A DNA stretch of 64,000 nucleotides from positions 1 to 64,000 of the forward strand of contig CABXIU010000009.1 in assembly GCA_902512305.1 (NCBI GenBank), read 5' to 3'. The notes under the pieces are model-generated. The model worked only from the letters and a program-made list of their open reading frames with translations, had not been told where the DNA came from and did no database searches. The translations under genes were made by a program, and so were the position numbers. The stretch comes from an uncultured Gammaproteobacteria bacterium (lineage in GTDB: Bacteria; Pseudomonadota; Gammaproteobacteria; PS1; Pseudothioglobaceae). How positions within the stretch are numbered: position 1 is the stretch's first letter; every line of letters starts with the position of its first letter. This document shows positions 1 through 64,000 of this stretch, one piece after another.

Positions 1-47
1 ATTATCAAACTAAATACCACTTAATACTATAAGTTAAAATATTGAGT

Positions 48-2081
48 ATGAAAACGCACGACTTTTTATTAGAACTAGGCACAGAAGAATTACCTCCAAA
101 GTTATTATTAAAACTTTCTAATTCTCTTAAGGGTAATTTTAGTCAAGAGCTTGAAAAGTTGAATATTAGTTCAAATGCAATACAAGCATTTGCAACTCCA
201 AGGCGCCTAGCTTTAACTGTTTCTAAGCTGCAAAGTAAGCAGAAAGATCAATTTGTTGAAAAAAAGGGCCCTTCAACTCAATCACCTGAAATGGCAATCA
301 ATGGTTTTGCCAAATCTTGTGGTGTTACTGTTAGCGATCTTGAGAAAAAAGAGCTCGATGGAAAAGAGTACTTTTTTTATTCAAAAGAGGAGGCAGGACA
401 AAATATTAAAGATCTATTGCCTTCAATCATTGAAAAGTCAATTAAAGACATTCCAATAACTCGAGCAATGAAATGGGGTGACTCCGACTACTCTTTTGTA
501 AGGCCAGTTCATTGGCTTGTTTTAATGCTAGATAAAGATATTGTTCCAGTCAATTTAATGGGGCTTGAGAGTGGGAGAGTATCTAGAGGATTAAGGTTTC
601 AAGAGTCAAGTTTAAGCTTCTCACATGCTAAGGAATATGAGCATGTGATGAGTGAAAAGGCGCAGATTCTGGTCGATTTTAATAAGCGAAAAGAATTGAT
701 ACGTTCTCAAATATTATCAGTTGCGAAAAAGAATAAAGCTGAAGTAGTTATTGACGAGTCTCTACTTGAAGAGGTTTGTGCTCTAGTTGAATACCCAAGA
801 GCATTCTCTGGCGGATTTAATAAAAAATTCTTAGATGTCCCCCAAGAGGCGATTATTTCTGCAATGAAATCACACCAAAAATATTTTCATTTAGTGGATA
901 GCAAGGGCGACTTATTGCCACTTTTTATTTCTGTTGCAAATATTGATTCTTCAAATCTACAGGTGATTATTGACGGTAATGAAAGAGTCATTCATCCTAG
1001 ACTTGCTGATTCCGAATTTTTCTGGAATAAAGATAAAGCCACAAGGCTTGATGAAAGATTAGCTGATCTAGATGGCGTCATGTTTATGGACTCGTTAGGC
1101 TCGATGGGTCAGAAGGTTAAACGGATAGAAAAACTTAGTTCTCATATTTCAGATTTAGCTGGATTTGATAAGAAATTGTCTGCGAGGGCGGGTTTATTAT
1201 CAAAATCTGATTTGCTGAGTGAAATGGTTGGAGAGTTTGCTGACCTTCAGGGAATTATGGGTGGGTACTACGCTCTTAATGATGGCGAAACGAAAGAGGT
1301 TTCAGTTGCAATAAGTGAGCATTATCGACCTAGATTTTCCGGAGATAAGTTGCCATCAACTAACGAAGGGCTTGCTGTTTCAATGGCTGATAAACTCGAT
1401 ACCTTAACTGGAATTTATGGGATTGGTCAAGCACCAACAGGCTCTAAGGATCCATACGCACTGAGAAGAATCGCTCTTGGTATGCTCAGAATTTTATTAG
1501 AGGCAAAAATAGAGTTAAACCTTAAGTCACTCATAGATTTTTCCTTAAATTTGCATCTAAAAGGGGTTGACAGAGGATGTGGGGATGACATCTATACTTT
1601 TATGATGGAAAGGCTTAAGGCCTACTATAGAGATGCAAATATAGATAGTAATATTTATGAAGCTGTGCTTGCCGTCTCACCAGACTCTCCTTTAGATTTT
1701 CATCTACGTGTTGAGGCGTTAAATGATTTCACTCAGAGCGCAGATTCAAAGAGTTTAATTGAATCCAACAAAAGGATTGCAAACATATTAAAAGACTCTG
1801 ATGAGAAGAATGAAGAACTAGATCCTAAAATGTTAGTTGAAGACTCTGAGAAGGTTCTTTTTAAGGCGACTGAATCTCTATCAAAACAGCTTTCAGGCAA
1901 TAAGGACTATAAAGAAGTTATGAAATCCTTAATTGATTTAAAAGACTCAATTGATGCTTTCTTTAATAATGTTATGGTTAATGTTGATGATGAGAAAGTA
2001 AAAAGGACAAGGCTAGCTCTAATTAGGAGGGTAAGACTGCTATTTCTCTCTGTTGCAGATATCTCCTATCTTTCCTCTTAG
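48..2081 (+). CDS. glyS: Glycyl-tRNA synthetase beta subunit
   Basis: Beta chain of the tetrameric (alpha2beta2) glycyl-tRNA synthetase, which charges tRNA-Gly in the cytoplasm. The 677-aa product is near the usual length for the bacterial beta chain. It opens with the family's LLELGTEELPPK block, carries an FATPRRLAL block near residue 50 and has the HD-like and anticodon-binding C-terminal region ending in VADIS. An in-frame TTG lies 6 nt upstream at 42; I chose ATG 48 because the conserved N-terminus starts right there, but no clear ribosome site favours either. The alpha subunit gene glyQ is expected just left of the window. dtd follows after 3 nt, so the two are probably cotranscribed. 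Confidence 0.96.
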   Translation: MKTHDFLLELGTEELPPKLLLKLSNSLKGNFSQELEKLNISSNAIQAFATPRRLALTVSKLQSKQKDQFVEKKGPSTQSPEMAINGFAKSCGVTVSDLEKKELDGKEYFFYSKEEAGQNIKDLLPSIIEKSIKDIPITRAMKWGDSDYSFVRPVHWLVLMLDKDIVPVNLMGLESGRVSRGLRFQESSLSFSHAKEYEHVMSEKAQILVDFNKRKELIRSQILSVAKKNKAEVVIDESLLEEVCALVEYPRAFSGGFNKKFLDVPQEAIISAMKSHQKYFHLVDSKGDLLPLFISVANIDSSNLQVIIDGNERVIHPRLADSEFFWNKDKATRLDERLADLDGVMFMDSLGSMGQKVKRIEKLSSHISDLAGFDKKLSARAGLLSKSDLLSEMVGEFADLQGIMGGYYALNDGETKEVSVAISEHYRPRFSGDKLPSTNEGLAVSMADKLDTLTGIYGIGQAPTGSKDPYALRRIALGMLRILLEAKIELNLKSLIDFSLNLHLKGVDRGCGDDIYTFMMERLKAYYRDANIDSNIYEAVLAVSPDSPLDFHLRVEALNDFTQSADSKSLIESNKRIANILKDSDEKNEELDPKMLVEDSEKVLFKATESLSKQLSGNKDYKEVMKSLIDLKDSIDAFFNNVMVNVDDEKVKRTRLALIRRVRLLFLSVADISYLSS

Positions 2082-2084
2082 CAA

Positions 2085-2522
2085 ATGAAGGCATTAATTC
2101 AGAGAGTCGCTTCTTCACAGGTAGAGGTAGATGGAAAAACAGTTGGTAAAATAGATAAAGGTCTTTTAGTCTTCTTAGGTCTAGAAAAAAAAGATAATGA
2201 GCTAATTGCAGATAAGATGATGAGTAAGATTATTTCTTATAGAGTGTTTCCTGATGAAAATCAAAAAATGAATCTAAGTCTCAAGGATATCAAAGGAGAT
2301 GTTTTAATTATCTCGCAGTTTACTCTTGCAGCGGATACTAAGAATGGAACTCGCGCAGGTTTTTCGACAGCACTACCACCTATTGAGGCAGAAAGTCTTT
2401 ATGACTATTTCATAGGCAAAATAAAGGAGTCTAATCTTAAAATTCAAAGTGGAATCTTTGGAGCTGATATGAAAGTTTCATTATTAAATGATGGGCCAGT
2501 CACATTCATGCTCGAGGTTTAA
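2085..2522 (+). CDS. dtd: D-aminoacyl-tRNA deacylase
   Basis: Proofreading enzyme that hydrolyses D-amino acids (and mischarged glycine) from tRNA, acting as a homodimer. The 145-aa length is standard. It starts with MKALIQRV, has the SQFTLAADT motif in the middle and the Gly-cisPro cross-subunit motif near the end (G137-P138 in DGPVTFMLEV). It lies 3 nt after glyS, so an aminoacylation enzyme and a tRNA proofreading enzyme share one transcript. Confidence 0.96.
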   Translation: MKALIQRVASSQVEVDGKTVGKIDKGLLVFLGLEKKDNELIADKMMSKIISYRVFPDENQKMNLSLKDIKGDVLIISQFTLAADTKNGTRAGFSTALPPIEAESLYDYFIGKIKESNLKIQSGIFGADMKVSLLNDGPVTFMLEV

Positions 2523-2526
2523 TTAT

Positions 2527-2868
2527 ATGAACGATATAGTCAAAATCTATGGAATCAAAAACTGTGATACTGTCAAAAAAGCTTTAAAGTTTCTCACTAG
2601 TATTTCAATGTCATATGAATTTATAGACTATAGAGAAAATCCAATACCTGAAAACCTATTTGAAAGAATGTATCAGGCTGTAGGGTTTGAATTATTGATT
2701 AATAAACGTTCCACAACCTTTAGGTCGTTATCGGACAGTGATAAACAAAACATTGATTATCAGCTTGTAACAAAATATCCAACCCTTATCAAGAGACCGG
2801 TATTAATTAAAAATGATGAAGTTATAGTAGGATTTAGCGAAAAAAAATATTCGGAATTTCTTTTGTAA
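2527..2868 (+). CDS. ArsC/Spx-family thioredoxin-fold protein (YffB type)
   Basis: A 113-aa thioredoxin-fold protein of the ArsC/Spx/YffB superfamily. It begins IVKIYGIKNCDTVKKA with a single cysteine, C13, in the N-C-D-T context typical of the YffB branch, and has the RPVLI segment near the C-terminus. True arsenate reductase activity is not implied; YffB-like members have no settled substrate. An upstream in-frame ATG at 2488 would overlap dtd by 35 nt and add non-conserved residues, so I use ATG 2527, 4 nt after the dtd stop. It is the likely last gene of glyS-dtd-arsC-like and faces thioredoxin tail to tail. Confidence 0.85.
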   Translation: MNDIVKIYGIKNCDTVKKALKFLTSISMSYEFIDYRENPIPENLFERMYQAVGFELLINKRSTTFRSLSDSDKQNIDYQLVTKYPTLIKRPVLIKNDEVIVGFSEKKYSEFLL

Positions 2869-2870
2869 GT

Positions 2871-3230
2871 TTACTTTTGGCTATCTAGTTCTTTTCTAAC
2901 TTCATCCATATTGATTGATTTAGCTTTATTCAATAAGTCTTCTAAATCTTTTGCGGTCACAGCGCCAGGCTGTGAGAAAATTCCGATTTGTTCCCTAAAG
3001 ATCATTAAAGTTGGAATTGATCTAATTCTAAAGTGTGCCCCTAGGGCCTGTTCTTCTTCAGTATTTACTTTTGCAAAAGTGACTCCTTCAATTTTTTCAG
3101 AGGCTTCTTTAAAGGTAGGAGCGAATTGAAGACATGGCCCACACCAGGGTGCCCAAAAGTCAATAATGACAATGTCATTGTTACTTATTGTTTCATCAAA
3201 ATTTGATTGTGATAGTTCAATTACAGACAT
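2871..3230 (-). CDS. Thioredoxin-family protein
   Basis: Small thiol-disulfide oxidoreductase (119 aa) with the canonical WCGPC active site at C30/C33 in an F-W-A-P-W-C-G-P-C context. There is no signal peptide, so it acts in the cytoplasm. The cis-Pro segment IRSIPTLMIF follows at about residue 75. The C-terminal extension after the fold (KSINMDEVRKELDSQK) makes it slightly longer than classical TrxA (about 108 aa), so it is thioredoxin-like rather than certainly the main thioredoxin. It could reduce the peroxiredoxin encoded at 4411, but it is not in the same operon. It converges on the ArsC-like gene with 2 nt between stops. Confidence 0.9.
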   Translation of the reverse strand: MSVIELSQSNFDETISNNDIVIIDFWAPWCGPCLQFAPTFKEASEKIEGVTFAKVNTEEEQALGAHFRIRSIPTLMIFREQIGIFSQPGAVTAKDLEDLLNKAKSINMDEVRKELDSQK

Positions 3231-3317
3231 AAGGTTTCACTTCTTAAAAGTTAAATCGCATTATATCTTTTTTACTAAAATACTGGCTTGTTTTTACTGA
3301 GCTGATAGAATAGCTTT

Positions 3318-3788
3318 ATGAAAATACTCGGCATTGATCCTGGCTCAAGAATTACTGGTTTTGGCTTAATTGAGGCTAACAAACTTAAGTTCTCATATAT
3401 CAATAGCGGATGCATAAGAACAAAAGGTGATTTGAATGACAGAATAATTACTATCTATGAGGGTATTAAAGAAATTATTGATAAGCATGAGGTTGATATT
3501 GTTGTGGTTGAGAGAGTTTTTATGCGTCCAGATAGGCCAAACCCTGATGCTGCGATAAAACTAGGCCATGCTCGAGGCGCAATAATTTCAGCAGCAGGCG
3601 GACAAGGGATTCCAATTATTGATTACACTGCTAATCAAATAAAAAAAGCTGTTGTAGGTAGGGGTCATGCAACAAAGGAGCAAGTTTCTTTTATGGTGCA
3701 GCAGCTTTTAAAACTAAATAAAGCTCCTCAGTCTGATGCTGGCGATGCTCTTGCAGGTGCAATTTGCCATGGCTATCACGCTCTCTAA
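3318..3788 (+). CDS. ruvC: Crossover junction endodeoxyribonuclease RuvC
   Basis: Holliday-junction resolvase of the RuvABC recombination system. The 156-aa protein shows all four catalytic acidic residues in register with the E. coli enzyme: D7 (GIDPG), E65 (VVVERVF), D140 and D143 (SDAGDALA). Unusually for a gammaproteobacterium it stands alone: ruvA is 10 kb away at 13932 beside leuD, and ruvB is not in the window. It is divergent from thioredoxin with an 87-nt gap. Confidence 0.96.
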   Translation: MKILGIDPGSRITGFGLIEANKLKFSYINSGCIRTKGDLNDRIITIYEGIKEIIDKHEVDIVVVERVFMRPDRPNPDAAIKLGHARGAIISAAGGQGIPIIDYTANQIKKAVVGRGHATKEQVSFMVQQLLKLNKAPQSDAGDALAGAICHGYHAL

Positions 3789-3929
3789 TTAACTATACTA
3801 AAAGCTTTCACTTCGTAAAATTCAGTTCTCATTTGATATCTTTCATTTCTTTATTTTTTAGATAATCTATTGATAATTCTTCTATTTTTAGAAATTAATA
3901 AAAAATATTAAATTATTTTTAAAAAAAGG

Positions 3930-3965
3930 TTGCAAATGTAAATGAGAATGAGTATCATTATCATT
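3930..3965 (+). promoter_or_regulatory. Sigma70 promoter overlapped by a Fur box
   Basis: A -35 TTGCAA (3930-3935), 17-bp spacer and -10 TATCAT (3953-3958) form a plausible promoter with a start near 3965. Two overlapping 7-1-7 Fur sites sit over the spacer and -10. Site one at 3943-3957 matches TGATAATnATTATCA at 13 of 14 defined positions; site two at 3949-3963 matches at 12 of 14. The 6-bp offset is the classical arrangement for two Fur dimers, and occlusion of the -10 predicts repression by iron-loaded Fur. The promoter reads into the small transcript 3965-4202, not directly into ahpC. Confidence 0.75.
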
Positions 3966-4202
3966 AATTAAAAAAGTTTGGAATGATTAGTAATAAAACC
4001 GACTTCCTCAATCTACTGTTTTTTATTAATTATTTCAACTGCTTCAAAATAGCCCTCCGAACTACGATGAAGCAAAATATCAAAGGAGATTTTAAATAAG
4101 TGATATTTTAATTGCATATAAAAGTTATTTACTTCCTTTAATAGCTCTCAATGTGTAATTAAGCAGCCCTATGTCTTACTCCTTCCATAGGGCATTTTTT
4201 TT
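3965..4202 (+). ncRNA. Candidate Fur-regulated small RNA (or short mRNA)
   Basis: A transcript of about 235 nt is implied by the Fur-boxed promoter and the terminator ending near 4202. The interval has no open frame above 38 codons. The longest, ATG 3983 to stop 4099 (38 aa, Phe/Asn/Lys rich), has GGA abutting the start codon and so no usable ribosome site. The RNA carries several pyrimidine stretches complementary to Shine-Dalgarno sequences (CTTCCTC near 4012, CCCTCC at 4053-4058, ACTTCC near 4132), as expected for an sRNA that blocks ribosome binding. By analogy with RyhB/PrrF, an iron-sparing regulator is plausible. This is inference; no family was identified. Confidence 0.5.
4166..4202 (+). 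terminator. Rho-independent terminator of the small transcript
   Basis: A perfect 8-bp stem, GCCCTATG (4166-4173) with CATAGGGC (4186-4193), encloses a 12-nt loop and is followed by a run of eight T (4195-4202). It separates the Fur-controlled transcript from the peroxiredoxin gene, which therefore needs its own promoter. Confidence 0.88.
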
Positions 4203-4270
4203 AAAAATAAATATAAATCATGAAATATTGGTACAACTACAAAATATATTTATTAAAAAAATCCAATCGT

Positions 4271-4302
4271 TTGACTTTTGTCTCAATGAGACAACACAAA
4301 AT
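4271..4302 (+). promoter_or_regulatory. Dyad-in-spacer promoter upstream of the peroxiredoxin
   Basis: A perfect 17-bp palindrome TTGTCTCA-A-TGAGACAA occupies 4278-4294, centred at 4286. It is flanked by a good -35 TTGACT (4271-4276) and a weak -10 CAAAAT (4297-4302), giving an over-long 20-bp spacer whose midpoint is the palindrome centre. This geometry is typical of MerR-family activated promoters, SoxR included. Transcription would start near 4309, about 100 nt before the peroxiredoxin ATG. No regulator gene is nearby, so the identity of the protein is unknown. Confidence 0.45.
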
Positions 4303-4410
4303 TCCAAAGCAAATGATTGGACAGGTCATCTTGGATGAAGTTAAAAATGACTTTAAACATGAGATGGAACTTTATTACAAAAGTCCAAGAATGTTAAACA
4401 GGAGAATACT

Positions 4411-5010
4411 ATGAGCGTATTGATTACAAAAGAGGCACCTGATTTTAGTTCTTCAGCTGTTCTTGCAGATGGCAGTATTGTAGAGAATTTCCAACTTTCA
4501 CAATTTAAAGGTAAGAAAATAGTACTTTTTTTCTATCCTTTAGACTTTACATTTGTTTGCCCTTCAGAGATTTTAGCGCACCATCATAGAGTTGCTGCTT
4601 TTAATGAAAGAGATGCAATACTAATTGGGGTATCAATAGACTCAACTCATACCCATAATGCTTGGCGTAATACCAAAGTTAATGATGGTGGAATTGGACC
4701 AATTGATTTTCCATTAGTCTCAGATATGAATCACTCAATTATGAATTCATATGGAATTATTCATCCCGAAGGAACAGCACTAAGAGCCTCTTTTTTGATT
4801 GATGAGAACTTTATTGTACGTCATCAGGTGGTTAATGATCATCCATTGGGAAGGAACGTGGATGAAATGATAAGAATGGTTGATGCGCTAGATTTTCATA
4901 CTGAGAATGGAGAGGTATGTCCAGCTGGATGGTATAAAGGTGACGATGGAATGAGTGAAAATGCTGCGAGTGTTGCAGAATATTTATCAAAAAATGCAAG
5001 TAGCCTTTAA
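4411..5010 (+). CDS. Typical 2-Cys peroxiredoxin (AhpC/Prx1 family)
   Basis: Cytoplasmic thiol peroxidase that reduces H2O2, organic peroxides and peroxynitrite. The 199-aa protein has the peroxidatic cysteine C50 in DFTFVCPSE and the resolving C170 in GEVCPAGW. A GGIG motif is present near residue 93 but the C-terminal YF motif of over-oxidation-sensitive eukaryotic Prx is absent, so the enzyme is likely robust to hyperoxidation. An AGGAG site lies 7 nt before ATG 4411. It has an individual promoter with a dyad operator (4271-4302). The reductant could be thioredoxin, since no AhpF is encoded here. It is convergent with the dinG-like gene. Confidence 0.95.
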   Translation: MSVLITKEAPDFSSSAVLADGSIVENFQLSQFKGKKIVLFFYPLDFTFVCPSEILAHHHRVAAFNERDAILIGVSIDSTHTHNAWRNTKVNDGGIGPIDFPLVSDMNHSIMNSYGIIHPEGTALRASFLIDENFIVRHQVVNDHPLGRNVDEMIRMVDALDFHTENGEVCPAGWYKGDDGMSENAASVAEYLSKNASSL

Positions 5011-5020
5011 ATCAGTTTAA

Positions 5021-7078
5021 TTATTCAATCACAATTTTAAAATCTGGAAGAGCTTTAAGAAGGAGTTTTCCATAAAATTTTGAGACTAATCTATTATCAA
5101 AAATAGTAATTGTTCCAGAGTCTGTCTCAGTTCTAATCAGTCTTCCACAAGCTTGAATAAGTCTTAAAGAAGCATCTGGTAAGGATATCTCCATAAAAGA
5201 ATTTCTATTCATCGATTCAAGATAAGATTGAGTGGTCATCTCTATTGGTGATGTTGGAACGCTAAATCTTAGTTTAGAAATAAACACATGATTTAAATTA
5301 TCACCTTTGAGATCAACTCCCTCGGCAAAGCTATCGAGACCAAAAATAATACTCCCTTTATTATTATTACGATTTTCAATGTGCTTTTGTAAAATAATTT
5401 TTTTACTATATTCACCCTGAATTAATAACTCACAATCAATTGATTTTTCGATTAAATCAGCAACCTCTTGCATCTGATTATTGGAAGCAAATAACACCAG
5501 GGTTGCAGAACTTGAATCTATTCTTTTGATTAGCTCAAGAGCAACTTCTTGGGTATGTTCAAAGACATTGGTGGGGCTTGCTTTTATTTTTCCAACTTTA
5601 AATTCAACTGACTTATGATTAAAAGGTGAGGCTAATCTGAGATATTGATTTTCGCTTAACTCTAATCCAAGTTGTTGATTGAGCCTGTTAAAGCTTCCAA
5701 GTGCTGTTAAAGTCGCTGAAGTTAATACTACACCAGCAGCTTTTGACCAAATCATTGCATTAAGCGAACTTGATACATCTATTTTTGCAGAATTTAGTTG
5801 GTAATTAAATTTCTTGTTTGCCAGTCTTGATTGACTAATCCAATTGCTAAGAGGCGGCTTTTCAGGGTCTTGAGTCTGATTGAATGTTGACAAAAGAGAT
5901 AAAATAGAAGAAAGGTTTTGATGATTTTGGCCAACTATATTATTAATATTGTCTGAAGTGGATTGTTCTATTTTGTTAACTTTTATAAACTCTTCCCAGC
6001 CCTCCTTATACTCATAAAAGTCATTGTAAGCAGAGTTAAATAAAGCAAATAACTGTTTTGTTAGATTTGTTATTTCATTAGGTATGCCAGTTATTGGAAA
6101 AAGAAAAATATCGTCTTTGTAGTCAAGCTCAGAAATAAGGTCAGTTAATTCTTTTAATGCTTCATCAACTTTTTCAATGTAGCTTTTCGAGGTTTTAGAT
6201 CTTGTGATTTTATTGATTTGATCAATTGAGCCTTGACTTTGTCGAATTGAAGTTTTCATAAATTCAGTGCTCCCACCAGTCGAAAAATGAGATAGTGCCT
6301 TTTGTGATAAATGGTGTGCTTCATCAAATACAAAAATGCAATCTTCAACACCTGGTAGAACATTATTTCCATTAATAATATCAGCGAGGACAAGATCATG
6401 ATTTGCAATAATTACATCTGACTGAGAAGCTTTTTTTCTGGCTTTAAAGAAGGAGCAGTCATTATAAAATTCACAATTTTTTGAGTTACAAGTAAATCTA
6501 TTGCAGGCAATCTTTTGCCAAAGACTATTTTCTGGAGGAGTCTCTAGGTCATCAATTTCACCACTCCATTTTTTAGTGGAGTAGTTATCAGCCATTTCTG
6601 AAAGAGTATCTAAATCAGTTTTTGTTGGTTTTTCATCCCAAAGGAGGGCGTCTTCAAATAGAGATGTTGAGTTTGAATTTTCTTCTGTTAGATTAATTAA
6701 ATTTCTTATACAGACATAACGAGATCTTCCTTTAGCTAGGGCATATTCAAAATCTACAGACGAATATTTTGTGGCTTCTACAATATCCTTGTTGAGAATT
6801 TGCTCTTGAAGGGCTACATTCGCTGATGCAATAACTAATTTCTTTTTTAAAGCTATTGCAATCGGTAGGCAGCTTGCGAAGTAGGCCATAGTTTTCCCAG
6901 TGCCTGTTGGCGCTTCAACACATATGAGTGGATTTGAATCAGGATATTCACCCATCAATGTTTTTGAAATTTCAGCGATCATTCTATTTTGCGATGATCG
7001 ATTACTATAATTGTTTAATTGAGCTTTAGCACCCTCAAAAGAGTATCGAATCTGCTGTTTAAGTTTAGTGGTTAGCAT
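5021..7078 (-). CDS. dinG: DinG-family ATP-dependent DNA helicase
   Basis: Superfamily-2 XPD-like 5'-3' helicase with an iron-sulfur cluster, involved in resolving R-loops and replication/transcription conflicts. The 685-aa protein has Walker A APTGTGKT (56-63), DEAH box (252-255) and the four cluster cysteines C123, C197, C202, C208 with the same 5- and 6-residue spacing as E. coli DinG. The C-terminal helicase motif with QACGRLIR (near 650) is intact. The following ispB-like gene starts a likely shared minus-strand operon rlmE, ispB, dinG; gaps are 6 and 8 nt. YoaA is a close paralogue family and cannot be excluded by eye. Confidence 0.88.
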   Translation of the reverse strand: MLTTKLKQQIRYSFEGAKAQLNNYSNRSSQNRMIAEISKTLMGEYPDSNPLICVEAPTGTGKTMAYFASCLPIAIALKKKLVIASANVALQEQILNKDIVEATKYSSVDFEYALAKGRSRYVCIRNLINLTEENSNSTSLFEDALLWDEKPTKTDLDTLSEMADNYSTKKWSGEIDDLETPPENSLWQKIACNRFTCNSKNCEFYNDCSFFKARKKASQSDVIIANHDLVLADIINGNNVLPGVEDCIFVFDEAHHLSQKALSHFSTGGSTEFMKTSIRQSQGSIDQINKITRSKTSKSYIEKVDEALKELTDLISELDYKDDIFLFPITGIPNEITNLTKQLFALFNSAYNDFYEYKEGWEEFIKVNKIEQSTSDNINNIVGQNHQNLSSILSLLSTFNQTQDPEKPPLSNWISQSRLANKKFNYQLNSAKIDVSSSLNAMIWSKAAGVVLTSATLTALGSFNRLNQQLGLELSENQYLRLASPFNHKSVEFKVGKIKASPTNVFEHTQEVALELIKRIDSSSATLVLFASNNQMQEVADLIEKSIDCELLIQGEYSKKIILQKHIENRNNNKGSIIFGLDSFAEGVDLKGDNLNHVFISKLRFSVPTSPIEMTTQSYLESMNRNSFMEISLPDASLRLIQACGRLIRTETDSGTITIFDNRLVSKFYGKLLLKALPDFKIVIE

Positions 7079-7086
7079 TAAGTGGC

Positions 7087-8058
7087 TTAAGAGCTTCTTT
7101 CAAGAGAAAGTTCACACAAAAGCTTGAGTGCAGTTTTGTATTCAGAATTCGGGAGAATTTCAATTGATTTGAGTGCTTTATTGGATTCCTTTTGCGCAAT
7201 ATCTCGGCTAAATTGAAAAGCATTTACACTTAAAAGTATTTCAACAATTTTTTCAATGTTTGAAGTATCCGAATTTAGAATTGCATCTGTTAGTATTTTC
7301 TTTTCAGCTTTACCTGTTTTTTCTAAGGCGTAGATCATCGGAAGAGTAACCTTTCCTTCAGACAAATCATCCCCAATTTCCTTTCCAATGATGAGAGAGT
7401 TTGATTCATAATCCAATGTGTCATCAATGATTTGAAAAGCATTTCCAAGGTACATTCCAAAGCTACTAAGAGATTCAATAATTACTTTATCACATTGAGA
7501 CAAAATTCCAGCTATTTGACATGCTGCTTTAAAAAGACAGGCTGTTTTTCTTTCAATAACTGCAAAGTACTCTGATTGAGTGACTTTAGCATTTTTTATA
7601 TTTAATAATTGAAGAACCTCTCCTTCTGAAATCTGATTGGTTGCTTTCGATAAAATTCTCATAATCGCCATTGAGTTTGGCTCAACCATAATTTCAAAAG
7701 CTCTTGAATATAAAAAATCACCAACAAGGACACTAGGCGCATTCCCCCATAATTCATTTGCGCTGTCTTGACCACGGCGAGTAGTCGATTGATCGACTAC
7801 ATCGTCATGAAGAAGAGTGGCAGTATGAATGAGTTCAATGACCACAGCCATCGAATGATGATAATCGCCTTCATAATCTGTTGCTTTAGCACATAACAGA
7901 AGAAGTAAGGGTCTGATGCGTTTTCCACCTGAATTAATAATGTAATGACTCATTTGACTTATAAGGTCAACATTTGAATCTAATCGGTTGACTAGAATTT
8001 GATCCATTAATTCAAGATCACTCTTCATAAGAGCTTGTATTTCAGTGAAATTTTGCAT
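7087..8058 (-). CDS. ispB: Polyprenyl diphosphate synthase (octaprenyl type)
   Basis: Trans-prenyltransferase that elongates farnesyl diphosphate with isopentenyl diphosphate to make the ubiquinone side chain. The 323 aa show the first Asp-rich motif DDVVD (85-89) and the second DDTLD (212-216), plus the GGKRIRP substrate motif at 44-50. The presence of bulky residues upstream of the first motif fits long-chain synthases, so ispB is preferred over ispA, but product length cannot be read with certainty. It sits between rlmE and dinG on the minus strand. Window genes dxs and ispG supply its isoprenoid precursors. Confidence 0.9.
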   Translation of the reverse strand: MQNFTEIQALMKSDLELMDQILVNRLDSNVDLISQMSHYIINSGGKRIRPLLLLLCAKATDYEGDYHHSMAVVIELIHTATLLHDDVVDQSTTRRGQDSANELWGNAPSVLVGDFLYSRAFEIMVEPNSMAIMRILSKATNQISEGEVLQLLNIKNAKVTQSEYFAVIERKTACLFKAACQIAGILSQCDKVIIESLSSFGMYLGNAFQIIDDTLDYESNSLIIGKEIGDDLSEGKVTLPMIYALEKTGKAEKKILTDAILNSDTSNIEKIVEILLSVNAFQFSRDIAQKESNKALKSIEILPNSEYKTALKLLCELSLERSS

Positions 8059-8064
8059 AAGGAA

Positions 8065-8682
8065 TTATTTTAACTGAGTTGCCAATAAATAAACCTCTTT
8101 AGATCTAGAGCGCGAAGCTTTTGGTTTAATTACAGAGACTTTCCTAAATACTTTTCTGGCATTGTGAAGATAATCATCAAATCCATCTCCTTGAAAAACT
8201 TTAACTACAAAGCTTCCATTGATTCCTAGAGTTTTAGTGGCCATATCTATTGCGAGATCGGCAAGATACATCGATTTGGGTTGATCAACTGATAATTGTC
8301 CACTCATATTGGGAGCCAGATCAGACAAAACCACATTTACTTTACTACCGTCTGTCATTTTTAGTAAGTCGTCATAAACTGACTGTTGGGTAAAATCACC
8401 TTGAAGGAAATCAACACCGTTGATTTCATCAATTGGCAATATATCACTTGCAATAACCTTTCCAGAGCTGCCAACAAATTTTGCTGCAACTTGTGACCAT
8501 CCTCCAGGTGCTGCACCGAGGTCTAATACTAGGTCACCATTTTGAATAATTTTATTTTTTTCAATAATTTCGAGTAATTTATAAACTGCCCTTGAACGAT
8601 AGCCTTCTTTTTGTGCTTTTTTAACAAATTCATCACTCAAATGTTCATGCATCCAACGACGAGAGCTTCCTTTTTTTGCCAC
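8065..8682 (-). CDS. rlmE: 23S rRNA 2'-O-ribose methyltransferase RlmE (FtsJ/RrmJ)
   Basis: Methylates U2552 in the A loop of 23S rRNA at a late step of 50S assembly. The 205-aa protein has the SAM-binding DLGAAPGGW motif (54-62) and the full K-D-K-E catalytic tetrad at K35, D121, K161 and E196. The usual neighbour ftsH is not adjacent; instead the gene leads a minus-strand unit with ispB and dinG and is divergent from typA across 144 nt. Confidence 0.95.
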
Positions 8683-8826
8683 TATAAAAATTATTTGTAT
8701 TTAATAGATTTATTTTATAAGAGAAGTTCTTTTAAACATAATTAAATTGTTTTTTGATTTATATTGGGCCTGATTAAATATTTACGGGATAATGTGCCAT
8801 CAATTTTTTTTGAAGAAGTAATTTTT

Positions 8827-10638
8827 ATGGCAGTTAACTTAAGAAATGTTGCAATTATTGCTCATGTAGATCATGGCAAGACTACGCTCGTAGATAAGTT
8901 ACTTTCTCAATCCCAAACCTTTGATGAGCGTTTTCAGGCGACTGACAGAATGATGGATTCAAACGACCTTGAAAAAGAAAGAGGAATTACTATTAGTTCA
9001 AAAAATACTGCTATTAACTGGGGTGAATATAGAATCAATATTGTTGATACCCCTGGCCATGCAGATTTTGGTGGGGAAGTGGAGAGGATTCTCTCAATGG
9101 TCGATAGTGTTCTATTATTGGTAGATGCTGTTGATGGTCCAATGCCCCAGACTCGTTTTGTTACCAAAAAAGCTTTTGAGCAAGGCCTTAATCCAATTGT
9201 AGTGATTAATAAAATTGATAGACCGAGTGCGAGGCCTGATTGGGTTATTGATCAAGTATTTGAGCTTTTTGATCAACTTGATGCTACCGAAGAGCAATTA
9301 GATTTTCCAGTGATATATGCTTCAGCACTAGGTGGTTATGCTTCCGAGGATGATAGTATTAGAGATGGAGATATGACGCCAATGTTTGAAGTCATTATTG
9401 ACAAAGCTCCTGCACCTAACGTTGACTTAGATGGGCCTTTTCAGATGCAAATTACATCTTTAGATTATTCATCTTTTGTTGGCGCAATTGGAATAGGTAG
9501 AATTGAAAGAGGTGTTGCTAAAAAGAACATGCAAAATGTCTTAATTACCCCTGATGGCTCTAAACGTAATATAAAAATTGTCCAGTTACTTAGCTTTAAT
9601 GGGCTTGAAAGACATGAAATAAATTCAGCAAATGCTGGAGATATCGTTGGAATAGTAGGTATCGAAAATATATCTATTTCAGATACAATTTGTGAGCCAT
9701 CAAAGATCGAGCCATTACCCCCTTTGAGTGTAGATGAGCCAACAGTGAGTATGGCTTTTAGGGTTAATGATTCACCATTTGCAGGGCTTGATGGAAAGTA
9801 TATAACCTCAAGAAACATTAGAGAGAGACTTGACAAAGAGTTAATTTACAATGTCGCTCTTCGAGTTGAAAATACTCAGGATTCTTCTGAGTTTTTGGTC
9901 TCAGGTAGAGGTGAATTGCATCTCTCTATATTAATTGAAACTATGCGAAGAGAGGGATTTGAACTCTCTGTTGGAAGGCCACAAGTTATTCTTAAAGAGA
10001 TTGATGGAATAGTTTGCGAACCTTTTGAAGAGCTCACAGTTGATGTTGAGTCGACTCATCAGGGCTCTGTTATGGAAAAATTAGGTGAAAGAAAAGCCGA
10101 ACTCACTAATATGAGCCCTGACGGTAAAGGGCGAGTGAAGCTTGATTTTATTATCCCAGCTAGAGGATTAATTGGCTTTAGAACAGAATTTCTAACTGCT
10201 ACAACTGGCACGGGTCTTATGTACTCATCATTTGATTCTTACAGGCCCCAAAAGGATGGAAAGATTGGTCAAAGAACAAATGGTTCACTTATTTCTATGA
10301 ATCAAGGCAAGTCTGTTGCGTATGCTATATTTAATTTGCAAAAAAGTGGAAAGTTTTTTGTAGGTCATGGTGAAGACATCTACGAAGGTATGGTTGTTGG
10401 AATTAATACTAGAGATAAGGACCTTGTAATCAATGTAATGAAAGGCAAACAGTTAACTAATGTTCGTGCATCAGGGTCTGACGAAGCGGTTGTATTAACA
10501 CCTAAAATTAGTCTTGATTTAGAGCAAGCACTTGAATTTATCGATGATGATGAGCTCGTCGAAGTAACGCCAAACCATATACGCATTAGAAAAAGATTAT
10601 TAACTGAGAATCAAAGAAAACGCGCAAGAAACGCATAG
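8827..10638 (+). CDS. typA: Ribosome-associated GTPase TypA/BipA
   Basis: Translational GTPase that assists 50S assembly and stress or low-temperature growth. The 603-aa product is full length. G motifs are intact: AHVDHGKTT (G1), DTPGHADFG (G3), NKID (G4), followed by EF-G-like domains and the BipA-specific C-terminal domain. A longer frame opens at TTG 8764 but the added 21 residues are not conserved; the family start [17 protein letters not shown] begins at ATG 8827. The upstream GAAG at about 8815 is a weak ribosome site. It is transcribed away from rlmE and is probably monocistronic. Confidence 0.96.
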
Positions 10639-10679
10639 AATTTCTTACTTTTTTAGCCTAGACATTCATATAATCTTCA

Positions 10680-10708
10680 TTGTTTCTTCATTTTAATGTC
10701 TATATAAT
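10680..10708 (+). promoter_or_regulatory. Sigma70 promoter for the RND transporter
   Basis: -35 TTGTTT (10680-10685), a 17-bp spacer and a consensus -10 TATAAT (10703-10708) lie 29 nt before the RND ATG. A second TATAAT lies about 37 bp upstream. The transporter is thus likely transcribed separately from typA. Confidence 0.55.
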
Positions 10709-10736
10709 CACATTTTTGTTAAAACAATAGTCTTAT

Positions 10737-13700
10737 ATGGATGCTTTCTTAGACTTTCTGGTTAGACAGAAGAAGTTTGCTCTTGTCTTCTCTCTTGCTT
10801 TTATTGCTATTGGTGTTCTCTCAGTTTTGGGAATGCAGCGCGATCAATTCCCTACTGTAGATTTTGAAGTGCTAAGTGTCACTACAGCATACCCTGGCGC
10901 TTCACCTGAAGATGTTGAAAAATCTGTGACGAATGTTATTGAAGAAGAATTACTCAGTGTCAGTGGAATTAAAGAAATTACTTCTACCTCTCGAGAGGGT
11001 ATTTCTAGCATCATTGTTACACTTGAGGCAGACCTTAAAGATGTCACAACTGTTAAAAATGATGTCCGCAATGCAGTAAACCGTGTCAAAGCCTTTCCTG
11101 AAGAGGTTACTGATTTACCTCAAGTAATCGATTTTAATGTCACCGAATTCCCAGTCATTACGATTAATATTGACAGTACATCGGGTGATTTTAATCAAGC
11201 AAGGCAAATTACAGATGAGCTACAGGTGGCTATATCTAGGATTAAAGGCGTTGCTTCAGTTGATAACCCGAGTTACCTTGACAGTGAAATACAAATTAAG
11301 GTTAACCCAGACAAGCTTGATAAATACAAGATGTCAATTAATGAGGTTATATCAGCCATTTCAAGTCGAAACGCTCGTTTTACTATTGGTGGCAACAACC
11401 AAGAAAGTTTAGAGAAGAATATCGTAATTCTGTCTGAGTTTGAAAGTATTGATGATATTAAAGATGTTGTTATTAAGTCTAGCTTTGATGGCCCTGTTAT
11501 AAGGTTGGATGATATTGCTGAGATCTTTAGAGGCCAAGAAGAAGAGACCTCTATTACTCGAGTCAATGGAACTAAAGGATTCGTTCTAAAAGTAAAAAAA
11601 CAACCTCAAGCGGATATTATTAGAACTGTTAAAAGAGTTAGGGAGCGCGTATCTGAATTTCAAAAAAACATTCCAGATGATATCAATATTTTTTATACCG
11701 ATGACTCATCAGAGGCAGTTGCAAACAGGCTCGAGATTATTATTAAAAATGGCTACATAGGGCTCGCACTAGTTCTAGTTGTTTTAGGGGTATTTCTCTC
11801 TTTGAAAACGGCTTTCTGGGTCGCGGTTAGTATCCCTGTATGTCTTTTAGGCGCTGTATTTGGACTTGGACTAACTGGAAACACAATTAACTTAATTTCT
11901 CTTTCAGGATTTATTCTTGTGCTCGGTATTGTTGTAGATGATAGTATTGTAATTGCTGAAAGTATTCACCACTATAAATCTAAAGAAGGAAATCTGTATA
12001 AGAATGTTGTAATGGGACTAAAGCGTGTCATTATGCCTGTAGTTACAACTATTATTTCTACCATGCTGGTGATGTCTTCATTTTTCTTAATGTCAGGTAT
12101 ATTGGGAAAATTTATTTATGTTTTGCCGGTTGTAGTGTTGTTTGCCTTGGCAATTTCCTTTTTAGAAATTACGTTTGCTCTTCCAGCTCACCTAGCCACT
12201 AAAAAAGTTGAGAAGCAAAAAACATGGTTTGTGCCTGTTGAAAATTTTTACAATAGATCTATGATTCATATCTTAAAGTGGCGATATCTGATTGTTCCTT
12301 TGTTTATTGGTTTGCTTGCCTATTCGGCATTTTTTGCTATGAAAAATATCCCATTTAATCTATTTCCATCGAGAGGTGCAACAGTTATGTTTGCTAATAT
12401 CGAGGCTCCTAATGGAAGCTCTGCATCGTACACTGAAAAAATAGTTATTGATGTTGAAAACCTTATTGTTAGTGAAATTGGCAAGGACCTTAAGTCATAT
12501 ACCAGCACCATCGGGAGCTACTTTACTAATAGAGCTGATATTGAAATTGCCTTAACAGAAACGAGTGATAGAGAAAGAGCTGCTGAAGATATGCAGGAAA
12601 AACTAAAAGCACTAGTGAAAAATGTAGAAGGGGCTGAAAAAATTCGCATATCTCTATTAAGACCTGGACCACCTCAAGGTGCAGACATTGAGGTAACCCT
12701 TGTTTCAGAGAATGATGCACAACGAGCTCTTGCTGCTGACAGACTTGTAGAAATATTAAACTCAATTAATGGTGTTGACAACATTAATCGTAATGATGAG
12801 ATTGGCAAGCCAAGGATTGAGACAGTCCTTGATTTTGATGAAATGGCTCGTCTTGGGGTTGAGTATCAGTCTGTTTATAGGCATCTCAGAACTGCTTTTT
12901 CGGGTTCTTACGTTACTGATGCGACGATAGCAGGTAAAGATGAAGACGTTAGGATTTATATTGGTGAAAATGATTACACCGAGAATTTTATCAAAAATAC
13001 TGCTATAAAAAACCGTCAAGGTAATCTGATACCAATGAGTCAGTTTTCAACTCTCCGAGAAATTCAAGGTGAGCCAGATTACAACCACTTGGATGGTGAT
13101 CGTTCTATAAAAGTTACCGCGAGTATTGCTGATGGTCGTCCTAGAGGAAGGCCAAGTCAAGTTAATGAAAATAGTGGAGAAAACCAGCCGCTCAATGTTA
13201 AGCCTGATGAAGCAAAGTCTGATGAAGCTAGGCCTGATTCGGCAAAGCCTGCTCGAAGAGGGCCGCCACCATCCAAAACAATCATATTAGCTAAAGCTTT
13301 GAAGGAACTTAATGCGTCTGTTGAATATCCACAGGTTTCTATTATTACTGCTGGTGGTGCGCAAGAATCAATTGACTCTCTTCAAGACTTCTTAAGAGCC
13401 TTTGTAGTTGCCCTTGTTGGCATTTTTCTTCTTCTTGCAATACTCTTTAACTCCTATTCGCAACCAATGCTTGTATTGGCCGCAGTTCCTTTTTCACTGA
13501 TTGGAGTTGTTTGGGCTTTTTATTTCCATGGAGAGCCTCTAAGCTTCTTTGCATTGACTGGCTCGTTGGCTCTAATGGGAGTTATTGTCAATGACTCACT
13601 AGTGATGGTCAGTCACTTAAATTATATTAGGGATAAAAGTGCACAATTAGAAGATAAAAAAGTTTGGATTGCAAGAGGTTCGCGAGATCGTTTGAGGGCT

Positions 13701-13931
13701 GTAGTACTAACCACACTAACAACTATGGCCGGTGTATTACCACTTGCTTACGGTATTGGAGGTACGGATGTGTTCCTTCAACCAATGGTTCTTGCGCTTG
13801 GTTACGGTCTAATATTTGGTACCGTCTTAACACTAATTCTATTGCCTTGTATGTATCTTATGAACTATGACTTTATTAATATGCTGAGCAGGATTAGAGC
13901 GAGGTTTTCCAGAAAAAAAGCGCTAGTCTAG
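10737..13931 (+). CDS. RND-family efflux transporter permease
   Basis: Inner-membrane proton-driven transporter of the AcrB/MdtB/HAE type (1064 aa). It shows the two-fold repeat of TM1 plus large periplasmic loop plus TM2-6. The TM4 proton-relay pair is D401-D402 in GIVVDDSIVIAE, and the second half has the equivalent GVIVNDSLVMVSH helix. There is an AMKNIPFNLFP start to the second porter loop. Periplasmic adaptor and outer-membrane factor genes are absent on both sides, which is odd for this family. Around residues 800-848 the second loop carries a low-complexity insert rich in Pro, Asp, Ala and Lys with repeated K-P-D/S-D-E-A units. Substrate unknown. Its stop abuts the ruvA stop. Confidence 0.9.
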   Translation: MDAFLDFLVRQKKFALVFSLAFIAIGVLSVLGMQRDQFPTVDFEVLSVTTAYPGASPEDVEKSVTNVIEEELLSVSGIKEITSTSREGISSIIVTLEADLKDVTTVKNDVRNAVNRVKAFPEEVTDLPQVIDFNVTEFPVITINIDSTSGDFNQARQITDELQVAISRIKGVASVDNPSYLDSEIQIKVNPDKLDKYKMSINEVISAISSRNARFTIGGNNQESLEKNIVILSEFESIDDIKDVVIKSSFDGPVIRLDDIAEIFRGQEEETSITRVNGTKGFVLKVKKQPQADIIRTVKRVRERVSEFQKNIPDDINIFYTDDSSEAVANRLEIIIKNGYIGLALVLVVLGVFLSLKTAFWVAVSIPVCLLGAVFGLGLTGNTINLISLSGFILVLGIVVDDSIVIAESIHHYKSKEGNLYKNVVMGLKRVIMPVVTTIISTMLVMSSFFLMSGILGKFIYVLPVVVLFALAISFLEITFALPAHLATKKVEKQKTWFVPVENFYNRSMIHILKWRYLIVPLFIGLLAYSAFFAMKNIPFNLFPSRGATVMFANIEAPNGSSASYTEKIVIDVENLIVSEIGKDLKSYTSTIGSYFTNRADIEIALTETSDRERAAEDMQEKLKALVKNVEGAEKIRISLLRPGPPQGADIEVTLVSENDAQRALAADRLVEILNSINGVDNINRNDEIGKPRIETVLDFDEMARLGVEYQSVYRHLRTAFSGSYVTDATIAGKDEDVRIYIGENDYTENFIKNTAIKNRQGNLIPMSQFSTLREIQGEPDYNHLDGDRSIKVTASIADGRPRGRPSQVNENSGENQPLNVKPDEAKSDEARPDSAKPARRGPPPSKTIILAKALKELNASVEYPQVSIITAGGAQESIDSLQDFLRAFVVALVGIFLLLAILFNSYSQPMLVLAAVPFSLIGVVWAFYFHGEPLSFFALTGSLALMGVIVNDSLVMVSHLNYIRDKSAQLEDKKVWIARGSRDRLRAVVLTTLTTMAGVLPLAYGIGGTDVFLQPMVLALGYGLIFGTVLTLILLPCMYLMNYDFINMLSRIRARFSRKKALV

Positions 13932-14525
13932 CTACTTGTTTTGAAGAGCCAGTCGAATTATCTGCTCAGTGCTGAGGTCTTGGTCATCAATTTTTGAAAC
14001 CATTTTGTTCGCTTCTTTTACTTTAAAGCCAAGCGATTGAAGTGCTTCAATGGCCTGTCTAGAATTTGGGTTAGAGCTCTGTTTGAATTCTTTTGAAGAC
14101 ACTAGGCTGCCTGATAGTTCCAGCTTTCCAAGTCTATCTTGCAGTTCAACTATTAGCTTAAGAGCAGTTTTTTTGCCAATTCCTGGAGTTTTCGCAAGTA
14201 GATCAGCATCCTCTGTAGAGATGCACTGAACTAAAGAGCTAACACTAAGGTTTGATAGTATCGCAAGTGCTACCTTTGGTCCGACACCATTAACTCTTAT
14301 TAACTCTCTAAAAACATTTTTTTCATCTTTAGTGATGAATCCAAATAATGTGTGCGCATCCTCTTTAATGCTGAGATGTGTAAACAATAAAATATCTTCT
14401 GACAGATTATCTAGCTCATAGAAGGTAGACATGGGGCAGAGTACCTCATAGCCAATTCCTTCAACCTCAATCAAAACTTCAGGAGGGTTTTTGTTAATTA
14501 TTCTACCTTTAAGATGTCCAATCAT
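13932..14525 (-). CDS. ruvA: Holliday junction branch-migration protein RuvA
   Basis: Tetrameric junction-binding subunit of the RuvAB branch-migration motor. The 197-aa protein has the N-terminal OB fold (MIGHLKGRI start), two helix-hairpin-helix motifs ([13 protein letters not shown] and [12 protein letters not shown]) and the flexible linker before the C-terminal RuvB-contact domain. The start overlaps the leuD stop by 4 nt, so it is the distal gene of leuC-leuD-ruvA rather than part of a ruvCAB cluster. Confidence 0.96.
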
Positions 14526-15136
14526 ATCCAGGGAAATTTAGCAAAGTGCTCTTTTTCAAATAAACGTATCTGATTCTCATTCTGCAATGTTAAACCAATA
14601 TCATCAAGTCCATTGATGAGTCTTCTTTTTCTTTCTGGGTCGACTTCAAAACCGTAGGATTTCTCATCTGTCTCAACAACTTGTTTTTTTAGATCTATTC
14701 CGATTTGTCCAGAGTAGTTAAATAAACTATCAACGATTTCAGTGCTTAAAGTGATTGGAAGTATGCCATTCTTAAAACAATTATTATAGAAAATATCTGC
14801 AAAACTTGGAGCAATGATGGCTCTAAATCCATAGTCTTCAAGAGCCCATGGGGCATGCTCTCTTGAAGAGCCACATCCAAAATTTCTTCGAGTAAGTAAA
14901 ATTTGCGCTCCAAAGTATTTTGGATTATTTAAGACAAAGTCGGAGTTGATTGGGCGCTTTGAATTATCCATCCCTGGCTCACCATGGTCTAAATAGCGCC
15001 ATTCATCAAATAAATTTGGCCCAAATCCACTTCTTTTAATTGATTTTAAGAATTGCTTTGGAATGATAGCATCTGTATCAATATTGGCGCGGTCAAGAGG
15101 CATTGCAATTGAGCTCAAAGAAGTAAATTTTTTCAT
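14522..15136 (-). CDS. leuD: 3-isopropylmalate dehydratase small subunit
   Basis: Swivel-domain subunit of isopropylmalate isomerase in leucine synthesis, acting with LeuC. At 204 aa it is standard length. It has the [12 protein letters not shown] block near residue 20, the [13 protein letters not shown] signature near 90 and [10 protein letters not shown] near the end. It overlaps leuC by 4 nt upstream and ruvA by 4 nt downstream, implying translational coupling. leuA and leuB are not in the window. Confidence 0.97.
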
Positions 15137-16536
15137 GAATTTACTCCTGAAAATCTACCCGCTATTGCAGTTGCTGCAGCAATCGCTGGGCTTACAAGGT
15201 GTGTAAATGATCCTTGGCCTTGGCGACCTTCAAAGTTCCTATTAGAGGTACTCGCACACCTTTCACCAACTTCTAGTTTATCTGCATTCATCGCTAGACA
15301 CATTGAGCATCCAGGTTCACGCCATTCAAATCCAGCATCTTTAAAAATTTGATCAAGACCCTCTTCTTCAGCTTGTTTTTTTACCAGCCCTGAGCCAGGA
15401 ACAACAAGCGCTAATTTAATATTTTTAGCAATTTTTTTACCTTTTGCTACTGAAGCAGCAGCTCTCAAATCTTCAATTCTTGAGTTTGTACAGGACCCAA
15501 TAAATACCTTATCTATTTCTACCGAACTCATTGATGTGTTGGGTTTTAGATGAATATACTTCAGTGCATTACGAATACTTTCTGCTTTAACTTCATCTTC
15601 CTCAAGTTTTGGATCAGGTGTTGAGCCATTAATGTCAACAACCATTTCAGGAGAGGTTCCCCAAGTCACTTGTGGTTTAATTAGGCTAGCATCAATTAAA
15701 ATTGACTCGTCAAAATGAGAGTCTAAATCACTATGAAGAGTCTGCCAATATTTTAGAGCTGACTCCCAATTATCACCTGTCGGAGCAAAAGGCCTTCCTT
15801 GAACATAATCAATTGTTTTTTCATCTACAGCGACCAGACCAACTTTTGCCCCAGCCTCAATTGACATATTACAAAGAGTCATTCTTCCTTCTATGCTCAT
15901 CTTTTCAATCGTATTTCCACAAAATTCAATTGCAAATCCTGTGCCACCAGCAGTCCCAATTTTTCCAATCACATATAGCGCAAGATCTTTAGCACTTACA
16001 TCATTAGATAATTCACCATTGATTTCAATTTTCATATTTTTTGCTTTGTTTTGCCAAAGGCACCCAGTTGCTAGGACATGCTCTACTTCAGATGTTCCAA
16101 TGCCAAATGCTAATGCTCCAAGAGCTCCGTGGGTTGTTGTATGCGAGTCACCACAAACAATACTCATTCCTGGTAAAGTCGCTCCTTGTTCAGGCCCAAT
16201 GACATGAACAATGCCTTGACGAACATCATTCATATGAATTTCATTGATATCAAATGTTTCACAGTTTTTATCTAAAGTTTCGACCTGAAGTCTAGAAACG
16301 GGATCAGTAATACTGCTAACACCACTTGATCTATCTGTAGTTGGCACATTATGGTCTGGGACAGCAAGATTTGATTCGTTGCGCCATATCTTTCTTCCTG
16401 CCAAGGACAGGCCCTCAAAAGCTTGCGGAGATGTAACTTCATGAATTAGTTGACGATCAATATAAATAAGCATTGAGCCATCTTGCTCTAAAACCTTATG
16501 TGTGCTTATTAGTTTGTCGTATAGTGTTTGAGGCAT
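15133..16536 (-). CDS. leuC: 3-isopropylmalate dehydratase large subunit
   Basis: Aconitase-family catalytic subunit of isopropylmalate isomerase (467 aa). The three [4Fe-4S] ligands are visible: C349 in IGSCTNSR and C410/C413 in [10 protein letters not shown]. The substrate-binding [20 protein letters not shown]-type block lies near residue 130. It is the first gene of leuC-leuD-ruvA. The 133-nt divergent gap to the amidotransferase gene shows no leucine leader peptide or T-box. Confidence 0.97.
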
Positions 16537-16669
16537 TATTGAATAGTAATACTTGATAAAATGACTATTTTACATTTTTTAAAATAACTCACATTATAGA
16601 AATAGTTTATAAACATCTATATTTGGTGTAGTGAAATTGTTTTGGTTTTAAACTTTTAAGGTAGAGTTT

Positions 16670-18442
16670 ATGTGTGGAATCTGTGGTCAGTTTCGCTTTG
16701 ATGGAAAAGAGGTTTCGTCAAAGTCACTAGACAATATGATGACAAAGTTGGCGAGAAGAGGCCCTGATTCAAGTGGAAAATGGATTAGAGGGAGTATTGG
16801 TTTTGGACATCAAAGACTAAGTATTATTGATTTATCTAACTTAGGTTCTCAGCCTATGATAGATGATAAGCTTGAACTAACATTAGTCTTTAATGGAACA
16901 ATATATAACTATAAATCACTACGCGCTCAGTTAACTGACAAGGGCTATACGTTTTTTTCACATTCTGATACTGAAGTCATTTTAAAAGCATATCACCACT
17001 GGGGTGAAAGCTGTCTTGAGCATTTAGATGGAATGTTTGTTTTTGTTATTTGGGACCAACCTAGTAAAAAATTATTTATTGCAAGGGATAGAATGGGTAT
17101 TAAGCCACTCTATTTTAATTCTACTTCCAAGGCGTTTACATTTGCATCAAATTCACAGGCATTGCTTACTCAAAACCTTGATAAGAGTATTAATCCTGTT
17201 GCCCTCCATCAACAATTATCTTTACATGGTGTTGTGCCAGCACCAAATACAATAATTAATGGAATTCAAAAATTAAAGCCCGGCACCTTTATGACTCTTA
17301 ATTCTAAGGGCCGTATCCAAGAAAAAACTTACTGGAAGCCCACGGCTAAAAGACCTGAAGGCAAAATTTCTAATCAAGAATATATTGAGAAGACCCATGA
17401 ACTATTGTCTGCTGCAGTTATAAAAAGGATGAATGCATCTGATGTTCCAATTGGCGTCTTACTCTCTGGCGGCCTTGACTCGTCTTTAATTGTTGCACTC
17501 CTGAAAGAGGCAGGCCATGAAAGGATTAGAACTTTTTCAATTGGTTTTGAAGACATTGAAGATGAATCTGGAAGTGAATTTGAATATTCTGATCAGATTG
17601 TCTCTAGATTTAATACTGAGCACAAGAAGTACAAAGTAAGTAATGAAGAAGTTCTTCCAAGATTATCTGAAGCCGTTATTAATATGGCTGAACCAATGGT
17701 TGGTCAGGATGCTGTAGCTTTTTATTTGCTATCTGAGCAGGTCTCAAAACACACTAAAGTTGTTTTATCTGGACAAGGCGCTGACGAAGCTTTTGCGGGA
17801 TATTTTTGGTATCCAAAAATGGCAAAGGAGAATGGAGATGAAATTGAATGTTTCTCAAAACATTATGTTGATAGGCCTCACGAAGAGTATTTGCAAACTG
17901 TGGTATCAAAATATCAAGGAGAAAATCATACTCATATTTGGCTAGACAAAGAGTTTTCAAAAACAGGTGCAGAATCCTTTATTGATAAGGTATTTAGGAC
18001 TGATATGACTCGCTTGATAGTTGATGATCCTGTTAAGCGGGTTGACAATATGACTATGGCATGGGGTTTGGAGGCTAGGGTTCCTTTTATGGATACTGAT
18101 CTTGTTGAGTGGGCATTGAGTATTCCACCATCACTAAAAATGAAGGAGGAAGGAAAGCATCCCCTGAAAAGTATTTCAAGGGGGCTTTTGCCTGACTCAG
18201 TAATTGATCGAAAAAAAGGTTATTTTCCTATGCCTGCATTGAAATACATTCAGGGAGATTTCTTAGAATTTATGTCTGATATACTTTTGTCAGGCGCATG
18301 TCGCAATAGAGGTATTTTTGATAAGCATTATGTCAACAAAGTTATTGATTCACCTAGAGATTATATGACAGCACTAAATGGATCTAGGCTTTGGCATTTA
18401 GCGTTGCTCGAATATTGGTTTCAAATTAATTTAGATAGCTAA
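16670..18442 (+). CDS. Asparagine-synthase-family amidotransferase, NAGGN type
   Basis: Class II glutamine amidotransferase fused to an ATP-pyrophosphatase synthetase domain (590 aa). C2 is the glutaminase nucleophile (MCGICG) and the PPi loop SGGLDSS is at 266-272. Several blocks resemble the branch that makes the osmolyte N-acetylglutaminylglutamine amide rather than ordinary AsnB: SGQGADEAFAGYFWYP, DDPVKRVDNMTMAWG and KKGYFPMPALKYI. The partner synthetase (acetyltransferase/ATP-grasp) and peptidase genes normally beside it are missing. It could therefore be the cell's asparagine synthetase or act on another peptide or acid. AAGGTAGAG precedes the ATG by 7 nt. rnhA follows after 3 nt. Confidence 0.85.
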   Translation: MCGICGQFRFDGKEVSSKSLDNMMTKLARRGPDSSGKWIRGSIGFGHQRLSIIDLSNLGSQPMIDDKLELTLVFNGTIYNYKSLRAQLTDKGYTFFSHSDTEVILKAYHHWGESCLEHLDGMFVFVIWDQPSKKLFIARDRMGIKPLYFNSTSKAFTFASNSQALLTQNLDKSINPVALHQQLSLHGVVPAPNTIINGIQKLKPGTFMTLNSKGRIQEKTYWKPTAKRPEGKISNQEYIEKTHELLSAAVIKRMNASDVPIGVLLSGGLDSSLIVALLKEAGHERIRTFSIGFEDIEDESGSEFEYSDQIVSRFNTEHKKYKVSNEEVLPRLSEAVINMAEPMVGQDAVAFYLLSEQVSKHTKVVLSGQGADEAFAGYFWYPKMAKENGDEIECFSKHYVDRPHEEYLQTVVSKYQGENHTHIWLDKEFSKTGAESFIDKVFRTDMTRLIVDDPVKRVDNMTMAWGLEARVPFMDTDLVEWALSIPPSLKMKEEGKHPLKSISRGLLPDSVIDRKKGYFPMPALKYIQGDFLEFMSDILLSGACRNRGIFDKHYVNKVIDSPRDYMTALNGSRLWHLALLEYWFQINLDS

Positions 18443-18445
18443 TTT

Positions 18446-18883
18446 ATGGATAAGATTGTAATTTATACAGATGGTGGATGTAGAGGCAATCCTGGAGTCG
18501 GAGGTTGGGGCGTATGGCTTCGTTATAAAGATCATGACAAAAAGCTAAAAGGTTCGGAGCATAATACCACTAATAATAAAATGGAACTTACTGCCGCCAT
18601 CAAAGCTCTGGAATCACTTAAATCAAGAAATATCTCAGTGGATTTGTATACAGATTCAAAATACGTCATCCAAGGAATTAATGAATGGATTGATTCTTGG
18701 AAATCAAAAAATTGGAAGACTGCCAATAAGAAGCCAGTAAAAAATGTTGATTTGTGGAAGCAACTAGATACTCTTAATAATGAATATAGTGTCAACTGGC
18801 ACTGGGTTAAAGGTCATAGCGATGATCCAGGAAATGATATGGCGGATCTCTTGGCAAACGAAGCGATGGACGAACTAAGTTAA
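18446..18883 (+). CDS. rnhA: Ribonuclease HI
   Basis: Degrades the RNA strand of RNA-DNA hybrids. The 145-aa protein has the catalytic carboxylates D9 ([10 protein letters not shown]), E47 (NNKMELTA), D70 (YTDSKYV) and D134, with the flexible-loop H124 in VKGHSD. It follows the amidotransferase by 3 nt and overlaps the convergent DUF455 gene by 4 nt. In many proteobacteria rnhA pairs with dnaQ; here dnaQ is 27 kb away. Confidence 0.96.
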
Positions 18884-19686
18884 ATTGAAAATCGATCGGG
18901 ATGTTCTAAATATTCTAATTCTTTTTGACTAAATTCAGAGAGTGTTCTTGCTTCAATGTTGAATGGACCTCTCAAATTTGATCCAATATGTTTCTTTATT
19001 AATTGGTCAAATGTTTTAACGGGGTCAATTTTTCTTTGACTGCATAAATGTCGGTACCAATAATTACCAATCTTTACATGGCCAATTTCATCTTCAAAAA
19101 TAACATCTAATATTTCAGCCATTTGATTAAACTTTGTTCCACTAAATTTTTTTTTAATACTCGGTGTTACATCCAATCCTCTTGCTTCCAAGACTCTTGG
19201 AACAAGAGCCATTCTTGCCAAAACATCATAATCTGTAGCAACTGCCATTTGCCATAATCCATTATGTGCATCAAAATCTCCATACTGATAGCCTAGTTCT
19301 TCTAGATATTGATTAAGAAGAGTAAAGTGATATGATTCTTCAGTGGCAACTTTAATCCAGTCAGAATAATATTGATGAGGCATGTCTTGGAATCTATAAA
19401 TTGCATCTAGTGCCAAATTGATTGCATTAAACTCAATATGACAAATTGCATGAATATTTTTAATCATTCCAAGCTCTGACTTATCTCTTTTCGGTGTGCC
19501 ATTAAAATTAACTAATCTTGGTTTTTGAGGACGGCCAGGTGACGGCATTTTCTTAATTTTAAAAGTTGTCCCTATGTCATTTAAGATTTTGACTTCACCT
19601 AATTGATTTGTTAAACGAACTTTCTCTTCTGGGTTCTTACAGATCAAAGCAGAATAAGAATCTTTAAAAAGAGACATAGGATCCAA
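18880..19686 (-). CDS. DUF455 ferritin-like domain protein
   Basis: A 268-aa protein of the DUF455 family, predicted to adopt a ferritin-like four-helix fold with a di-metal site. Candidate ligands are visible in [13 protein letters not shown] (about 103), EESYHF (about 132) and [10 protein letters not shown] (about 214). No biochemical function is established for the family. There is no signal peptide. Its start overlaps the end of rluE by 23 nt, so ratA, rluE and DUF455 form one minus-strand unit. Confidence 0.85.
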
Positions 19687-20194
19687 CTTTAATATTTCCT
19701 AATTTCCATTGATCAATTTGTATTCTAATCAATCTTAAAGTCGGAAAGCCGACACTAGCGGTCATTCTTCGTATCTGTCGATTTCTTCCTTCAGTGATAG
19801 ACATTTGAATCCATGAGGTAGGAATATTTTTTCTTGTTCGAATTGGAGGTGTCCTATCCCATAGCCATTTCGGTTGCATTATTTTATTAATGATTGCTGG
19901 TTTTGTTAATCCATCTTTTAGATTAACTCCGGTTTGAAGGGAGTTCAAAGCTACCTCAGAAATCACACCTTCTACCTGGACAACGTAGACTTTGGTTTTT
20001 TTATTTTTTGGATCAGAGATTTTATTTTGAAGCTTTCCGTCATCAGTTAATATGACTAGACCTTCAGAATCTTTATCTAGTCTACCTACTGGATAAATAT
20101 TTTGGATATCAACATAATTTGCTAAAGTCTCTCCCTCACCACTAAATTGACAGAGAACACCAAAAGGTTTATTTAAAGCAATAATTTTAGCCAT
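19664..20194 (-). CDS. rluE: 23S rRNA pseudouridine(2457) synthase RluE
   Basis: RsuA-family pseudouridine synthase lacking an N-terminal S4 domain, as RluE does. With ATG at 20194 the protein is 176 aa and begins [17 protein letters not shown]. The catalytic aspartate is D40 in GRLDKDSEGL. The RluE-like blocks PPIRTRKNIPTSW and EGRNRQIRRMTASVGFPTLR match the E. coli enzyme closely. An alternative start 48 nt upstream would extend into ratA and is not conserved. It overlaps ratA by 8 nt. Confidence 0.92.
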   Translation of the reverse strand: MAKIIALNKPFGVLCQFSGEGETLANYVDIQNIYPVGRLDKDSEGLVILTDDGKLQNKISDPKNKKTKVYVVQVEGVISEVALNSLQTGVNLKDGLTKPAIINKIMQPKWLWDRTPPIRTRKNIPTSWIQMSITEGRNRQIRRMTASVGFPTLRLIRIQIDQWKLGNIKVGSYVSF

Positions 20195-20618
20195 AAATAT
20201 GTATTGCTCTTTCAACAAATGCATCGAGTTGGGAGTTCGCAATACTCTTAAATAATGGGGAGATAGTCATATCAGCAATTATAGATTTGAAACTAAATTC
20301 AAGATCTAAATAAACTTTTGCAGCGCTATCTCCAAGAGATTCAAATCGCCACTCTCCAGAAAGCTCATCAAAAGGTCCATCCAGTAATATCATCTCGATT
20401 GATTTATAGGGGGTTAAGGTATTTATAGTAGTAAACTTCTGTCTGAAGCCATTTTTATTTATCTGAACCGAGGCAGTAATTTGATTGCTAGATTCATTTA
20501 AAATAGAGGAGGAGTCACACCAGTTTAGAAATTGCGAGTAGTCATTAATATTATTGACCAAGTCAAACATTTGCTGGGGTGAATATGGAACAATTGCACT
20601 TTTTGAAATACGATGCAT
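20187..20618 (-). CDS. ratA: RatA/COQ10-type START-domain protein
   Basis: A 143-aa member of the RatA/Coq10 family. The E. coli relative was described as a toxin acting on 70S assembly, while mitochondrial Coq10 binds ubiquinone. The N-terminal block [24 protein letters not shown] and the C-terminal [16 protein letters not shown] helix are diagnostic. No antitoxin-like RatB/RnfH gene follows; rluE does instead. Its ATG (20618-20616) overlaps the smpB ATG (20617-20619) on the opposite strand, so the promoters of both must lie inside each other's coding regions. Confidence 0.9.
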
Positions 20619-21093
20619 GGCTAAAACTAAAAAAGATAATTCAAATACTATTGCCTTAAATAAAAAAGCAAGACATGACTATTTTATCGAACAAAGTCTT
20701 GAGGCTGGACTTAGTTTGCTTGGCTGGGAAGTAAAAAGCCTAAGGGACAATAAAGTCCAAATAAAAGAGAGTTATGTGATTTATAAGAATAATGAACTCT
20801 TTCTTTTTGGAGCACATATCTCCCCATTAAAATCCGCTTCCAGTCATATAGAATGTGATCCAATTAGAACTAGAAAACTACTGCTCAATAAAATTGAAAT
20901 TAATAGGCTCCGAGAAAAAATTACTCAAAAGGGATTAACCGTTGTTCCACTTAAATTGTATTGGGTAAGAGGAAAAGTGAAACTAGAGATTGGAGTTGCC
21001 AAGGGTAAAAAATCATATGATAAGAGACAAGATATAAAGGAAAAGGATTGGAAATTAGATAAAGCTAGAGCACTAAAAGAGAGCAATCGCTGA
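20617..21093 (+). CDS. smpB: tmRNA-binding protein SmpB
   Basis: Partner of tmRNA in trans-translation, rescuing stalled ribosomes. With ATG 20617 the protein is 158 aa, the usual length. It contains [20 protein letters not shown], the GWEVKSLR motif and the basic C-terminal tail starting [10 protein letters not shown] longer frame opens at 20554 but adds 21 residues antisense to ratA. The ssrA gene is not found downstream. The gap to HU is 189 nt. Confidence 0.95.
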
Positions 21094-21130
21094 AATATTT
21101 GGTATGGGTAAATTTTTTTTTTAATTATTT

Positions 21131-21159
21131 TTCATATAACTTTCTTTTGGTAGTACAAT
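21131..21159 (+). promoter_or_regulatory. Promoter of the HU gene
   Basis: -35 TTCATA (21131-21136), 17-bp spacer, -10 TACAAT (21154-21159). The predicted start near 21166 gives a leader of about 117 nt. The leader contains GGAGG (21179-21183), which can pair with CCTCC (21207-21211), and a 10-codon open frame (21187-21219). Confidence 0.5.
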
Positions 21160-21282
21160 AACCACTAGGTACAGCGTTGGAGGCAGATGGTTTCTTTTGA
21201 TTCTTTCCTCCTGAAATAGGTTTAAAAGTTACCTCTTCCGCTTTATCTTTTTTTTTAACAAACTTTATTGGAGAGAATTAAA

Positions 21283-21555
21283 ATGAATAAATCAGAATTA
21301 ATCGATGCAATAGCTTCAGGTGCAAATATGTCTAAAGCAGATGCTGCAAGAGCATTAAATGCTACAACAGGTGCAATCACTTCAGCAATGGCAAGTGGTG
21401 ATGGAGTCCAACTAACTGGATTCGGTAGCTTTGTAGTTAGAAGCCGTGCAGCTCGTACTGGCCGTAACCCACAAACTGGAGCAACTATTCAAATTAAAGC
21501 TTCTAATGTGGCAGCATTCAAAGCTGGTAAAGCATTGAAAGATGCATGTAACTAA
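21283..21555 (+). CDS. hup: DNA-binding protein HU
   Basis: Nucleoid-associated DNA-bending protein of the HU/IHF family, 90 aa. [11 protein letters not shown] at the start and [26 protein letters not shown] in the DNA-binding arm are canonical HU signatures, so IHF is less likely. TTGGAGAG ends 7 nt before ATG 21283; the longer frame from TTG 21268 overruns this ribosome site and is rejected. A long leader and a strong terminator (21573-21600) frame it as a monocistronic, highly expressed gene. Confidence 0.96.
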
Positions 21556-21572
21556 TTAAGTTATATTATTTT

Positions 21573-21600
21573 AAAAAGGCGCTAACGCGCCTTTTTTTTT
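21573..21600 (+). terminator. Rho-independent terminator after HU
   Basis: GGCGC (21578-21582) pairs with GCGCC (21587-21591) around a TAAC loop. The stem is extended by A/T pairs and followed by nine T. Confidence 0.92.
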
Positions 21601-21611
21601 GTTAAAAACCT

Positions 21612-22628
21612 ATGAGTATTATTCATAAACGATTAGCAATATCTGTCCTCTTAATCTGCCTATTCTCAGTTTTAATTTACATAGGAGTTGGTTACTTTAT
21701 TTATACTACTCTAGCAAGAGCTGAGCCAGGTTGTGGGAATAATTGTAGTAATTCTCCAAATTCATTTATGGATCATTCCAGCAATTCTGATTTTGCCTTT
21801 AGCAACTTTAGTATTGATTATTGGGAGTCATATAGATACCCAGGAGGTGATGAAGGAATAGAGCTCGATGCTTGGTGGATACCAGTCGATCAAAATGGTG
21901 CAGGAGACTCACCAGTAATTATTTTGACTCATGGTTTAAGAGCCAGTAAATATGATTCTGATATTTTATTAGTGGCAGCCATTTTAAATGAGGCGGGCTT
22001 TAATACCTTATTGTTTGATCAGCGTGATCACGGTATGTCGACAATTGAAGATGGGCAAATCAGTGTTGGAACTAAAGAATACCGCGACCTTATCTCAAGT
22101 GTAGATTGGTTAGTAGATGAGCAATCAATTAATCCAAATAGAATAGGCGTCTATGGTTTATCAATGGGTGCAGGTACTGCTGCAATTGCCTTTGGATTAG
22201 ATGAGAGAATTAGAGCTGTTGTTCTAGAATCGGGGTATTCAGATCTTAACGTAATAGTTAAGGAGGAGCTTCAAAGAGAAGGATATCCATCTTGGCTCTC
22301 AAAGGGGGCAGTTTGGGCTGCTTATATTTTTGGTAATGAAACACTACTTGAGCCATCCCCTCAACTTGCATTTATGAACCATAGTGGAAGGCCTATTTTT
22401 GCTATGCATGGAACAGGTGACACTAGGGTTTTGCCTCATAATACATCTGATATGGAGGTATTTGCAAAACAATACGGAGCTAACTTAGAAACTTGGATGG
22501 CTGAAAATGCCATTCATTCAGGAATTAAGTTTATGTATTTTGATGAGTTTGCTTCAAGATTAATTGATTTTTTTAAAAGCAATCTTGAAGGAGATTTAAA
22601 GCCTAAAAAAAACCTAGAAAATAACTAA
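21612..22628 (+). CDS. Membrane-anchored alpha/beta hydrolase
   Basis: A 338-aa serine hydrolase with one N-terminal membrane helix (about residues 8-31), so the catalytic domain probably faces the periplasm. The triad is visible: S184 in YGLSMGAG, D270 in HGTGDTRV and H302 in NAIHSG; the oxyanion region THGLR is at 106-110. It resembles the BEM46/YfhR-like peptidase-esterase group. Substrate unknown. A Cys pair C41/C45 lies just after the anchor. It follows the HU terminator by 11 nt, so its promoter must overlap the terminator region or transcription reads through. Confidence 0.82.
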   Translation: MSIIHKRLAISVLLICLFSVLIYIGVGYFIYTTLARAEPGCGNNCSNSPNSFMDHSSNSDFAFSNFSIDYWESYRYPGGDEGIELDAWWIPVDQNGAGDSPVIILTHGLRASKYDSDILLVAAILNEAGFNTLLFDQRDHGMSTIEDGQISVGTKEYRDLISSVDWLVDEQSINPNRIGVYGLSMGAGTAAIAFGLDERIRAVVLESGYSDLNVIVKEELQREGYPSWLSKGAVWAAYIFGNETLLEPSPQLAFMNHSGRPIFAMHGTGDTRVLPHNTSDMEVFAKQYGANLETWMAENAIHSGIKFMYFDEFASRLIDFFKSNLEGDLKPKKNLENN

Positions 22629-22706
22629 AGCTTGAATTTGTTATTAATTAATTTTTTACTTTTAAAGCTTGATATACTTTTTTTAAGCTAACTCTAATTT
22701 TAAGCT

Positions 22707-24014
22707 ATGACTAAATTCTCTCCATATTGGTGGGAAGACCAACCAAAATACAGCGAAAGTAACGGGATTCCTGTGAAAGCCGATGTTGTAATTGTTGGTG
22801 CTGGATTTACAGGTTTAAGTGCAGCAATTACTTTAGCAAAATCTGAACTTAGCGTTATCGTTTTTGATTCAGAAGAGATAGGTTTTGGAGCAAGTACAAG
22901 GAATGGCGGAATGCTAGGCTCTGGCCATAAAGTTTCGCCTCAACAAGCCGATAAAAAATATGGTTTAGATATAGCTAGAAAAATCCACAAAGAAGCAAAT
23001 GCTTCACTCACTTTTACTACTAATTTAATAAAAGATAATAATATTGATTGTGATCTACAGATTTGTGGCCGATTAAGGACATCATGGGTGCCTCAAGATC
23101 AAGTGAGTATGTCAGAAAACCTTAATAAATTAAAAGCTATTGATCATTTTAATTCTAAAATGATAGATCCTAATTTGATGTCTGAATCTATTAAAACTCA
23201 CTTATACTTTGGTGGTCAATATTATCAAGATCATGGTTCGGTTCAACCCAGAAAGTTTCATTATGGACTGCATCAACTTGCAATAGATTCTGGTGCAAAG
23301 GTTTTTGGAAATAAGCCAGTAAAAAAAGTGACTAGATTATCGACTGATGAAAAAGATGGTTTTATTGTGTCTATTTCTAATAAAACTATTAACTGCAAGA
23401 ATGTTTTAATAGCGACCAATGGATATACTCGACCGACTCTTTCAAAGTATTTGTCTAGAAGAATTTTGCCAGTACCTAGTTACATTATTACGACAGATGA
23501 GATTGGTATAGAAAGAGTTAATGCATTAATTCCCGGAGGTCATTGTATAGTTGAAACACGAAAGCGGTATTGTTATTATCGACCAACACCCTGTGGAAAA
23601 AGAATAATGATTGGGACAAGAGCTGCTATGCATTCAATTTCAGCAGAAAAAGCACTTCCTATTCTTCAAAAAACGTTATCAGAAATTTTTCCTGAATTAG
23701 ATGGGGTAAAGGTAAGTCATTGCTGGACAGGGTTTACAGGTTTTAGTTTTAGTATGCTTCCAAACTTAGGCAGTCATAATGGAATATATTCTGCAATGGG
23801 CTATTGTGGTAATGGAGTCGCTATGGCTCCTTATTTAGGCCATATGGCGGCCCTGAAGATATTGGAACCAGATAAAAAAGTAACAGTATTTGAGGATACA
23901 TCACTGCAGAGCCGTCCATATTACTTTGGAAAGCCCTGGTTTCTTCCAATTGCAAGTGTTTATTTTAAAGTTTATGATAAATTCGATAACTATCGTAGAA
24001 ACAAATATTTATAA
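22707..24014 (+). CDS. FAD-dependent amine/amino-acid oxidoreductase (DAO family)
   Basis: A 435-aa flavoprotein of the D-amino-acid oxidase fold, in the OrdL/PuuB-like branch that begins with a conserved SPYWW segment. The FAD-binding GxGxxG is G31-A-G-F-T-G36, followed by the STRNGGMLGSG block near residue 63. The C-terminal GYCGNGVAMAPYLG is the second flavin-contacting motif. Substrate could be gamma-glutamylputrescine, glycine/sarcosine or another amine; no pathway partners are adjacent. Two TTTTAAGCT repeats lie in the 30 nt before the ATG. Confidence 0.82.
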   Translation: MTKFSPYWWEDQPKYSESNGIPVKADVVIVGAGFTGLSAAITLAKSELSVIVFDSEEIGFGASTRNGGMLGSGHKVSPQQADKKYGLDIARKIHKEANASLTFTTNLIKDNNIDCDLQICGRLRTSWVPQDQVSMSENLNKLKAIDHFNSKMIDPNLMSESIKTHLYFGGQYYQDHGSVQPRKFHYGLHQLAIDSGAKVFGNKPVKKVTRLSTDEKDGFIVSISNKTINCKNVLIATNGYTRPTLSKYLSRRILPVPSYIITTDEIGIERVNALIPGGHCIVETRKRYCYYRPTPCGKRIMIGTRAAMHSISAEKALPILQKTLSEIFPELDGVKVSHCWTGFTGFSFSMLPNLGSHNGIYSAMGYCGNGVAMAPYLGHMAALKILEPDKKVTVFEDTSLQSRPYYFGKPWFLPIASVYFKVYDKFDNYRRNKYL

Positions 24015-24117
24015 AGTATTGAGTCATTTATCTTTTGCTGTCTTATGCTTCCATAACCCTAAGAAATATTCAAGTGCATGGTAAAATATTCGCTTTTTAA
24101 ATAATTGGAGATTATCC

Positions 24118-24543
24118 ATGGAGCAAACATTATCAATAATTAAACCAGATGCAGTAGCTAAAAATGTCATCGGTCAAATTTACTCAAGGTTTGAAAATGC
24201 TGGCTTTAAAATAGTTGCATCAAAAATGATACATTTGGATAAAGAAATGGCTGGAGGTTTCTATGCTGTTCACAAGGATAGACCTTTCTTTAACGATCTA
24301 ATGACTTTTATGACTTCTGGACCCGTAATGATTCAAGTCTTAGAGGGTGAAAATGCAGTTGCTAAGCATCGTGAAATTATGGGTGCTACCAATCCGCAAG
24401 AAGCAGATGCAGGAACTATAAGAGCAGATTTTGCTGAATCTTTAGATGAAAATGCAGTTCATGGTTCAGATTCTCTAGAAAATGCAGCAATCGAGATTGC
24501 CTATTTCTTTGGTGAAGATGGTATTTGTCCTAGAACACGATAA
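24118..24543 (+). CDS. ndk: Nucleoside diphosphate kinase
   Basis: Interconverts nucleoside di- and triphosphates through a phosphohistidine. The 141-aa protein has the active-site H115 in NAVHGSDS and the starting block [19 protein letters not shown] ends 8 nt before the ATG. It is followed after 18 nt by rlmN, the same order as in many gammaproteobacteria (ndk-rlmN). Confidence 0.97.
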
Positions 24544-24561
24544 AAATAGATAACCTTTCTC

Positions 24562-25644
24562 ATGTTAGAAAAACAAAACTTACTCGGACATACTCAAAGT
24601 AAGTTTAAGGAGTTTTTTTCTGACTTGAATGAAAAGCCATTTCGTACAAAACAGATTATGCAATGGATATATCACCAAGGTGCAAATGACTTTGGTGATA
24701 TGCATAATTTTTCTAAAGATTTAAGACAGAAGCTTAGAGCAATAGCTTCTATAGACTTGCCTGAAGTTATTTCAATGAGCAATTCAAAAGATGGGGTCAT
24801 CAAGTGGGTTATAAAACTTGGTGAAGAGAATCATATTGAAACTGTTTATATCCCTCAAAAAGATAGAGGTACTCTCTGTATCTCTTCACAAGTTGGTTGC
24901 TCACTTGCATGTACTTTTTGTTCCACAGGGTATCAAGGTTTTAATAGAAACCTTAAAACACATGAGATTATTGGTCAAGTTCTAATTGCTAAAAGTCATT
25001 TAATTCAAAAAGATCAACGCATTTCCAATGTTGTATTTATGGGTATGGGGGAGCCGTTACTTAATGAGTCTCCTGTTTATGATGCTTGTGAAATTCTTTT
25101 AGATGATTGGGCTTTTGGGCTTTCAAGAAGAAGGGTTACTGTTTCATCCTCTGGAATTGTTCCTGCATTAACAAGAATGTCAGACAAAGTGCCAGTTAGC
25201 TTGGCAATCTCTTTACATGCACCTAATGATGAATTAAGGGATATACTCGTTCCTATAAATAAAAAATATCCAATTAAAGAGCTAATGAAAGCATGTCATT
25301 ATTACCTAAATGCTGGTACTCAAGAGAGACATATATTGTTTGAATATGTCATGCTCGACGGGGTTAATGATTCTTTAGAAGATGCAAGATTACTTTCGAA
25401 GTTATTAAACTTTTGGTTTGAGCGTGAATCAGCGAAAGTCAACCTCATTCCTTTTAATCCATTTCCAGAAAGTCAGTATAAAACTTCAAAAAATATCACT
25501 ATAGATAAGTTCCAAGATATATTACATCAATCAGGGATTCGAACCACAACACGAAGAACAAGGGGCGATGATGTTGATGCTGCTTGTGGTCAGCTAGCAG
25601 GAAAAGTATTAGACAAGAGTAGAAGAAATGTTGGACGGAATTGA
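24562..25644 (+). CDS. rlmN: Dual-specificity RNA methyltransferase RlmN
   Basis: Radical-SAM enzyme making m2A2503 in 23S rRNA and m2A37 in some tRNAs. The 360 aa contain the cluster cysteines C113, C117, C120 (GCSLACTFC) and the two mechanistic cysteines C106 (GTLCISSQ) and C342 (DAACGQLAG). The next gene starts 17 nt before its stop. It belongs to the ndk-rlmN-x-ispG run. Confidence 0.97.
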   Translation: MLEKQNLLGHTQSKFKEFFSDLNEKPFRTKQIMQWIYHQGANDFGDMHNFSKDLRQKLRAIASIDLPEVISMSNSKDGVIKWVIKLGEENHIETVYIPQKDRGTLCISSQVGCSLACTFCSTGYQGFNRNLKTHEIIGQVLIAKSHLIQKDQRISNVVFMGMGEPLLNESPVYDACEILLDDWAFGLSRRRVTVSSSGIVPALTRMSDKVPVSLAISLHAPNDELRDILVPINKKYPIKELMKACHYYLNAGTQERHILFEYVMLDGVNDSLEDARLLSKLLNFWFERESAKVNLIPFNPFPESQYKTSKNITIDKFQDILHQSGIRTTTRRTRGDDVDAACGQLAGKVLDKSRRNVGRN

Positions 25645-25921
25645 TTACTACCCAAAAAAGAAAAAACGCATATTACCAAAGTTAATCTGGCTGTTATTGT
25701 TTATTTTGGTTTTAGGAGGTCTGTGGTATTATTTTCAAGACTTAGATTTTAGTCAAAGTAAATCAGTTTCAATCATCATCAGTCAACCAACTGAGTATGT
25801 GGGGAGTGAGGATGAAGTGATTGAAGATACTGATGAATCAATTACACCTAAAGTAATAGTGAGTAATGAAGAGAGTCTTGATGAAGTTGTAAGTAACTAT
25901 GAAGCAAATACACAAAATTAA
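25628..25921 (+). CDS. Small single-pass membrane protein in the rodZ position
   Basis: A 97-aa protein overlapping rlmN by 17 nt and ispG by 23 nt. A basic KKKKR stretch (10-14) precedes one membrane helix (about 17-36), and the remainder is an acidic Ser/Glu-rich tail, predicted periplasmic. In E. coli the gene between rlmN and ispG is rodZ (cytoplasmic helix-turn-helix, one membrane helix, periplasmic domain). This one keeps only the helix and a short tail. Whether it is a reduced RodZ or an unrelated protein cannot be decided from sequence alone. Confidence 0.65.
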
Positions 25922-26981
25922 ACGAAGAGTTTCAAAGCAAATATTTGTCGGTGATGTAGCTATCGGTGGTGATGCACCAATTAGTGTTCAAACTATGACT
26001 AATACAGATACTTGTGATGTCGATTCTACAATTTCACAAATTCTATCACTTGAAGGGGCAGGTGCAGATATGGTAAGAGTTTCAATCCCTACTATGGATG
26101 CTGCAGAAGCGTTTAAAAAAATAAAAAAATCCGTAAATATACCTTTAATTACTGACATACATTTTGATTATAAAATTGCTCTCAAAGTTGCAGGGTATGG
26201 TGCTGATTGTCTTAGAATTAATCCTGGAAATATTGGTAAAGAAAATCGAATTAAAGAAGTTGTTGCTTCTGCAAAAGATAACGGGATACCAATAAGAGTA
26301 GGGGTTAATGCAGGCTCCCTTGAAAAGGATTTACAAAAAAAATACACTGAGCCGACTCCTGAAGCAATGGTGGAATCGGCTTTTAGGCATATCGATATTC
26401 TCAATAAGTTAAATTTTGATAATTTTAAAATTTCTCTTAAAGCATCAGAGGTTTTCATGACTGTGTTTGCCTATCGTCAGCTTGCCTCACAAATTGACAA
26501 CCCACTTCATCTTGGTATCACCGAAGCTGGATCTTTTCGTTCTGGTGCTGTTAAATCCTCAATTGGAATGGGCTTGTTGTTGAGTGAAGGTATAGGAGAT
26601 ACCATTCGTGTTTCACTTGCATCAGATCCTATCGATGAAGTTAAAGTTGGTTTTGATATCTTAAAATCTCTACATTTAAGAAAGAAAGGTGTTAATTTAA
26701 TTGCTTGCCCATCTTGCTCTAGACAAAAATTTGACGTTATTTCTGTTGTTAACGAGCTTGAATCACGCCTTGAAGATATTAATGAAGCTATTGATGTGGC
26801 TGTGATTGGCTGCGTAGTTAATGGTCCAGGTGAAGCCAAAGAGGTGAGTGTAGGTCTAACGGGAGGCTCTCCAAACTTATTATATATTAATGGTAAAACT
26901 CATAGCAAAGTGGATAATGAGTCACTAGTTGATACCCTTGAGATGCAAATCAGAAGGAAGATACCTATTTCAAACGTTTAA
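25899..26981 (+). CDS. ispG: 4-hydroxy-3-methylbut-2-en-1-yl diphosphate synthase
   Basis: Penultimate enzyme of the MEP isoprenoid pathway, with a [4Fe-4S] cluster. The 360-aa protein has cluster ligands C270, C273 (CPSCSRQ), C305 ([12 protein letters not shown]) and E312. Length matches the short bacterial form without the plant insert. It overlaps the preceding small membrane gene by 23 nt and converges with the DUF2062 gene by 17 nt. dxs of the same pathway lies just beyond on the opposite strand. Confidence 0.97.
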
Positions 26982-27450
26982 CTCTTTTAAGAGCCTTATA
27001 TTTATAGATAGCAATAATTGAGTAATAACCTAATAATGCTGAAACTATCGAAGCAATAAACCCTCCCACCCAAAAAGCTATTGTCGCATTTCCAAAATTT
27101 TCCATAAGATATGAAAATGTAAACTCAAATTCTAGATCTATCTCAATACCCATAATTGAAGCTCCTAGTTTATAGGTAAAGTAATAAAAAGGTACCATTG
27201 TAATTGGGTTATTAACCCATACAACAAGAATTGAAAGTAGAATATTTGCAGAAAAAACAACCGCAAAGATTGCTACTAATAGAGTATGCATTGGGAGAGG
27301 TATAAATGCAAAAAAGAGCCCTATAGCAAAAGCTCTAGAAATTGTTTTTTTATTCCATTTCAAAATTTCAGGATTTTTAAGATGTTTATTAAACCATCCA
27401 AGATTCAGATTTTCAGGTTTAGGACTGTATTTTTTTAGTGTTTCTTTCAT
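26965..27450 (-). CDS. DUF2062 membrane protein
   Basis: A 161-aa inner-membrane protein of the DUF2062 family with about three or four helices ([24 protein letters not shown] near 45, [21 protein letters not shown] near 72, and [24 protein letters not shown] near 130). The [11 protein letters not shown]-like block is the family signature. Function is not established. It overlaps dxs by 4 nt and runs 17 nt into the ispG coding tail on the other strand. Confidence 0.8.
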
Positions 27451-29255
27451 TGATTATTTGAGGCTTTGATAATGTTTTCTGATGTTAAGCCATAAAGCTC
27501 ATATAGCTCAGATTGTAAACCATGTTCTGTTACGTAATCTGGAATACCTAAAATGTGAAGTTTTGTTTTAATATTATTAATCTGAAGTAGTTCATTTATA
27601 GCGCTTCCAGCGCCGCCCTTTAAGGTATTGTCTTCTATTGATATTAGTGTTGAAGAGTTATTTGCAATATTAATTATTAAGTCTTCATCCAAGGGTTTTA
27701 CAAACCTCATATCTACAACGGTAGCATTAATCTTTTCAGAAGCTTCAAGGGCAATCTCAAGCATATTACCAAATGAAAAGATGGCAATATCTTCTCCAGC
27801 TCTAACAATATTTCCTTTTCCAATGTCAATCATCGATTTTGTGACAAAATCTTCAACGCTGGATTTACCTCTAGGAAATCTTACACAAACTGGCCCTTCA
27901 AAATGATTTGCAAAATTCAGAGCTTTATACATTTCTAATGAAGAGCTTGGAGCTAAGATAGTAATATTGGGTATGCATCGTAAAAAACTCAAATCAAAAA
28001 TTCCAGCATGAGTTGCTCCATCAGCTCCTACAAGTCCTGCTCTATCGATAGCAAAAGTAACGTTTAAATTTTGCAATGCAATGTCATGAATAAACTGGTC
28101 ATAACCTCGTTGTAGGAAGGTTGAGTAAATAGCAACAATTGGTTTTAAACCTTGAGTTGCCATTCCGCCAGCGAGAGTCACTGCATGTTGCTCAGCAATA
28201 GCAACATCCACAAAACGTTCAGGAAATTTATTGGCAAAGTCAACCATTCCCGATCCTTCAGACATGGCAGGTGTAATTCCAATAACTTTTTCATCGCTCT
28301 TAGCAATATTGCAAAGCCACTCCCCAAAAACACTGCTGTAGCTTGGAAAATTATCACTGGAAGATGAAGGTGGAGAAATACCATGAAATTTTAGAGGATT
28401 TTCTTCTGCCGCCTTAAATCCATGACCTTTTTTTGTAATGATATGAAGAATTCTTGGTTTTTCAAAGTTTTTAAGATTTTCTAGAGTTTTAATTAATATG
28501 TCAATATCATGACCATCAATTGGTCCAAAGTAGTCTATCCCCAACTCTTCAAAAAGCGTGCCTGGTAAAATCATTCCTTTTAAATGTTCTTCTGATCGTT
28601 TTGCAAATTTTTGAATACGCGGCAATCTTTCCAAAAATTCTAGTGATTTAGATTTCATGGTTGAGTAGATTTTTCCAGAAATAAGCCTCGTTAGATATTT
28701 GCTTAATGCGCCAACATTTTTTGAGATTGACATATCATTATCATTAAGAATGATTAAAAGATTAGCGTTTGTATCTCCAGCATGATTGAGAGCCTCAAAT
28801 GACATTCCACCAGTTAGTGCTCCATCTCCAATCACGGCTATTGAAGTATCTGAATTGTTATCAAGTTTATTTGCCATGGCAATACCTAGTGCGGCACTAA
28901 CTGAGGTTGAAGAGTGTCCAGCACCAAAAATATCGTGTTCACTTTCACTTCTTTTTGTAAAACCCGATAATCCATCTTTTTGACGAATAGTTGACATCAA
29001 GTCTTTACGACCAGTTAATACTTTATGAGTGTAGGCTTGATGACCGACATCCCAAACAAAAGTGTCATTAGGGCTGTCAAAAACATAATGCATTGCTAAG
29101 GTTAATTCGATTGTTCCAAGGTTTGAACTTAAATGCCCTCCAGTCTTTTCAATACTTTCAATTAAGAATAGTTTAATTTCTTCTGCAAGAGTATTTAGCT
29201 CATCAATATCTAGCTTTTTAATGTCATTCGGATTTTGAATATGATTTAAGATCAT
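27447..29255 (-). CDS. dxs: 1-deoxy-D-xylulose-5-phosphate synthase
   Basis: First enzyme of the MEP pathway, a thiamine-diphosphate transketolase-like protein (602 aa; E. coli 620). The WDVGHQAYTHKVLTGR block is near residue 66, the ThDP motif IGDGALTGGM is near 140, the catalytic glutamate region DVAIAEQHAV is near 350, and RFPRGKSS is near 455. Its ThDP cofactor depends on thiC and thiL in the same window. A TATAAT (29304-29309, minus) with a palindrome in the spacer lies upstream. Confidence 0.97.
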   Translation of the reverse strand: MILNHIQNPNDIKKLDIDELNTLAEEIKLFLIESIEKTGGHLSSNLGTIELTLAMHYVFDSPNDTFVWDVGHQAYTHKVLTGRKDLMSTIRQKDGLSGFTKRSESEHDIFGAGHSSTSVSAALGIAMANKLDNNSDTSIAVIGDGALTGGMSFEALNHAGDTNANLLIILNDNDMSISKNVGALSKYLTRLISGKIYSTMKSKSLEFLERLPRIQKFAKRSEEHLKGMILPGTLFEELGIDYFGPIDGHDIDILIKTLENLKNFEKPRILHIITKKGHGFKAAEENPLKFHGISPPSSSSDNFPSYSSVFGEWLCNIAKSDEKVIGITPAMSEGSGMVDFANKFPERFVDVAIAEQHAVTLAGGMATQGLKPIVAIYSTFLQRGYDQFIHDIALQNLNVTFAIDRAGLVGADGATHAGIFDLSFLRCIPNITILAPSSSLEMYKALNFANHFEGPVCVRFPRGKSSVEDFVTKSMIDIGKGNIVRAGEDIAIFSFGNMLEIALEASEKINATVVDMRFVKPLDEDLIINIANNSSTLISIEDNTLKGGAGSAINELLQINNIKTKLHILGIPDYVTEHGLQSELYELYGLTSENIIKASNNQ

Positions 29256-29303
29256 TCGATTTCGTTATAAAGACTTAACTTAATTGCATAGAAAAGAGTC
29301 GAA

Positions 29304-29328
29304 TTATACACTTCTCAGTATTGAGAAT
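29304..29328 (-). promoter_or_regulatory. dxs -10 element with an adjacent palindrome
   Basis: Read on the minus strand, a consensus TATAAT sits at 29309-29304. The perfect inverted repeat TTCTCA-GTAT-TGAGAA (29313-29328) fills the spacer where a -35 would be approached. No good -35 hexamer is present, which would fit an activator- or repressor-controlled promoter. The binding protein is unknown. Confidence 0.35.
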
Positions 29329-29390
29329 CATGAAGCCCTAATGGAGATTTAATGTTTATCTAAAGCCCAAATAAATTTAAATTGCTTTGC

Positions 29391-29419
29391 TTGACTAGTA
29401 AAATTGATACTTTTAGTAT
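29391..29419 (+). promoter_or_regulatory. Promoter of trhO
   Basis: -35 TTGACT (29391-29396), 17-bp spacer, -10 TAGTAT (29414-29419). The start would be only about 8 nt before the ATG, giving a nearly leaderless mRNA, in line with the absence of a ribosome site. Confidence 0.5.
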
Positions 29420-29433
29420 GATCATCAAGAAAT

Positions 29434-30366
29434 ATGCATGCCATCTGTGCTTTATACAAGTTTACTCGGCTGGATGACTTTGAGAAAATCAAAGATCCTC
29501 TGAAGTCTTTTTTAGACTCTTTAAGAATTAAAGGTACTCTATTGCTTGCAAGAGAGGGCGTAAATGGAACAATTTCAGGCAATAAAGATAGTGTTGAAAA
29601 AGTTCTTGACTATCTTCAGTCGGATTCTAGGCTTCTTGGTTTAGATTATAAGTATTCATACAGCAAAAAACAGCCGTTTAAAAGACTTAAAGTTAAATTA
29701 AAAAAAGAAATAGTTACGATGGGTTTGTCCGAAATCGACCCAACTCATTCAGTTGGAACTTATGTTAAGCCAAAAGATTGGAATGAATTAATTAATGATC
29801 CTGATGCTGTTTTAATTGATACTCGGAATAATTACGAATATGAAATTGGAAGCTTCAAAGGTGCTATCAATCCGAATACTGAAACTTTTAGGGAGTTTCC
29901 AAGTTTCTCTAAGGATAGTTTAGAGAAATATCGAGATAAAAAAATTGCCATGTTTTGCACTGGTGGAATTCGCTGTGAAAAATCTACAGCCTATTTAAAG
30001 TCTGAGGGATTTGAGAATGTTTTTCACCTTCAGGGCGGCATTCTTAAGTACTTGGAAGAGGTTAAAGAGGATGAGAGTCTTTGGGAGGGTGAATGCTTTG
30101 TATTTGATGATAGAGTTGCTGTTAAACACAATCTTGAGCAAGGCAAGTATGATCAATGTCATGCCTGTCGTTTTCCTATTACGGAAGAAGACAAAAAACA
30201 CCCTCACTATGAGAAAGGTACCTCATGCTCAAGGTGTTATGGAACAAAAAATTTAGAACAAATTGGTAGGTATAGAGAAAGAGAGAAGCAGGTTCAATTA
30301 GCGAAAAAGCGAGGCGAAGTTCATATTGGTGACGATGCTCGTCAAACCCAAAAGAAGAATAGATAA
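29434..30366 (+). CDS. trhO: tRNA uridine(34) hydroxylase (rhodanese-like)
   Basis: Oxygen-dependent enzyme that makes ho5U34 in tRNA wobble positions (formerly YceA). The 310-aa protein has the N-terminal acylphosphatase-like domain with [11 protein letters not shown] (39-49) and a rhodanese domain with active-site C175 and C181 in CTGGIRCEK. The C-terminal cysteine cluster CHAC...CSRC probably binds zinc. Length and motif order match E. coli TrhO. Confidence 0.93.
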
Positions 30367-30418
30367 TTTAGAATAAATTTTAATTAAATAAGTTTTTTCA
30401 CAAAAAAAAGTTTGCTAG

Positions 30419-31009
30419 ATGTTTGATAAAAAAAATATTCCTGAGCTTAAAAAAGATATTGTTTTAGATGTTGAATTGTTAGGATCAAGATTCAATTTAC
30501 ATACTCGATGGGGCGTTTTTAGTCCTCGATCGATTGATGATGGAACTTTACTATTATTGAAATATATTAGTGCTGATGAAAATGATGTGTGTTTGGATTT
30601 GGGGTGTGGTTATGGACCCATTGGTCTTGCTTTAGCAAGGCAGTGCCATAAGGGTCAAGTCCATATGGTTGATAAAGATTTTGTGGCAGTTGAGCTTGCA
30701 AATTACAATGCGAAGATTAATAACATAAACAATGCTAAAGCCTACCTATCTGATGCCTTTATACAAGTGCCAAGCGAGATAAAATTTAATAAAATCATTT
30801 CAAATATTCCTGCTAAAGTAGGAAGAGAGCAGCTTTCAATCATTCTATATGATGCGTTTGAAGCTCTTGAATTAGGAGGTACAATTACTGTTGTTACTAT
30901 TAATGGGCTGAAGGATTTTATAAAGAATAACTTTAAATCAGTTTTTGGTAATTATAATAAAATTAAACAAGGTCAAAAATATTTAGTATCTCAAGCGACT
31001 AAGCAGTAA
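30419..31009 (+). CDS. Class I SAM-dependent methyltransferase (RsmC/RlmG-like)
   Basis: A 196-aa single-domain methyltransferase. The SAM motif LDLGCGYGPIGLALA is at 59-73. The catalytic-loop region reads SNIPAKVG (128-135), in the place of the NPPF motif of N-methyltransferases acting on guanine. It resembles the C-terminal half of RsmC; the N-terminal pseudo-methyltransferase half is missing. The target is unknown, possibly rRNA. Confidence 0.75.
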   Translation: MFDKKNIPELKKDIVLDVELLGSRFNLHTRWGVFSPRSIDDGTLLLLKYISADENDVCLDLGCGYGPIGLALARQCHKGQVHMVDKDFVAVELANYNAKINNINNAKAYLSDAFIQVPSEIKFNKIISNIPAKVGREQLSIILYDAFEALELGGTITVVTINGLKDFIKNNFKSVFGNYNKIKQGQKYLVSQATKQ

Positions 31010-31081
31010 TTTTTAAATGATTTTTTTTTCAGTCATTTAAATTCTAGATTAAAATAAAAGAAATAATTTTGGAGTATTAAA

Positions 31082-31408
31082 TTGGAAGTATTAGAAAAAA
31101 TTCAGAAGCAAGTCGATAGTGCTGCGATTGTAATTTATATGAAAGGAACTCCACAATTTCCTCAATGTGGTTTCTCCGCTAGAGCCTCTCAAACACTAGC
31201 TTCGACTGGGGTTAAGTTTGCTTATGTAAATGTTTTTGAGGATCAAGAAGTGTTTCAAAGTCTCCCTGATTTTGCTGATTGGCCTACGTTTCCTCAAATA
31301 TACTTCAACTCTGAATTAGTCGGTGGTGGAGATATTATTCTGGAAATGGCTGAACAGGATTCACTTAAGGATGCTATGCAAGAGGCAGTTGAAAAGTTCA
31401 ATAGCTAA
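31082..31408 (+). CDS. grxD: Monothiol glutaredoxin Grx4
   Basis: CGFS-type glutaredoxin that carries or delivers [2Fe-2S] clusters. The 108-aa protein has C29 in the PQCGFSA motif, WPTFPQI and ELVGGGDI. The start is TTG 31082: GGAG lies 7 nt upstream and the conserved N-terminus begins there, with no in-frame ATG nearby. It converges on the YgjP-like gene after 5 nt. Functionally it may link with nfuA in cluster delivery to the window's many Fe-S enzymes (ispG, leuC, nadA, thiC, rlmN, dinG). Confidence 0.95.
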   Translation: MEVLEKIQKQVDSAAIVIYMKGTPQFPQCGFSARASQTLASTGVKFAYVNVFEDQEVFQSLPDFADWPTFPQIYFNSELVGGGDIILEMAEQDSLKDAMQEAVEKFNS

Positions 31409-31413
31409 AAAAA

Positions 31414-32073
31414 CTAAAGTCTTCTTAATTTGTAACCATTTTCTTTAAGCCATCGCTTAGCTTCTTTGAAGTTTGGCATTATTGATTCCACTGATTTCCA
31501 AAAGTTGACTGAATGATTTCTATGAATTGTATGAACCAACTCGTGAATAATGACATAGTCAATTACATCCATAGGCGCCATAATTAAAAGGTAATTTAGA
31601 TTTATATTATTTTTTGAGGAGCAGGAGCCCCACATTGTTTTTTGTTCTTTAATTCTTATCTGATTGACTGACAAATTATATTTATCAGCGAAATAGTTAA
31701 GTCGAGGAATCGCTATCTCTTTGAACTTATTTTTGTACCATTTTTTTATTGACAGTGAGAGAATTTCTGGATTATTAGAATTGGAAATAAACTCTTCACC
31801 ACTAAAAATTAATTTTTTGGATGAGGTTTGATTTAAAGTGATTGGAAATAGAAACCCTAGATATAGAAGTTTATTTTGATTCAACGAAGTATCCTTCATT
31901 TGATCCTCTATTAATTTCTTCTTCTTATTAATCCATTTTTCTTTTTCGTAAATAAAATCTTGAATTTTTTCAATTGAAAGCTTTTTTGGCGCACGAACAA
32001 CTAATTCAGCATCTTCATTAATAGATATACTGATTGTTCTTCGCTTACTTCTAATAATCTTATTTGGAGTCAT
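31414..32073 (-). CDS. YgjP-like (DUF45) metal-dependent hydrolase
   Basis: A 219-aa protein of the YgjP/SprT-like M48-related group. Zinc site: H177-E178-L-V-H181 with probable third ligand H187 in RNHSVNFW. The MWGSCSSKNNINLN block at 147-160 is typical for DUF45. Substrate is unknown; related YgjP proteins have been proposed as metalloproteases. It lies 19 nt downstream of purL on the same strand. Confidence 0.85.
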   Translation of the reverse strand: MTPNKIIRSKRRTISISINEDAELVVRAPKKLSIEKIQDFIYEKEKWINKKKKLIEDQMKDTSLNQNKLLYLGFLFPITLNQTSSKKLIFSGEEFISNSNNPEILSLSIKKWYKNKFKEIAIPRLNYFADKYNLSVNQIRIKEQKTMWGSCSSKNNINLNYLLIMAPMDVIDYVIIHELVHTIHRNHSVNFWKSVESIMPNFKEAKRWLKENGYKLRRL

Positions 32074-32092
32074 AAATACATAAATACTTTAA

Positions 32093-35000
32093 TTATTGGA
32101 TCCATTCCCTTGCATTTTCAAACATTCTAAGCCAAGGCGATCTTTCTTGCCAGTCATTTGGATACCAGGAATTTTGCACTGCCCTAAAAACTCTTTCAGG
32201 GTGAGGCATCATGATAGTAATTCTCCCTGATGTATCACAAATTGCTGCAGCTGAATTTTCAGAGCCATTAGGGTTATGAGGATAGACTTGAGAGGTACTT
32301 CCAGAGTGATCAACATATTGCATTACTATATTTTTTGGAGTTAAATTTGACCCAAAGACTGCTTTTCCTTCACCATGCGCTATTGCAATCGGCATAATTG
32401 ATCCGTGCATCTCTTTAAAGAATATTGACTTAGATTTAATAATCTTGACTCCGGTAAACCTGGCTTCAAACTGCTCAGAAGTATTTTTTTCAAATGAAGG
32501 CCACTCTTCGGTTCCAGGAATAATTTCTGAAAGATTTGAAATCATTTGACAGCCATTACAGACTCCCAAGGTGAAGCTATCAGTTCTTAAAAAGTACTCG
32601 GAAAATTCATCTTTGACGTGTTTATTTAATAATATTGAGTTTGCCCAGCCTCTCCCAGCACCGAGAACATCACCATAGGAGAATCCCCCGCAAGCTGCTA
32701 AACCTTTAAATTGTGACAAAGAAATTTCTCCAGAAAGAATTTGACTCATATGAACATCAGTTGCTTCAAAACCAGCTTTAGAAAATGCTGCTGCCATTTC
32801 AACATGACCATTAATACCTTGTTCTCTGAGGATTGCAATTTTTGGCTTTATGTTTTGATTTAAATAAGGTGCACTAATCTCCTCATTAATATCAAAGACT
32901 GTAGAGACTTTTAAGCCGTGAGACTTTTTAAGAGTTTCCAAATTTTCTGATTCAGCACACTCTGGGTTATCTCTTAGTTTTGCGATTTCAAAAGAGGTTG
33001 AAGACCACAATTTTTGTAGATTGCTTCGCTTATCTTGGAATACTTTTTTATTTTTTTGATAGATTAATATTTCATCACTCTGATTTATCTTTGCAATTGG
33101 ATTTGCATAATCTTCCAGTCCAATCGCGTTAAACTCTTCTAGAACTCTTTTTTTATTGCTTTCAGAAACCTGAATGATGCAGCCAAGCTCTTCATTAAAT
33201 AGATCAGTTATCAGATTAGAGGATTGAATATCTAAACCACATTTTGAAGTGAAAGCCATTTCTAATAAAGATATGAGTGCGCCTCCATCAGACCTGTCAT
33301 GGTAGGCAATAATTAAATTATTTTTATTTAAAGTATTGATTAATTTAAAGAATTTAGCAAAAAATTTTGGGTCATCAAGGTCAGGAGCTATATTTCCAAT
33401 TTGATTAAAAACTTGTGCAAGTGATGAACCTCCCATCCGATTTTTTCCTAATCCAAGATCAATTAGAAATAATTCGGATTTAATTTCAGTGTTAAGTAAA
33501 GGGGTAACTTGTAATCTTACATCAGGAGTTTTTGAAAAGGCACTGATGATGAGTGATAAAGGCGCAGTTACTGATTTCACCTTACCATCATCATTCCAGG
33601 AGCTTTTCATAGACATTGAGTCTTTGCCAACGGGAATCGTTAATCCAAGCTCAGGACAAAGACCCATACCTATTGATTTAACTGCTTCATAAAGTTTTGC
33701 ATCCTCTCCCGGATGTCCACTTGCACACATCCAGTTTGCTGATAAGTTGATATGACTAATGTCTTCAATATAGGCACCAAGTAAATTGGTTAGAGCCTCT
33801 CCAACACTCATTCTTGCCGCAGCCGCAGCATTGATGATAGATACTGGAGTTTTTTCTCCAATAGCCATAGCTTCACCTTGGTAACCCTCAAAATCTGAAA
33901 GAGAGATAGCACAGTCAGCAACTGGCACTTGCCATGGACCAATCATTTGGTCTCTCGCAATAAGTCCGGTAACTGATCGATCGGCTATTGTAATTAAGAA
34001 ATTTTTACTTGCTATTGTCGGAAGGTTAAGTAAGCGGCTGATTGCATCATCAATAGAAATATTACTTGGTTCAAACTCATTTTCAATGTTAGGTAATGAT
34101 TTAACATCCTTATGAATTTTAGGAGATGAGCCAAAGAGGAGAGACATTTCAATATCGATTGGCTTATTGTTAAAATGAGAATCTTCAAGTAGTAAGTGTC
34201 TATCCTCTGTTGCACTTCCTAAAACAGCATAAGGCGCTCTTTCTTTTAAACAAATCTCATCAAATAGATCGATACTGTCATCTTTAATTGCTATAACATA
34301 CCTTTCTTGTGACTCATTGCACCATATTTCAAGTGGAGACATTTTTAGCTCATCATTGGGAATTGATCTTAATTGAAGTCGAGCTCCTTTTTTTGAGTCA
34401 TTAACGAGCTCGGGGATTCCATTAGAAAGTCCGCCAGCACCAATATCATGTATTGAGACTATAGGGTTTTTGCCGCCTAAATTAACACACGCATTGATGA
34501 CCTCTTGAGCACGTCTTTGCATTTCAGCGTTGGCTCTTTGAACAGAGGCAAAGTCAAGGTTCTCGTTTTGATCACCACTACCAATGCTTGATGCTGCACC
34601 TCCACCAAGACCAATGAGCATTGCCGGACCACCAAGAACAATAATTTTATCTCCATCAGAAATTAAGCCTTTTTCAACGTGATTCGTTTTGATGTTTCCT
34701 ATGCCTCCTGCAAGCATGATTGGTTTGTGATAACCTCTTACCTCATTGTTTTTGGTTTTTTGCTCGTAAGTTCTAAAATAGCCACATGTATTTGGTCTTC
34801 CAAACTCATTGTTAAATGATGCAGCGCCAATTGGTGCATCGATCATGATTTCTAGTGCTGAAGCAATTTGACTTGGTTTTCCATACTCTCTTTCCCAGGG
34901 TTGCAGTAAATTTGGTATCTTTAGATTTGATACAGAAAATCCGCATAGGCCTGCTTTTGGTTTTGATCCTCTTCCAGTGGCTCCTTCATCTCTAATTTCA

Positions 35001-35932
35001 CCGCCTGAACCTGTGGCAGCGCCAGGGTCAGGTGCTATTGCAGTAGGGTGATTATGAGTTTCAACTTTCATTAGAACTGCTTTTTCAGCAATAGAGCTTC
35101 TGTATATACCTTTTTCATCAGCTTCAAAATAGTTTGATTCATAGCCATTCATGACTGCAGAATTATCACTATAGACTGACAAAAGCCCTTTAGGATTTTG
35201 CTTGAAAGTATTTTTAATCATGCCGAACAGGGAAATTGCTTGTTTTTCAGAGTCTATTGTCCAATCTGCATTAAATATTTTGTGTCTGCAGTGCTCAGAG
35301 TTTGCTTGGGCAAACATCATTAACTCTATATCTCTCGGGTTTCTTTTTATAGCAATAAAGCTGTCAAATAAATAATTAACCTCACTATCACTTAATGCAA
35401 GTCCTAATTCTATATTGGCCTTAATAATTTTAGATTTACCATGATTAAGGATGTCTATACTATTAAATTTATTTGGCTTTAGCTCGTTAAATAATAAACT
35501 TGAATCATTGATATTTAGAAGATGAGATTCGGTCATCTTATCCATCACCAATTCAAGGATGATACCTAGCTCCTTGGTGCTGGTTTTTCGATCAAAATGA
35601 TAGTTAATACCTCGTTCTAGCCTTGAAATTGTTGATAAACCACAAAGCTGACAAATATCTGATGCTTTAGAAGACCATGGTGAAATGGTTCCAATTCTAG
35701 GAGAAATAGTAATTATGTTTGTAGATTTTTCTAAATCAACTTTTGGCGCGTAATTTAAAAGTTTATCCAGTATTGCCTTGTCAAAAGAACTTAAATCTTT
35801 ATCTGATTTAATAAAATGAATATACTCAGTACCGATTAGGTTTATTTCTGGAATTAAAGATTTAATTCTTTCGTTGAGAGATTTAACTTTAAATTTTCGG
35901 AGTGCTTGTATTCCCGAATGAAAAGAAATCAT
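32093..35932 (-). CDS. purL: Phosphoribosylformylglycinamidine synthase
   Basis: Fourth step of purine synthesis, large single-chain proteobacterial form (1279 aa). It has an N-terminal PurS-like region, FGAM synthase repeats and a C-terminal glutamine amidotransferase with triad C1125 (GVCNGCQM), H1244 and E1246 (MMPHPER). Signature [20 protein letters not shown]-type block is near residue 290. The start overlaps the yebC stop by 4 nt. Full length with no disruption. Confidence 0.97.
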
Positions 35933-36669
35933 AGTTCGGACAATATTTCATCAGAAATATCAGCATTGTGATAAACCTCTTGAGTATCATCAAGATCTTC
36001 AAGTCTATCAATCAGCTTCATAAATTTTTCAGCATCTTCCATGTTGAGCTCTACTCGATTTGCTGGCTCCATTGTAATCTGGGAATGATCAGGATTTAAA
36101 TCATTGGCTAATAGAGCATCTTTAACTGTAAAAAAACTTTCTGGTTCTGTAACTACATCAATTGAACCGTCATCATTAATAACAATATCTTCAGCACCAG
36201 ATTCAATTGCGATTTCCATGATTGCATCTTCATCTGCTGATGCAAAGCTTATAAAGCCTTGTTTTGAAAACATATATGAAACGGAGCCATCTGTTCCAAG
36301 ATTACCCCCATGCTTAGAAAAGGCATGCCTCACATCAGAAACAGTTCGATTTTTGTTGTCTGTTAGGCAATCGACCATAATTGCAGTGCCTCCAACGCCA
36401 TACCCTTCATAGCGAATTTCTTCATAGCTTTCTCCTTCAAGGTCACCAGAGCCTCTTTTAACTGCATTATCGATTGTATCTCTCTTCATATTGGCAGCAA
36501 GAGCTTTGTCGATTACTGCTCGAAGAGATGGGTTGTTCTCTATAACGCCACCACCTATTTTTGCAGCTACTACAATTTCTTTAATGAGCTTTGTGAAAAT
36601 TTTTCCACGTTTAGCATCTTGAGCACCTTTTCTATGCTGGATATTGTGCCACTTACTATGTCCTGCCAT
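35929..36669 (-). CDS. yebC: YebC/PmpR family regulatory or translation-assist protein
   Basis: A 246-aa DUF28 protein starting [23 protein letters not shown], the diagnostic block. Members were described as transcriptional regulators and, more recently, as factors helping ribosomes through proline stretches. The acidic surface domain near the C-terminus is intact. It sits between nadA and purL in a minus-strand run; the usual ruvC neighbour is elsewhere (3318). Confidence 0.95.
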
Positions 36670-36692
36670 TTATTTAACAATCTCCAAAAAGG

Positions 36693-37661
36693 TTATTTAG
36701 TAAAGTCCAGTAAGCGTTGAATTGAGTGTTTTGCTCTGCTTATAACGTTGTTATCGATAAGAATTTCATTGTTTCCAGTATTGAGTGTGTCAAGACATTT
36801 TTCAAGGCTATTCATCGCCATCCATTCGCAATGAGCACAAGACTCACAGTCCGCACCTTCTCCCATTGTTGGAGCTTCAATTAGTTTTTTATGAGGGGCA
36901 ACTTCTTTCATTTTATGAAAAATACCATTATCTGTTGCCACTATAAAAGTATTTTCGGGCCTTGAAGAAACAGCATCAATCAGTTGAGTTGTCGATCCAA
37001 CTACATCTGCAAGAGCAATAACCTCTTTGGGTGATTCAGGATGAACTAATACTCCTGCTTCAGGATGGATTTCCATGAGCCTTTCAATCCCCTCAGCTTT
37101 AAATCCTTCATGAACAACGCATGCACCATCCCACATAAGCATCTCAACACCTGTCATCGATTGAACGTAGTGGCCCAAGTGTTTGTCAGGAGCCCAGAGA
37201 ACTTTTTTTCCTTCGTTATGTAATTTCTCTACCACTTTTAACGCGCTGCCAGATGTGACAACCCAATCGGCTCTTGCCTTTACTTCTGCTGATGTATTTG
37301 CATAGACAACGACTACATGATCTGGATTTTGGTCACAAAATTCTGAAAACTCTTTGATTGGACAAGATAAGTCTAGAGAGCAAGTAGCTTGCTCGTCGAG
37401 TACTAGAACCCTTTTTTCAGGAGACAAAATTTTAGCAGTTTCTCCCATAAACTTCACTCCAGCAACGACTATGGTTTCAGCATTACTATTTTGACCGAAC
37501 CTTGCCATTTCGAGAGAGTCTGATACTTTGCCGCCAGTTTTTTCAGCTAAAGTTTGAAGGTCAGCGCTAACGTAATAGTGGGCGACAAGAGTTGCATTAT
37601 TTTCCTCAAGAGCCTCTTTGATTAAATCTTCAATAGATTGATCAATAACTATGTTTTGCAT
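36693..37661 (-). CDS. nadA: Quinolinate synthase A
   Basis: Condenses iminoaspartate with dihydroxyacetone phosphate to quinolinate for NAD synthesis, using a [4Fe-4S] cluster. The 322-aa product includes [10 protein letters not shown] near 25, C94/C100 ([10 protein letters not shown]), C181 (DGACVVHE) and the CESCAHC motif (C272, C275, C278). Three of these cysteines, one from each region, ligate the cluster in the family. nadB and nadC are not in the window. It lies 2 nt after aspS. Confidence 0.96.
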
Positions 37662-37663
37662 TA

Positions 37664-39418
37664 TTAAGCTTTATTTGGAAGAGTAACCTTTATATTTAAT
37701 TCTTTAAGTTGAGTCTTAGAAACAATCGAAGGCGCATTGGTAAGAAGGCATGCTGCTGTTTGAGTTTTAGGAAACGCAATTACATCTCTAATTGATTCAG
37801 ATTGACTTAGAATCATGACCAACCTGTCAAGACCAAAAGCAATGCCTCCATGTGGAGGGCAGCCATAATCTAGTGCATCCAAAAGAAAGCCAAATTTCTC
37901 ATTTGCTTCCTCTTCATCAATACCTAACAAGCTCAGGACAGTTTTTTGCATTTCACTCTGATGAATTCTTATTGAACCACCGCCAACTTCAGAGCCATTA
38001 ATAACTAAATCATAAGCTCTTGAGAGAGATTCTTGAGGATTTTTTACAAGGGTTTTTGAGTCAACACTTGGAGCAGTAAATGGGTGATGAATGGCATTTA
38101 ATGAGCCATCATCTGAGACCTCAAACATTGGAAAATCCATTACCCAAACTGGCGCCCATTCTTTAGAAAACAGGCTTAAGTCTTGTCCAAGCTTCTCTCT
38201 CAGATTTCCAAGCGCCTCATTTACAATTTTAGATTTATCAGCACCAAAAAATATGATATCTCCTATTTTTGCCTCAGTTAACTCTATTACTTTTTGAGTT
38301 ACATCATCGCCAAGGAATTTAATGATTGGCGATGACGGGCCATCTTCGTTTACCTTGATGTATGCTAATCCTTTTGCACCATAGATACTTACAAACTTAG
38401 TGTAGTCATCAATCTGTTTTCGACTAATCGAAGCACCCCCTTGTACTTTAAGGGCTGCCACTCTTCCTTTTTGATCATTAGCTGGACCAGAAAAGACTTT
38501 AAACTCAACATCTTTCATGATTTCATTGACGTCAATCATGTGTAATGGAATTCTCATATCAGGTCGATCAACGCCATAAAGGTTGATAGCTTCCTCGTAT
38601 GTTATAGTTGGGAATTTTGATGGTAAATCAATTTCTCCAACTTCTTTAAAAAGTCCTCTTATCATTTCTTCCATGAGCGATGTGATCTCATCTTCATTCA
38701 TGAATGATGTCTCAACATCTAATTGGGTAAATTCCGGTTGACGGTCTGCTCTTAAATCCTCATCTCTAAAACATTTGACAATCTGATAGTATCTTTCAAA
38801 GCCAGACATCATTAAGAGCTGTTTGAATAGTTGAGGTGATTGAGGAAGTGCAAAAAAGCTGCCTTCGTGAGTCCTCGATGGAACTAGATAGTCCCTAGCG
38901 CCCTCTGGCGTTGCCTTCGTTAGAAAAGGAGTTTCAATGTCAAGAAAGTCATTTTTGTCCATAAAGTCACGCATAAAGTGTGTCACTTTTGATCTAAGAC
39001 GGAGTCTCTTTTGCATCTCATCTCTTCGAAGATCTAAATAGCGATATTTAAGTCTCACTTCTTCTGAGGTTTCCATTGAGTCGAGTTGAAATGGCATCGG
39101 TTTAGAGTTATTTAGGATTTCAATTTTTCCAGCAAGGACCTCAATTTCACCTGATGGGATTTTATTGTTAACCATATCAGAGTCTCTAGCAACAACTGTG
39201 CCAGTTATGAGAATCACAAACTCATTTCTTATAGTTTCAGCTATCTTAAAAGTATCAGCTGTATCTGGATTAATGACTACTTGTGCAATTCCTTTTTTAT
39301 CTCTTACATCCAGAAATATTACTCCCCCATGATCACGTCTTCTGTTGACCCAGCCACAAAGTTTAACCTCGTCATTAAGATTGGTCTTATTTAATTCACC
39401 ACAAAAATGTGTTCTCAT
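37664..39418 (-). CDS. aspS: Aspartyl-tRNA synthetase
   Basis: Class II synthetase for tRNA-Asp (584 aa), with an N-terminal OB anticodon-binding domain, class II motifs including [18 protein letters not shown] near 217, the bacterial GAD insertion and motif 3 [11 protein letters not shown] near 530. Whether it is discriminating or also charges tRNA-Asn is not decided here; the asparagine-synthase-like gene at 16670 makes the question relevant. It overlaps the DUF502 gene by 4 nt. Confidence 0.97.
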
Positions 39419-40032
39419 TTCTTTTCTTTAACCTTCAGATTTTCAGGGGTAACAACTCCAGCTGAAATAACTAGTTTAAATGCCTCTTCAACAGTCATAT
39501 TTAACTCATAAGCATCTTTTTTTTGCATCATTACAAAGAACCCCGAAGTTGGATTAGGTGTCGTTGGAACAAACAGATTAATTACATCTTCTCCAATAAT
39601 TTTTTCAACTTCACCCTTGTAGTCACCTGATTGAAATGCAATAACCCAGATTCCTTTACTTGGATATTGTATTAAAAATGCTTTTCTAAAGCTTTCACTT
39701 GAGGTATTGAGAACAGTTGAAGATATTTTTTTAAGTGCGTTATAAATATTTCTAAAACCAGGAATTTTGTTGAGTATTCTTTCCCAAAGTTCAACAATCT
39801 TTCTGCCCAAAATATTTGTTACTAAGGCGCCGGTAATTAAAATAATTAGAACAACTAGAACAATTCCAGAACCAGGTATATTTGTATCAAGATTAAGAAG
39901 TGATTCTGGAAGGAATCTGGCAGGCACTAGATTGTTAACAACTTCTAAAAAGAATTTGATAACAAGCACACTTAAGGCTAGTGGAATCCAAAAAAGGAGT
40001 CCAGATATAAAGTAATTTCTTAAGCGCTTCAA
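39415..40032 (-). CDS. DUF502 membrane protein
   Basis: A 205-aa DUF502 protein with two N-terminal membrane helices (about 7-30 and 52-72) and a soluble domain including the [15 protein letters not shown] block near 150, the family signature. Its function is unknown. Placement directly before aspS is conserved in several proteobacteria. It probably opens the DUF502-aspS-nadA-yebC-purL run. Confidence 0.86.
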
Positions 40033-40116
40033 TTTACTATGTAAGTAAGTATAAAAAGGTATATTTTAACACAAGCTGTTTTAGCAATTTGATACTCGGA
40101 TGCTTAATATAAAAGG

Positions 40117-40896
40117 TTATAAATTACGTTCTTCTTCACGAAGCGTTAAAATTTCATAACCAGTTTCTGTAACTAAAATTGTGTGTTCCCATTGCGCAGA
40201 GAGTGACCTGTCTTTGGTGGTTACTGTCCAACCATCAATTCTTGATGTAGTGACTTCATATCCGCCTAGATTGATCATAGGCTCTATCGTGAAGGTCATT
40301 CCAGGCTCCAGAATAGGGCTTTGATTGATTTTGCCATCATCATAGTGAATAACTTGAGGTAATTCATGAAAAACCTCACCAATACCATGACCACAGTAGT
40401 CTCGAACTACTGAGCAGTTTTTACTTTGAGCATACTCTCCAATCATTTTTCCAATCTCTCCTAGATGAATACCAGGCTTAACTATTTCGATACCTAGCAT
40501 CATTGAGTCTCTAGCGACGTTACAAATTTTTGAAGCCTTTACGCTCGGTTTTCCAACAATAAACATTTTAGATGTATCGCCATGAAAGCCATCTTTAATG
40601 ACGGTAATATCTATATTAATAATGTCGCCTTTTTTTAGTTTTTTTTCGCTCGGTATTCCGTGACAAACTACGTTATTAACTGAGGTGCATATAGACTTCG
40701 GGAACCCATTATAATTTAGGGGCGCAGGTATTGAATCTAAGTCATTCACTATAAAATCATGACAGATTTGGTCAAGTTTTTCAGTTGTTATTCCAGTTTT
40801 AACATGTTCGCCAATCATCTCTAAAACACTAGATGCTAGCTTTCCAGCAATACGCATCTTATTAATTTGATCTGCTGACTTAATAGAGAAAGACAT
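40117..40896 (-). CDS. map: Methionine aminopeptidase, type I
   Basis: Removes N-terminal methionine from nascent proteins. The 259-aa enzyme carries all five metal ligands: D96, D107, H170, E205 and E237, in register with the E. coli enzyme. Type I length without the type II insert. It lies 9 nt downstream of htpX on the same strand, so they may be cotranscribed. Confidence 0.97.
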   Translation of the reverse strand: MSFSIKSADQINKMRIAGKLASSVLEMIGEHVKTGITTEKLDQICHDFIVNDLDSIPAPLNYNGFPKSICTSVNNVVCHGIPSEKKLKKGDIINIDITVIKDGFHGDTSKMFIVGKPSVKASKICNVARDSMMLGIEIVKPGIHLGEIGKMIGEYAQSKNCSVVRDYCGHGIGEVFHELPQVIHYDDGKINQSPILEPGMTFTIEPMINLGGYEVTTSRIDGWTVTTKDRSLSAQWEHTILVTETGYEILTLREEERNL

Positions 40897-40905
40897 TAGG
40901 TTCTT

Positions 40906-41799
40906 TTATTTAGATTGCTGTGCTCTTTTTTCCAAGGCTTTAATTCTGTCTTCTAGTGGAGGATGAGAAGACCATAATTGAGAGCGTTTAGATTTTGGCT
41001 TTTCTCCAATTCCAAATGCAGCTAATTGTTCAGGAAGAGGTTCTGGTTCTCTTTGTCCAAGACGCTTCAGAGCATTAATCATATTTTGGTGACCAGCCAG
41101 ATCAGCACCACCTGTATCGGCTATAAATTCTCTTTTTCTTGAAAAGTACATGACGATAATACTAGCTAAAATTGAAAGAATTACTTGTGCAAAGATAGTT
41201 GTTACAAAATATCCGATACCATAACCACGTTGATTTTTTAAAATGACGCGATCGACGATGTGACCAATCACTCTAGAAAAGAAAATTACAAATGTGTTAA
41301 CCACTCCTTGAATAAGAGTGAGTGTAACCATGTCTCCATTTGCCACATGACTTATTTCATGCCCAACAACCGCTTCAATCTCACCTTGAGTCATATTATC
41401 AAGTAAACCTTGAGAAACAGCAACTAAAGCATTATTTTTGCTTGCACCAGTAGCAAATGCATTCATTTGGTCGGAGGGAAAAATTGCAACTTCAGGCATT
41501 TTAATACCTACTATTCCAGATTGTTTTTTAACTGTTTCAATTAACCATTTTTCAATATTGCTTAAAGGATTTGAGATGACTTTTGCTCCAGTCATTCTCT
41601 TTGCCATCCATTTTGAAATAGCAAGTGAGATAAATGCACCACCAAAACCAAAGACCCCTGAAAAAATTACTAGGGAATTGATATTTAAATCGCTTCCATT
41701 TTGCATAAGCAGACTTTCAACTCCAAGGATTCTTAGGGTAATACTTAGGATTACCATAATTGCAATATTGGTTAGTAAAAAGAGGAGTATTCTTTGCAT
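40906..41799 (-). CDS. htpX: Membrane protease HtpX
   Basis: Zinc metalloprotease of family M48B in the inner membrane, part of envelope protein quality control with FtsH. The 297-aa protein has two N-terminal helices (3-22, 42-62), the zinc motif H147-E-I-S-H151, two further helices and the GGADLAGH block near 230. AAGGAA lies 6 nt before the ATG. Complete. Confidence 0.96.
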   Translation of the reverse strand: MQRILLFLLTNIAIMVILSITLRILGVESLLMQNGSDLNINSLVIFSGVFGFGGAFISLAISKWMAKRMTGAKVISNPLSNIEKWLIETVKKQSGIVGIKMPEVAIFPSDQMNAFATGASKNNALVAVSQGLLDNMTQGEIEAVVGHEISHVANGDMVTLTLIQGVVNTFVIFFSRVIGHIVDRVILKNQRGYGIGYFVTTIFAQVILSILASIIVMYFSRKREFIADTGGADLAGHQNMINALKRLGQREPEPLPEQLAAFGIGEKPKSKRSQLWSSHPPLEDRIKALEKRAQQSK

Positions 41800-41903
41800 A
41801 TTTTTTCCTTTGAAATAATTAGATAAACAATAAATATTATATAAAGAAAATATTTATATATTTGATATTGATGAATTATTAATGCAATTTATTATTTGGT
41901 AGG

Positions 41904-42410
41904 TTATTTTCCTGGCCACATCATACGTATTTCAGTTATTGTGCAGCTATTATCACCTGAAGATGTTAGAATTATCTGGTAAGAATTATCAGATGGCGAA
42001 AGAATTGTGAAATCACCATCACCAAAATCTGAAACTATTAAATTTTGATCACTTTCGACTTTAATTTGAGTTATGTTGATACAGGACTGGTTTTTTATTG
42101 AAGAAACCTGAACAGTTGAAAGATAACAGTATTCTCCATCGGGAATTAGACTAGCAGAAAAAGAAGAGGTACCATTATTATATTTTTGAGAAGAAATATG
42201 GAGAGAGGGGAGTATTGAAGGGCTGTCTGGATGAGCAAATGTTAAATTCAATCCATTGAGTCCATTTGACTCTTCTATTTGAATTAAATAGGCATAGCAA
42301 GTTTCATTTATTCCCCGATTTTTAGCGTCTTCAGCTAAAGATGATGCAAAAGAGTTGACTGATGAAAGTAGAATTATTAATGCAAAAATATTTTTATAAT
42401 ATCCATTCAT
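41904..42410 (-). CDS. Secreted hypothetical protein with four cysteines
   Basis: I do not recognise this 168-aa protein. Residues 1-24 form a clear signal peptide (charged start, LIILL core, SFAS cleavage region), so it is exported. The mature part has four cysteines (C38, C95, C110, C156), an even number suiting two disulfides, and a Ser/Asn/Ile-rich composition suggesting a beta-sandwich. It has no lipobox and no membrane helix after the signal. Neighbours are envelope genes (htpX, a lipoprotein, a DUF2628 protein). Confidence 0.6.
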   Translation of the reverse strand: MNGYYKNIFALIILLSSVNSFASSLAEDAKNRGINETCYAYLIQIEESNGLNGLNLTFAHPDSPSILPSLHISSQKYNNGTSSFSASLIPDGEYCYLSTVQVSSIKNQSCINITQIKVESDQNLIVSDFGDGDFTILSPSDNSYQIILTSSGDNSCTITEIRMMWPGK

Positions 42411-42506
42411 ATCTAAAAATTCATACTAATTGATTTGCTTTAACTATACACTTAAAGTAATGCTTTTTTAATAATTCTTAGAGGTGCAAGAAATTTTCAA
42501 TTTGGC

Positions 42507-42535
42507 TGGATAAGTAAATTAAACTACTTTATAAT
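42507..42535 (+). promoter_or_regulatory. Promoter of the small lipoprotein gene
   Basis: -35 TGGATA (42507-42512), 17-bp spacer, consensus -10 TATAAT (42530-42535). The start near 42541 leaves a 24-nt leader containing the AGGAG ribosome site. Confidence 0.6.
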
Positions 42536-42564
42536 GAAATTTCAAATATTTTTAGGAGTATAAA

Positions 42565-42711
42565 ATGAAATTAAGATTTTTATTTGTTGCTGTTTTAGCA
42601 ATGCTTATAAGTGGGTGTATGGACACTATTATGGCAGTCCCTGCTGCTGCAGTTAATGGAGTTGGTAATGTAGTAGGTGGCATTTGGGGGGCAGTAACAA
42701 GTATTTTTTAA
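42565..42711 (+). CDS. Small lipoprotein (48 aa)
   Basis: Reading from ATG 42565, the 48-codon frame encodes a lipoprotein signal peptide with a lipobox L-I-S-G-C, C18 being the lipidated residue. A 30-residue mature peptide rich in Gly, Ala and Val follows. AGGAG ends 6 nt before the ATG, a TATAAT promoter lies upstream and a strong terminator downstream, so this is a well-framed monocistronic gene despite its size. It recalls entericidin-like peptides in architecture, but I see no sequence match. Asp at position +2 after the cysteine would favour inner-membrane retention by the Lol rule if that applies here. Confidence 0.8.
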   Translation: MKLRFLFVAVLAMLISGCMDTIMAVPAAAVNGVGNVVGGIWGAVTSIF

Positions 42712-42732
42712 TACTCTCTTTTAGCGCTTCTT

Positions 42733-42770
42733 AATCCCATAAATATTGTTTTTTTATGGGATTTTTTTTT
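42733..42770 (+). terminator. Rho-independent terminator after the small lipoprotein
   Basis: An 11-bp stem AATCCCATAAA (42733-42743) with TTTATGGGATT (42753-42763) is followed by a T run to 42770. Confidence 0.9.
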
Positions 42771-42785
42771 GTCATTAACTAAATC

Positions 42786-43178
42786 TTAATCTATTTTTTT
42801 ATTTTGCGCTATTTGAAGTGCCTCTTTCTTACTGGAAGCTTGAACAGAGTATGAAATTTTATAACCTTTTTTTTGAAGGTCAGTTATAGTCCAGTCATTT
42901 CCTTTAAAGGCTGGTAAAACTAGGATAACTATTTCAGCAATAATAATAAGGATTTGAAGATCATTTGCAGTTGAAAAGTTGAAAAATCCAAGCTCACCAT
43001 AAATTTCATAATCTATACTTGCTAGAATTAAGACTATTAGGATATATGATAAAAAAATCATCCATAGTCTTCTGAATAAAAACCACCATGGGAAAAATGG
43101 TATTGCCAGCCATGCAATACCAGATTTAACTGCTTCAAGTTCTTTTGTTGGGTGATTGAGAACTTTATAGGTTTTCAT
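42786..43178 (-). CDS. DUF2628 domain membrane protein
   Basis: A 130-aa membrane protein with a DUF2628-like layout: an N-terminal YKVLNHPTKELEAVKSGIAW block, two or three hydrophobic helices (24-60 and 75-90), then GNDWTITDLQKKGY and a short SSKKEALQIA tail. Members are uncharacterised inner-membrane proteins. It is just outside the tRNA-His element and so belongs to the chromosome backbone. Confidence 0.7.
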   Translation of the reverse strand: MKTYKVLNHPTKELEAVKSGIAWLAIPFFPWWFLFRRLWMIFLSYILIVLILASIDYEIYGELGFFNFSTANDLQILIIIAEIVILVLPAFKGNDWTITDLQKKGYKISYSVQASSKKEALQIAQNKKID

Positions 43179-43233
43179 AGTAATACTAGATTAATTTTTT
43201 TGAAATTTAGTATACCAAAAAATATCCAAATAA

Positions 43234-43294
43234 GAAGTGGGGCGAGAAACGGGGCTCGAACCCGCGACAACCGGAATCACAATCCGGGGCTCTA
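43234..43294. repeat. 61-bp direct repeat, distal att site
   Basis: Perfect copy of 45516-45576, 2282 bp away. It covers the 3' three quarters of tRNA-His from the D-arm end through the anticodon and T arms to the CCA, plus 4 bp beyond. This is the usual footprint of a tyrosine integrase acting on a tRNA gene. Confidence 0.9.
43238..43294 (-). pseudogene. tRNA-His 3' fragment
   Basis: The 57-nt 3' part of tRNA-His (anticodon GTG). The 5' acceptor strand and D-arm are replaced by unrelated sequence (43295 onward), so it cannot fold as a tRNA. It marks the far end of the integrated element. Confidence 0.88.
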
Positions 43295-43600
43295 GCTTCA
43301 CTTCGTTACGCTACCCTTTACTGACGTAAAGGATACCAATACACAAAGCCCATACCTACAACTAAAAAAGGACAATTAGTCCATAAATAATCAATAGTAA
43401 GTCTACCATACTAAACGGTACTTTTTGAGCTCAAAATACACTCAAGGGCACGCAAAAGGGCACGTTTTTTTATACCAATAAAATGGCTATAGAGAAGGGG
43501 GTAGGACACCCCTTTTGAATCACTAGTTAATCGGGGAAACTGGGTGAGGTGTGAAATTTAGAAATTTGGTTAATGCAAGAGGAGGGATTTATTCAGTATT
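43295..43600. other. Gene-free end of the element
   Basis: No supported gene. The stretch holds a hairpin CCTTTAC-TGAC-GTAAAGG (43315-43332) right beside the att repeat. It also has the tandem AAGGGCACG motifs at 43444-43464, part of which recurs near the integrase. The rest is downstream sequence of the membrane-protein pair. Confidence 0.6.
43444..43464. repeat. Short repeat shared with the integrase end
   Basis: AAGGGCACG occurs twice here (43444-43452 and 43456-43464). The 16-mer AAGGGCACGCAAAAGG (43444-43459) is identical to 45452-45467 at the other end. These could be integrase arm-type binding sites. Confidence 0.5.
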
Positions 43601-43966
43601 CTAGAAATCATCATCATCACCTTTCAAAAAAAAGAGTCTTATGAAGGTAACTCCTACTAATATTATGAACGGAATCATTGCCCTTTCAAGACAATTATCA
43701 GCTCCACAATCATCAACTTTGAATAGTAACCAACTACCATTTAATACTAGAATAAGGCTGATTATTCCAAATATGCCCGAAAAAAAATTTACTAGAAAGC
43801 AAATCCCAGAAACTATAAGAACTAATTTTATCCAGCTAGACCCTGATGAAATCTGGTTCGGAATGGATATTATTTTTGAAGTTAGATTAAAAAAATCATA
43901 ACCCAATGCCAATCCTCCAGCTATCGCAATCCCCACTAATAATAAAAAAGTAAAAATATAATTCAT
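43601..43966 (-). CDS. Small membrane protein with Cys-x4-Cys loop and acidic tail (A)
   Basis: Unrecognised 121-aa protein. Four hydrophobic segments are visible (about 3-26, 46-62, 63-82, 95-113). A loop with D-D-C-G-A-D-N-C (C87, C92) lies between helices 3 and 4, and the C-terminus is GDDDDF. It aligns by eye with the upstream gene's product over the last 75 residues (SW-K start, GI-C-FLV segment, Cys pair, P-F/L-I-L helix, poly-Asp end), so the two look like diverged paralogues. A strong AAGGAG site lies 5 nt before ATG 43966. It follows the partner gene after 13 nt. Confidence 0.6.
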   Translation of the reverse strand: MNYIFTFLLLVGIAIAGGLALGYDFFNLTSKIISIPNQISSGSSWIKLVLIVSGICFLVNFFSGIFGIISLILVLNGSWLLFKVDDCGADNCLERAMIPFIILVGVTFIRLFFLKGDDDDF

Positions 43967-43979
43967 ACATACTCCTTAT

Positions 43980-44480
43980 TTAAACATCTTCTGTATCATC
44001 ATCATCATCACCACCTTCTTTAAAAAATTCATGGATAAGCATTAATATCAGAGGAACCCAAAGAAGACCAAGGCCACATCCATTTGAACTACAACTAAAA
44101 TCCGCATCGAGAACAAAAAGAACTATGATTAAAATCCCTGCTAGAAAATAAAATTTGGCTGGACCAAAAAGTACCCTTACAATTAAAAAAACAACGCATG
44201 CTATTCCTATAGATTTAGCCCACCAAGAAGCATATGTCAGCTCTAAAGGAACAGATGGAGTTGAACCTGAGATGAAGTCCTTCATGTCAACAAAACTCAA
44301 CTGTAATATTGAACCAAAGGAGGATATCTGTTTAACAAAAAAAGAAATTATAAAAAAAATGATAGCTACAGCAATAGCCATCCCAATAATGTCTGCTAGT
44401 AAATCACCTGGCCTTTTACGAACAGATTTAATATATTTTTTTATCTCCATAGGTTTTCTATAAGATTTTATTTTTTCCAT
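43980..44480 (-). CDS. Membrane protein with Cys-x4-Cys loop and poly-Asp tail (B)
   Basis: Unrecognised 166-aa protein. A strongly basic N-terminus (about residues 3-23) precedes four predicted helices (31-50, 88-106, 108-126, 136-152). By the positive-inside rule both ends are cytoplasmic. This places the loop with two cysteines four residues apart (C-S-S-N-G-C) in the periplasm and the GGDDDDDTEDV tail in the cytoplasm. It is the first gene of a two-gene unit with the related 121-aa protein. Low G+C and position inside the tRNA-His element mark it as acquired cargo. A function cannot be named. Confidence 0.6.
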   Translation of the reverse strand: MEKIKSYRKPMEIKKYIKSVRKRPGDLLADIIGMAIAVAIIFFIISFFVKQISSFGSILQLSFVDMKDFISGSTPSVPLELTYASWWAKSIGIACVVFLIVRVLFGPAKFYFLAGILIIVLFVLDADFSCSSNGCGLGLLWVPLILMLIHEFFKEGGDDDDDTEDV

Positions 44481-44876
44481 CTTAATTGTATATTAATTTG
44501 ACCTACTTTACGTACTAAATAAGGTCATTACTTTCTAAGTGTTTTAAGTGCTCTATAAGGGCAAATATGGGGCTCTCAGAGGCATAATAATGGCATATTT
44601 AATAGATAAATATATTCTATGTAAGATATTGATTTTTATACAAAAATAAAACTATAAGAGTAGTATATATTAGTTAATATGTTATAATAACTTATTGGCT
44701 AAATATCATTACTTAATTGTTCGATAAGAACGAAAAAATAACCAGACACAAGGCTCAAAGTCTCGACCTATTTATTAACAGTCACGAGCCTCATATTCTT
44801 AACTCATCTAAAGAGCTAGGAAAGACTATTGGCTTAAAAAGAATAGAGCAGTTTAAGACGCTCAACCTACTTCTAT
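44481..44876. other. Stretch without a supported gene inside the element
   Basis: Very AT-rich DNA. A frame from TTG 44717 to 44908 (63 aa, plus strand) has no ribosome site and overlaps the broken integrase end; it may be a relic. Its reverse strand does not restore the missing integrase catalytic residues in any frame I translated. A GACC...GGTC inverted pair flanks 44500-44526 upstream of the membrane-protein gene. Confidence 0.5.
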
Positions 44877-45425
44877 TTAACTTGCTTTATTGTGGAAAAA
44901 ATAGATAAATAGGCGAGTTCTTTCAGCTTCTGATAAGAATCTTATTCGCTCATTATTCTCAGGCAGAGAGGGGATATTGCGGATAGGATTTACCTGGAGT
45001 CCATACTCTCTCAGGGCATAAGAAAATACAACTGAGATGGCTGCAACATAGCGATTAATTGTCGCGTTCTTTAGGTGAACAGGAAGGGTGCTTAGAGCCT
45101 CATTAATATCTGTAGTTGTAATATCAATTATTGGCTTATTACCTAAAGCCTTAATCCAAAAATTGAGCTTAACTCTTTCATCATTTACTCTAGTTCCTTT
45201 GTACTCATTATTGAGGTATTTATCTATTACTAATGAGAGTAATGTTTGAGTCTTTGATTGAGAATATGCAAGTAGCTTCTTTCTATCATTCTCAATACTG
45301 TTAACGAATTGAACTGCTAGTCTTTTACTGTCAAACGTCTTTGACACTCGTTTGAATCCTACCTTCTTAATATATACACGGTAGACATTACCTTTCTTTC
45401 TTACTACTTTCTGAATACAAGCCAT
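44877..45425 (-). pseudogene. int: Truncated tyrosine integrase
   Basis: From ATG 45425 the frame gives 182 aa. An N-terminal arm-binding domain (CIQKVVRKKGNVYRVYIKKVGFKR and following) and the helical core-binding domain ending RYVAAISVVFSYALREYGL are present. The protein then reaches only the first segment of the catalytic domain (RIRFLSEAERTRL) and stops after FIYFFHNKAS. The catalytic Arg, His-x-x-Arg and Tyr are all missing, so it cannot recombine DNA. It is oriented with its 5' end next to the intact tRNA-His, as usual for tRNA-targeting integrases. Confidence 0.85.
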
Positions 45426-45451
45426 AGCTATCTCCAATAAAGTACCCCCAA

Positions 45452-45467
45452 AAGGGCACGCAAAAGG
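45452..45467. repeat. 16-bp repeat at the integrase end
   Basis: AAGGGCACGCAAAAGG, identical to 43444-43459. It lies 27 bp upstream of the integrase start and about 50 bp from the att repeat. Confidence 0.5.
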
Positions 45468-45493
45468 ACTTTTTGACTTCTTTTTTAGTTGAG

Positions 45494-45514
45494 TATTAGG
45501 CTGTAACCCTAATA
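45494..45514. other. Stem-loop at the element boundary
   Basis: TATTAGG (45494-45500) and CCTAATA (45508-45514) form a 7-bp stem with a 7-nt loop, ending 1 bp before the 61-bp repeat. It lies just after the tRNA-His 3' end and could stop or process the tRNA transcript, although no T run follows on the minus strand. Confidence 0.45.
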
Positions 45515-45515
45515 G

Positions 45516-45576
45516 GAAGTGGGGCGAGAAACGGGGCTCGAACCCGCGACAACCGGAATCACAATCCGGGGCTCTA
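45516..45576. repeat. 61-bp direct repeat, tRNA-proximal att site
   Basis: Perfect copy of 43234-43294. It lies within the intact tRNA-His and supplies its 3' three quarters. Confidence 0.9.
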
Positions 45577-45596
45577 CCAACTGAGCTATTCCCGCC
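45520..45596 (-). tRNA. tRNA-His (GTG)
   Basis: Complete cloverleaf with the histidine-specific extra G-1 paired to C73, anticodon GTG within TTGTGAT, a TTCGAGC T-loop and encoded CCA. It is the target of the integrated element; the integration restored an intact gene. Last gene of the Pro-Arg-His operon. Confidence 0.97.
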
Positions 45597-45606
45597 ATAA
45601 AAAAAG

Positions 45607-45683
45607 TGGCGCGCCCAATACGATTCGAACGTATGACCTACGGCTTAGAAGGCCGTTGCTCTATCCAGCTGAGCTATGGGCGC
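45607..45683 (-). tRNA. tRNA-Arg (TCT)
   Basis: 77-nt cloverleaf with acceptor GCGCCCA, anticodon TCT in CTTCTAA, T-loop TTCGAAT and encoded CCA. Reads AGA (and AGG by wobble), a common arginine codon at this low G+C. Confidence 0.97.
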
Positions 45684-45732
45684 GATAACTTTGCTTTAAT
45701 AAAGTATAGGCATGCACTTTATAAATAAATTT

Positions 45733-45809
45733 TGGTCGGAGTGGAGGGATTTGAACCCCCGACCACCTGGTCCCAAACCAGATACGCTACCAGACTGCGC
45801 TACACTCCG
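45733..45809 (-). tRNA. tRNA-Pro (TGG)
   Basis: 77-nt cloverleaf with acceptor CGGAGTG, anticodon TGG in TTTGGGA, T-loop TTCAAAT and encoded CCA. First gene of the tRNA operon, starting only about 4 nt after the predicted transcription start. Confidence 0.97.
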
Positions 45810-45819
45810 AAGGTGAGTA

Positions 45820-45847
45820 ATTATACTGTCATACCTTGCTTAGTCAA
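45820..45847 (-). promoter_or_regulatory. Strong promoter of the Pro-Arg-His tRNA operon
   Basis: On the minus strand: -35 TTGACT (45847-45842), 16-bp spacer, -10 TATAAT (45825-45820), about 10 nt before the tRNA-Pro 5' end. It lies in the 87-nt gap after dnaQ. Confidence 0.75.
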
Positions 45848-45896
45848 TGCTAAATTAAGCCAGATCTAATCTGAATTCTCAAGACTGATTTATTTA

Positions 45897-46559
45897 TTAT
45901 TTAAAATAGTTATTGTGAAGTTTGATTTCTTCTTTATTTGCAAAAATTACCTTAATTTTTTCTTTATTTATAATATTTTTTTTGATAATCGAAGAGTCAA
46001 TTGTCTGAGCTTCATTGTTTTTATTTTCTTGAAAAAGATTTGATTGCCCCCCAGTCATTGCCAAATAAACTTGTGCAAGAATTTGAGCGTCTAGAAGTGC
46101 TCCATGCCTTGTTCTTGCACTTGTATCAATACCAAATCTTCTGCATAGGGCATCTAGGTTATGCATCGTACCTGGCCTTTGTTTTTTTGACAATTCAAGA
46201 GTATCAATGATAGTACAAAAATCTTGAATTTTTTTCTTTACTCCATTGAGTGTAAGTTCATGATTGAGAAATCCTAAGTCAAAAGGTGCATTATGGATAA
46301 TTAAAGTTGATCCCTCAATAAATGATAATAAGTCATCTGAAACTTGACTAAATTGAGGTTTATTAATTAAAAATTTATCTGTAATTCCATGAACTTTTAC
46401 TGAATCACCAACAGTTCTATTTGGTTGAACATATTTATGGAATTCAACATTTGTGATTTCTCTATTTTCGATTTGAACGGCTCCAATTTCAATAATACGA
46501 TGACCTTCTTTTGGATCAATTCCAGTTGTCTCTGTATCAAGCACAATAAGTCTTTCCAT
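45897..46559 (-). CDS. dnaQ: DNA polymerase III epsilon subunit
   Basis: Proofreading 3'-5' exonuclease of the replicative polymerase. The 220-aa DEDDh protein has D8 and E10 (LDTETTG), D94 (HNAPFDLGF), H152 and D157 (RTRHGALLDAQ). The C-terminal tail, which binds the alpha subunit, is shorter and Lys/Asn-rich compared with E. coli (243 aa). It is divergent from rpoZ and followed by the tRNA operon. Confidence 0.95.
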   Translation of the reverse strand: MERLIVLDTETTGIDPKEGHRIIEIGAVQIENREITNVEFHKYVQPNRTVGDSVKVHGITDKFLINKPQFSQVSDDLLSFIEGSTLIIHNAPFDLGFLNHELTLNGVKKKIQDFCTIIDTLELSKKQRPGTMHNLDALCRRFGIDTSARTRHGALLDAQILAQVYLAMTGGQSNLFQENKNNEAQTIDSSIIKKNIINKEKIKVIFANKEEIKLHNNYFK

Positions 46560-46622
46560 ATTTTGCTAATTAAAGTAAAATAGTCCATTTTAGCATCCAC
46601 CATTAAAAGTTTAAAACAGATT

Positions 46623-46967
46623 ATGGCAAGAGTAACAGTAGAAGATTGTTTAGACAAAGTTCAGAATAGATTTGAATTAGTTTTGGTTGCTGCAAAGCGT
46701 GCACACCAATTAAATTCTGGTGGCTTTAGGTCAACTCTAGATGTGGCTAAAGATAAGCCTACTGTTCTTGCATTAAGAGAGATTGAGGCTGGATTAATTG
46801 ATGCATCAATTCTTACTGAAGATTATGCAATGGAGGAAGAGCTTAATGCGCAGGAGAGGTTAGCAGATGAAGCTAAAATGTCCGAAGTCACTGAAGAGCT
46901 ATCTGAAGCTTCACTAGATTCAAAAGAAGAGGCTGATGATTTGGCAATTAAGGAAGATGAAGAATAG
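46623..46967 (+). CDS. rpoZ: RNA polymerase omega subunit
   Basis: Assembly subunit that binds RpoC. The 114-aa protein begins [30 protein letters not shown], the diagnostic block. The C-terminus is an acidic extension (Glu/Asp-rich after residue 60), making it longer than the 91-aa E. coli protein. Normal neighbours gmk and spoT are absent. A strong terminator follows. Confidence 0.95.
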
Positions 46968-46986
46968 AAATCTCATCAAACTTCAC

Positions 46987-47015
46987 AAAAAATGACGCAA
47001 TGCGTCATTTTTTTT
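46987..47015 (+). terminator. Rho-independent terminator after rpoZ
   Basis: TGACG and CGTCA around a CAATG loop (46993-47007), extended by six A/T pairs and ending in a T run. Confidence 0.9.
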
Positions 47016-47099
47016 GTCTAATCTAAAATATTTTTTCAGCAATCTAATCATTGACTTTGGTAACATGGATTTTTACGAATTGATTAAGTGGAGTTTTAA

Positions 47100-49013
47100 A
47101 TGAAATATCCAATTATACAAAGTAACAGAAAGCCTTTAATCGATGCTGATACATATAATGCAATGTATCAGCAATCAATCTCTAATTCAGATGAATTTTG
47201 GGCTCAGCAAGCTGACAAATTCATAAGTTGGGACAGAAAATGGGACAGGGTCTCTGATGTAGATTTTTCTAAAGGAAAAATTGCATGGTTTGAAGGTGCA
47301 ACTCTGAATGTATCTTATAACTGTCTAGATCGTCATCTTCCCGAACGAGCAGACCAAATAGCAATTATCTGGGAGGGAGATGATCCTGATTCGAGCGAAT
47401 CAATTACATATCAAGAGCTTTATGAGATGGTTTGCAAGTTTGCAAACGGAATGAAAGCTTTGGGCGTTAAAAAGGGCGATAGAATTTGTCTCTACATGCC
47501 AATGATTGTCGAAGCAACAGTAGCTATGTTAGCTTGCGCAAGACTTGGAGCAATTCACTCTGTAGTCTTCGGAGGATTTTCTCCAGATGCCCTTAGAGAT
47601 AGAATTCTAGATTGTGAGAGTAAGTTAGTGATTACAGCTGATGAAGGGGTGCGTGGAGGAAAATCTATACCTTTGAAAGCTAATGTTGATATTGCTGTAA
47701 AAGAATGTGACTGCGTTAAGAATATTGTAGTAGTGAAAAGAACGGGTAATAAGATTGGTTGGTCAGATAGAGATGTTTGGTATCACGATTTAGTTAAAGA
47801 CGCTTCACCAAATTTTCCATGTGAAATGTTTGATGCTGAGACTCCATTATTTATTCTTTATACCTCTGGTTCAACTGGAAAGCCTAAGGGTGTTCTTCAC
47901 ACCTCAGGTGGTTATTTGTTATATGCTGCGATGACTCATAAGTACACCTTTGACTATCAAGAGGGCGATATTTATTGGTGTACTGCAGATGTGGGCTGGG
48001 TTACTGGCCACTCCTATATTGTCTATGGACCACTTGCGAATGGTGCAACCAGTTTAATGTTTGAAGGAATTCCTAATTATCCTGATGCTTCAAGATTTTG
48101 GCAGGTAGTTGATAAGCATCAAGTAAATATTTTTTATACTGCACCAACTGCTATTAGAGCTCTAATGGGTGCAGGTAATGAACTGGTTCAAAAAACCTCA
48201 AGATCTAGTTTAAAGATATTAGGAACGGTTGGAGAGCCTATCAATCCTGAAGCTTGGGAGTGGTACTATAGTATTGTTGGTGATAAGAGATGCCCCGTGG
48301 TTGACACGTGGTGGCAAACTGAGACTGGAGGTCATATGATAACCCCTATGCCATTTGCAACTGCTTTGAAACCTGGATCTGCAACTCAACCCTTTTTCGG
48401 AGTTGAGCCACAGGTTCTAACTGAGAGTGGAGAGGTGCTTGAGGGAGAAGCTTCAGGGGTTCTTGTTCTTGTACGTTCTTGGCCTGGACAGATGAGAACT
48501 TTATATAACAATCATGAACGTTTTATGGAAGCTTATTTTTCAACATTTCCAGGTAAATACTTTGCGGGTGATGGAGTCAAACGCGATTCTGATGGCTACT
48601 ATTGGATTACTGGTAGAGTGGATGATGTCCTCAACATCTCTGGTCACCGACTGGGTACTGCTGAAATAGAATCTGCACTAGTTCTTCATAGTAATGTTAG
48701 CGAGGCTGCAGTTGTTGGAATGCCTCATGATATAAAAGGCCAAGGTATATATGCGTATGTCTCACTGATGAGCGGTGTTGAAGGTTCAGATGAACTTAAA
48801 CAAGACCTTGTAGCACTAGTCAGAAAGGAAATTGGTCCAATTGCAACAGTTGACAAGATTCAGTTTGCACAAGGCTTACCTAAAACTAGATCAGGAAAAA
48901 TCATGAGACGAATTTTACGGAAAATTGCCGAAGATGATTATGCTGAGCTTGGTGATACATCGACTCTAGCAGAGCCTGGTGTTGTAGATGATTTGATTTC
49001 CAATAGAGTTTAA
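47100..49013 (+). CDS. acs: Acetyl-CoA synthetase (AMP-forming)
   Basis: Activates acetate to acetyl-CoA. The 637-aa ANL-superfamily enzyme has the P-loop [11 protein letters not shown] near residue 258, the [13 protein letters not shown] block near 401, and the acetylation-controlled K600 in TRSGKIMRR. Length and blocks match Acs rather than propionyl-CoA synthetase. GTGGAG lies about 6 nt before the ATG. A TTGACT (47051-47056) could serve as -35, but the -10 is weak. It likely supports mixotrophic acetate use. Confidence 0.95.
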
Positions 49014-49042
49014 TAGAAACTTTACCTTAATTAATCTAAATC

Positions 49043-49924
49043 ATGAATGTATTCCTCTATTCTGTTGTACTCATAGCATGGGGTTCTTCGTGGCTTGCGA
49101 TTAGTTTTCAACTTGGGGATGTTGCGCCACAAGTTTCAATAGTTTGGCGTTTTCTAATGGCATCCTTCCTGCTTTTTTTATGGTGTTATTTTAGGGGATT
49201 GAGACTTTCATTTCCATGGCGAGATCATGCCAGTTGGCTCTTACTAGGTTTTTTTCTGTTTTGTATTAATTATATCTGTGCTTATTTTGGAACCTTTCAT
49301 CTAGCCACTGGTTTAATTTGTCTTATTTTCTCAACTCTAACTTTATTTACCGTTTTTAATGGTTTTATATTTTTTAAAAAGCCCATTAGATTGCCTATTT
49401 TGATTGGTGCAGTAGTTGGTATTGCTGGACTTTCAATCATTTTTTCAAATGAAATTAGTAATACTGAATGGTCATTAAGCTCAGACGTCGTTAAAGGATT
49501 TTTGTGGATGTTATTGGCAACCTTTTTTGCATCCATAGGAATGTTGTTATCTGGTCAATTCCAAGCTCGTAAAATCCCATTAGTGCAGAGCAATGCTTTT
49601 AGTATGCTCTATGGTTCAAGTATTCTTATTTTGTATATCAGTCTTAGTGATGTTAATTTCAGCTTTGATACAAGCTATAGCTATGTCTTATCACTTATAT
49701 ATTTAGCAGTTGTAGCATCAGCCATTGGTTTTGGCGTCTACCTAAAACTTGTTGGAAATATTGGTGCTGATAAGGCTTCCTATGTCAATATTTTTACGCC
49801 TACAATAGCTCTGCTTTTATCAACCTTATTTGAAAACTATCAGTGGAGCTGGATAGGTGTAATAGGGGTATTATTAATTATTGTTGGAAATGTAATCGTT
49901 CTATATGCAAAGCCAGTCAATTAG
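49043..49924 (+). CDS. EamA/DMT-family transporter
   Basis: A 293-aa inner-membrane protein with about ten helices in two EamA repeats, an SSWLAISFQLGDVAPQVSIVWRF start and a C-terminal INIF-like helix pair (YVNIFTPTIALLLS). Drug/metabolite transporters of this kind move amino acids, nucleosides or unknown metabolites; the substrate cannot be read. It is 29 nt after acs and 15 nt before the nitroreductase gene. Confidence 0.85.
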   Translation: MNVFLYSVVLIAWGSSWLAISFQLGDVAPQVSIVWRFLMASFLLFLWCYFRGLRLSFPWRDHASWLLLGFFLFCINYICAYFGTFHLATGLICLIFSTLTLFTVFNGFIFFKKPIRLPILIGAVVGIAGLSIIFSNEISNTEWSLSSDVVKGFLWMLLATFFASIGMLLSGQFQARKIPLVQSNAFSMLYGSSILILYISLSDVNFSFDTSYSYVLSLIYLAVVASAIGFGVYLKLVGNIGADKASYVNIFTPTIALLLSTLFENYQWSWIGVIGVLLIIVGNVIVLYAKPVN

Positions 49925-49939
49925 ATTATTAGAAATTAA

Positions 49940-50617
49940 ATGGAGCAAATGATGGATGTAAAAACTGCTTTATCAAAACGAAAATCCACTAGAGCATTCT
50001 TAGATAAAGAGGTTTCTATTGATATTGTCAATGAAATTATTGAGCAATCAAAAACGGCTCCGTCTGGAGTAAACACGCAACCATGGCAGATTGCTGTATT
50101 AACTGGAGAGAGTAAAAATAATCTCTGCAATAAGTTTGAGAAAGCCTTTCGAGATGGGTTAAAAGGTTCAATGGATTACAAGTATTACCCCGTCGAGTGG
50201 AAAGATGAATACAAGGAGAGAAGAAAGGAGTGCGGTTTATTGCTCTATTCAGCATTAGAGATCAAACGTGAAGATAAGCAAAGACAAATCGATCAATGGG
50301 CTCTGAATTATCAAGCATTTAATGCGCCAGTAATCCTTCTTTTTTTTATCGATACAACAATGGAGAAAGGCTCATATATGGACTATGGAATGTTCATTCA
50401 ATCCATTATGCTCTCAGCAGTGGAGTATGGCTTGGCGACATGCCCACAAGCGGCTTTAGGCGAGTACCCTGATATAGTTCGTCAAGAATTTCCAGAGTAC
50501 AAAGACAAGCTTGTGTTATGCGGTTTAGCATTAGGATATGAAGATAATAATCACATAGTCAACTCTTACAGAACAACAAGAGAAGATTTAAACAGTTTTG
50601 TTAATTATTATTGTTAA
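49940..50617 (+). CDS. Nitroreductase-family flavoprotein
   Basis: A 225-aa FMN-dependent NAD(P)H oxidoreductase of the nitroreductase fold. The phosphate-binding block KRKSTRAFLDK (13-23) and SGVNTQPWQIAVL (42-54) contact FMN, and the C-terminal LALGYED motif is present. The physiological substrate is unknown. Alternative ATG 9 nt downstream is equally possible. Confidence 0.87.
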   Translation: MEQMMDVKTALSKRKSTRAFLDKEVSIDIVNEIIEQSKTAPSGVNTQPWQIAVLTGESKNNLCNKFEKAFRDGLKGSMDYKYYPVEWKDEYKERRKECGLLLYSALEIKREDKQRQIDQWALNYQAFNAPVILLFFIDTTMEKGSYMDYGMFIQSIMLSAVEYGLATCPQAALGEYPDIVRQEFPEYKDKLVLCGLALGYEDNNHIVNSYRTTREDLNSFVNYYC

Positions 50618-50625
50618 AAAAAGAT

Positions 50626-51072
50626 TTAAAGCTGATCTTCTAAAAGTTCGAGCTCAAATTGATTTATCTCAAGTTCAATAAGTGCACTTTCTAATTCATC
50701 ACTTAATAATTGTATTTCTTTATCATTAGTTTGAATTGTTGAGTCGCTTATAGTTAATTTAGATTCTAATTCATCATGTTTTTGTTGAATTAAACTAACT
50801 TTATCCTCAAGAACCGTTACTTTGCTAGATGAAAGATTCAGTTTATTACTGGTTTTTTTAAGGTTATCAAGTGTGCTTATCAGCTGGTTATCAAGCTCAT
50901 CAAGCTGCATTTGAAGGTTAGCAATATCTGCTTTATATTGATCAATTTCATCTGAATTATCAATAGAGATGATGACAGGTTCAGGCTTTTCACTGTTAAA
51001 TTGAGAATAGGAATAACCAATAAAAAAAACTAAAACAGTTGAAATTAAATAGAATACAATTTTCTGATTCAT
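50626..51072 (-). CDS. Membrane-anchored coiled-coil protein
   Basis: I cannot assign this 148-aa protein. One N-terminal helix (about 4-23) anchors it, and residues 37-148 form a continuous Leu/Glu/Asp/Lys heptad pattern, so a long parallel coiled coil on the periplasmic side is predicted. No enzymatic motif. It lies 27 nt downstream of hemB on the same strand, a position where hemX-like coiled-coil genes sometimes occur, though similarity is only architectural. Confidence 0.6.
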   Translation of the reverse strand: MNQKIVFYLISTVLVFFIGYSYSQFNSEKPEPVIISIDNSDEIDQYKADIANLQMQLDELDNQLISTLDNLKKTSNKLNLSSSKVTVLEDKVSLIQQKHDELESKLTISDSTIQTNDKEIQLLSDELESALIELEINQFELELLEDQL

Positions 51073-51099
51073 TTTATTTATTTTCCAAAAAAATATTCA

Positions 51100-53996
<2,897 letters not shown>

Positions 53997-54007
53997 AGAA
54001 GACTTAC

Positions 54008-55279
54008 CTAGGATTTAATGTAAGGCGTTATTGCATCCAGAACATTGTTGACTGCACCTTTATTATCTTCAAAGATTTTTCTTGCGTTAGCCCCAAGCTT
54101 TTCTCTTCTTGAATCGCTCAATATGAGTTCAGAAATAGTCTTCATAAGCTCATCAGCACTAGCAACTTGAATTGATGCATCATTGTCTAAAAGTTTTTTT
54201 GAAATCTCTTCAAAGTTATAAACACTATTACCAAAAATGATTGGTTTTGATAACGAGGCAGCCTCAAGCATATTTTGACTTCCATTTTCAGTAAGGCTTC
54301 CACCAATAAAGGCAATATCACTGATGGAATAATACGCCATCATCTCGCCCATACTGTCTCCAATCAGAATGTCAGTATTTTCAGCACACTTTTCACCTAT
54401 CGATTTTCTTTTGACGTTGAGGCCGGCAGTCTTAGCAATTTTGAAAGCTTCCTCAAACCTTTCAGGGTGTCTTGGCACAATGAGAAGAAGAGAATTAAAG
54501 CTATCCTTAAACTTAAGATAACTGTCAATAATTAATTTTTCTTCACCATCCCTAGTACTTGCAAAAACTACAACACTTCTATCTCCAACTATATTTTTTA
54601 AAGCATTGATAGTACTTTGATCAATTGGGTCGTTAATATCAAACTTAAGACTACCACTTGTTAATATTTTTGCTTTATTAACACCCAATGAGATAAAGCG
54701 ATCTGATGTAAACGAGTTTTGAGAGCAAATTACACTTATTTTATTGAGAGATTCATTGACTAATTTAGGAGAAAATTTTTGGTATTTGTCAAACGATTTT
54801 TGTGATAATCGAGCGTTTATAAGAGCCGCAGGTATTTTTTTCTTATTGAGTAAATAAATTAAATTTGGCCAAATCTCAGTCTCCATCAAAATGCAAATTT
54901 TAGGGTTAATTTTGTTTAGAAAGGATTTAATAATTAGTTGAGAATCAAAAGGAAAAAAGCAGTGAATCACATTATCTTTATAATGATTTTTTACCGCTAC
55001 AGAGCCAGTTATCGTTGTCGTTGAAATAACAATATTATGTTTTGGGTATTGACTAAGAAGAGCATCTACCAAGGGCTTAGAGGCATTAAACTCTCCTACA
55101 GAAACACAGTGAATCCATATGACCTGACCTTTTATTTCTTTCACGATTCCTAACTGATTCTTTAATTTGACTTTCCATAATGAATTATGAGTATCTTTCA
55201 CAAGTATCTTAATTAGAGCAAAGGGAATACTAAGCCAAATGATGAGTGAGTATAGGAATCTATTCATTAACTGATTCAA
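54008..55279 (-). CDS. waaA: 3-deoxy-D-manno-octulosonic acid transferase
   Basis: Adds Kdo to lipid A at the inner membrane, marking an LPS-bearing outer membrane. The 423-aa protein has an N-terminal membrane anchor (about 8-27), WIHCVSVGEFNASKPLV near 50, and a GT-B C-terminal domain with GGSLTENGSQNMLEAA near 336. Monofunctional or bifunctional activity cannot be judged by eye. It converges on thiC with an 11-nt gap. Confidence 0.94.
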   Translation of the reverse strand: MNQLMNRFLYSLIIWLSIPFALIKILVKDTHNSLWKVKLKNQLGIVKEIKGQVIWIHCVSVGEFNASKPLVDALLSQYPKHNIVISTTTITGSVAVKNHYKDNVIHCFFPFDSQLIIKSFLNKINPKICILMETEIWPNLIYLLNKKKIPAALINARLSQKSFDKYQKFSPKLVNESLNKISVICSQNSFTSDRFISLGVNKAKILTSGSLKFDINDPIDQSTINALKNIVGDRSVVVFASTRDGEEKLIIDSYLKFKDSFNSLLLIVPRHPERFEEAFKIAKTAGLNVKRKSIGEKCAENTDILIGDSMGEMMAYYSISDIAFIGGSLTENGSQNMLEAASLSKPIIFGNSVYNFEEISKKLLDNDASIQVASADELMKTISELILSDSRREKLGANARKIFEDNKGAVNNVLDAITPYIKS

Positions 55280-55443
55280 TTAGATAATATTTTTTGAATA
55301 TTCATATAGTTAAATCCTTCAATTCTCTTCTAAAGGGCTTATGAAAGGCAAAAAAGGTATAATAGTTCGCTGATATTATAGCTTTATCGTATAACTTTCA
55401 TCACATCTATTTTTCTTAGAATGTTTCGTTACTATGATCTTGA

Positions 55444-57240
<1,797 letters not shown>

Positions 57241-57247
<7 letters not shown>

Positions 57248-57714
57248 CATATATCGGTTTAGGGTCTAACTTAAAAGACCCTAAGTTACAAATTGAAACA
57301 GCCCTCAAAGCTTTGAATGAGGTAGATAGAATATTAGTTATTAAAATTTCAAGTTTTTATGAATCAAAGCCACTCCTTGATATGTCAGGACCAAACTACA
57401 TAAATGCAGTTTGCAAAGTAGATACATCTCTTAGCGCTTCAGATTTATTAGATGTTTGTCAACAAATAGAAGACAATCAAAAGAGAATTAGAGAAGTAAA
57501 ATGGGGGTCAAGAACAATTGATTTAGATATACTTTTGTATGACCAACAGATTATTTCAAGTGATAGGCTATCTATTCCTCATCCTGAAATGATTGATAGG
57601 GCTTTTGTTATGGTTCCTTTATATGAAATTGACAAAGAGATTAATGTCCCTTTGTTAGGATCAGTAGAAAAATTAATAGACAGAGTAAACAAACTTGATG
57701 TTAAAAAAATATGA
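57241..57714 (+). CDS. folK: HPPK (6-hydroxymethyl-dihydropterin pyrophosphokinase)
   Basis: Pyrophosphorylates hydroxymethyl-dihydropterin in folate synthesis. The 157-aa protein starts LAYIGLGSNL and has the metal-binding R-T-I-D-L-D-I-L-L-Y block near 96-105. The start codon is TTG 57241, fixed by the conserved N-terminus; no ATG is available. It overlaps proB by 7 nt and panB by 4 nt. Confidence 0.95.
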
Positions 57715-58493
57715 AGCATTCAGAGTTAAAATTATACAAACAAAATAGTCAAAAAATTACCTGCTTGACTGCATATGATGCGTCAATGGCTAAGCTACTT
57801 GATAATACAGGTATTGATGCAATTCTGATTGGTGATTCTCTTGGAATGGTTATTCAAGGGGATATAAATACACGCTCAGTTTCAATGCGTGATATGTTGT
57901 ATCACACTTCTATCGTTGCTAAAGCCTGTAAGAATGCACTAATCATTGCTGATATGCCATTTCGTAGCTATGAAGATCCTCAGAATGCCTTAAATAACGC
58001 TAGAGATTTAATAGATAATGGGGCACAAATGGTTAAGATTGAAGGAGGTATTGAGCACTCTGAAGTTATTAAAACTTTAATTTCAAATAATATTAATGTT
58101 TGTGGTCATTTAGGTCTTCAGCCGCAGCTAATTGTCCATTCTGGCGAGTATAAAGTTCAGGGACGAGATGAAGATTCAGCACAATCAATAATTAATAATT
58201 CAGTCCTGTTAGAGTCTTTAGGCGTTAGTGTGTTGGTTCTTGAGTGCGTCCCTAGTAATTTAGCAAAGCTAGTGAGCGAGCAAATCAAAATCCCAACTAT
58301 TGGAATAGGTGCTGGAAATGATTGCGATGGACAGGTGCTTGTTAGTTTCGATATGCTAGGCATTACTTCTGGCAAACAGCCAAGATTTGTTAGAAATTTT
58401 TTAAATTCTCAAGACTCTATTTCAGCAGCGGTAAAATCATATATTATGGAGGTAAAGGAGGGGACTTTTCCTTCTGAGAGTGAGAGTTATTAA
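57711..58493 (+). CDS. panB: Ketopantoate hydroxymethyltransferase
   Basis: First committed step of pantothenate synthesis, transferring a C1 unit from methylene-THF to ketoisovalerate. The 260 aa show TAYDASMAKLLD, DSLGMV, GHLGLQPQ and GIGAGNDCDGQVLV family blocks. The gene order folK-panB-panC is common in proteobacteria. It overlaps panC by one base (TAATG). Confidence 0.97.
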   Translation: MKHSELKLYKQNSQKITCLTAYDASMAKLLDNTGIDAILIGDSLGMVIQGDINTRSVSMRDMLYHTSIVAKACKNALIIADMPFRSYEDPQNALNNARDLIDNGAQMVKIEGGIEHSEVIKTLISNNINVCGHLGLQPQLIVHSGEYKVQGRDEDSAQSIINNSVLLESLGVSVLVLECVPSNLAKLVSEQIKIPTIGIGAGNDCDGQVLVSFDMLGITSGKQPRFVRNFLNSQDSISAAVKSYIMEVKEGTFPSESESY

Positions 58494-59341
58494 TGCAAAT
58501 TTTTAATAAGAATTCCGATCTTAAACTCTTTTTAGATAGCGTCCGAGAAAAAAATAATGAGATTGCGCTTGTTCCTACGATGGGCGGACTTCATGATGGG
58601 CATCTCTCATTAGTAGAGCGTGCAAAAGAGCTTACCAAGATAGTCGTTGTCAGTATCTTCGTTAACCCTACTCAATTTGCCAGAGGAGAGGATTTTGATG
58701 ATTATCCAAATACCTTCGATGATGATAAATTACTGTTGGAGTCAAAAAATGTAGACGTTTTATTTCTTCCATCTAAAAAAGAGATTTATCCTCATGGAAC
58801 ATTAACTGATTACAAGGTTGGTGACATTGGTCAAATACTTTGTGGTGCTTTCCGACCCACTCACTTTGATGGTGTAGCACAAGTAGTTAAACGTTTTTTT
58901 GAAATTGTTGAGCCAAATTACGCTGTTTTTGGTGAAAAAGATTTTCAGCAGCTCTTAATCATTAAGTCCTTAGTTAAGAATCTTGATTTAGACATAACAA
59001 TTGAATCCATGCCAACTATTAGAGAAGACGATGGGTTAGCAATGAGCACAAGAAATCAATACTTAAGTAATGAAGATCGTGAAAGAGTTCTAAGCTTTTA
59101 TAGGGTACTAAGTAATACCGAACATTCTATCCAAAATGGAATATCAGTACTCTCCGCTAAAGAGGATGCAATTAAATCATTGAGTAGGGAGTTTGAAGTT
59201 GAGTATTTAGAGGTTCTAGATGCGAATAACCTTACACAAATCCAGACTAATACCTCAGAAATTATTATAATATCTGCTATCAGGTTTGGCGGGACTCGTC
59301 TTATCGATAATATTGTTTTTAAGAGGAAGGATGATGTTTAG
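58493..59341 (+). CDS. panC: Pantothenate synthetase
   Basis: Ligates pantoate and beta-alanine using ATP. The 282-aa protein has the TMGGLHDGHLSLV nucleotide site (30-42), NPTQFARGEDFDDYP, VFGEKDFQQL and STRNQYL motifs. A panD gene for beta-alanine is not present. Its 3' end overlaps the start of nfuA by 8-11 nt. Confidence 0.97.
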   Translation: MQIFNKNSDLKLFLDSVREKNNEIALVPTMGGLHDGHLSLVERAKELTKIVVVSIFVNPTQFARGEDFDDYPNTFDDDKLLLESKNVDVLFLPSKKEIYPHGTLTDYKVGDIGQILCGAFRPTHFDGVAQVVKRFFEIVEPNYAVFGEKDFQQLLIIKSLVKNLDLDITIESMPTIREDDGLAMSTRNQYLSNEDRERVLSFYRVLSNTEHSIQNGISVLSAKEDAIKSLSREFEVEYLEVLDANNLTQIQTNTSEIIIISAIRFGGTRLIDNIVFKRKDDV

Positions 59342-59912
59342 TATCTCTGAAGAGGCAGAAATTTACGTCGCAGATTTATTTGAACAGCAGGATGAAAAAA
59401 ATCTTGGTTTAAAGGTTGATGTTGAAAAAGCTGGGACGCCTGTTGCAACGGTAACATTTAATTTTTGTATCAAGAGCGATCTCCCTGATAATTATCAAGA
59501 GTTTCCATACGTTGGCTTTAGTGCCTTTATTGATGAATCTAATAATGAATATTTAAGTGATTCCCATGTAGCATTAAAAATTGATGGAACAAATAAAAAA
59601 TTGACGATTACTGCTCCTAACGCAAAAGGAGAGGCACCCAAAGATGATGCACCTCTTCAGGAAAAAGTTCTTTTTACTATTGTTACAGAAGTCAACCCTA
59701 GTCTTGCATCGCATGGAGGATTTGTTGATCTAGTTGAAATTACAAAGAAGAATGAAGTAGTTCTGAATTTTGGAGGAGGCTGTCAAGGCTGTAGTTCAGT
59801 TAACCTGACACTTAAAGATGGGGTAGAAAAACAGCTTAAAGCTTTGTATCCAGAAATTTCAGCAGTTCTTGATGCAACAGACCATTCTTACAAAGAAAAC
59901 GCTTACATGTAG
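59334..59912 (+). CDS. nfuA: Fe-S biogenesis protein NfuA
   Basis: Carrier that delivers [4Fe-4S] clusters to client enzymes. From ATG 59334 the protein is 192 aa: a degenerate A-type domain, then a Nfu domain with CxxC at C150/C153 in GGGCQGCSSVNLTL. ATG 59331 is also possible; the AGGAAGG just upstream spaces better with 59334. Clients in the window include leuC, ispG, nadA and thiC. Confidence 0.94.
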   Translation: MFSISEEAEIYVADLFEQQDEKNLGLKVDVEKAGTPVATVTFNFCIKSDLPDNYQEFPYVGFSAFIDESNNEYLSDSHVALKIDGTNKKLTITAPNAKGEAPKDDAPLQEKVLFTIVTEVNPSLASHGGFVDLVEITKKNEVVLNFGGGCQGCSSVNLTLKDGVEKQLKALYPEISAVLDATDHSYKENAYM

Positions 59913-59953
59913 TTATTTAGCGCATTCATGCTAATATTAATACAAGGTGAGGA

Positions 59954-60892
59954 ATGGAAGGTATAAGAGTTTATTCCCATTCCGCATGTCTTTCGAAAGA
60001 TAATGGTGATGGTCATCCTGAGAGAAAAGAGCGCCTAGAGTCTATACTTGAATCAATTCATAGTATTGTTGATTTAACTATTGATTTGAAAGAAGCACCA
60101 ATCGCTAAATGCTCGGATATCAATCTGGTTCATCCTCAGTCATATCTTGATGATATTTTTTCAATGATTCCAGACCAAGGGCTTATTGGTGTTGAAAAAG
60201 AACCTTATGCTGACACCCTCCTTTGTCCAAACTCAAAGGAGGCAATTCTGAGATCTTGCGGTGCTGGAATTAGCGCGTCAAAAGACCTAATGGATGGCAA
60301 TTTAAAGAGGTTTTTCTGTGCTGTGAGGCCTCCAGGACATCATGCTGAAACGACAAGAGTCAACGGTTTTTGTTTTATTAATAATGCGGCAGTTGCAGCT
60401 CGTTATTTGCAGTTTAACTATGATATAAAAAAAGTTGCTATTATTGATTTTGATGTGCACCACGGGAATGGTACTCAAGAGATTTTTTATAATGATAAGA
60501 CGGTTCTCTATGGCTCGATTCATCAACATCCATTATTCCCTGGAACAGGGTTAGAGTCAGAAACTGGTGTTGGAAATATATTTAATGCGCCAATCGAATC
60601 AGGGACTTCTAGTAAAGAATTTCTTAAAATTTTTAATGAAAAGATTTTAGTCAATGTGGATGACTTTAAACCTGAGGTAATCATTATTTCAGCAGGCTTT
60701 GATGCTCATAAAAGAGATTCTTTGGCTACAATTAATTTAGAGTCTGAGGATTATTTTACAATGACCCAAGACATTGTCGAAATTGCTAAGCGCCATAGTA
60801 AAGGAAGAATCATCTCTTTTTTGGAGGGTGGGTATGATCTTTTGGCATTATCAGAGTCAATTAAATCCCACTTTATGGGATTAAGTGTTTAA
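59954..60892 (+). CDS. Histone-deacetylase-family hydrolase
   Basis: A 312-aa zinc amidohydrolase of the HDAC/acetylpolyamine amidohydrolase/AcuC superfamily. Catalytic H129-H130 (PPGHHAE), zinc ligands D167 and H169 (DFDVHHGNG) and D250 (SAGFDAH), and the transition-state Y294 (EGGYD) are all present, so it should be active. It belongs to the class II-like bacterial branch; acetylated polyamine or protein lysine are possible substrates. It lies between nfuA and thiL. Confidence 0.88.
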   Translation: MEGIRVYSHSACLSKDNGDGHPERKERLESILESIHSIVDLTIDLKEAPIAKCSDINLVHPQSYLDDIFSMIPDQGLIGVEKEPYADTLLCPNSKEAILRSCGAGISASKDLMDGNLKRFFCAVRPPGHHAETTRVNGFCFINNAAVAARYLQFNYDIKKVAIIDFDVHHGNGTQEIFYNDKTVLYGSIHQHPLFPGTGLESETGVGNIFNAPIESGTSSKEFLKIFNEKILVNVDDFKPEVIIISAGFDAHKRDSLATINLESEDYFTMTQDIVEIAKRHSKGRIISFLEGGYDLLALSESIKSHFMGLSV

Positions 60893-60896
60893 AGAT

Positions 60897-61826
60897 ATGA
60901 ATGAATTTGATCTAATACAAAGTTATTTTAATTGGCAATCAACCGATCCTAATGTATTGCTCGGAGTTGGTGATGATGCAGCTCTGTTTGATCTTGAGCC
61001 TGATCATCAACTTGTAACTTCAACAGATACCCTTGTAGAGGATATTCATTTCTTTAGAGATACATCTCCAAGTGATATTGCCTATAAATCCTTAGCCGTT
61101 AATTTAAGTGATATAGCGGCAATGGGCGCTGTTGCGAAATGCTTTACACTTTCTCTTACTCTTCCAAAGATAAATCATGACTGGTTAAAAGAGTTTTCTG
61201 CTTCACTAAAAAAGGCTTCTAGACTATACAATGTGAATTTAATTGGCGGAGATACAACAAAAGGACCCCTAAATATCACCATAACAATGATGGGCTCAAT
61301 AAAAAAAGGTAAGTCTATTCAAAGATCAGGTGCTAGAAATAAGGATGATATTTATATCTCAGGGGATCTTGGGACTGCAGCACTTTGTCTCAAAAAAATG
61401 AATGAAGGTATTAAACCAAGTCTTAATGAATTGAATAAACTCAATAGACCTATTCCTAGACTAGAGTTAGGTTCTGCATTAAAAGATTTGGCAAGCTCTT
61501 GTATTGACGTCTCTGATGGGCTTGAGCAAGATTTGTCTCATATCTTAAATTCTTCAGATGTGGGCGCAACAATCGATGCTCAAAAATTACCCCTAGGAGA
61601 GGAGTTAAGTCAGTATATCAAAGAAACAAACGATTGGTTATTGCCCTTATGTGGAGGGGATGACTATGAGTTATGTTTTACCGCAGATAAGGCAAGTAGC
61701 TCTAAATTAAAAAAACTGTCAGAAACTCTCAATATTAGAGTTACGAAGATTGGTTCTATAAATGCTTCAAATGAGCTAAAGATAAATGGCTATGATGGTT
61801 CGAGCGCATCTTATAAACATTTTTGA
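60897..61826 (+). CDS. thiL: Thiamine-monophosphate kinase
   Basis: Last step of thiamine diphosphate synthesis. The 309-aa protein has GVGDDAALF, STDTLVEDIHFF, the Mg-binding NLSDIAAMGA and LIGGDTT blocks of the PurM-like fold. ATG 60897 overlies the preceding gene's end by none (5 nt after its stop); a GTG at 60885 would overlap it. Product is the cofactor of dxs and of transketolase. Confidence 0.94.
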   Translation: MNEFDLIQSYFNWQSTDPNVLLGVGDDAALFDLEPDHQLVTSTDTLVEDIHFFRDTSPSDIAYKSLAVNLSDIAAMGAVAKCFTLSLTLPKINHDWLKEFSASLKKASRLYNVNLIGGDTTKGPLNITITMMGSIKKGKSIQRSGARNKDDIYISGDLGTAALCLKKMNEGIKPSLNELNKLNRPIPRLELGSALKDLASSCIDVSDGLEQDLSHILNSSDVGATIDAQKLPLGEELSQYIKETNDWLLPLCGGDDYELCFTADKASSSKLKKLSETLNIRVTKIGSINASNELKINGYDGSSASYKHF

Positions 61827-61860
61827 TAAAAACTGATTATTTGAAGGTTTTGATTAAGAC

Positions 61861-62271
61861 TTAGATTTCTTTTCTTTCTTCTACAGTTTTACAATCAATG
61901 CACTGATTAGCAGTTGGACGAGCCTCTAGTCGATTAAGGGCAATCTCAATGCCACAGGTTTTACAATAGCCATAATCTCCCATATCAATCATATGAAGCG
62001 TCTTATCTATCTTATTGATAAGTTTTCTTTCACGATCTCTTGTCCTAAGTTCAAGAGCAAACTCTTCTTCAATGGTTGCCCTATCATTAATATCAGCAAC
62101 AGGCGAAGAGTCTTCTTGGATATGATTAATGGTTGATTCGGCCTCTGTAACTAACTGTTCTCTCCAAACATTCAGCTTGTGAATAAAGTGTTTGAGCTGA
62201 CCGACTGACATGAACTTCTCACGCTTTTTTGGAATATAGGCTGGGATTTCATTAAAATTTGGATCTGTCAT
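61861..62271 (-). CDS. dksA: RNA polymerase-binding transcription factor DksA
   Basis: Secondary-channel factor that works with ppGpp in the stringent response. The 136-aa protein keeps the coiled-coil tip acidic residues D60 and D63 (DINDRATIEEE) and the zinc finger C103, C106, C124, C127. It is slightly shorter at the N-terminus than E. coli DksA (151 aa). Divergent from the CbbY gene. Confidence 0.96.
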   Translation of the reverse strand: MTDPNFNEIPAYIPKKREKFMSVGQLKHFIHKLNVWREQLVTEAESTINHIQEDSSPVADINDRATIEEEFALELRTRDRERKLINKIDKTLHMIDMGDYGYCKTCGIEIALNRLEARPTANQCIDCKTVEERKEI

Positions 62272-62364
62272 TATTGTTAGTTTAGAAAAAAGTGTAGTTT
62301 ATACCCAAAATTGCATAAAATAGCAATGCTTTTTTATAACCAATTCATTGAAAAAAAATCAACT

Positions 62365-63126
62365 ATGACAATTAATGCATTGATATTTGATGTTGATGGA
62401 ACACTTGCCAATACAGAGCATGATGGTCACCTTAGGGCTTTTAATGAAGCTTTTGATTACCTTGGTCTCAATTGGTATTGGGACTCCAAGCTTTATACCG
62501 ATCTATTAAATGTCACTGGTGGTAAAGAAAGGATGGCTTACTATATAGAAAAATACAAGCCGGAGCTTAAAGATGATTTAGGTTTTGACGATTTTGCAAA
62601 TATCCATAAAAAGAAGACTGACATTTTTATTTCCCATGTTGCAAACGGGCTCGTTTCCTTAAGAGTTGGCGTTGAAAGATTAATTGATGAGGCTCTCTCA
62701 GAGGGGCTTCGATTAGCAATTGCTACAACTACAACGCCTCAAAATGTTGAAGCTCTATTAACAAGCACTCTCGGAAAGGACACTCTGAGTCGATTTGAGG
62801 TGATCGGTGCAGGCGATATCGTTAAGAAAAAAAAGCCAGCTGGGGATATATATCAGTATGTTTTAGATAAAATGGGACTCAGTAGTGATGAATGTGTTGC
62901 TTTTGAGGACTCTGAAATAGGGTTAATGTCATCCACATCTTTAGGACTCAAGACTATAATTACGACGAGCGAGTATACTAAGACACAAAACTTTGATGCG
63001 GCAATGGTAGTTCTTGATCAACTGGGTGAAAAGGACAATTCATTTGAGATTATCAAGGGGCAACCAACTAGCCATAGTTTTGTCAATATTGCATATATAA
63101 AGGAGTTGTATGAGCAAGATCGTTAA
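62365..63126 (+). CDS. cbbY: CbbY-like HAD phosphatase
   Basis: HAD-superfamily sugar phosphatase of 253 aa, starting at ATG 62365. Catalytic D9 and D11 lie in FDVDGTLANTE. LNWYWDSKLYTDLLNVTGGKER matches the CbbY branch, which dephosphorylates the RuBisCO inhibitor xylulose-1,5-bisphosphate. Other HAD groups such as phosphoglucomutase or GPH lack this block. RuBisCO genes are not nearby, so the role is inferred. A longer frame from 62311 lacks a ribosome site. It overlaps ilvA by 17 nt. Confidence 0.85.
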   Translation: MTINALIFDVDGTLANTEHDGHLRAFNEAFDYLGLNWYWDSKLYTDLLNVTGGKERMAYYIEKYKPELKDDLGFDDFANIHKKKTDIFISHVANGLVSLRVGVERLIDEALSEGLRLAIATTTTPQNVEALLTSTLGKDTLSRFEVIGAGDIVKKKKPAGDIYQYVLDKMGLSSDECVAFEDSEIGLMSSTSLGLKTIITTSEYTKTQNFDAAMVVLDQLGEKDNSFEIIKGQPTSHSFVNIAYIKELYEQDR

Positions 63127-64000
63127 TTTAGCAGACAACAGTGCTGTTTATGATGTTGCAAAAATCTCAGCATTATCGATTGCGTCCAAACTCAGCAAGA
63201 GGTTTAATAATCATATTTATCTTAAACGAGAAGATGATCAGGTGATTCACTCCTTTAAGCTTCGTGGTGCGTATCAAAAAATGAGTTCATTGAGTGATAA
63301 ACAGAAAAGTAAGGGAGTTATTGCATCTTCTGCTGGTAACCATGCTCAAGGAGTAGCCCTTGGTGCAAACAAATTAAAAATCAAGGCAATCATTGTAATG
63401 CCAACCAGCACGCCGCATATTAAAGTTCAGGCTGTTGAGCAGTTGGGAGCAGAAGTTATTTTGCATGGTGATGTTTATGACGATGCTTTTCTTCATGCCA
63501 AGGAGTTAGAGTCAGAGCAAGATCTTTGTTTTATCAGTCCATACGATGATTTTGAGGTTATCGCAGGGCAAGCAACAGTCGCTAAAGAAATATTATCTCA
63601 ACTCGAAGAAATTGACTATGTGTTCGCGCCTGTAGGCGGTGGAGGTCTGATTTCTGGTATGGCAAGTTACATCAAGCATTATGCTCCTCATATCAAGGTT
63701 ATTGGTGTTGAACCAACAGATTCACCAACACTTTATAAAGCCTTAGAGGCAAATGAGAGAGTCGTATTGGATGATGTTGGAAGATTTGCTGATGGCGTTG
63801 CAGTTAAACAAATCGGCGCTCTTCCTTTTGATATTGCAAGGGAGTCCGTAGATGATGTTGTTTTGGTGAGCAATGATGAAATGTGCGCAGCGATTAAAGA
63901 TATCTATGAGGATGTTCGTGCTGTCTCTGAACCTGCTGGCGCACTATCAACTGCAGGAGTAAAAAAATACATTTTAGAAAACGAACTTCAAGGTAAAAAT
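63110..64000 (+). CDS. ilvA: Threonine dehydratase, biosynthetic (partial, 3' end outside window)
   Basis: PLP enzyme converting threonine to 2-oxobutyrate for isoleucine synthesis. The frame is open from ATG 63110 to the window edge (297 codons, no stop). The PLP lysine is K50 in HSFKLRGAY, and SSAGNHAQGVALGA and PVGGGGLISGMASY bind the substrate and cofactor phosphate. AGGAG precedes the ATG by 4 nt. The C-terminal ACT-like regulatory domain, if present, lies outside. Related leuC/leuD are elsewhere in the window. Confidence 0.95.
   Translation, partial: MSKIVNLADNSAVYDVAKISALSIASKLSKRFNNHIYLKREDDQVIHSFKLRGAYQKMSSLSDKQKSKGVIASSAGNHAQGVALGANKLKIKAIIVMPTSTPHIKVQAVEQLGAEVILHGDVYDDAFLHAKELESEQDLCFISPYDDFEVIAGQATVAKEILSQLEEIDYVFAPVGGGGLISGMASYIKHYAPHIKVIGVEPTDSPTLYKALEANERVVLDDVGRFADGVAVKQIGALPFDIARESVDDVVLVSNDEMCAAIKDIYEDVRAVSEPAGALSTAGVKKYILENELQGKN

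Follow-up and report, generated by a model that had tools for sequence, protein, structure and literature searches.

Positions 3930-4203 of the window, the 64,000-nucleotide stretch of DNA from an uncultured gammaproteobacterium analysed here, very likely encode a small RNA under Fur control, as judged from the sequence: a promoter carrying a Fur box is followed ~240 nt further on by an 8-bp terminator, and the unit lies in an intergenic region with no gene inside (Table 1). The window belongs to contig C9 of a 1.48 Mb assembly that is 89.6% complete, and the contig starts 3.9 kb before the RNA. By its peroxiredoxin, the host has its closest relatives among uncultured gammaproteobacteria and SUP05-cluster genomes, followed by Candidatus Thioglobus and related symbionts. 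Sulfur-oxidising SUP05 bacteria abound in low-oxygen seas and use many iron proteins in their metabolism, and a literature search found no paper on a Fur-controlled sRNA in these bacteria. DNA searches located the same unit in 10 of the 29 genomes of the host genus (the SUP05 cluster), the relatives displaying 73-87% identity, and Fur box, promoter spacing, terminator and four C/U-rich motifs are all retained in the alignment of the ten sequences. Promoter and terminator are hence conserved as a pair in these genomes, which an earlier preliminary description of this DNA, made from the sequence alone, had proposed as a check on its reading of the locus as an iron-regulated small RNA.

Table 1 Features of the predicted RNA locus and its downstream neighbours in the window
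Feature	Position	Strand	Basis or remark
Sigma-70-type promoter TTGCAA-17-TATCAT	3930-3958	+	TTGCA and spacing visible in relatives
25-bp Fur box AATGAGAATGAGTATCATTATCATT	3941-3965	+	Predicted; overlies spacer, -10 and start site
Predicted sRNA, ~238 nt	3966-4203	+	Start inferred from promoter; fold z; conserved in 10 genomes
Hairpin H0, loop with CUUCCUC	3978-4038	+	Fold
Hairpin H1, loop CCCUCCGAA	4040-4074	+	Loop invariant at 8/9 positions
Hairpin H2, loop with Shine-Dalgarno-like AAAGGAG	4075-4108	+	Motif invariant at 7/7 positions
Hairpin H3, C/U-rich UUUACUUCCUUUAA in loop region	4109-4161	+	Invariant at 13/14 positions
Intrinsic terminator H4, loop UCUUACUCCUUC, then U run	4166-4202	+	Fold
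ORF64, basic small protein, 59-64 aa, pI ~10	about 4220-4414	+	dN/dS; same 10 genomes
AhpC/TSA peroxiredoxin, usual downstream neighbour	4411-5010	+	

The preliminary description had reported a well-formed promoter, which is borne out, and two overlapping 7-1-7 Fur sites upon it. The pair of sites is present, at 3943 and 3949, and under strict scoring each matches TGATAATNATTATCA at 12/14 positions, so that the score of 13/14 given for one of them does not stand. A lone 12/14 site is not special, with ~1.5 expected per 64 kb of Markov sequence and a third one in the window at 41977, and promoter-like matches are rarer in the window than in shuffles; the significance of the Fur box instead derives from its conservation across genomes. 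When compared with a degenerate Fur pattern, the 25-bp box is exact in nine genomes and deviates by a single mismatch in the tenth; in each genome a match with at most one mismatch always lies at this RNA. Allowing up to three mismatches, the same pattern gives 47 matches in the genus versus 3 for a reversed control. The other Fur-motif sites examined in the genus are mostly found beside an iron ABC-transporter or ferritin-like gene, as judged by eye from the protein sequences, which supports Fur control of the RNA. One ferritin-like gene adjoining a Fur box (L136:993-1451, - strand) encodes a protein that is poorly matched in NCBIfam. The regulator itself is encoded at full length in 27 of the 29 genomes of the genus, and the Fur of genome G003 passes the NCBIfam Fur cut-off. 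In the window's own assembly, at the completeness given above, Fur was not found and only a Zur-like protein was recovered; in seven relatives the fur gene is ~13 kb from the RNA, and the same place here would therefore fall beyond the contig start.

The predicted RNA is markedly structured, with a fold of -52.6 kcal/mol in the window compared to -34.0 +/- 4.0 in shuffles (z -4.64). A comparable multi-hairpin architecture is folded by all ten sequences, and the fold of the alignment reaches -53 versus -28 +/- 4 for column shuffles, with 95.6% of cells paired in the alignment structure. Covariation in relatives, which the preliminary description had suggested looking for, gives a modest signal (5 pairs changed on both sides versus 1.6 in shuffles), since little divergence separates the ten sequences and most stems vary too little to be informative. 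The strong terminator described earlier is confirmed as a perfect 8-bp stem (GCCCTATG/CATAGGGC) closed by a 12-nt loop and followed by a T run, folding at -12.4 kcal/mol, and the CCTCC/CTTCC-type stretches that had been thought able to pair with ribosome sites (CTTCCTC, CCCTCCG, ACTTCCTTT and CTTACTCCTT) are all contained in the RNA. C/U-rich anti-Shine-Dalgarno segments sit in four loop regions, those of H0, H1, H3 and H4, and their conservation is pronounced, as 35/48 of the C-rich loop positions are invariant versus 24/92 of the other unpaired positions (Fisher p 1e-7). The AAAGGAG motif in the loop of H2 could pair intramolecularly with the C/U-rich loops. Taken from sequence and predicted fold, a conserved, structured, non-coding and terminator-ended RNA with exposed anti-Shine-Dalgarno loops is well supported. 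As in the functional class of Fur-repressed iron-sparing sRNAs, a Fur box lies over the promoter, and the predicted transcript is non-coding and ends in an intrinsic terminator, both at the level of sequence.

These features suggest how the locus may work. Under iron-replete conditions, Fur would occupy the promoter and block transcription, and when iron is scarce, an RNA of ~238 nt would be made and end at its own terminator. This RNA would expose its C/U-rich anti-Shine-Dalgarno segments in four loops of five hairpins, and the loops could block translation of selected mRNAs by pairing with their purine-rich ribosome-binding sites. Iron would thereby be spared, as it is by the Gram-positive RNAs IsrR and FsrA, and Hfq would not be required. 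Some read-through of the terminator could yield the small basic protein ORF64, a possible helper of the RNA comparable to FbpA/B/C, which are thought to assist FsrA. Given a Fur-controlled sRNA, pairing of anti-Shine-Dalgarno loops in trans is the best mechanism available and a likely one. The full iron-sparing account, in which we infer transcription, pairing in trans, iron-protein targets and the role of ORF64, appears somewhat more probable than its negation.

Predicted targets were sought in 800 kb of G003 and 400 kb of G004 in addition to the window. In this material, duplex energies of the loops with start regions were on the whole no better than those with coding sequence or those of shuffled loops, and the predicted targets were not enriched in genes bearing Fe-S motifs (p ~0.75), of which just 9 and 5 were recognised. 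The iron-protein genes of the window, including those for IspG, NfuA, Grx4, ThiC and others, show somewhat stronger pairing (p 0.05, falling to 0.01 when the list is loosened) in a post hoc comparison of genes annotated by eye. In several relatives, a divergent gene for a CDF-family cation transporter is found upstream of the RNA (L019:2276-3412, - strand), and the window has no such gene at this position. In G004, the CDF gene next to the RNA has a ribosome site (TTTTTCGGAGGACCATT, at G004:C1:1438522) that includes TTCGGAGG, which matches the H1 loop over 8 bases; this match is not seen in G008.

Other readings of the locus have to be weighed against a trans-acting RNA. Since single 12/14 Fur-like sites and promoter matches are expected by chance, AT-rich motifs might simply have fallen into this arrangement, yet their joint conservation in ten genomes, the structure score (z -4.6) and the loop conservation (p 1e-7) leave this reading a negligible probability. 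The unit might also encode the 38-aa peptide of the open reading frame at 3983-4099, which the preliminary description had named as the alternative to an RNA, with conservation by codon pattern as the observation that would speak for it. Six close genomes keep the frame open, but among these its variable columns are spread evenly over codon positions 1/2/3 (8/7/7), compared to 20/10/39 for ORF64 in the same comparison, and its amino-acid identity is lower than its nucleotide identity. In four further genomes the frame is broken and the start ATG is changed to TTG; the ribosome site is poor, and the ORF has no match among protein families. With codon-pattern conservation absent, substitution uniform and the frame lost in four genomes, the frame was rejected as coding, the RNA reading is left standing, and it would be very surprising if the unit encoded this peptide.

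A more serious rival is that the RNA mainly constitutes a Fur-controlled 5' leader of ORF64, and of the peroxiredoxin gene behind it, and that its terminator serves as an attenuator. In every one of the ten genomes ORF64 begins ~20 nt past the terminator; it shows no obvious promoter and is distributed in exactly the ten genomes that carry the Fur-boxed RNA, while the syntenic locus of G027 is without Fur box, promoter, RNA and most of ORF64, all missing together with only a short remnant left. On the other hand, ORF64 has no visible Shine-Dalgarno sequence, and the loop of the terminator is conserved as an anti-Shine-Dalgarno motif that a plain attenuator would not need. In addition, a second covariance model (R2) identified diverged copies of the RNA in other genomes of the genus, three in G011, two in G024 and one in G026, which are without a Fur box and keep the C/U-rich loops and the strong terminator. 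No ORF64 was found in these paralog-bearing genomes, which favours a stand-alone RNA over a mere leader, and we regard the leader reading as unlikely. A Fur-repressed structured RNA could also act by other means than anti-Shine-Dalgarno pairing, such as binding to a protein or to a different RNA. The stems and the AAAGGAG loop are strongly conserved as well, and iron genes were not singled out by target prediction; against this, conservation among unpaired bases is highest in the C/U-rich complements of ribosome sites, placed in four loops and occurring in variant forms in the diverged paralogs, so that little probability is assigned to this option.

Returning to an RNA that pairs in trans, its affinity to known systems was assessed by family membership and by anatomy. 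Rfam gave no match at gathering score and one chance hit (14.8 bits) at a relaxed threshold; lacking an Rfam family match, the RNA is not a homolog of RyhB or PrrF. Hfq was matched in only 1 of 83 genomes of the family by a search that recovers it in controls, E. coli and B. subtilis among them, and in none of the host genus, where two of the RNA-bearing genomes are single contigs at 99% completeness. The sole match in the family (L168, G057:C421:13120-13305) could reflect transfer or a contaminating contig. Of the features that mark RyhB and PrrF, neither a match to their Rfam covariance models nor Hfq in the host genus was thus found, and the 'RyhB equivalent' of the preliminary description can be kept as a functional analogy, not as family identity. 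RyhB and PrrF are likewise Fur-repressed trans-acting sRNAs of Gammaproteobacteria, but the RNA described here is set apart from them by its length of ~238 nt and its repeated anti-Shine-Dalgarno loops.

By anatomy, the RNA works most like IsrR and FsrA. IsrR of Staphylococcus aureus displays Fur boxes, stem-loops and an intrinsic terminator, is Hfq-independent with proven targets, and belongs to an AT-rich genome in which its three single-stranded C-rich regions are directed at Shine-Dalgarno sites (PMC9410917). Fur control, C-rich loops, the terminator, no need for Hfq and an AT-rich genome are common to both RNAs when compared by anatomy only, whereas IsrR has a Gram-positive host and three C-rich regions, and no shared family was found. 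FsrA of Bacillus subtilis, an RNA of 84 nt, is proposed to pair with ribosome sites via a C-rich region, and the Fur-regulated small basic proteins FbpA, FbpB and FbpC have been suggested to be its RNA chaperones (PMC7430163, PMC8216469). Here, too, a C-rich sRNA is predicted to be controlled by Fur and the Fbp proteins are comparable with ORF64, but FsrA is far shorter than the ~238 nt of this RNA, ORF64 is encoded directly behind the RNA, and the likeness drawn here is one of design. In the parts of the source consulted, SmelA075 and SmelA099 of Rhizobiales are described as carrying an anti-Shine-Dalgarno motif in every hairpin loop, with more variable stems (PMC3927594). They resemble the RNA in loop design, with several hairpins displaying such loops, but their loop motif is CCUCCUCCC, they are alphaproteobacterial, and those parts describe no Fur control (PMC3927594). 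An Hfq-independent, Gram-positive-like design with anti-Shine-Dalgarno loops in Gammaproteobacteria would suggest convergent iron sparing in AT-rich genomes, and the locus makes the control of iron use in the SUP05 group directly testable.

By analogy with FbpA/B/C, ORF64 may be a partner or RNA chaperone of the RNA. It is conserved as a protein, with dN/dS of ~0.04-0.17, and a structure model gave three helices (pLDDT 81.5). No family was found for it in Pfam, NCBIfam or PHROGs, nor any convincing sequence or fold match in the PDB, and weak matches to part of a ~220-aa HTH-cupin protein were taken as chance.

It may tentatively be speculated that this apparently Hfq-less lineage possesses a separate family of anti-Shine-Dalgarno RNAs with several hairpins each, whose promoters are interchangeable, one branch being under Fur and another, that of the paralogs, under other regulators, and that the Fur branch is coupled to ORF64 as its dedicated chaperone. 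Outside the host genus the covariance model found no copies, in a search that covered the ten remaining genera of the family and another 182 genomes from the class, and a G012 match of the former model R1 (E 0.03) was dropped, as it was gone with model R2. Among the paralogs, one type has TTGCAAATTAAAGAAGTCTGTGTTAGAGT-like promoters, and the other has a dyad, ATACCC...GGGTA, beside the -35 element. The type B paralogs (L110, L112, L113 and L114) have a common promoter ending in GTGTTAGAGT, with no Fur box, while the type C paralogs (L109 and L115, reverse strand) have the upstream dyad promoter TTGCAAATACCC[TG]ATAG[CT]AGG[GA]GTAGGATAT, which loosely resembles an IscR type-1 site.
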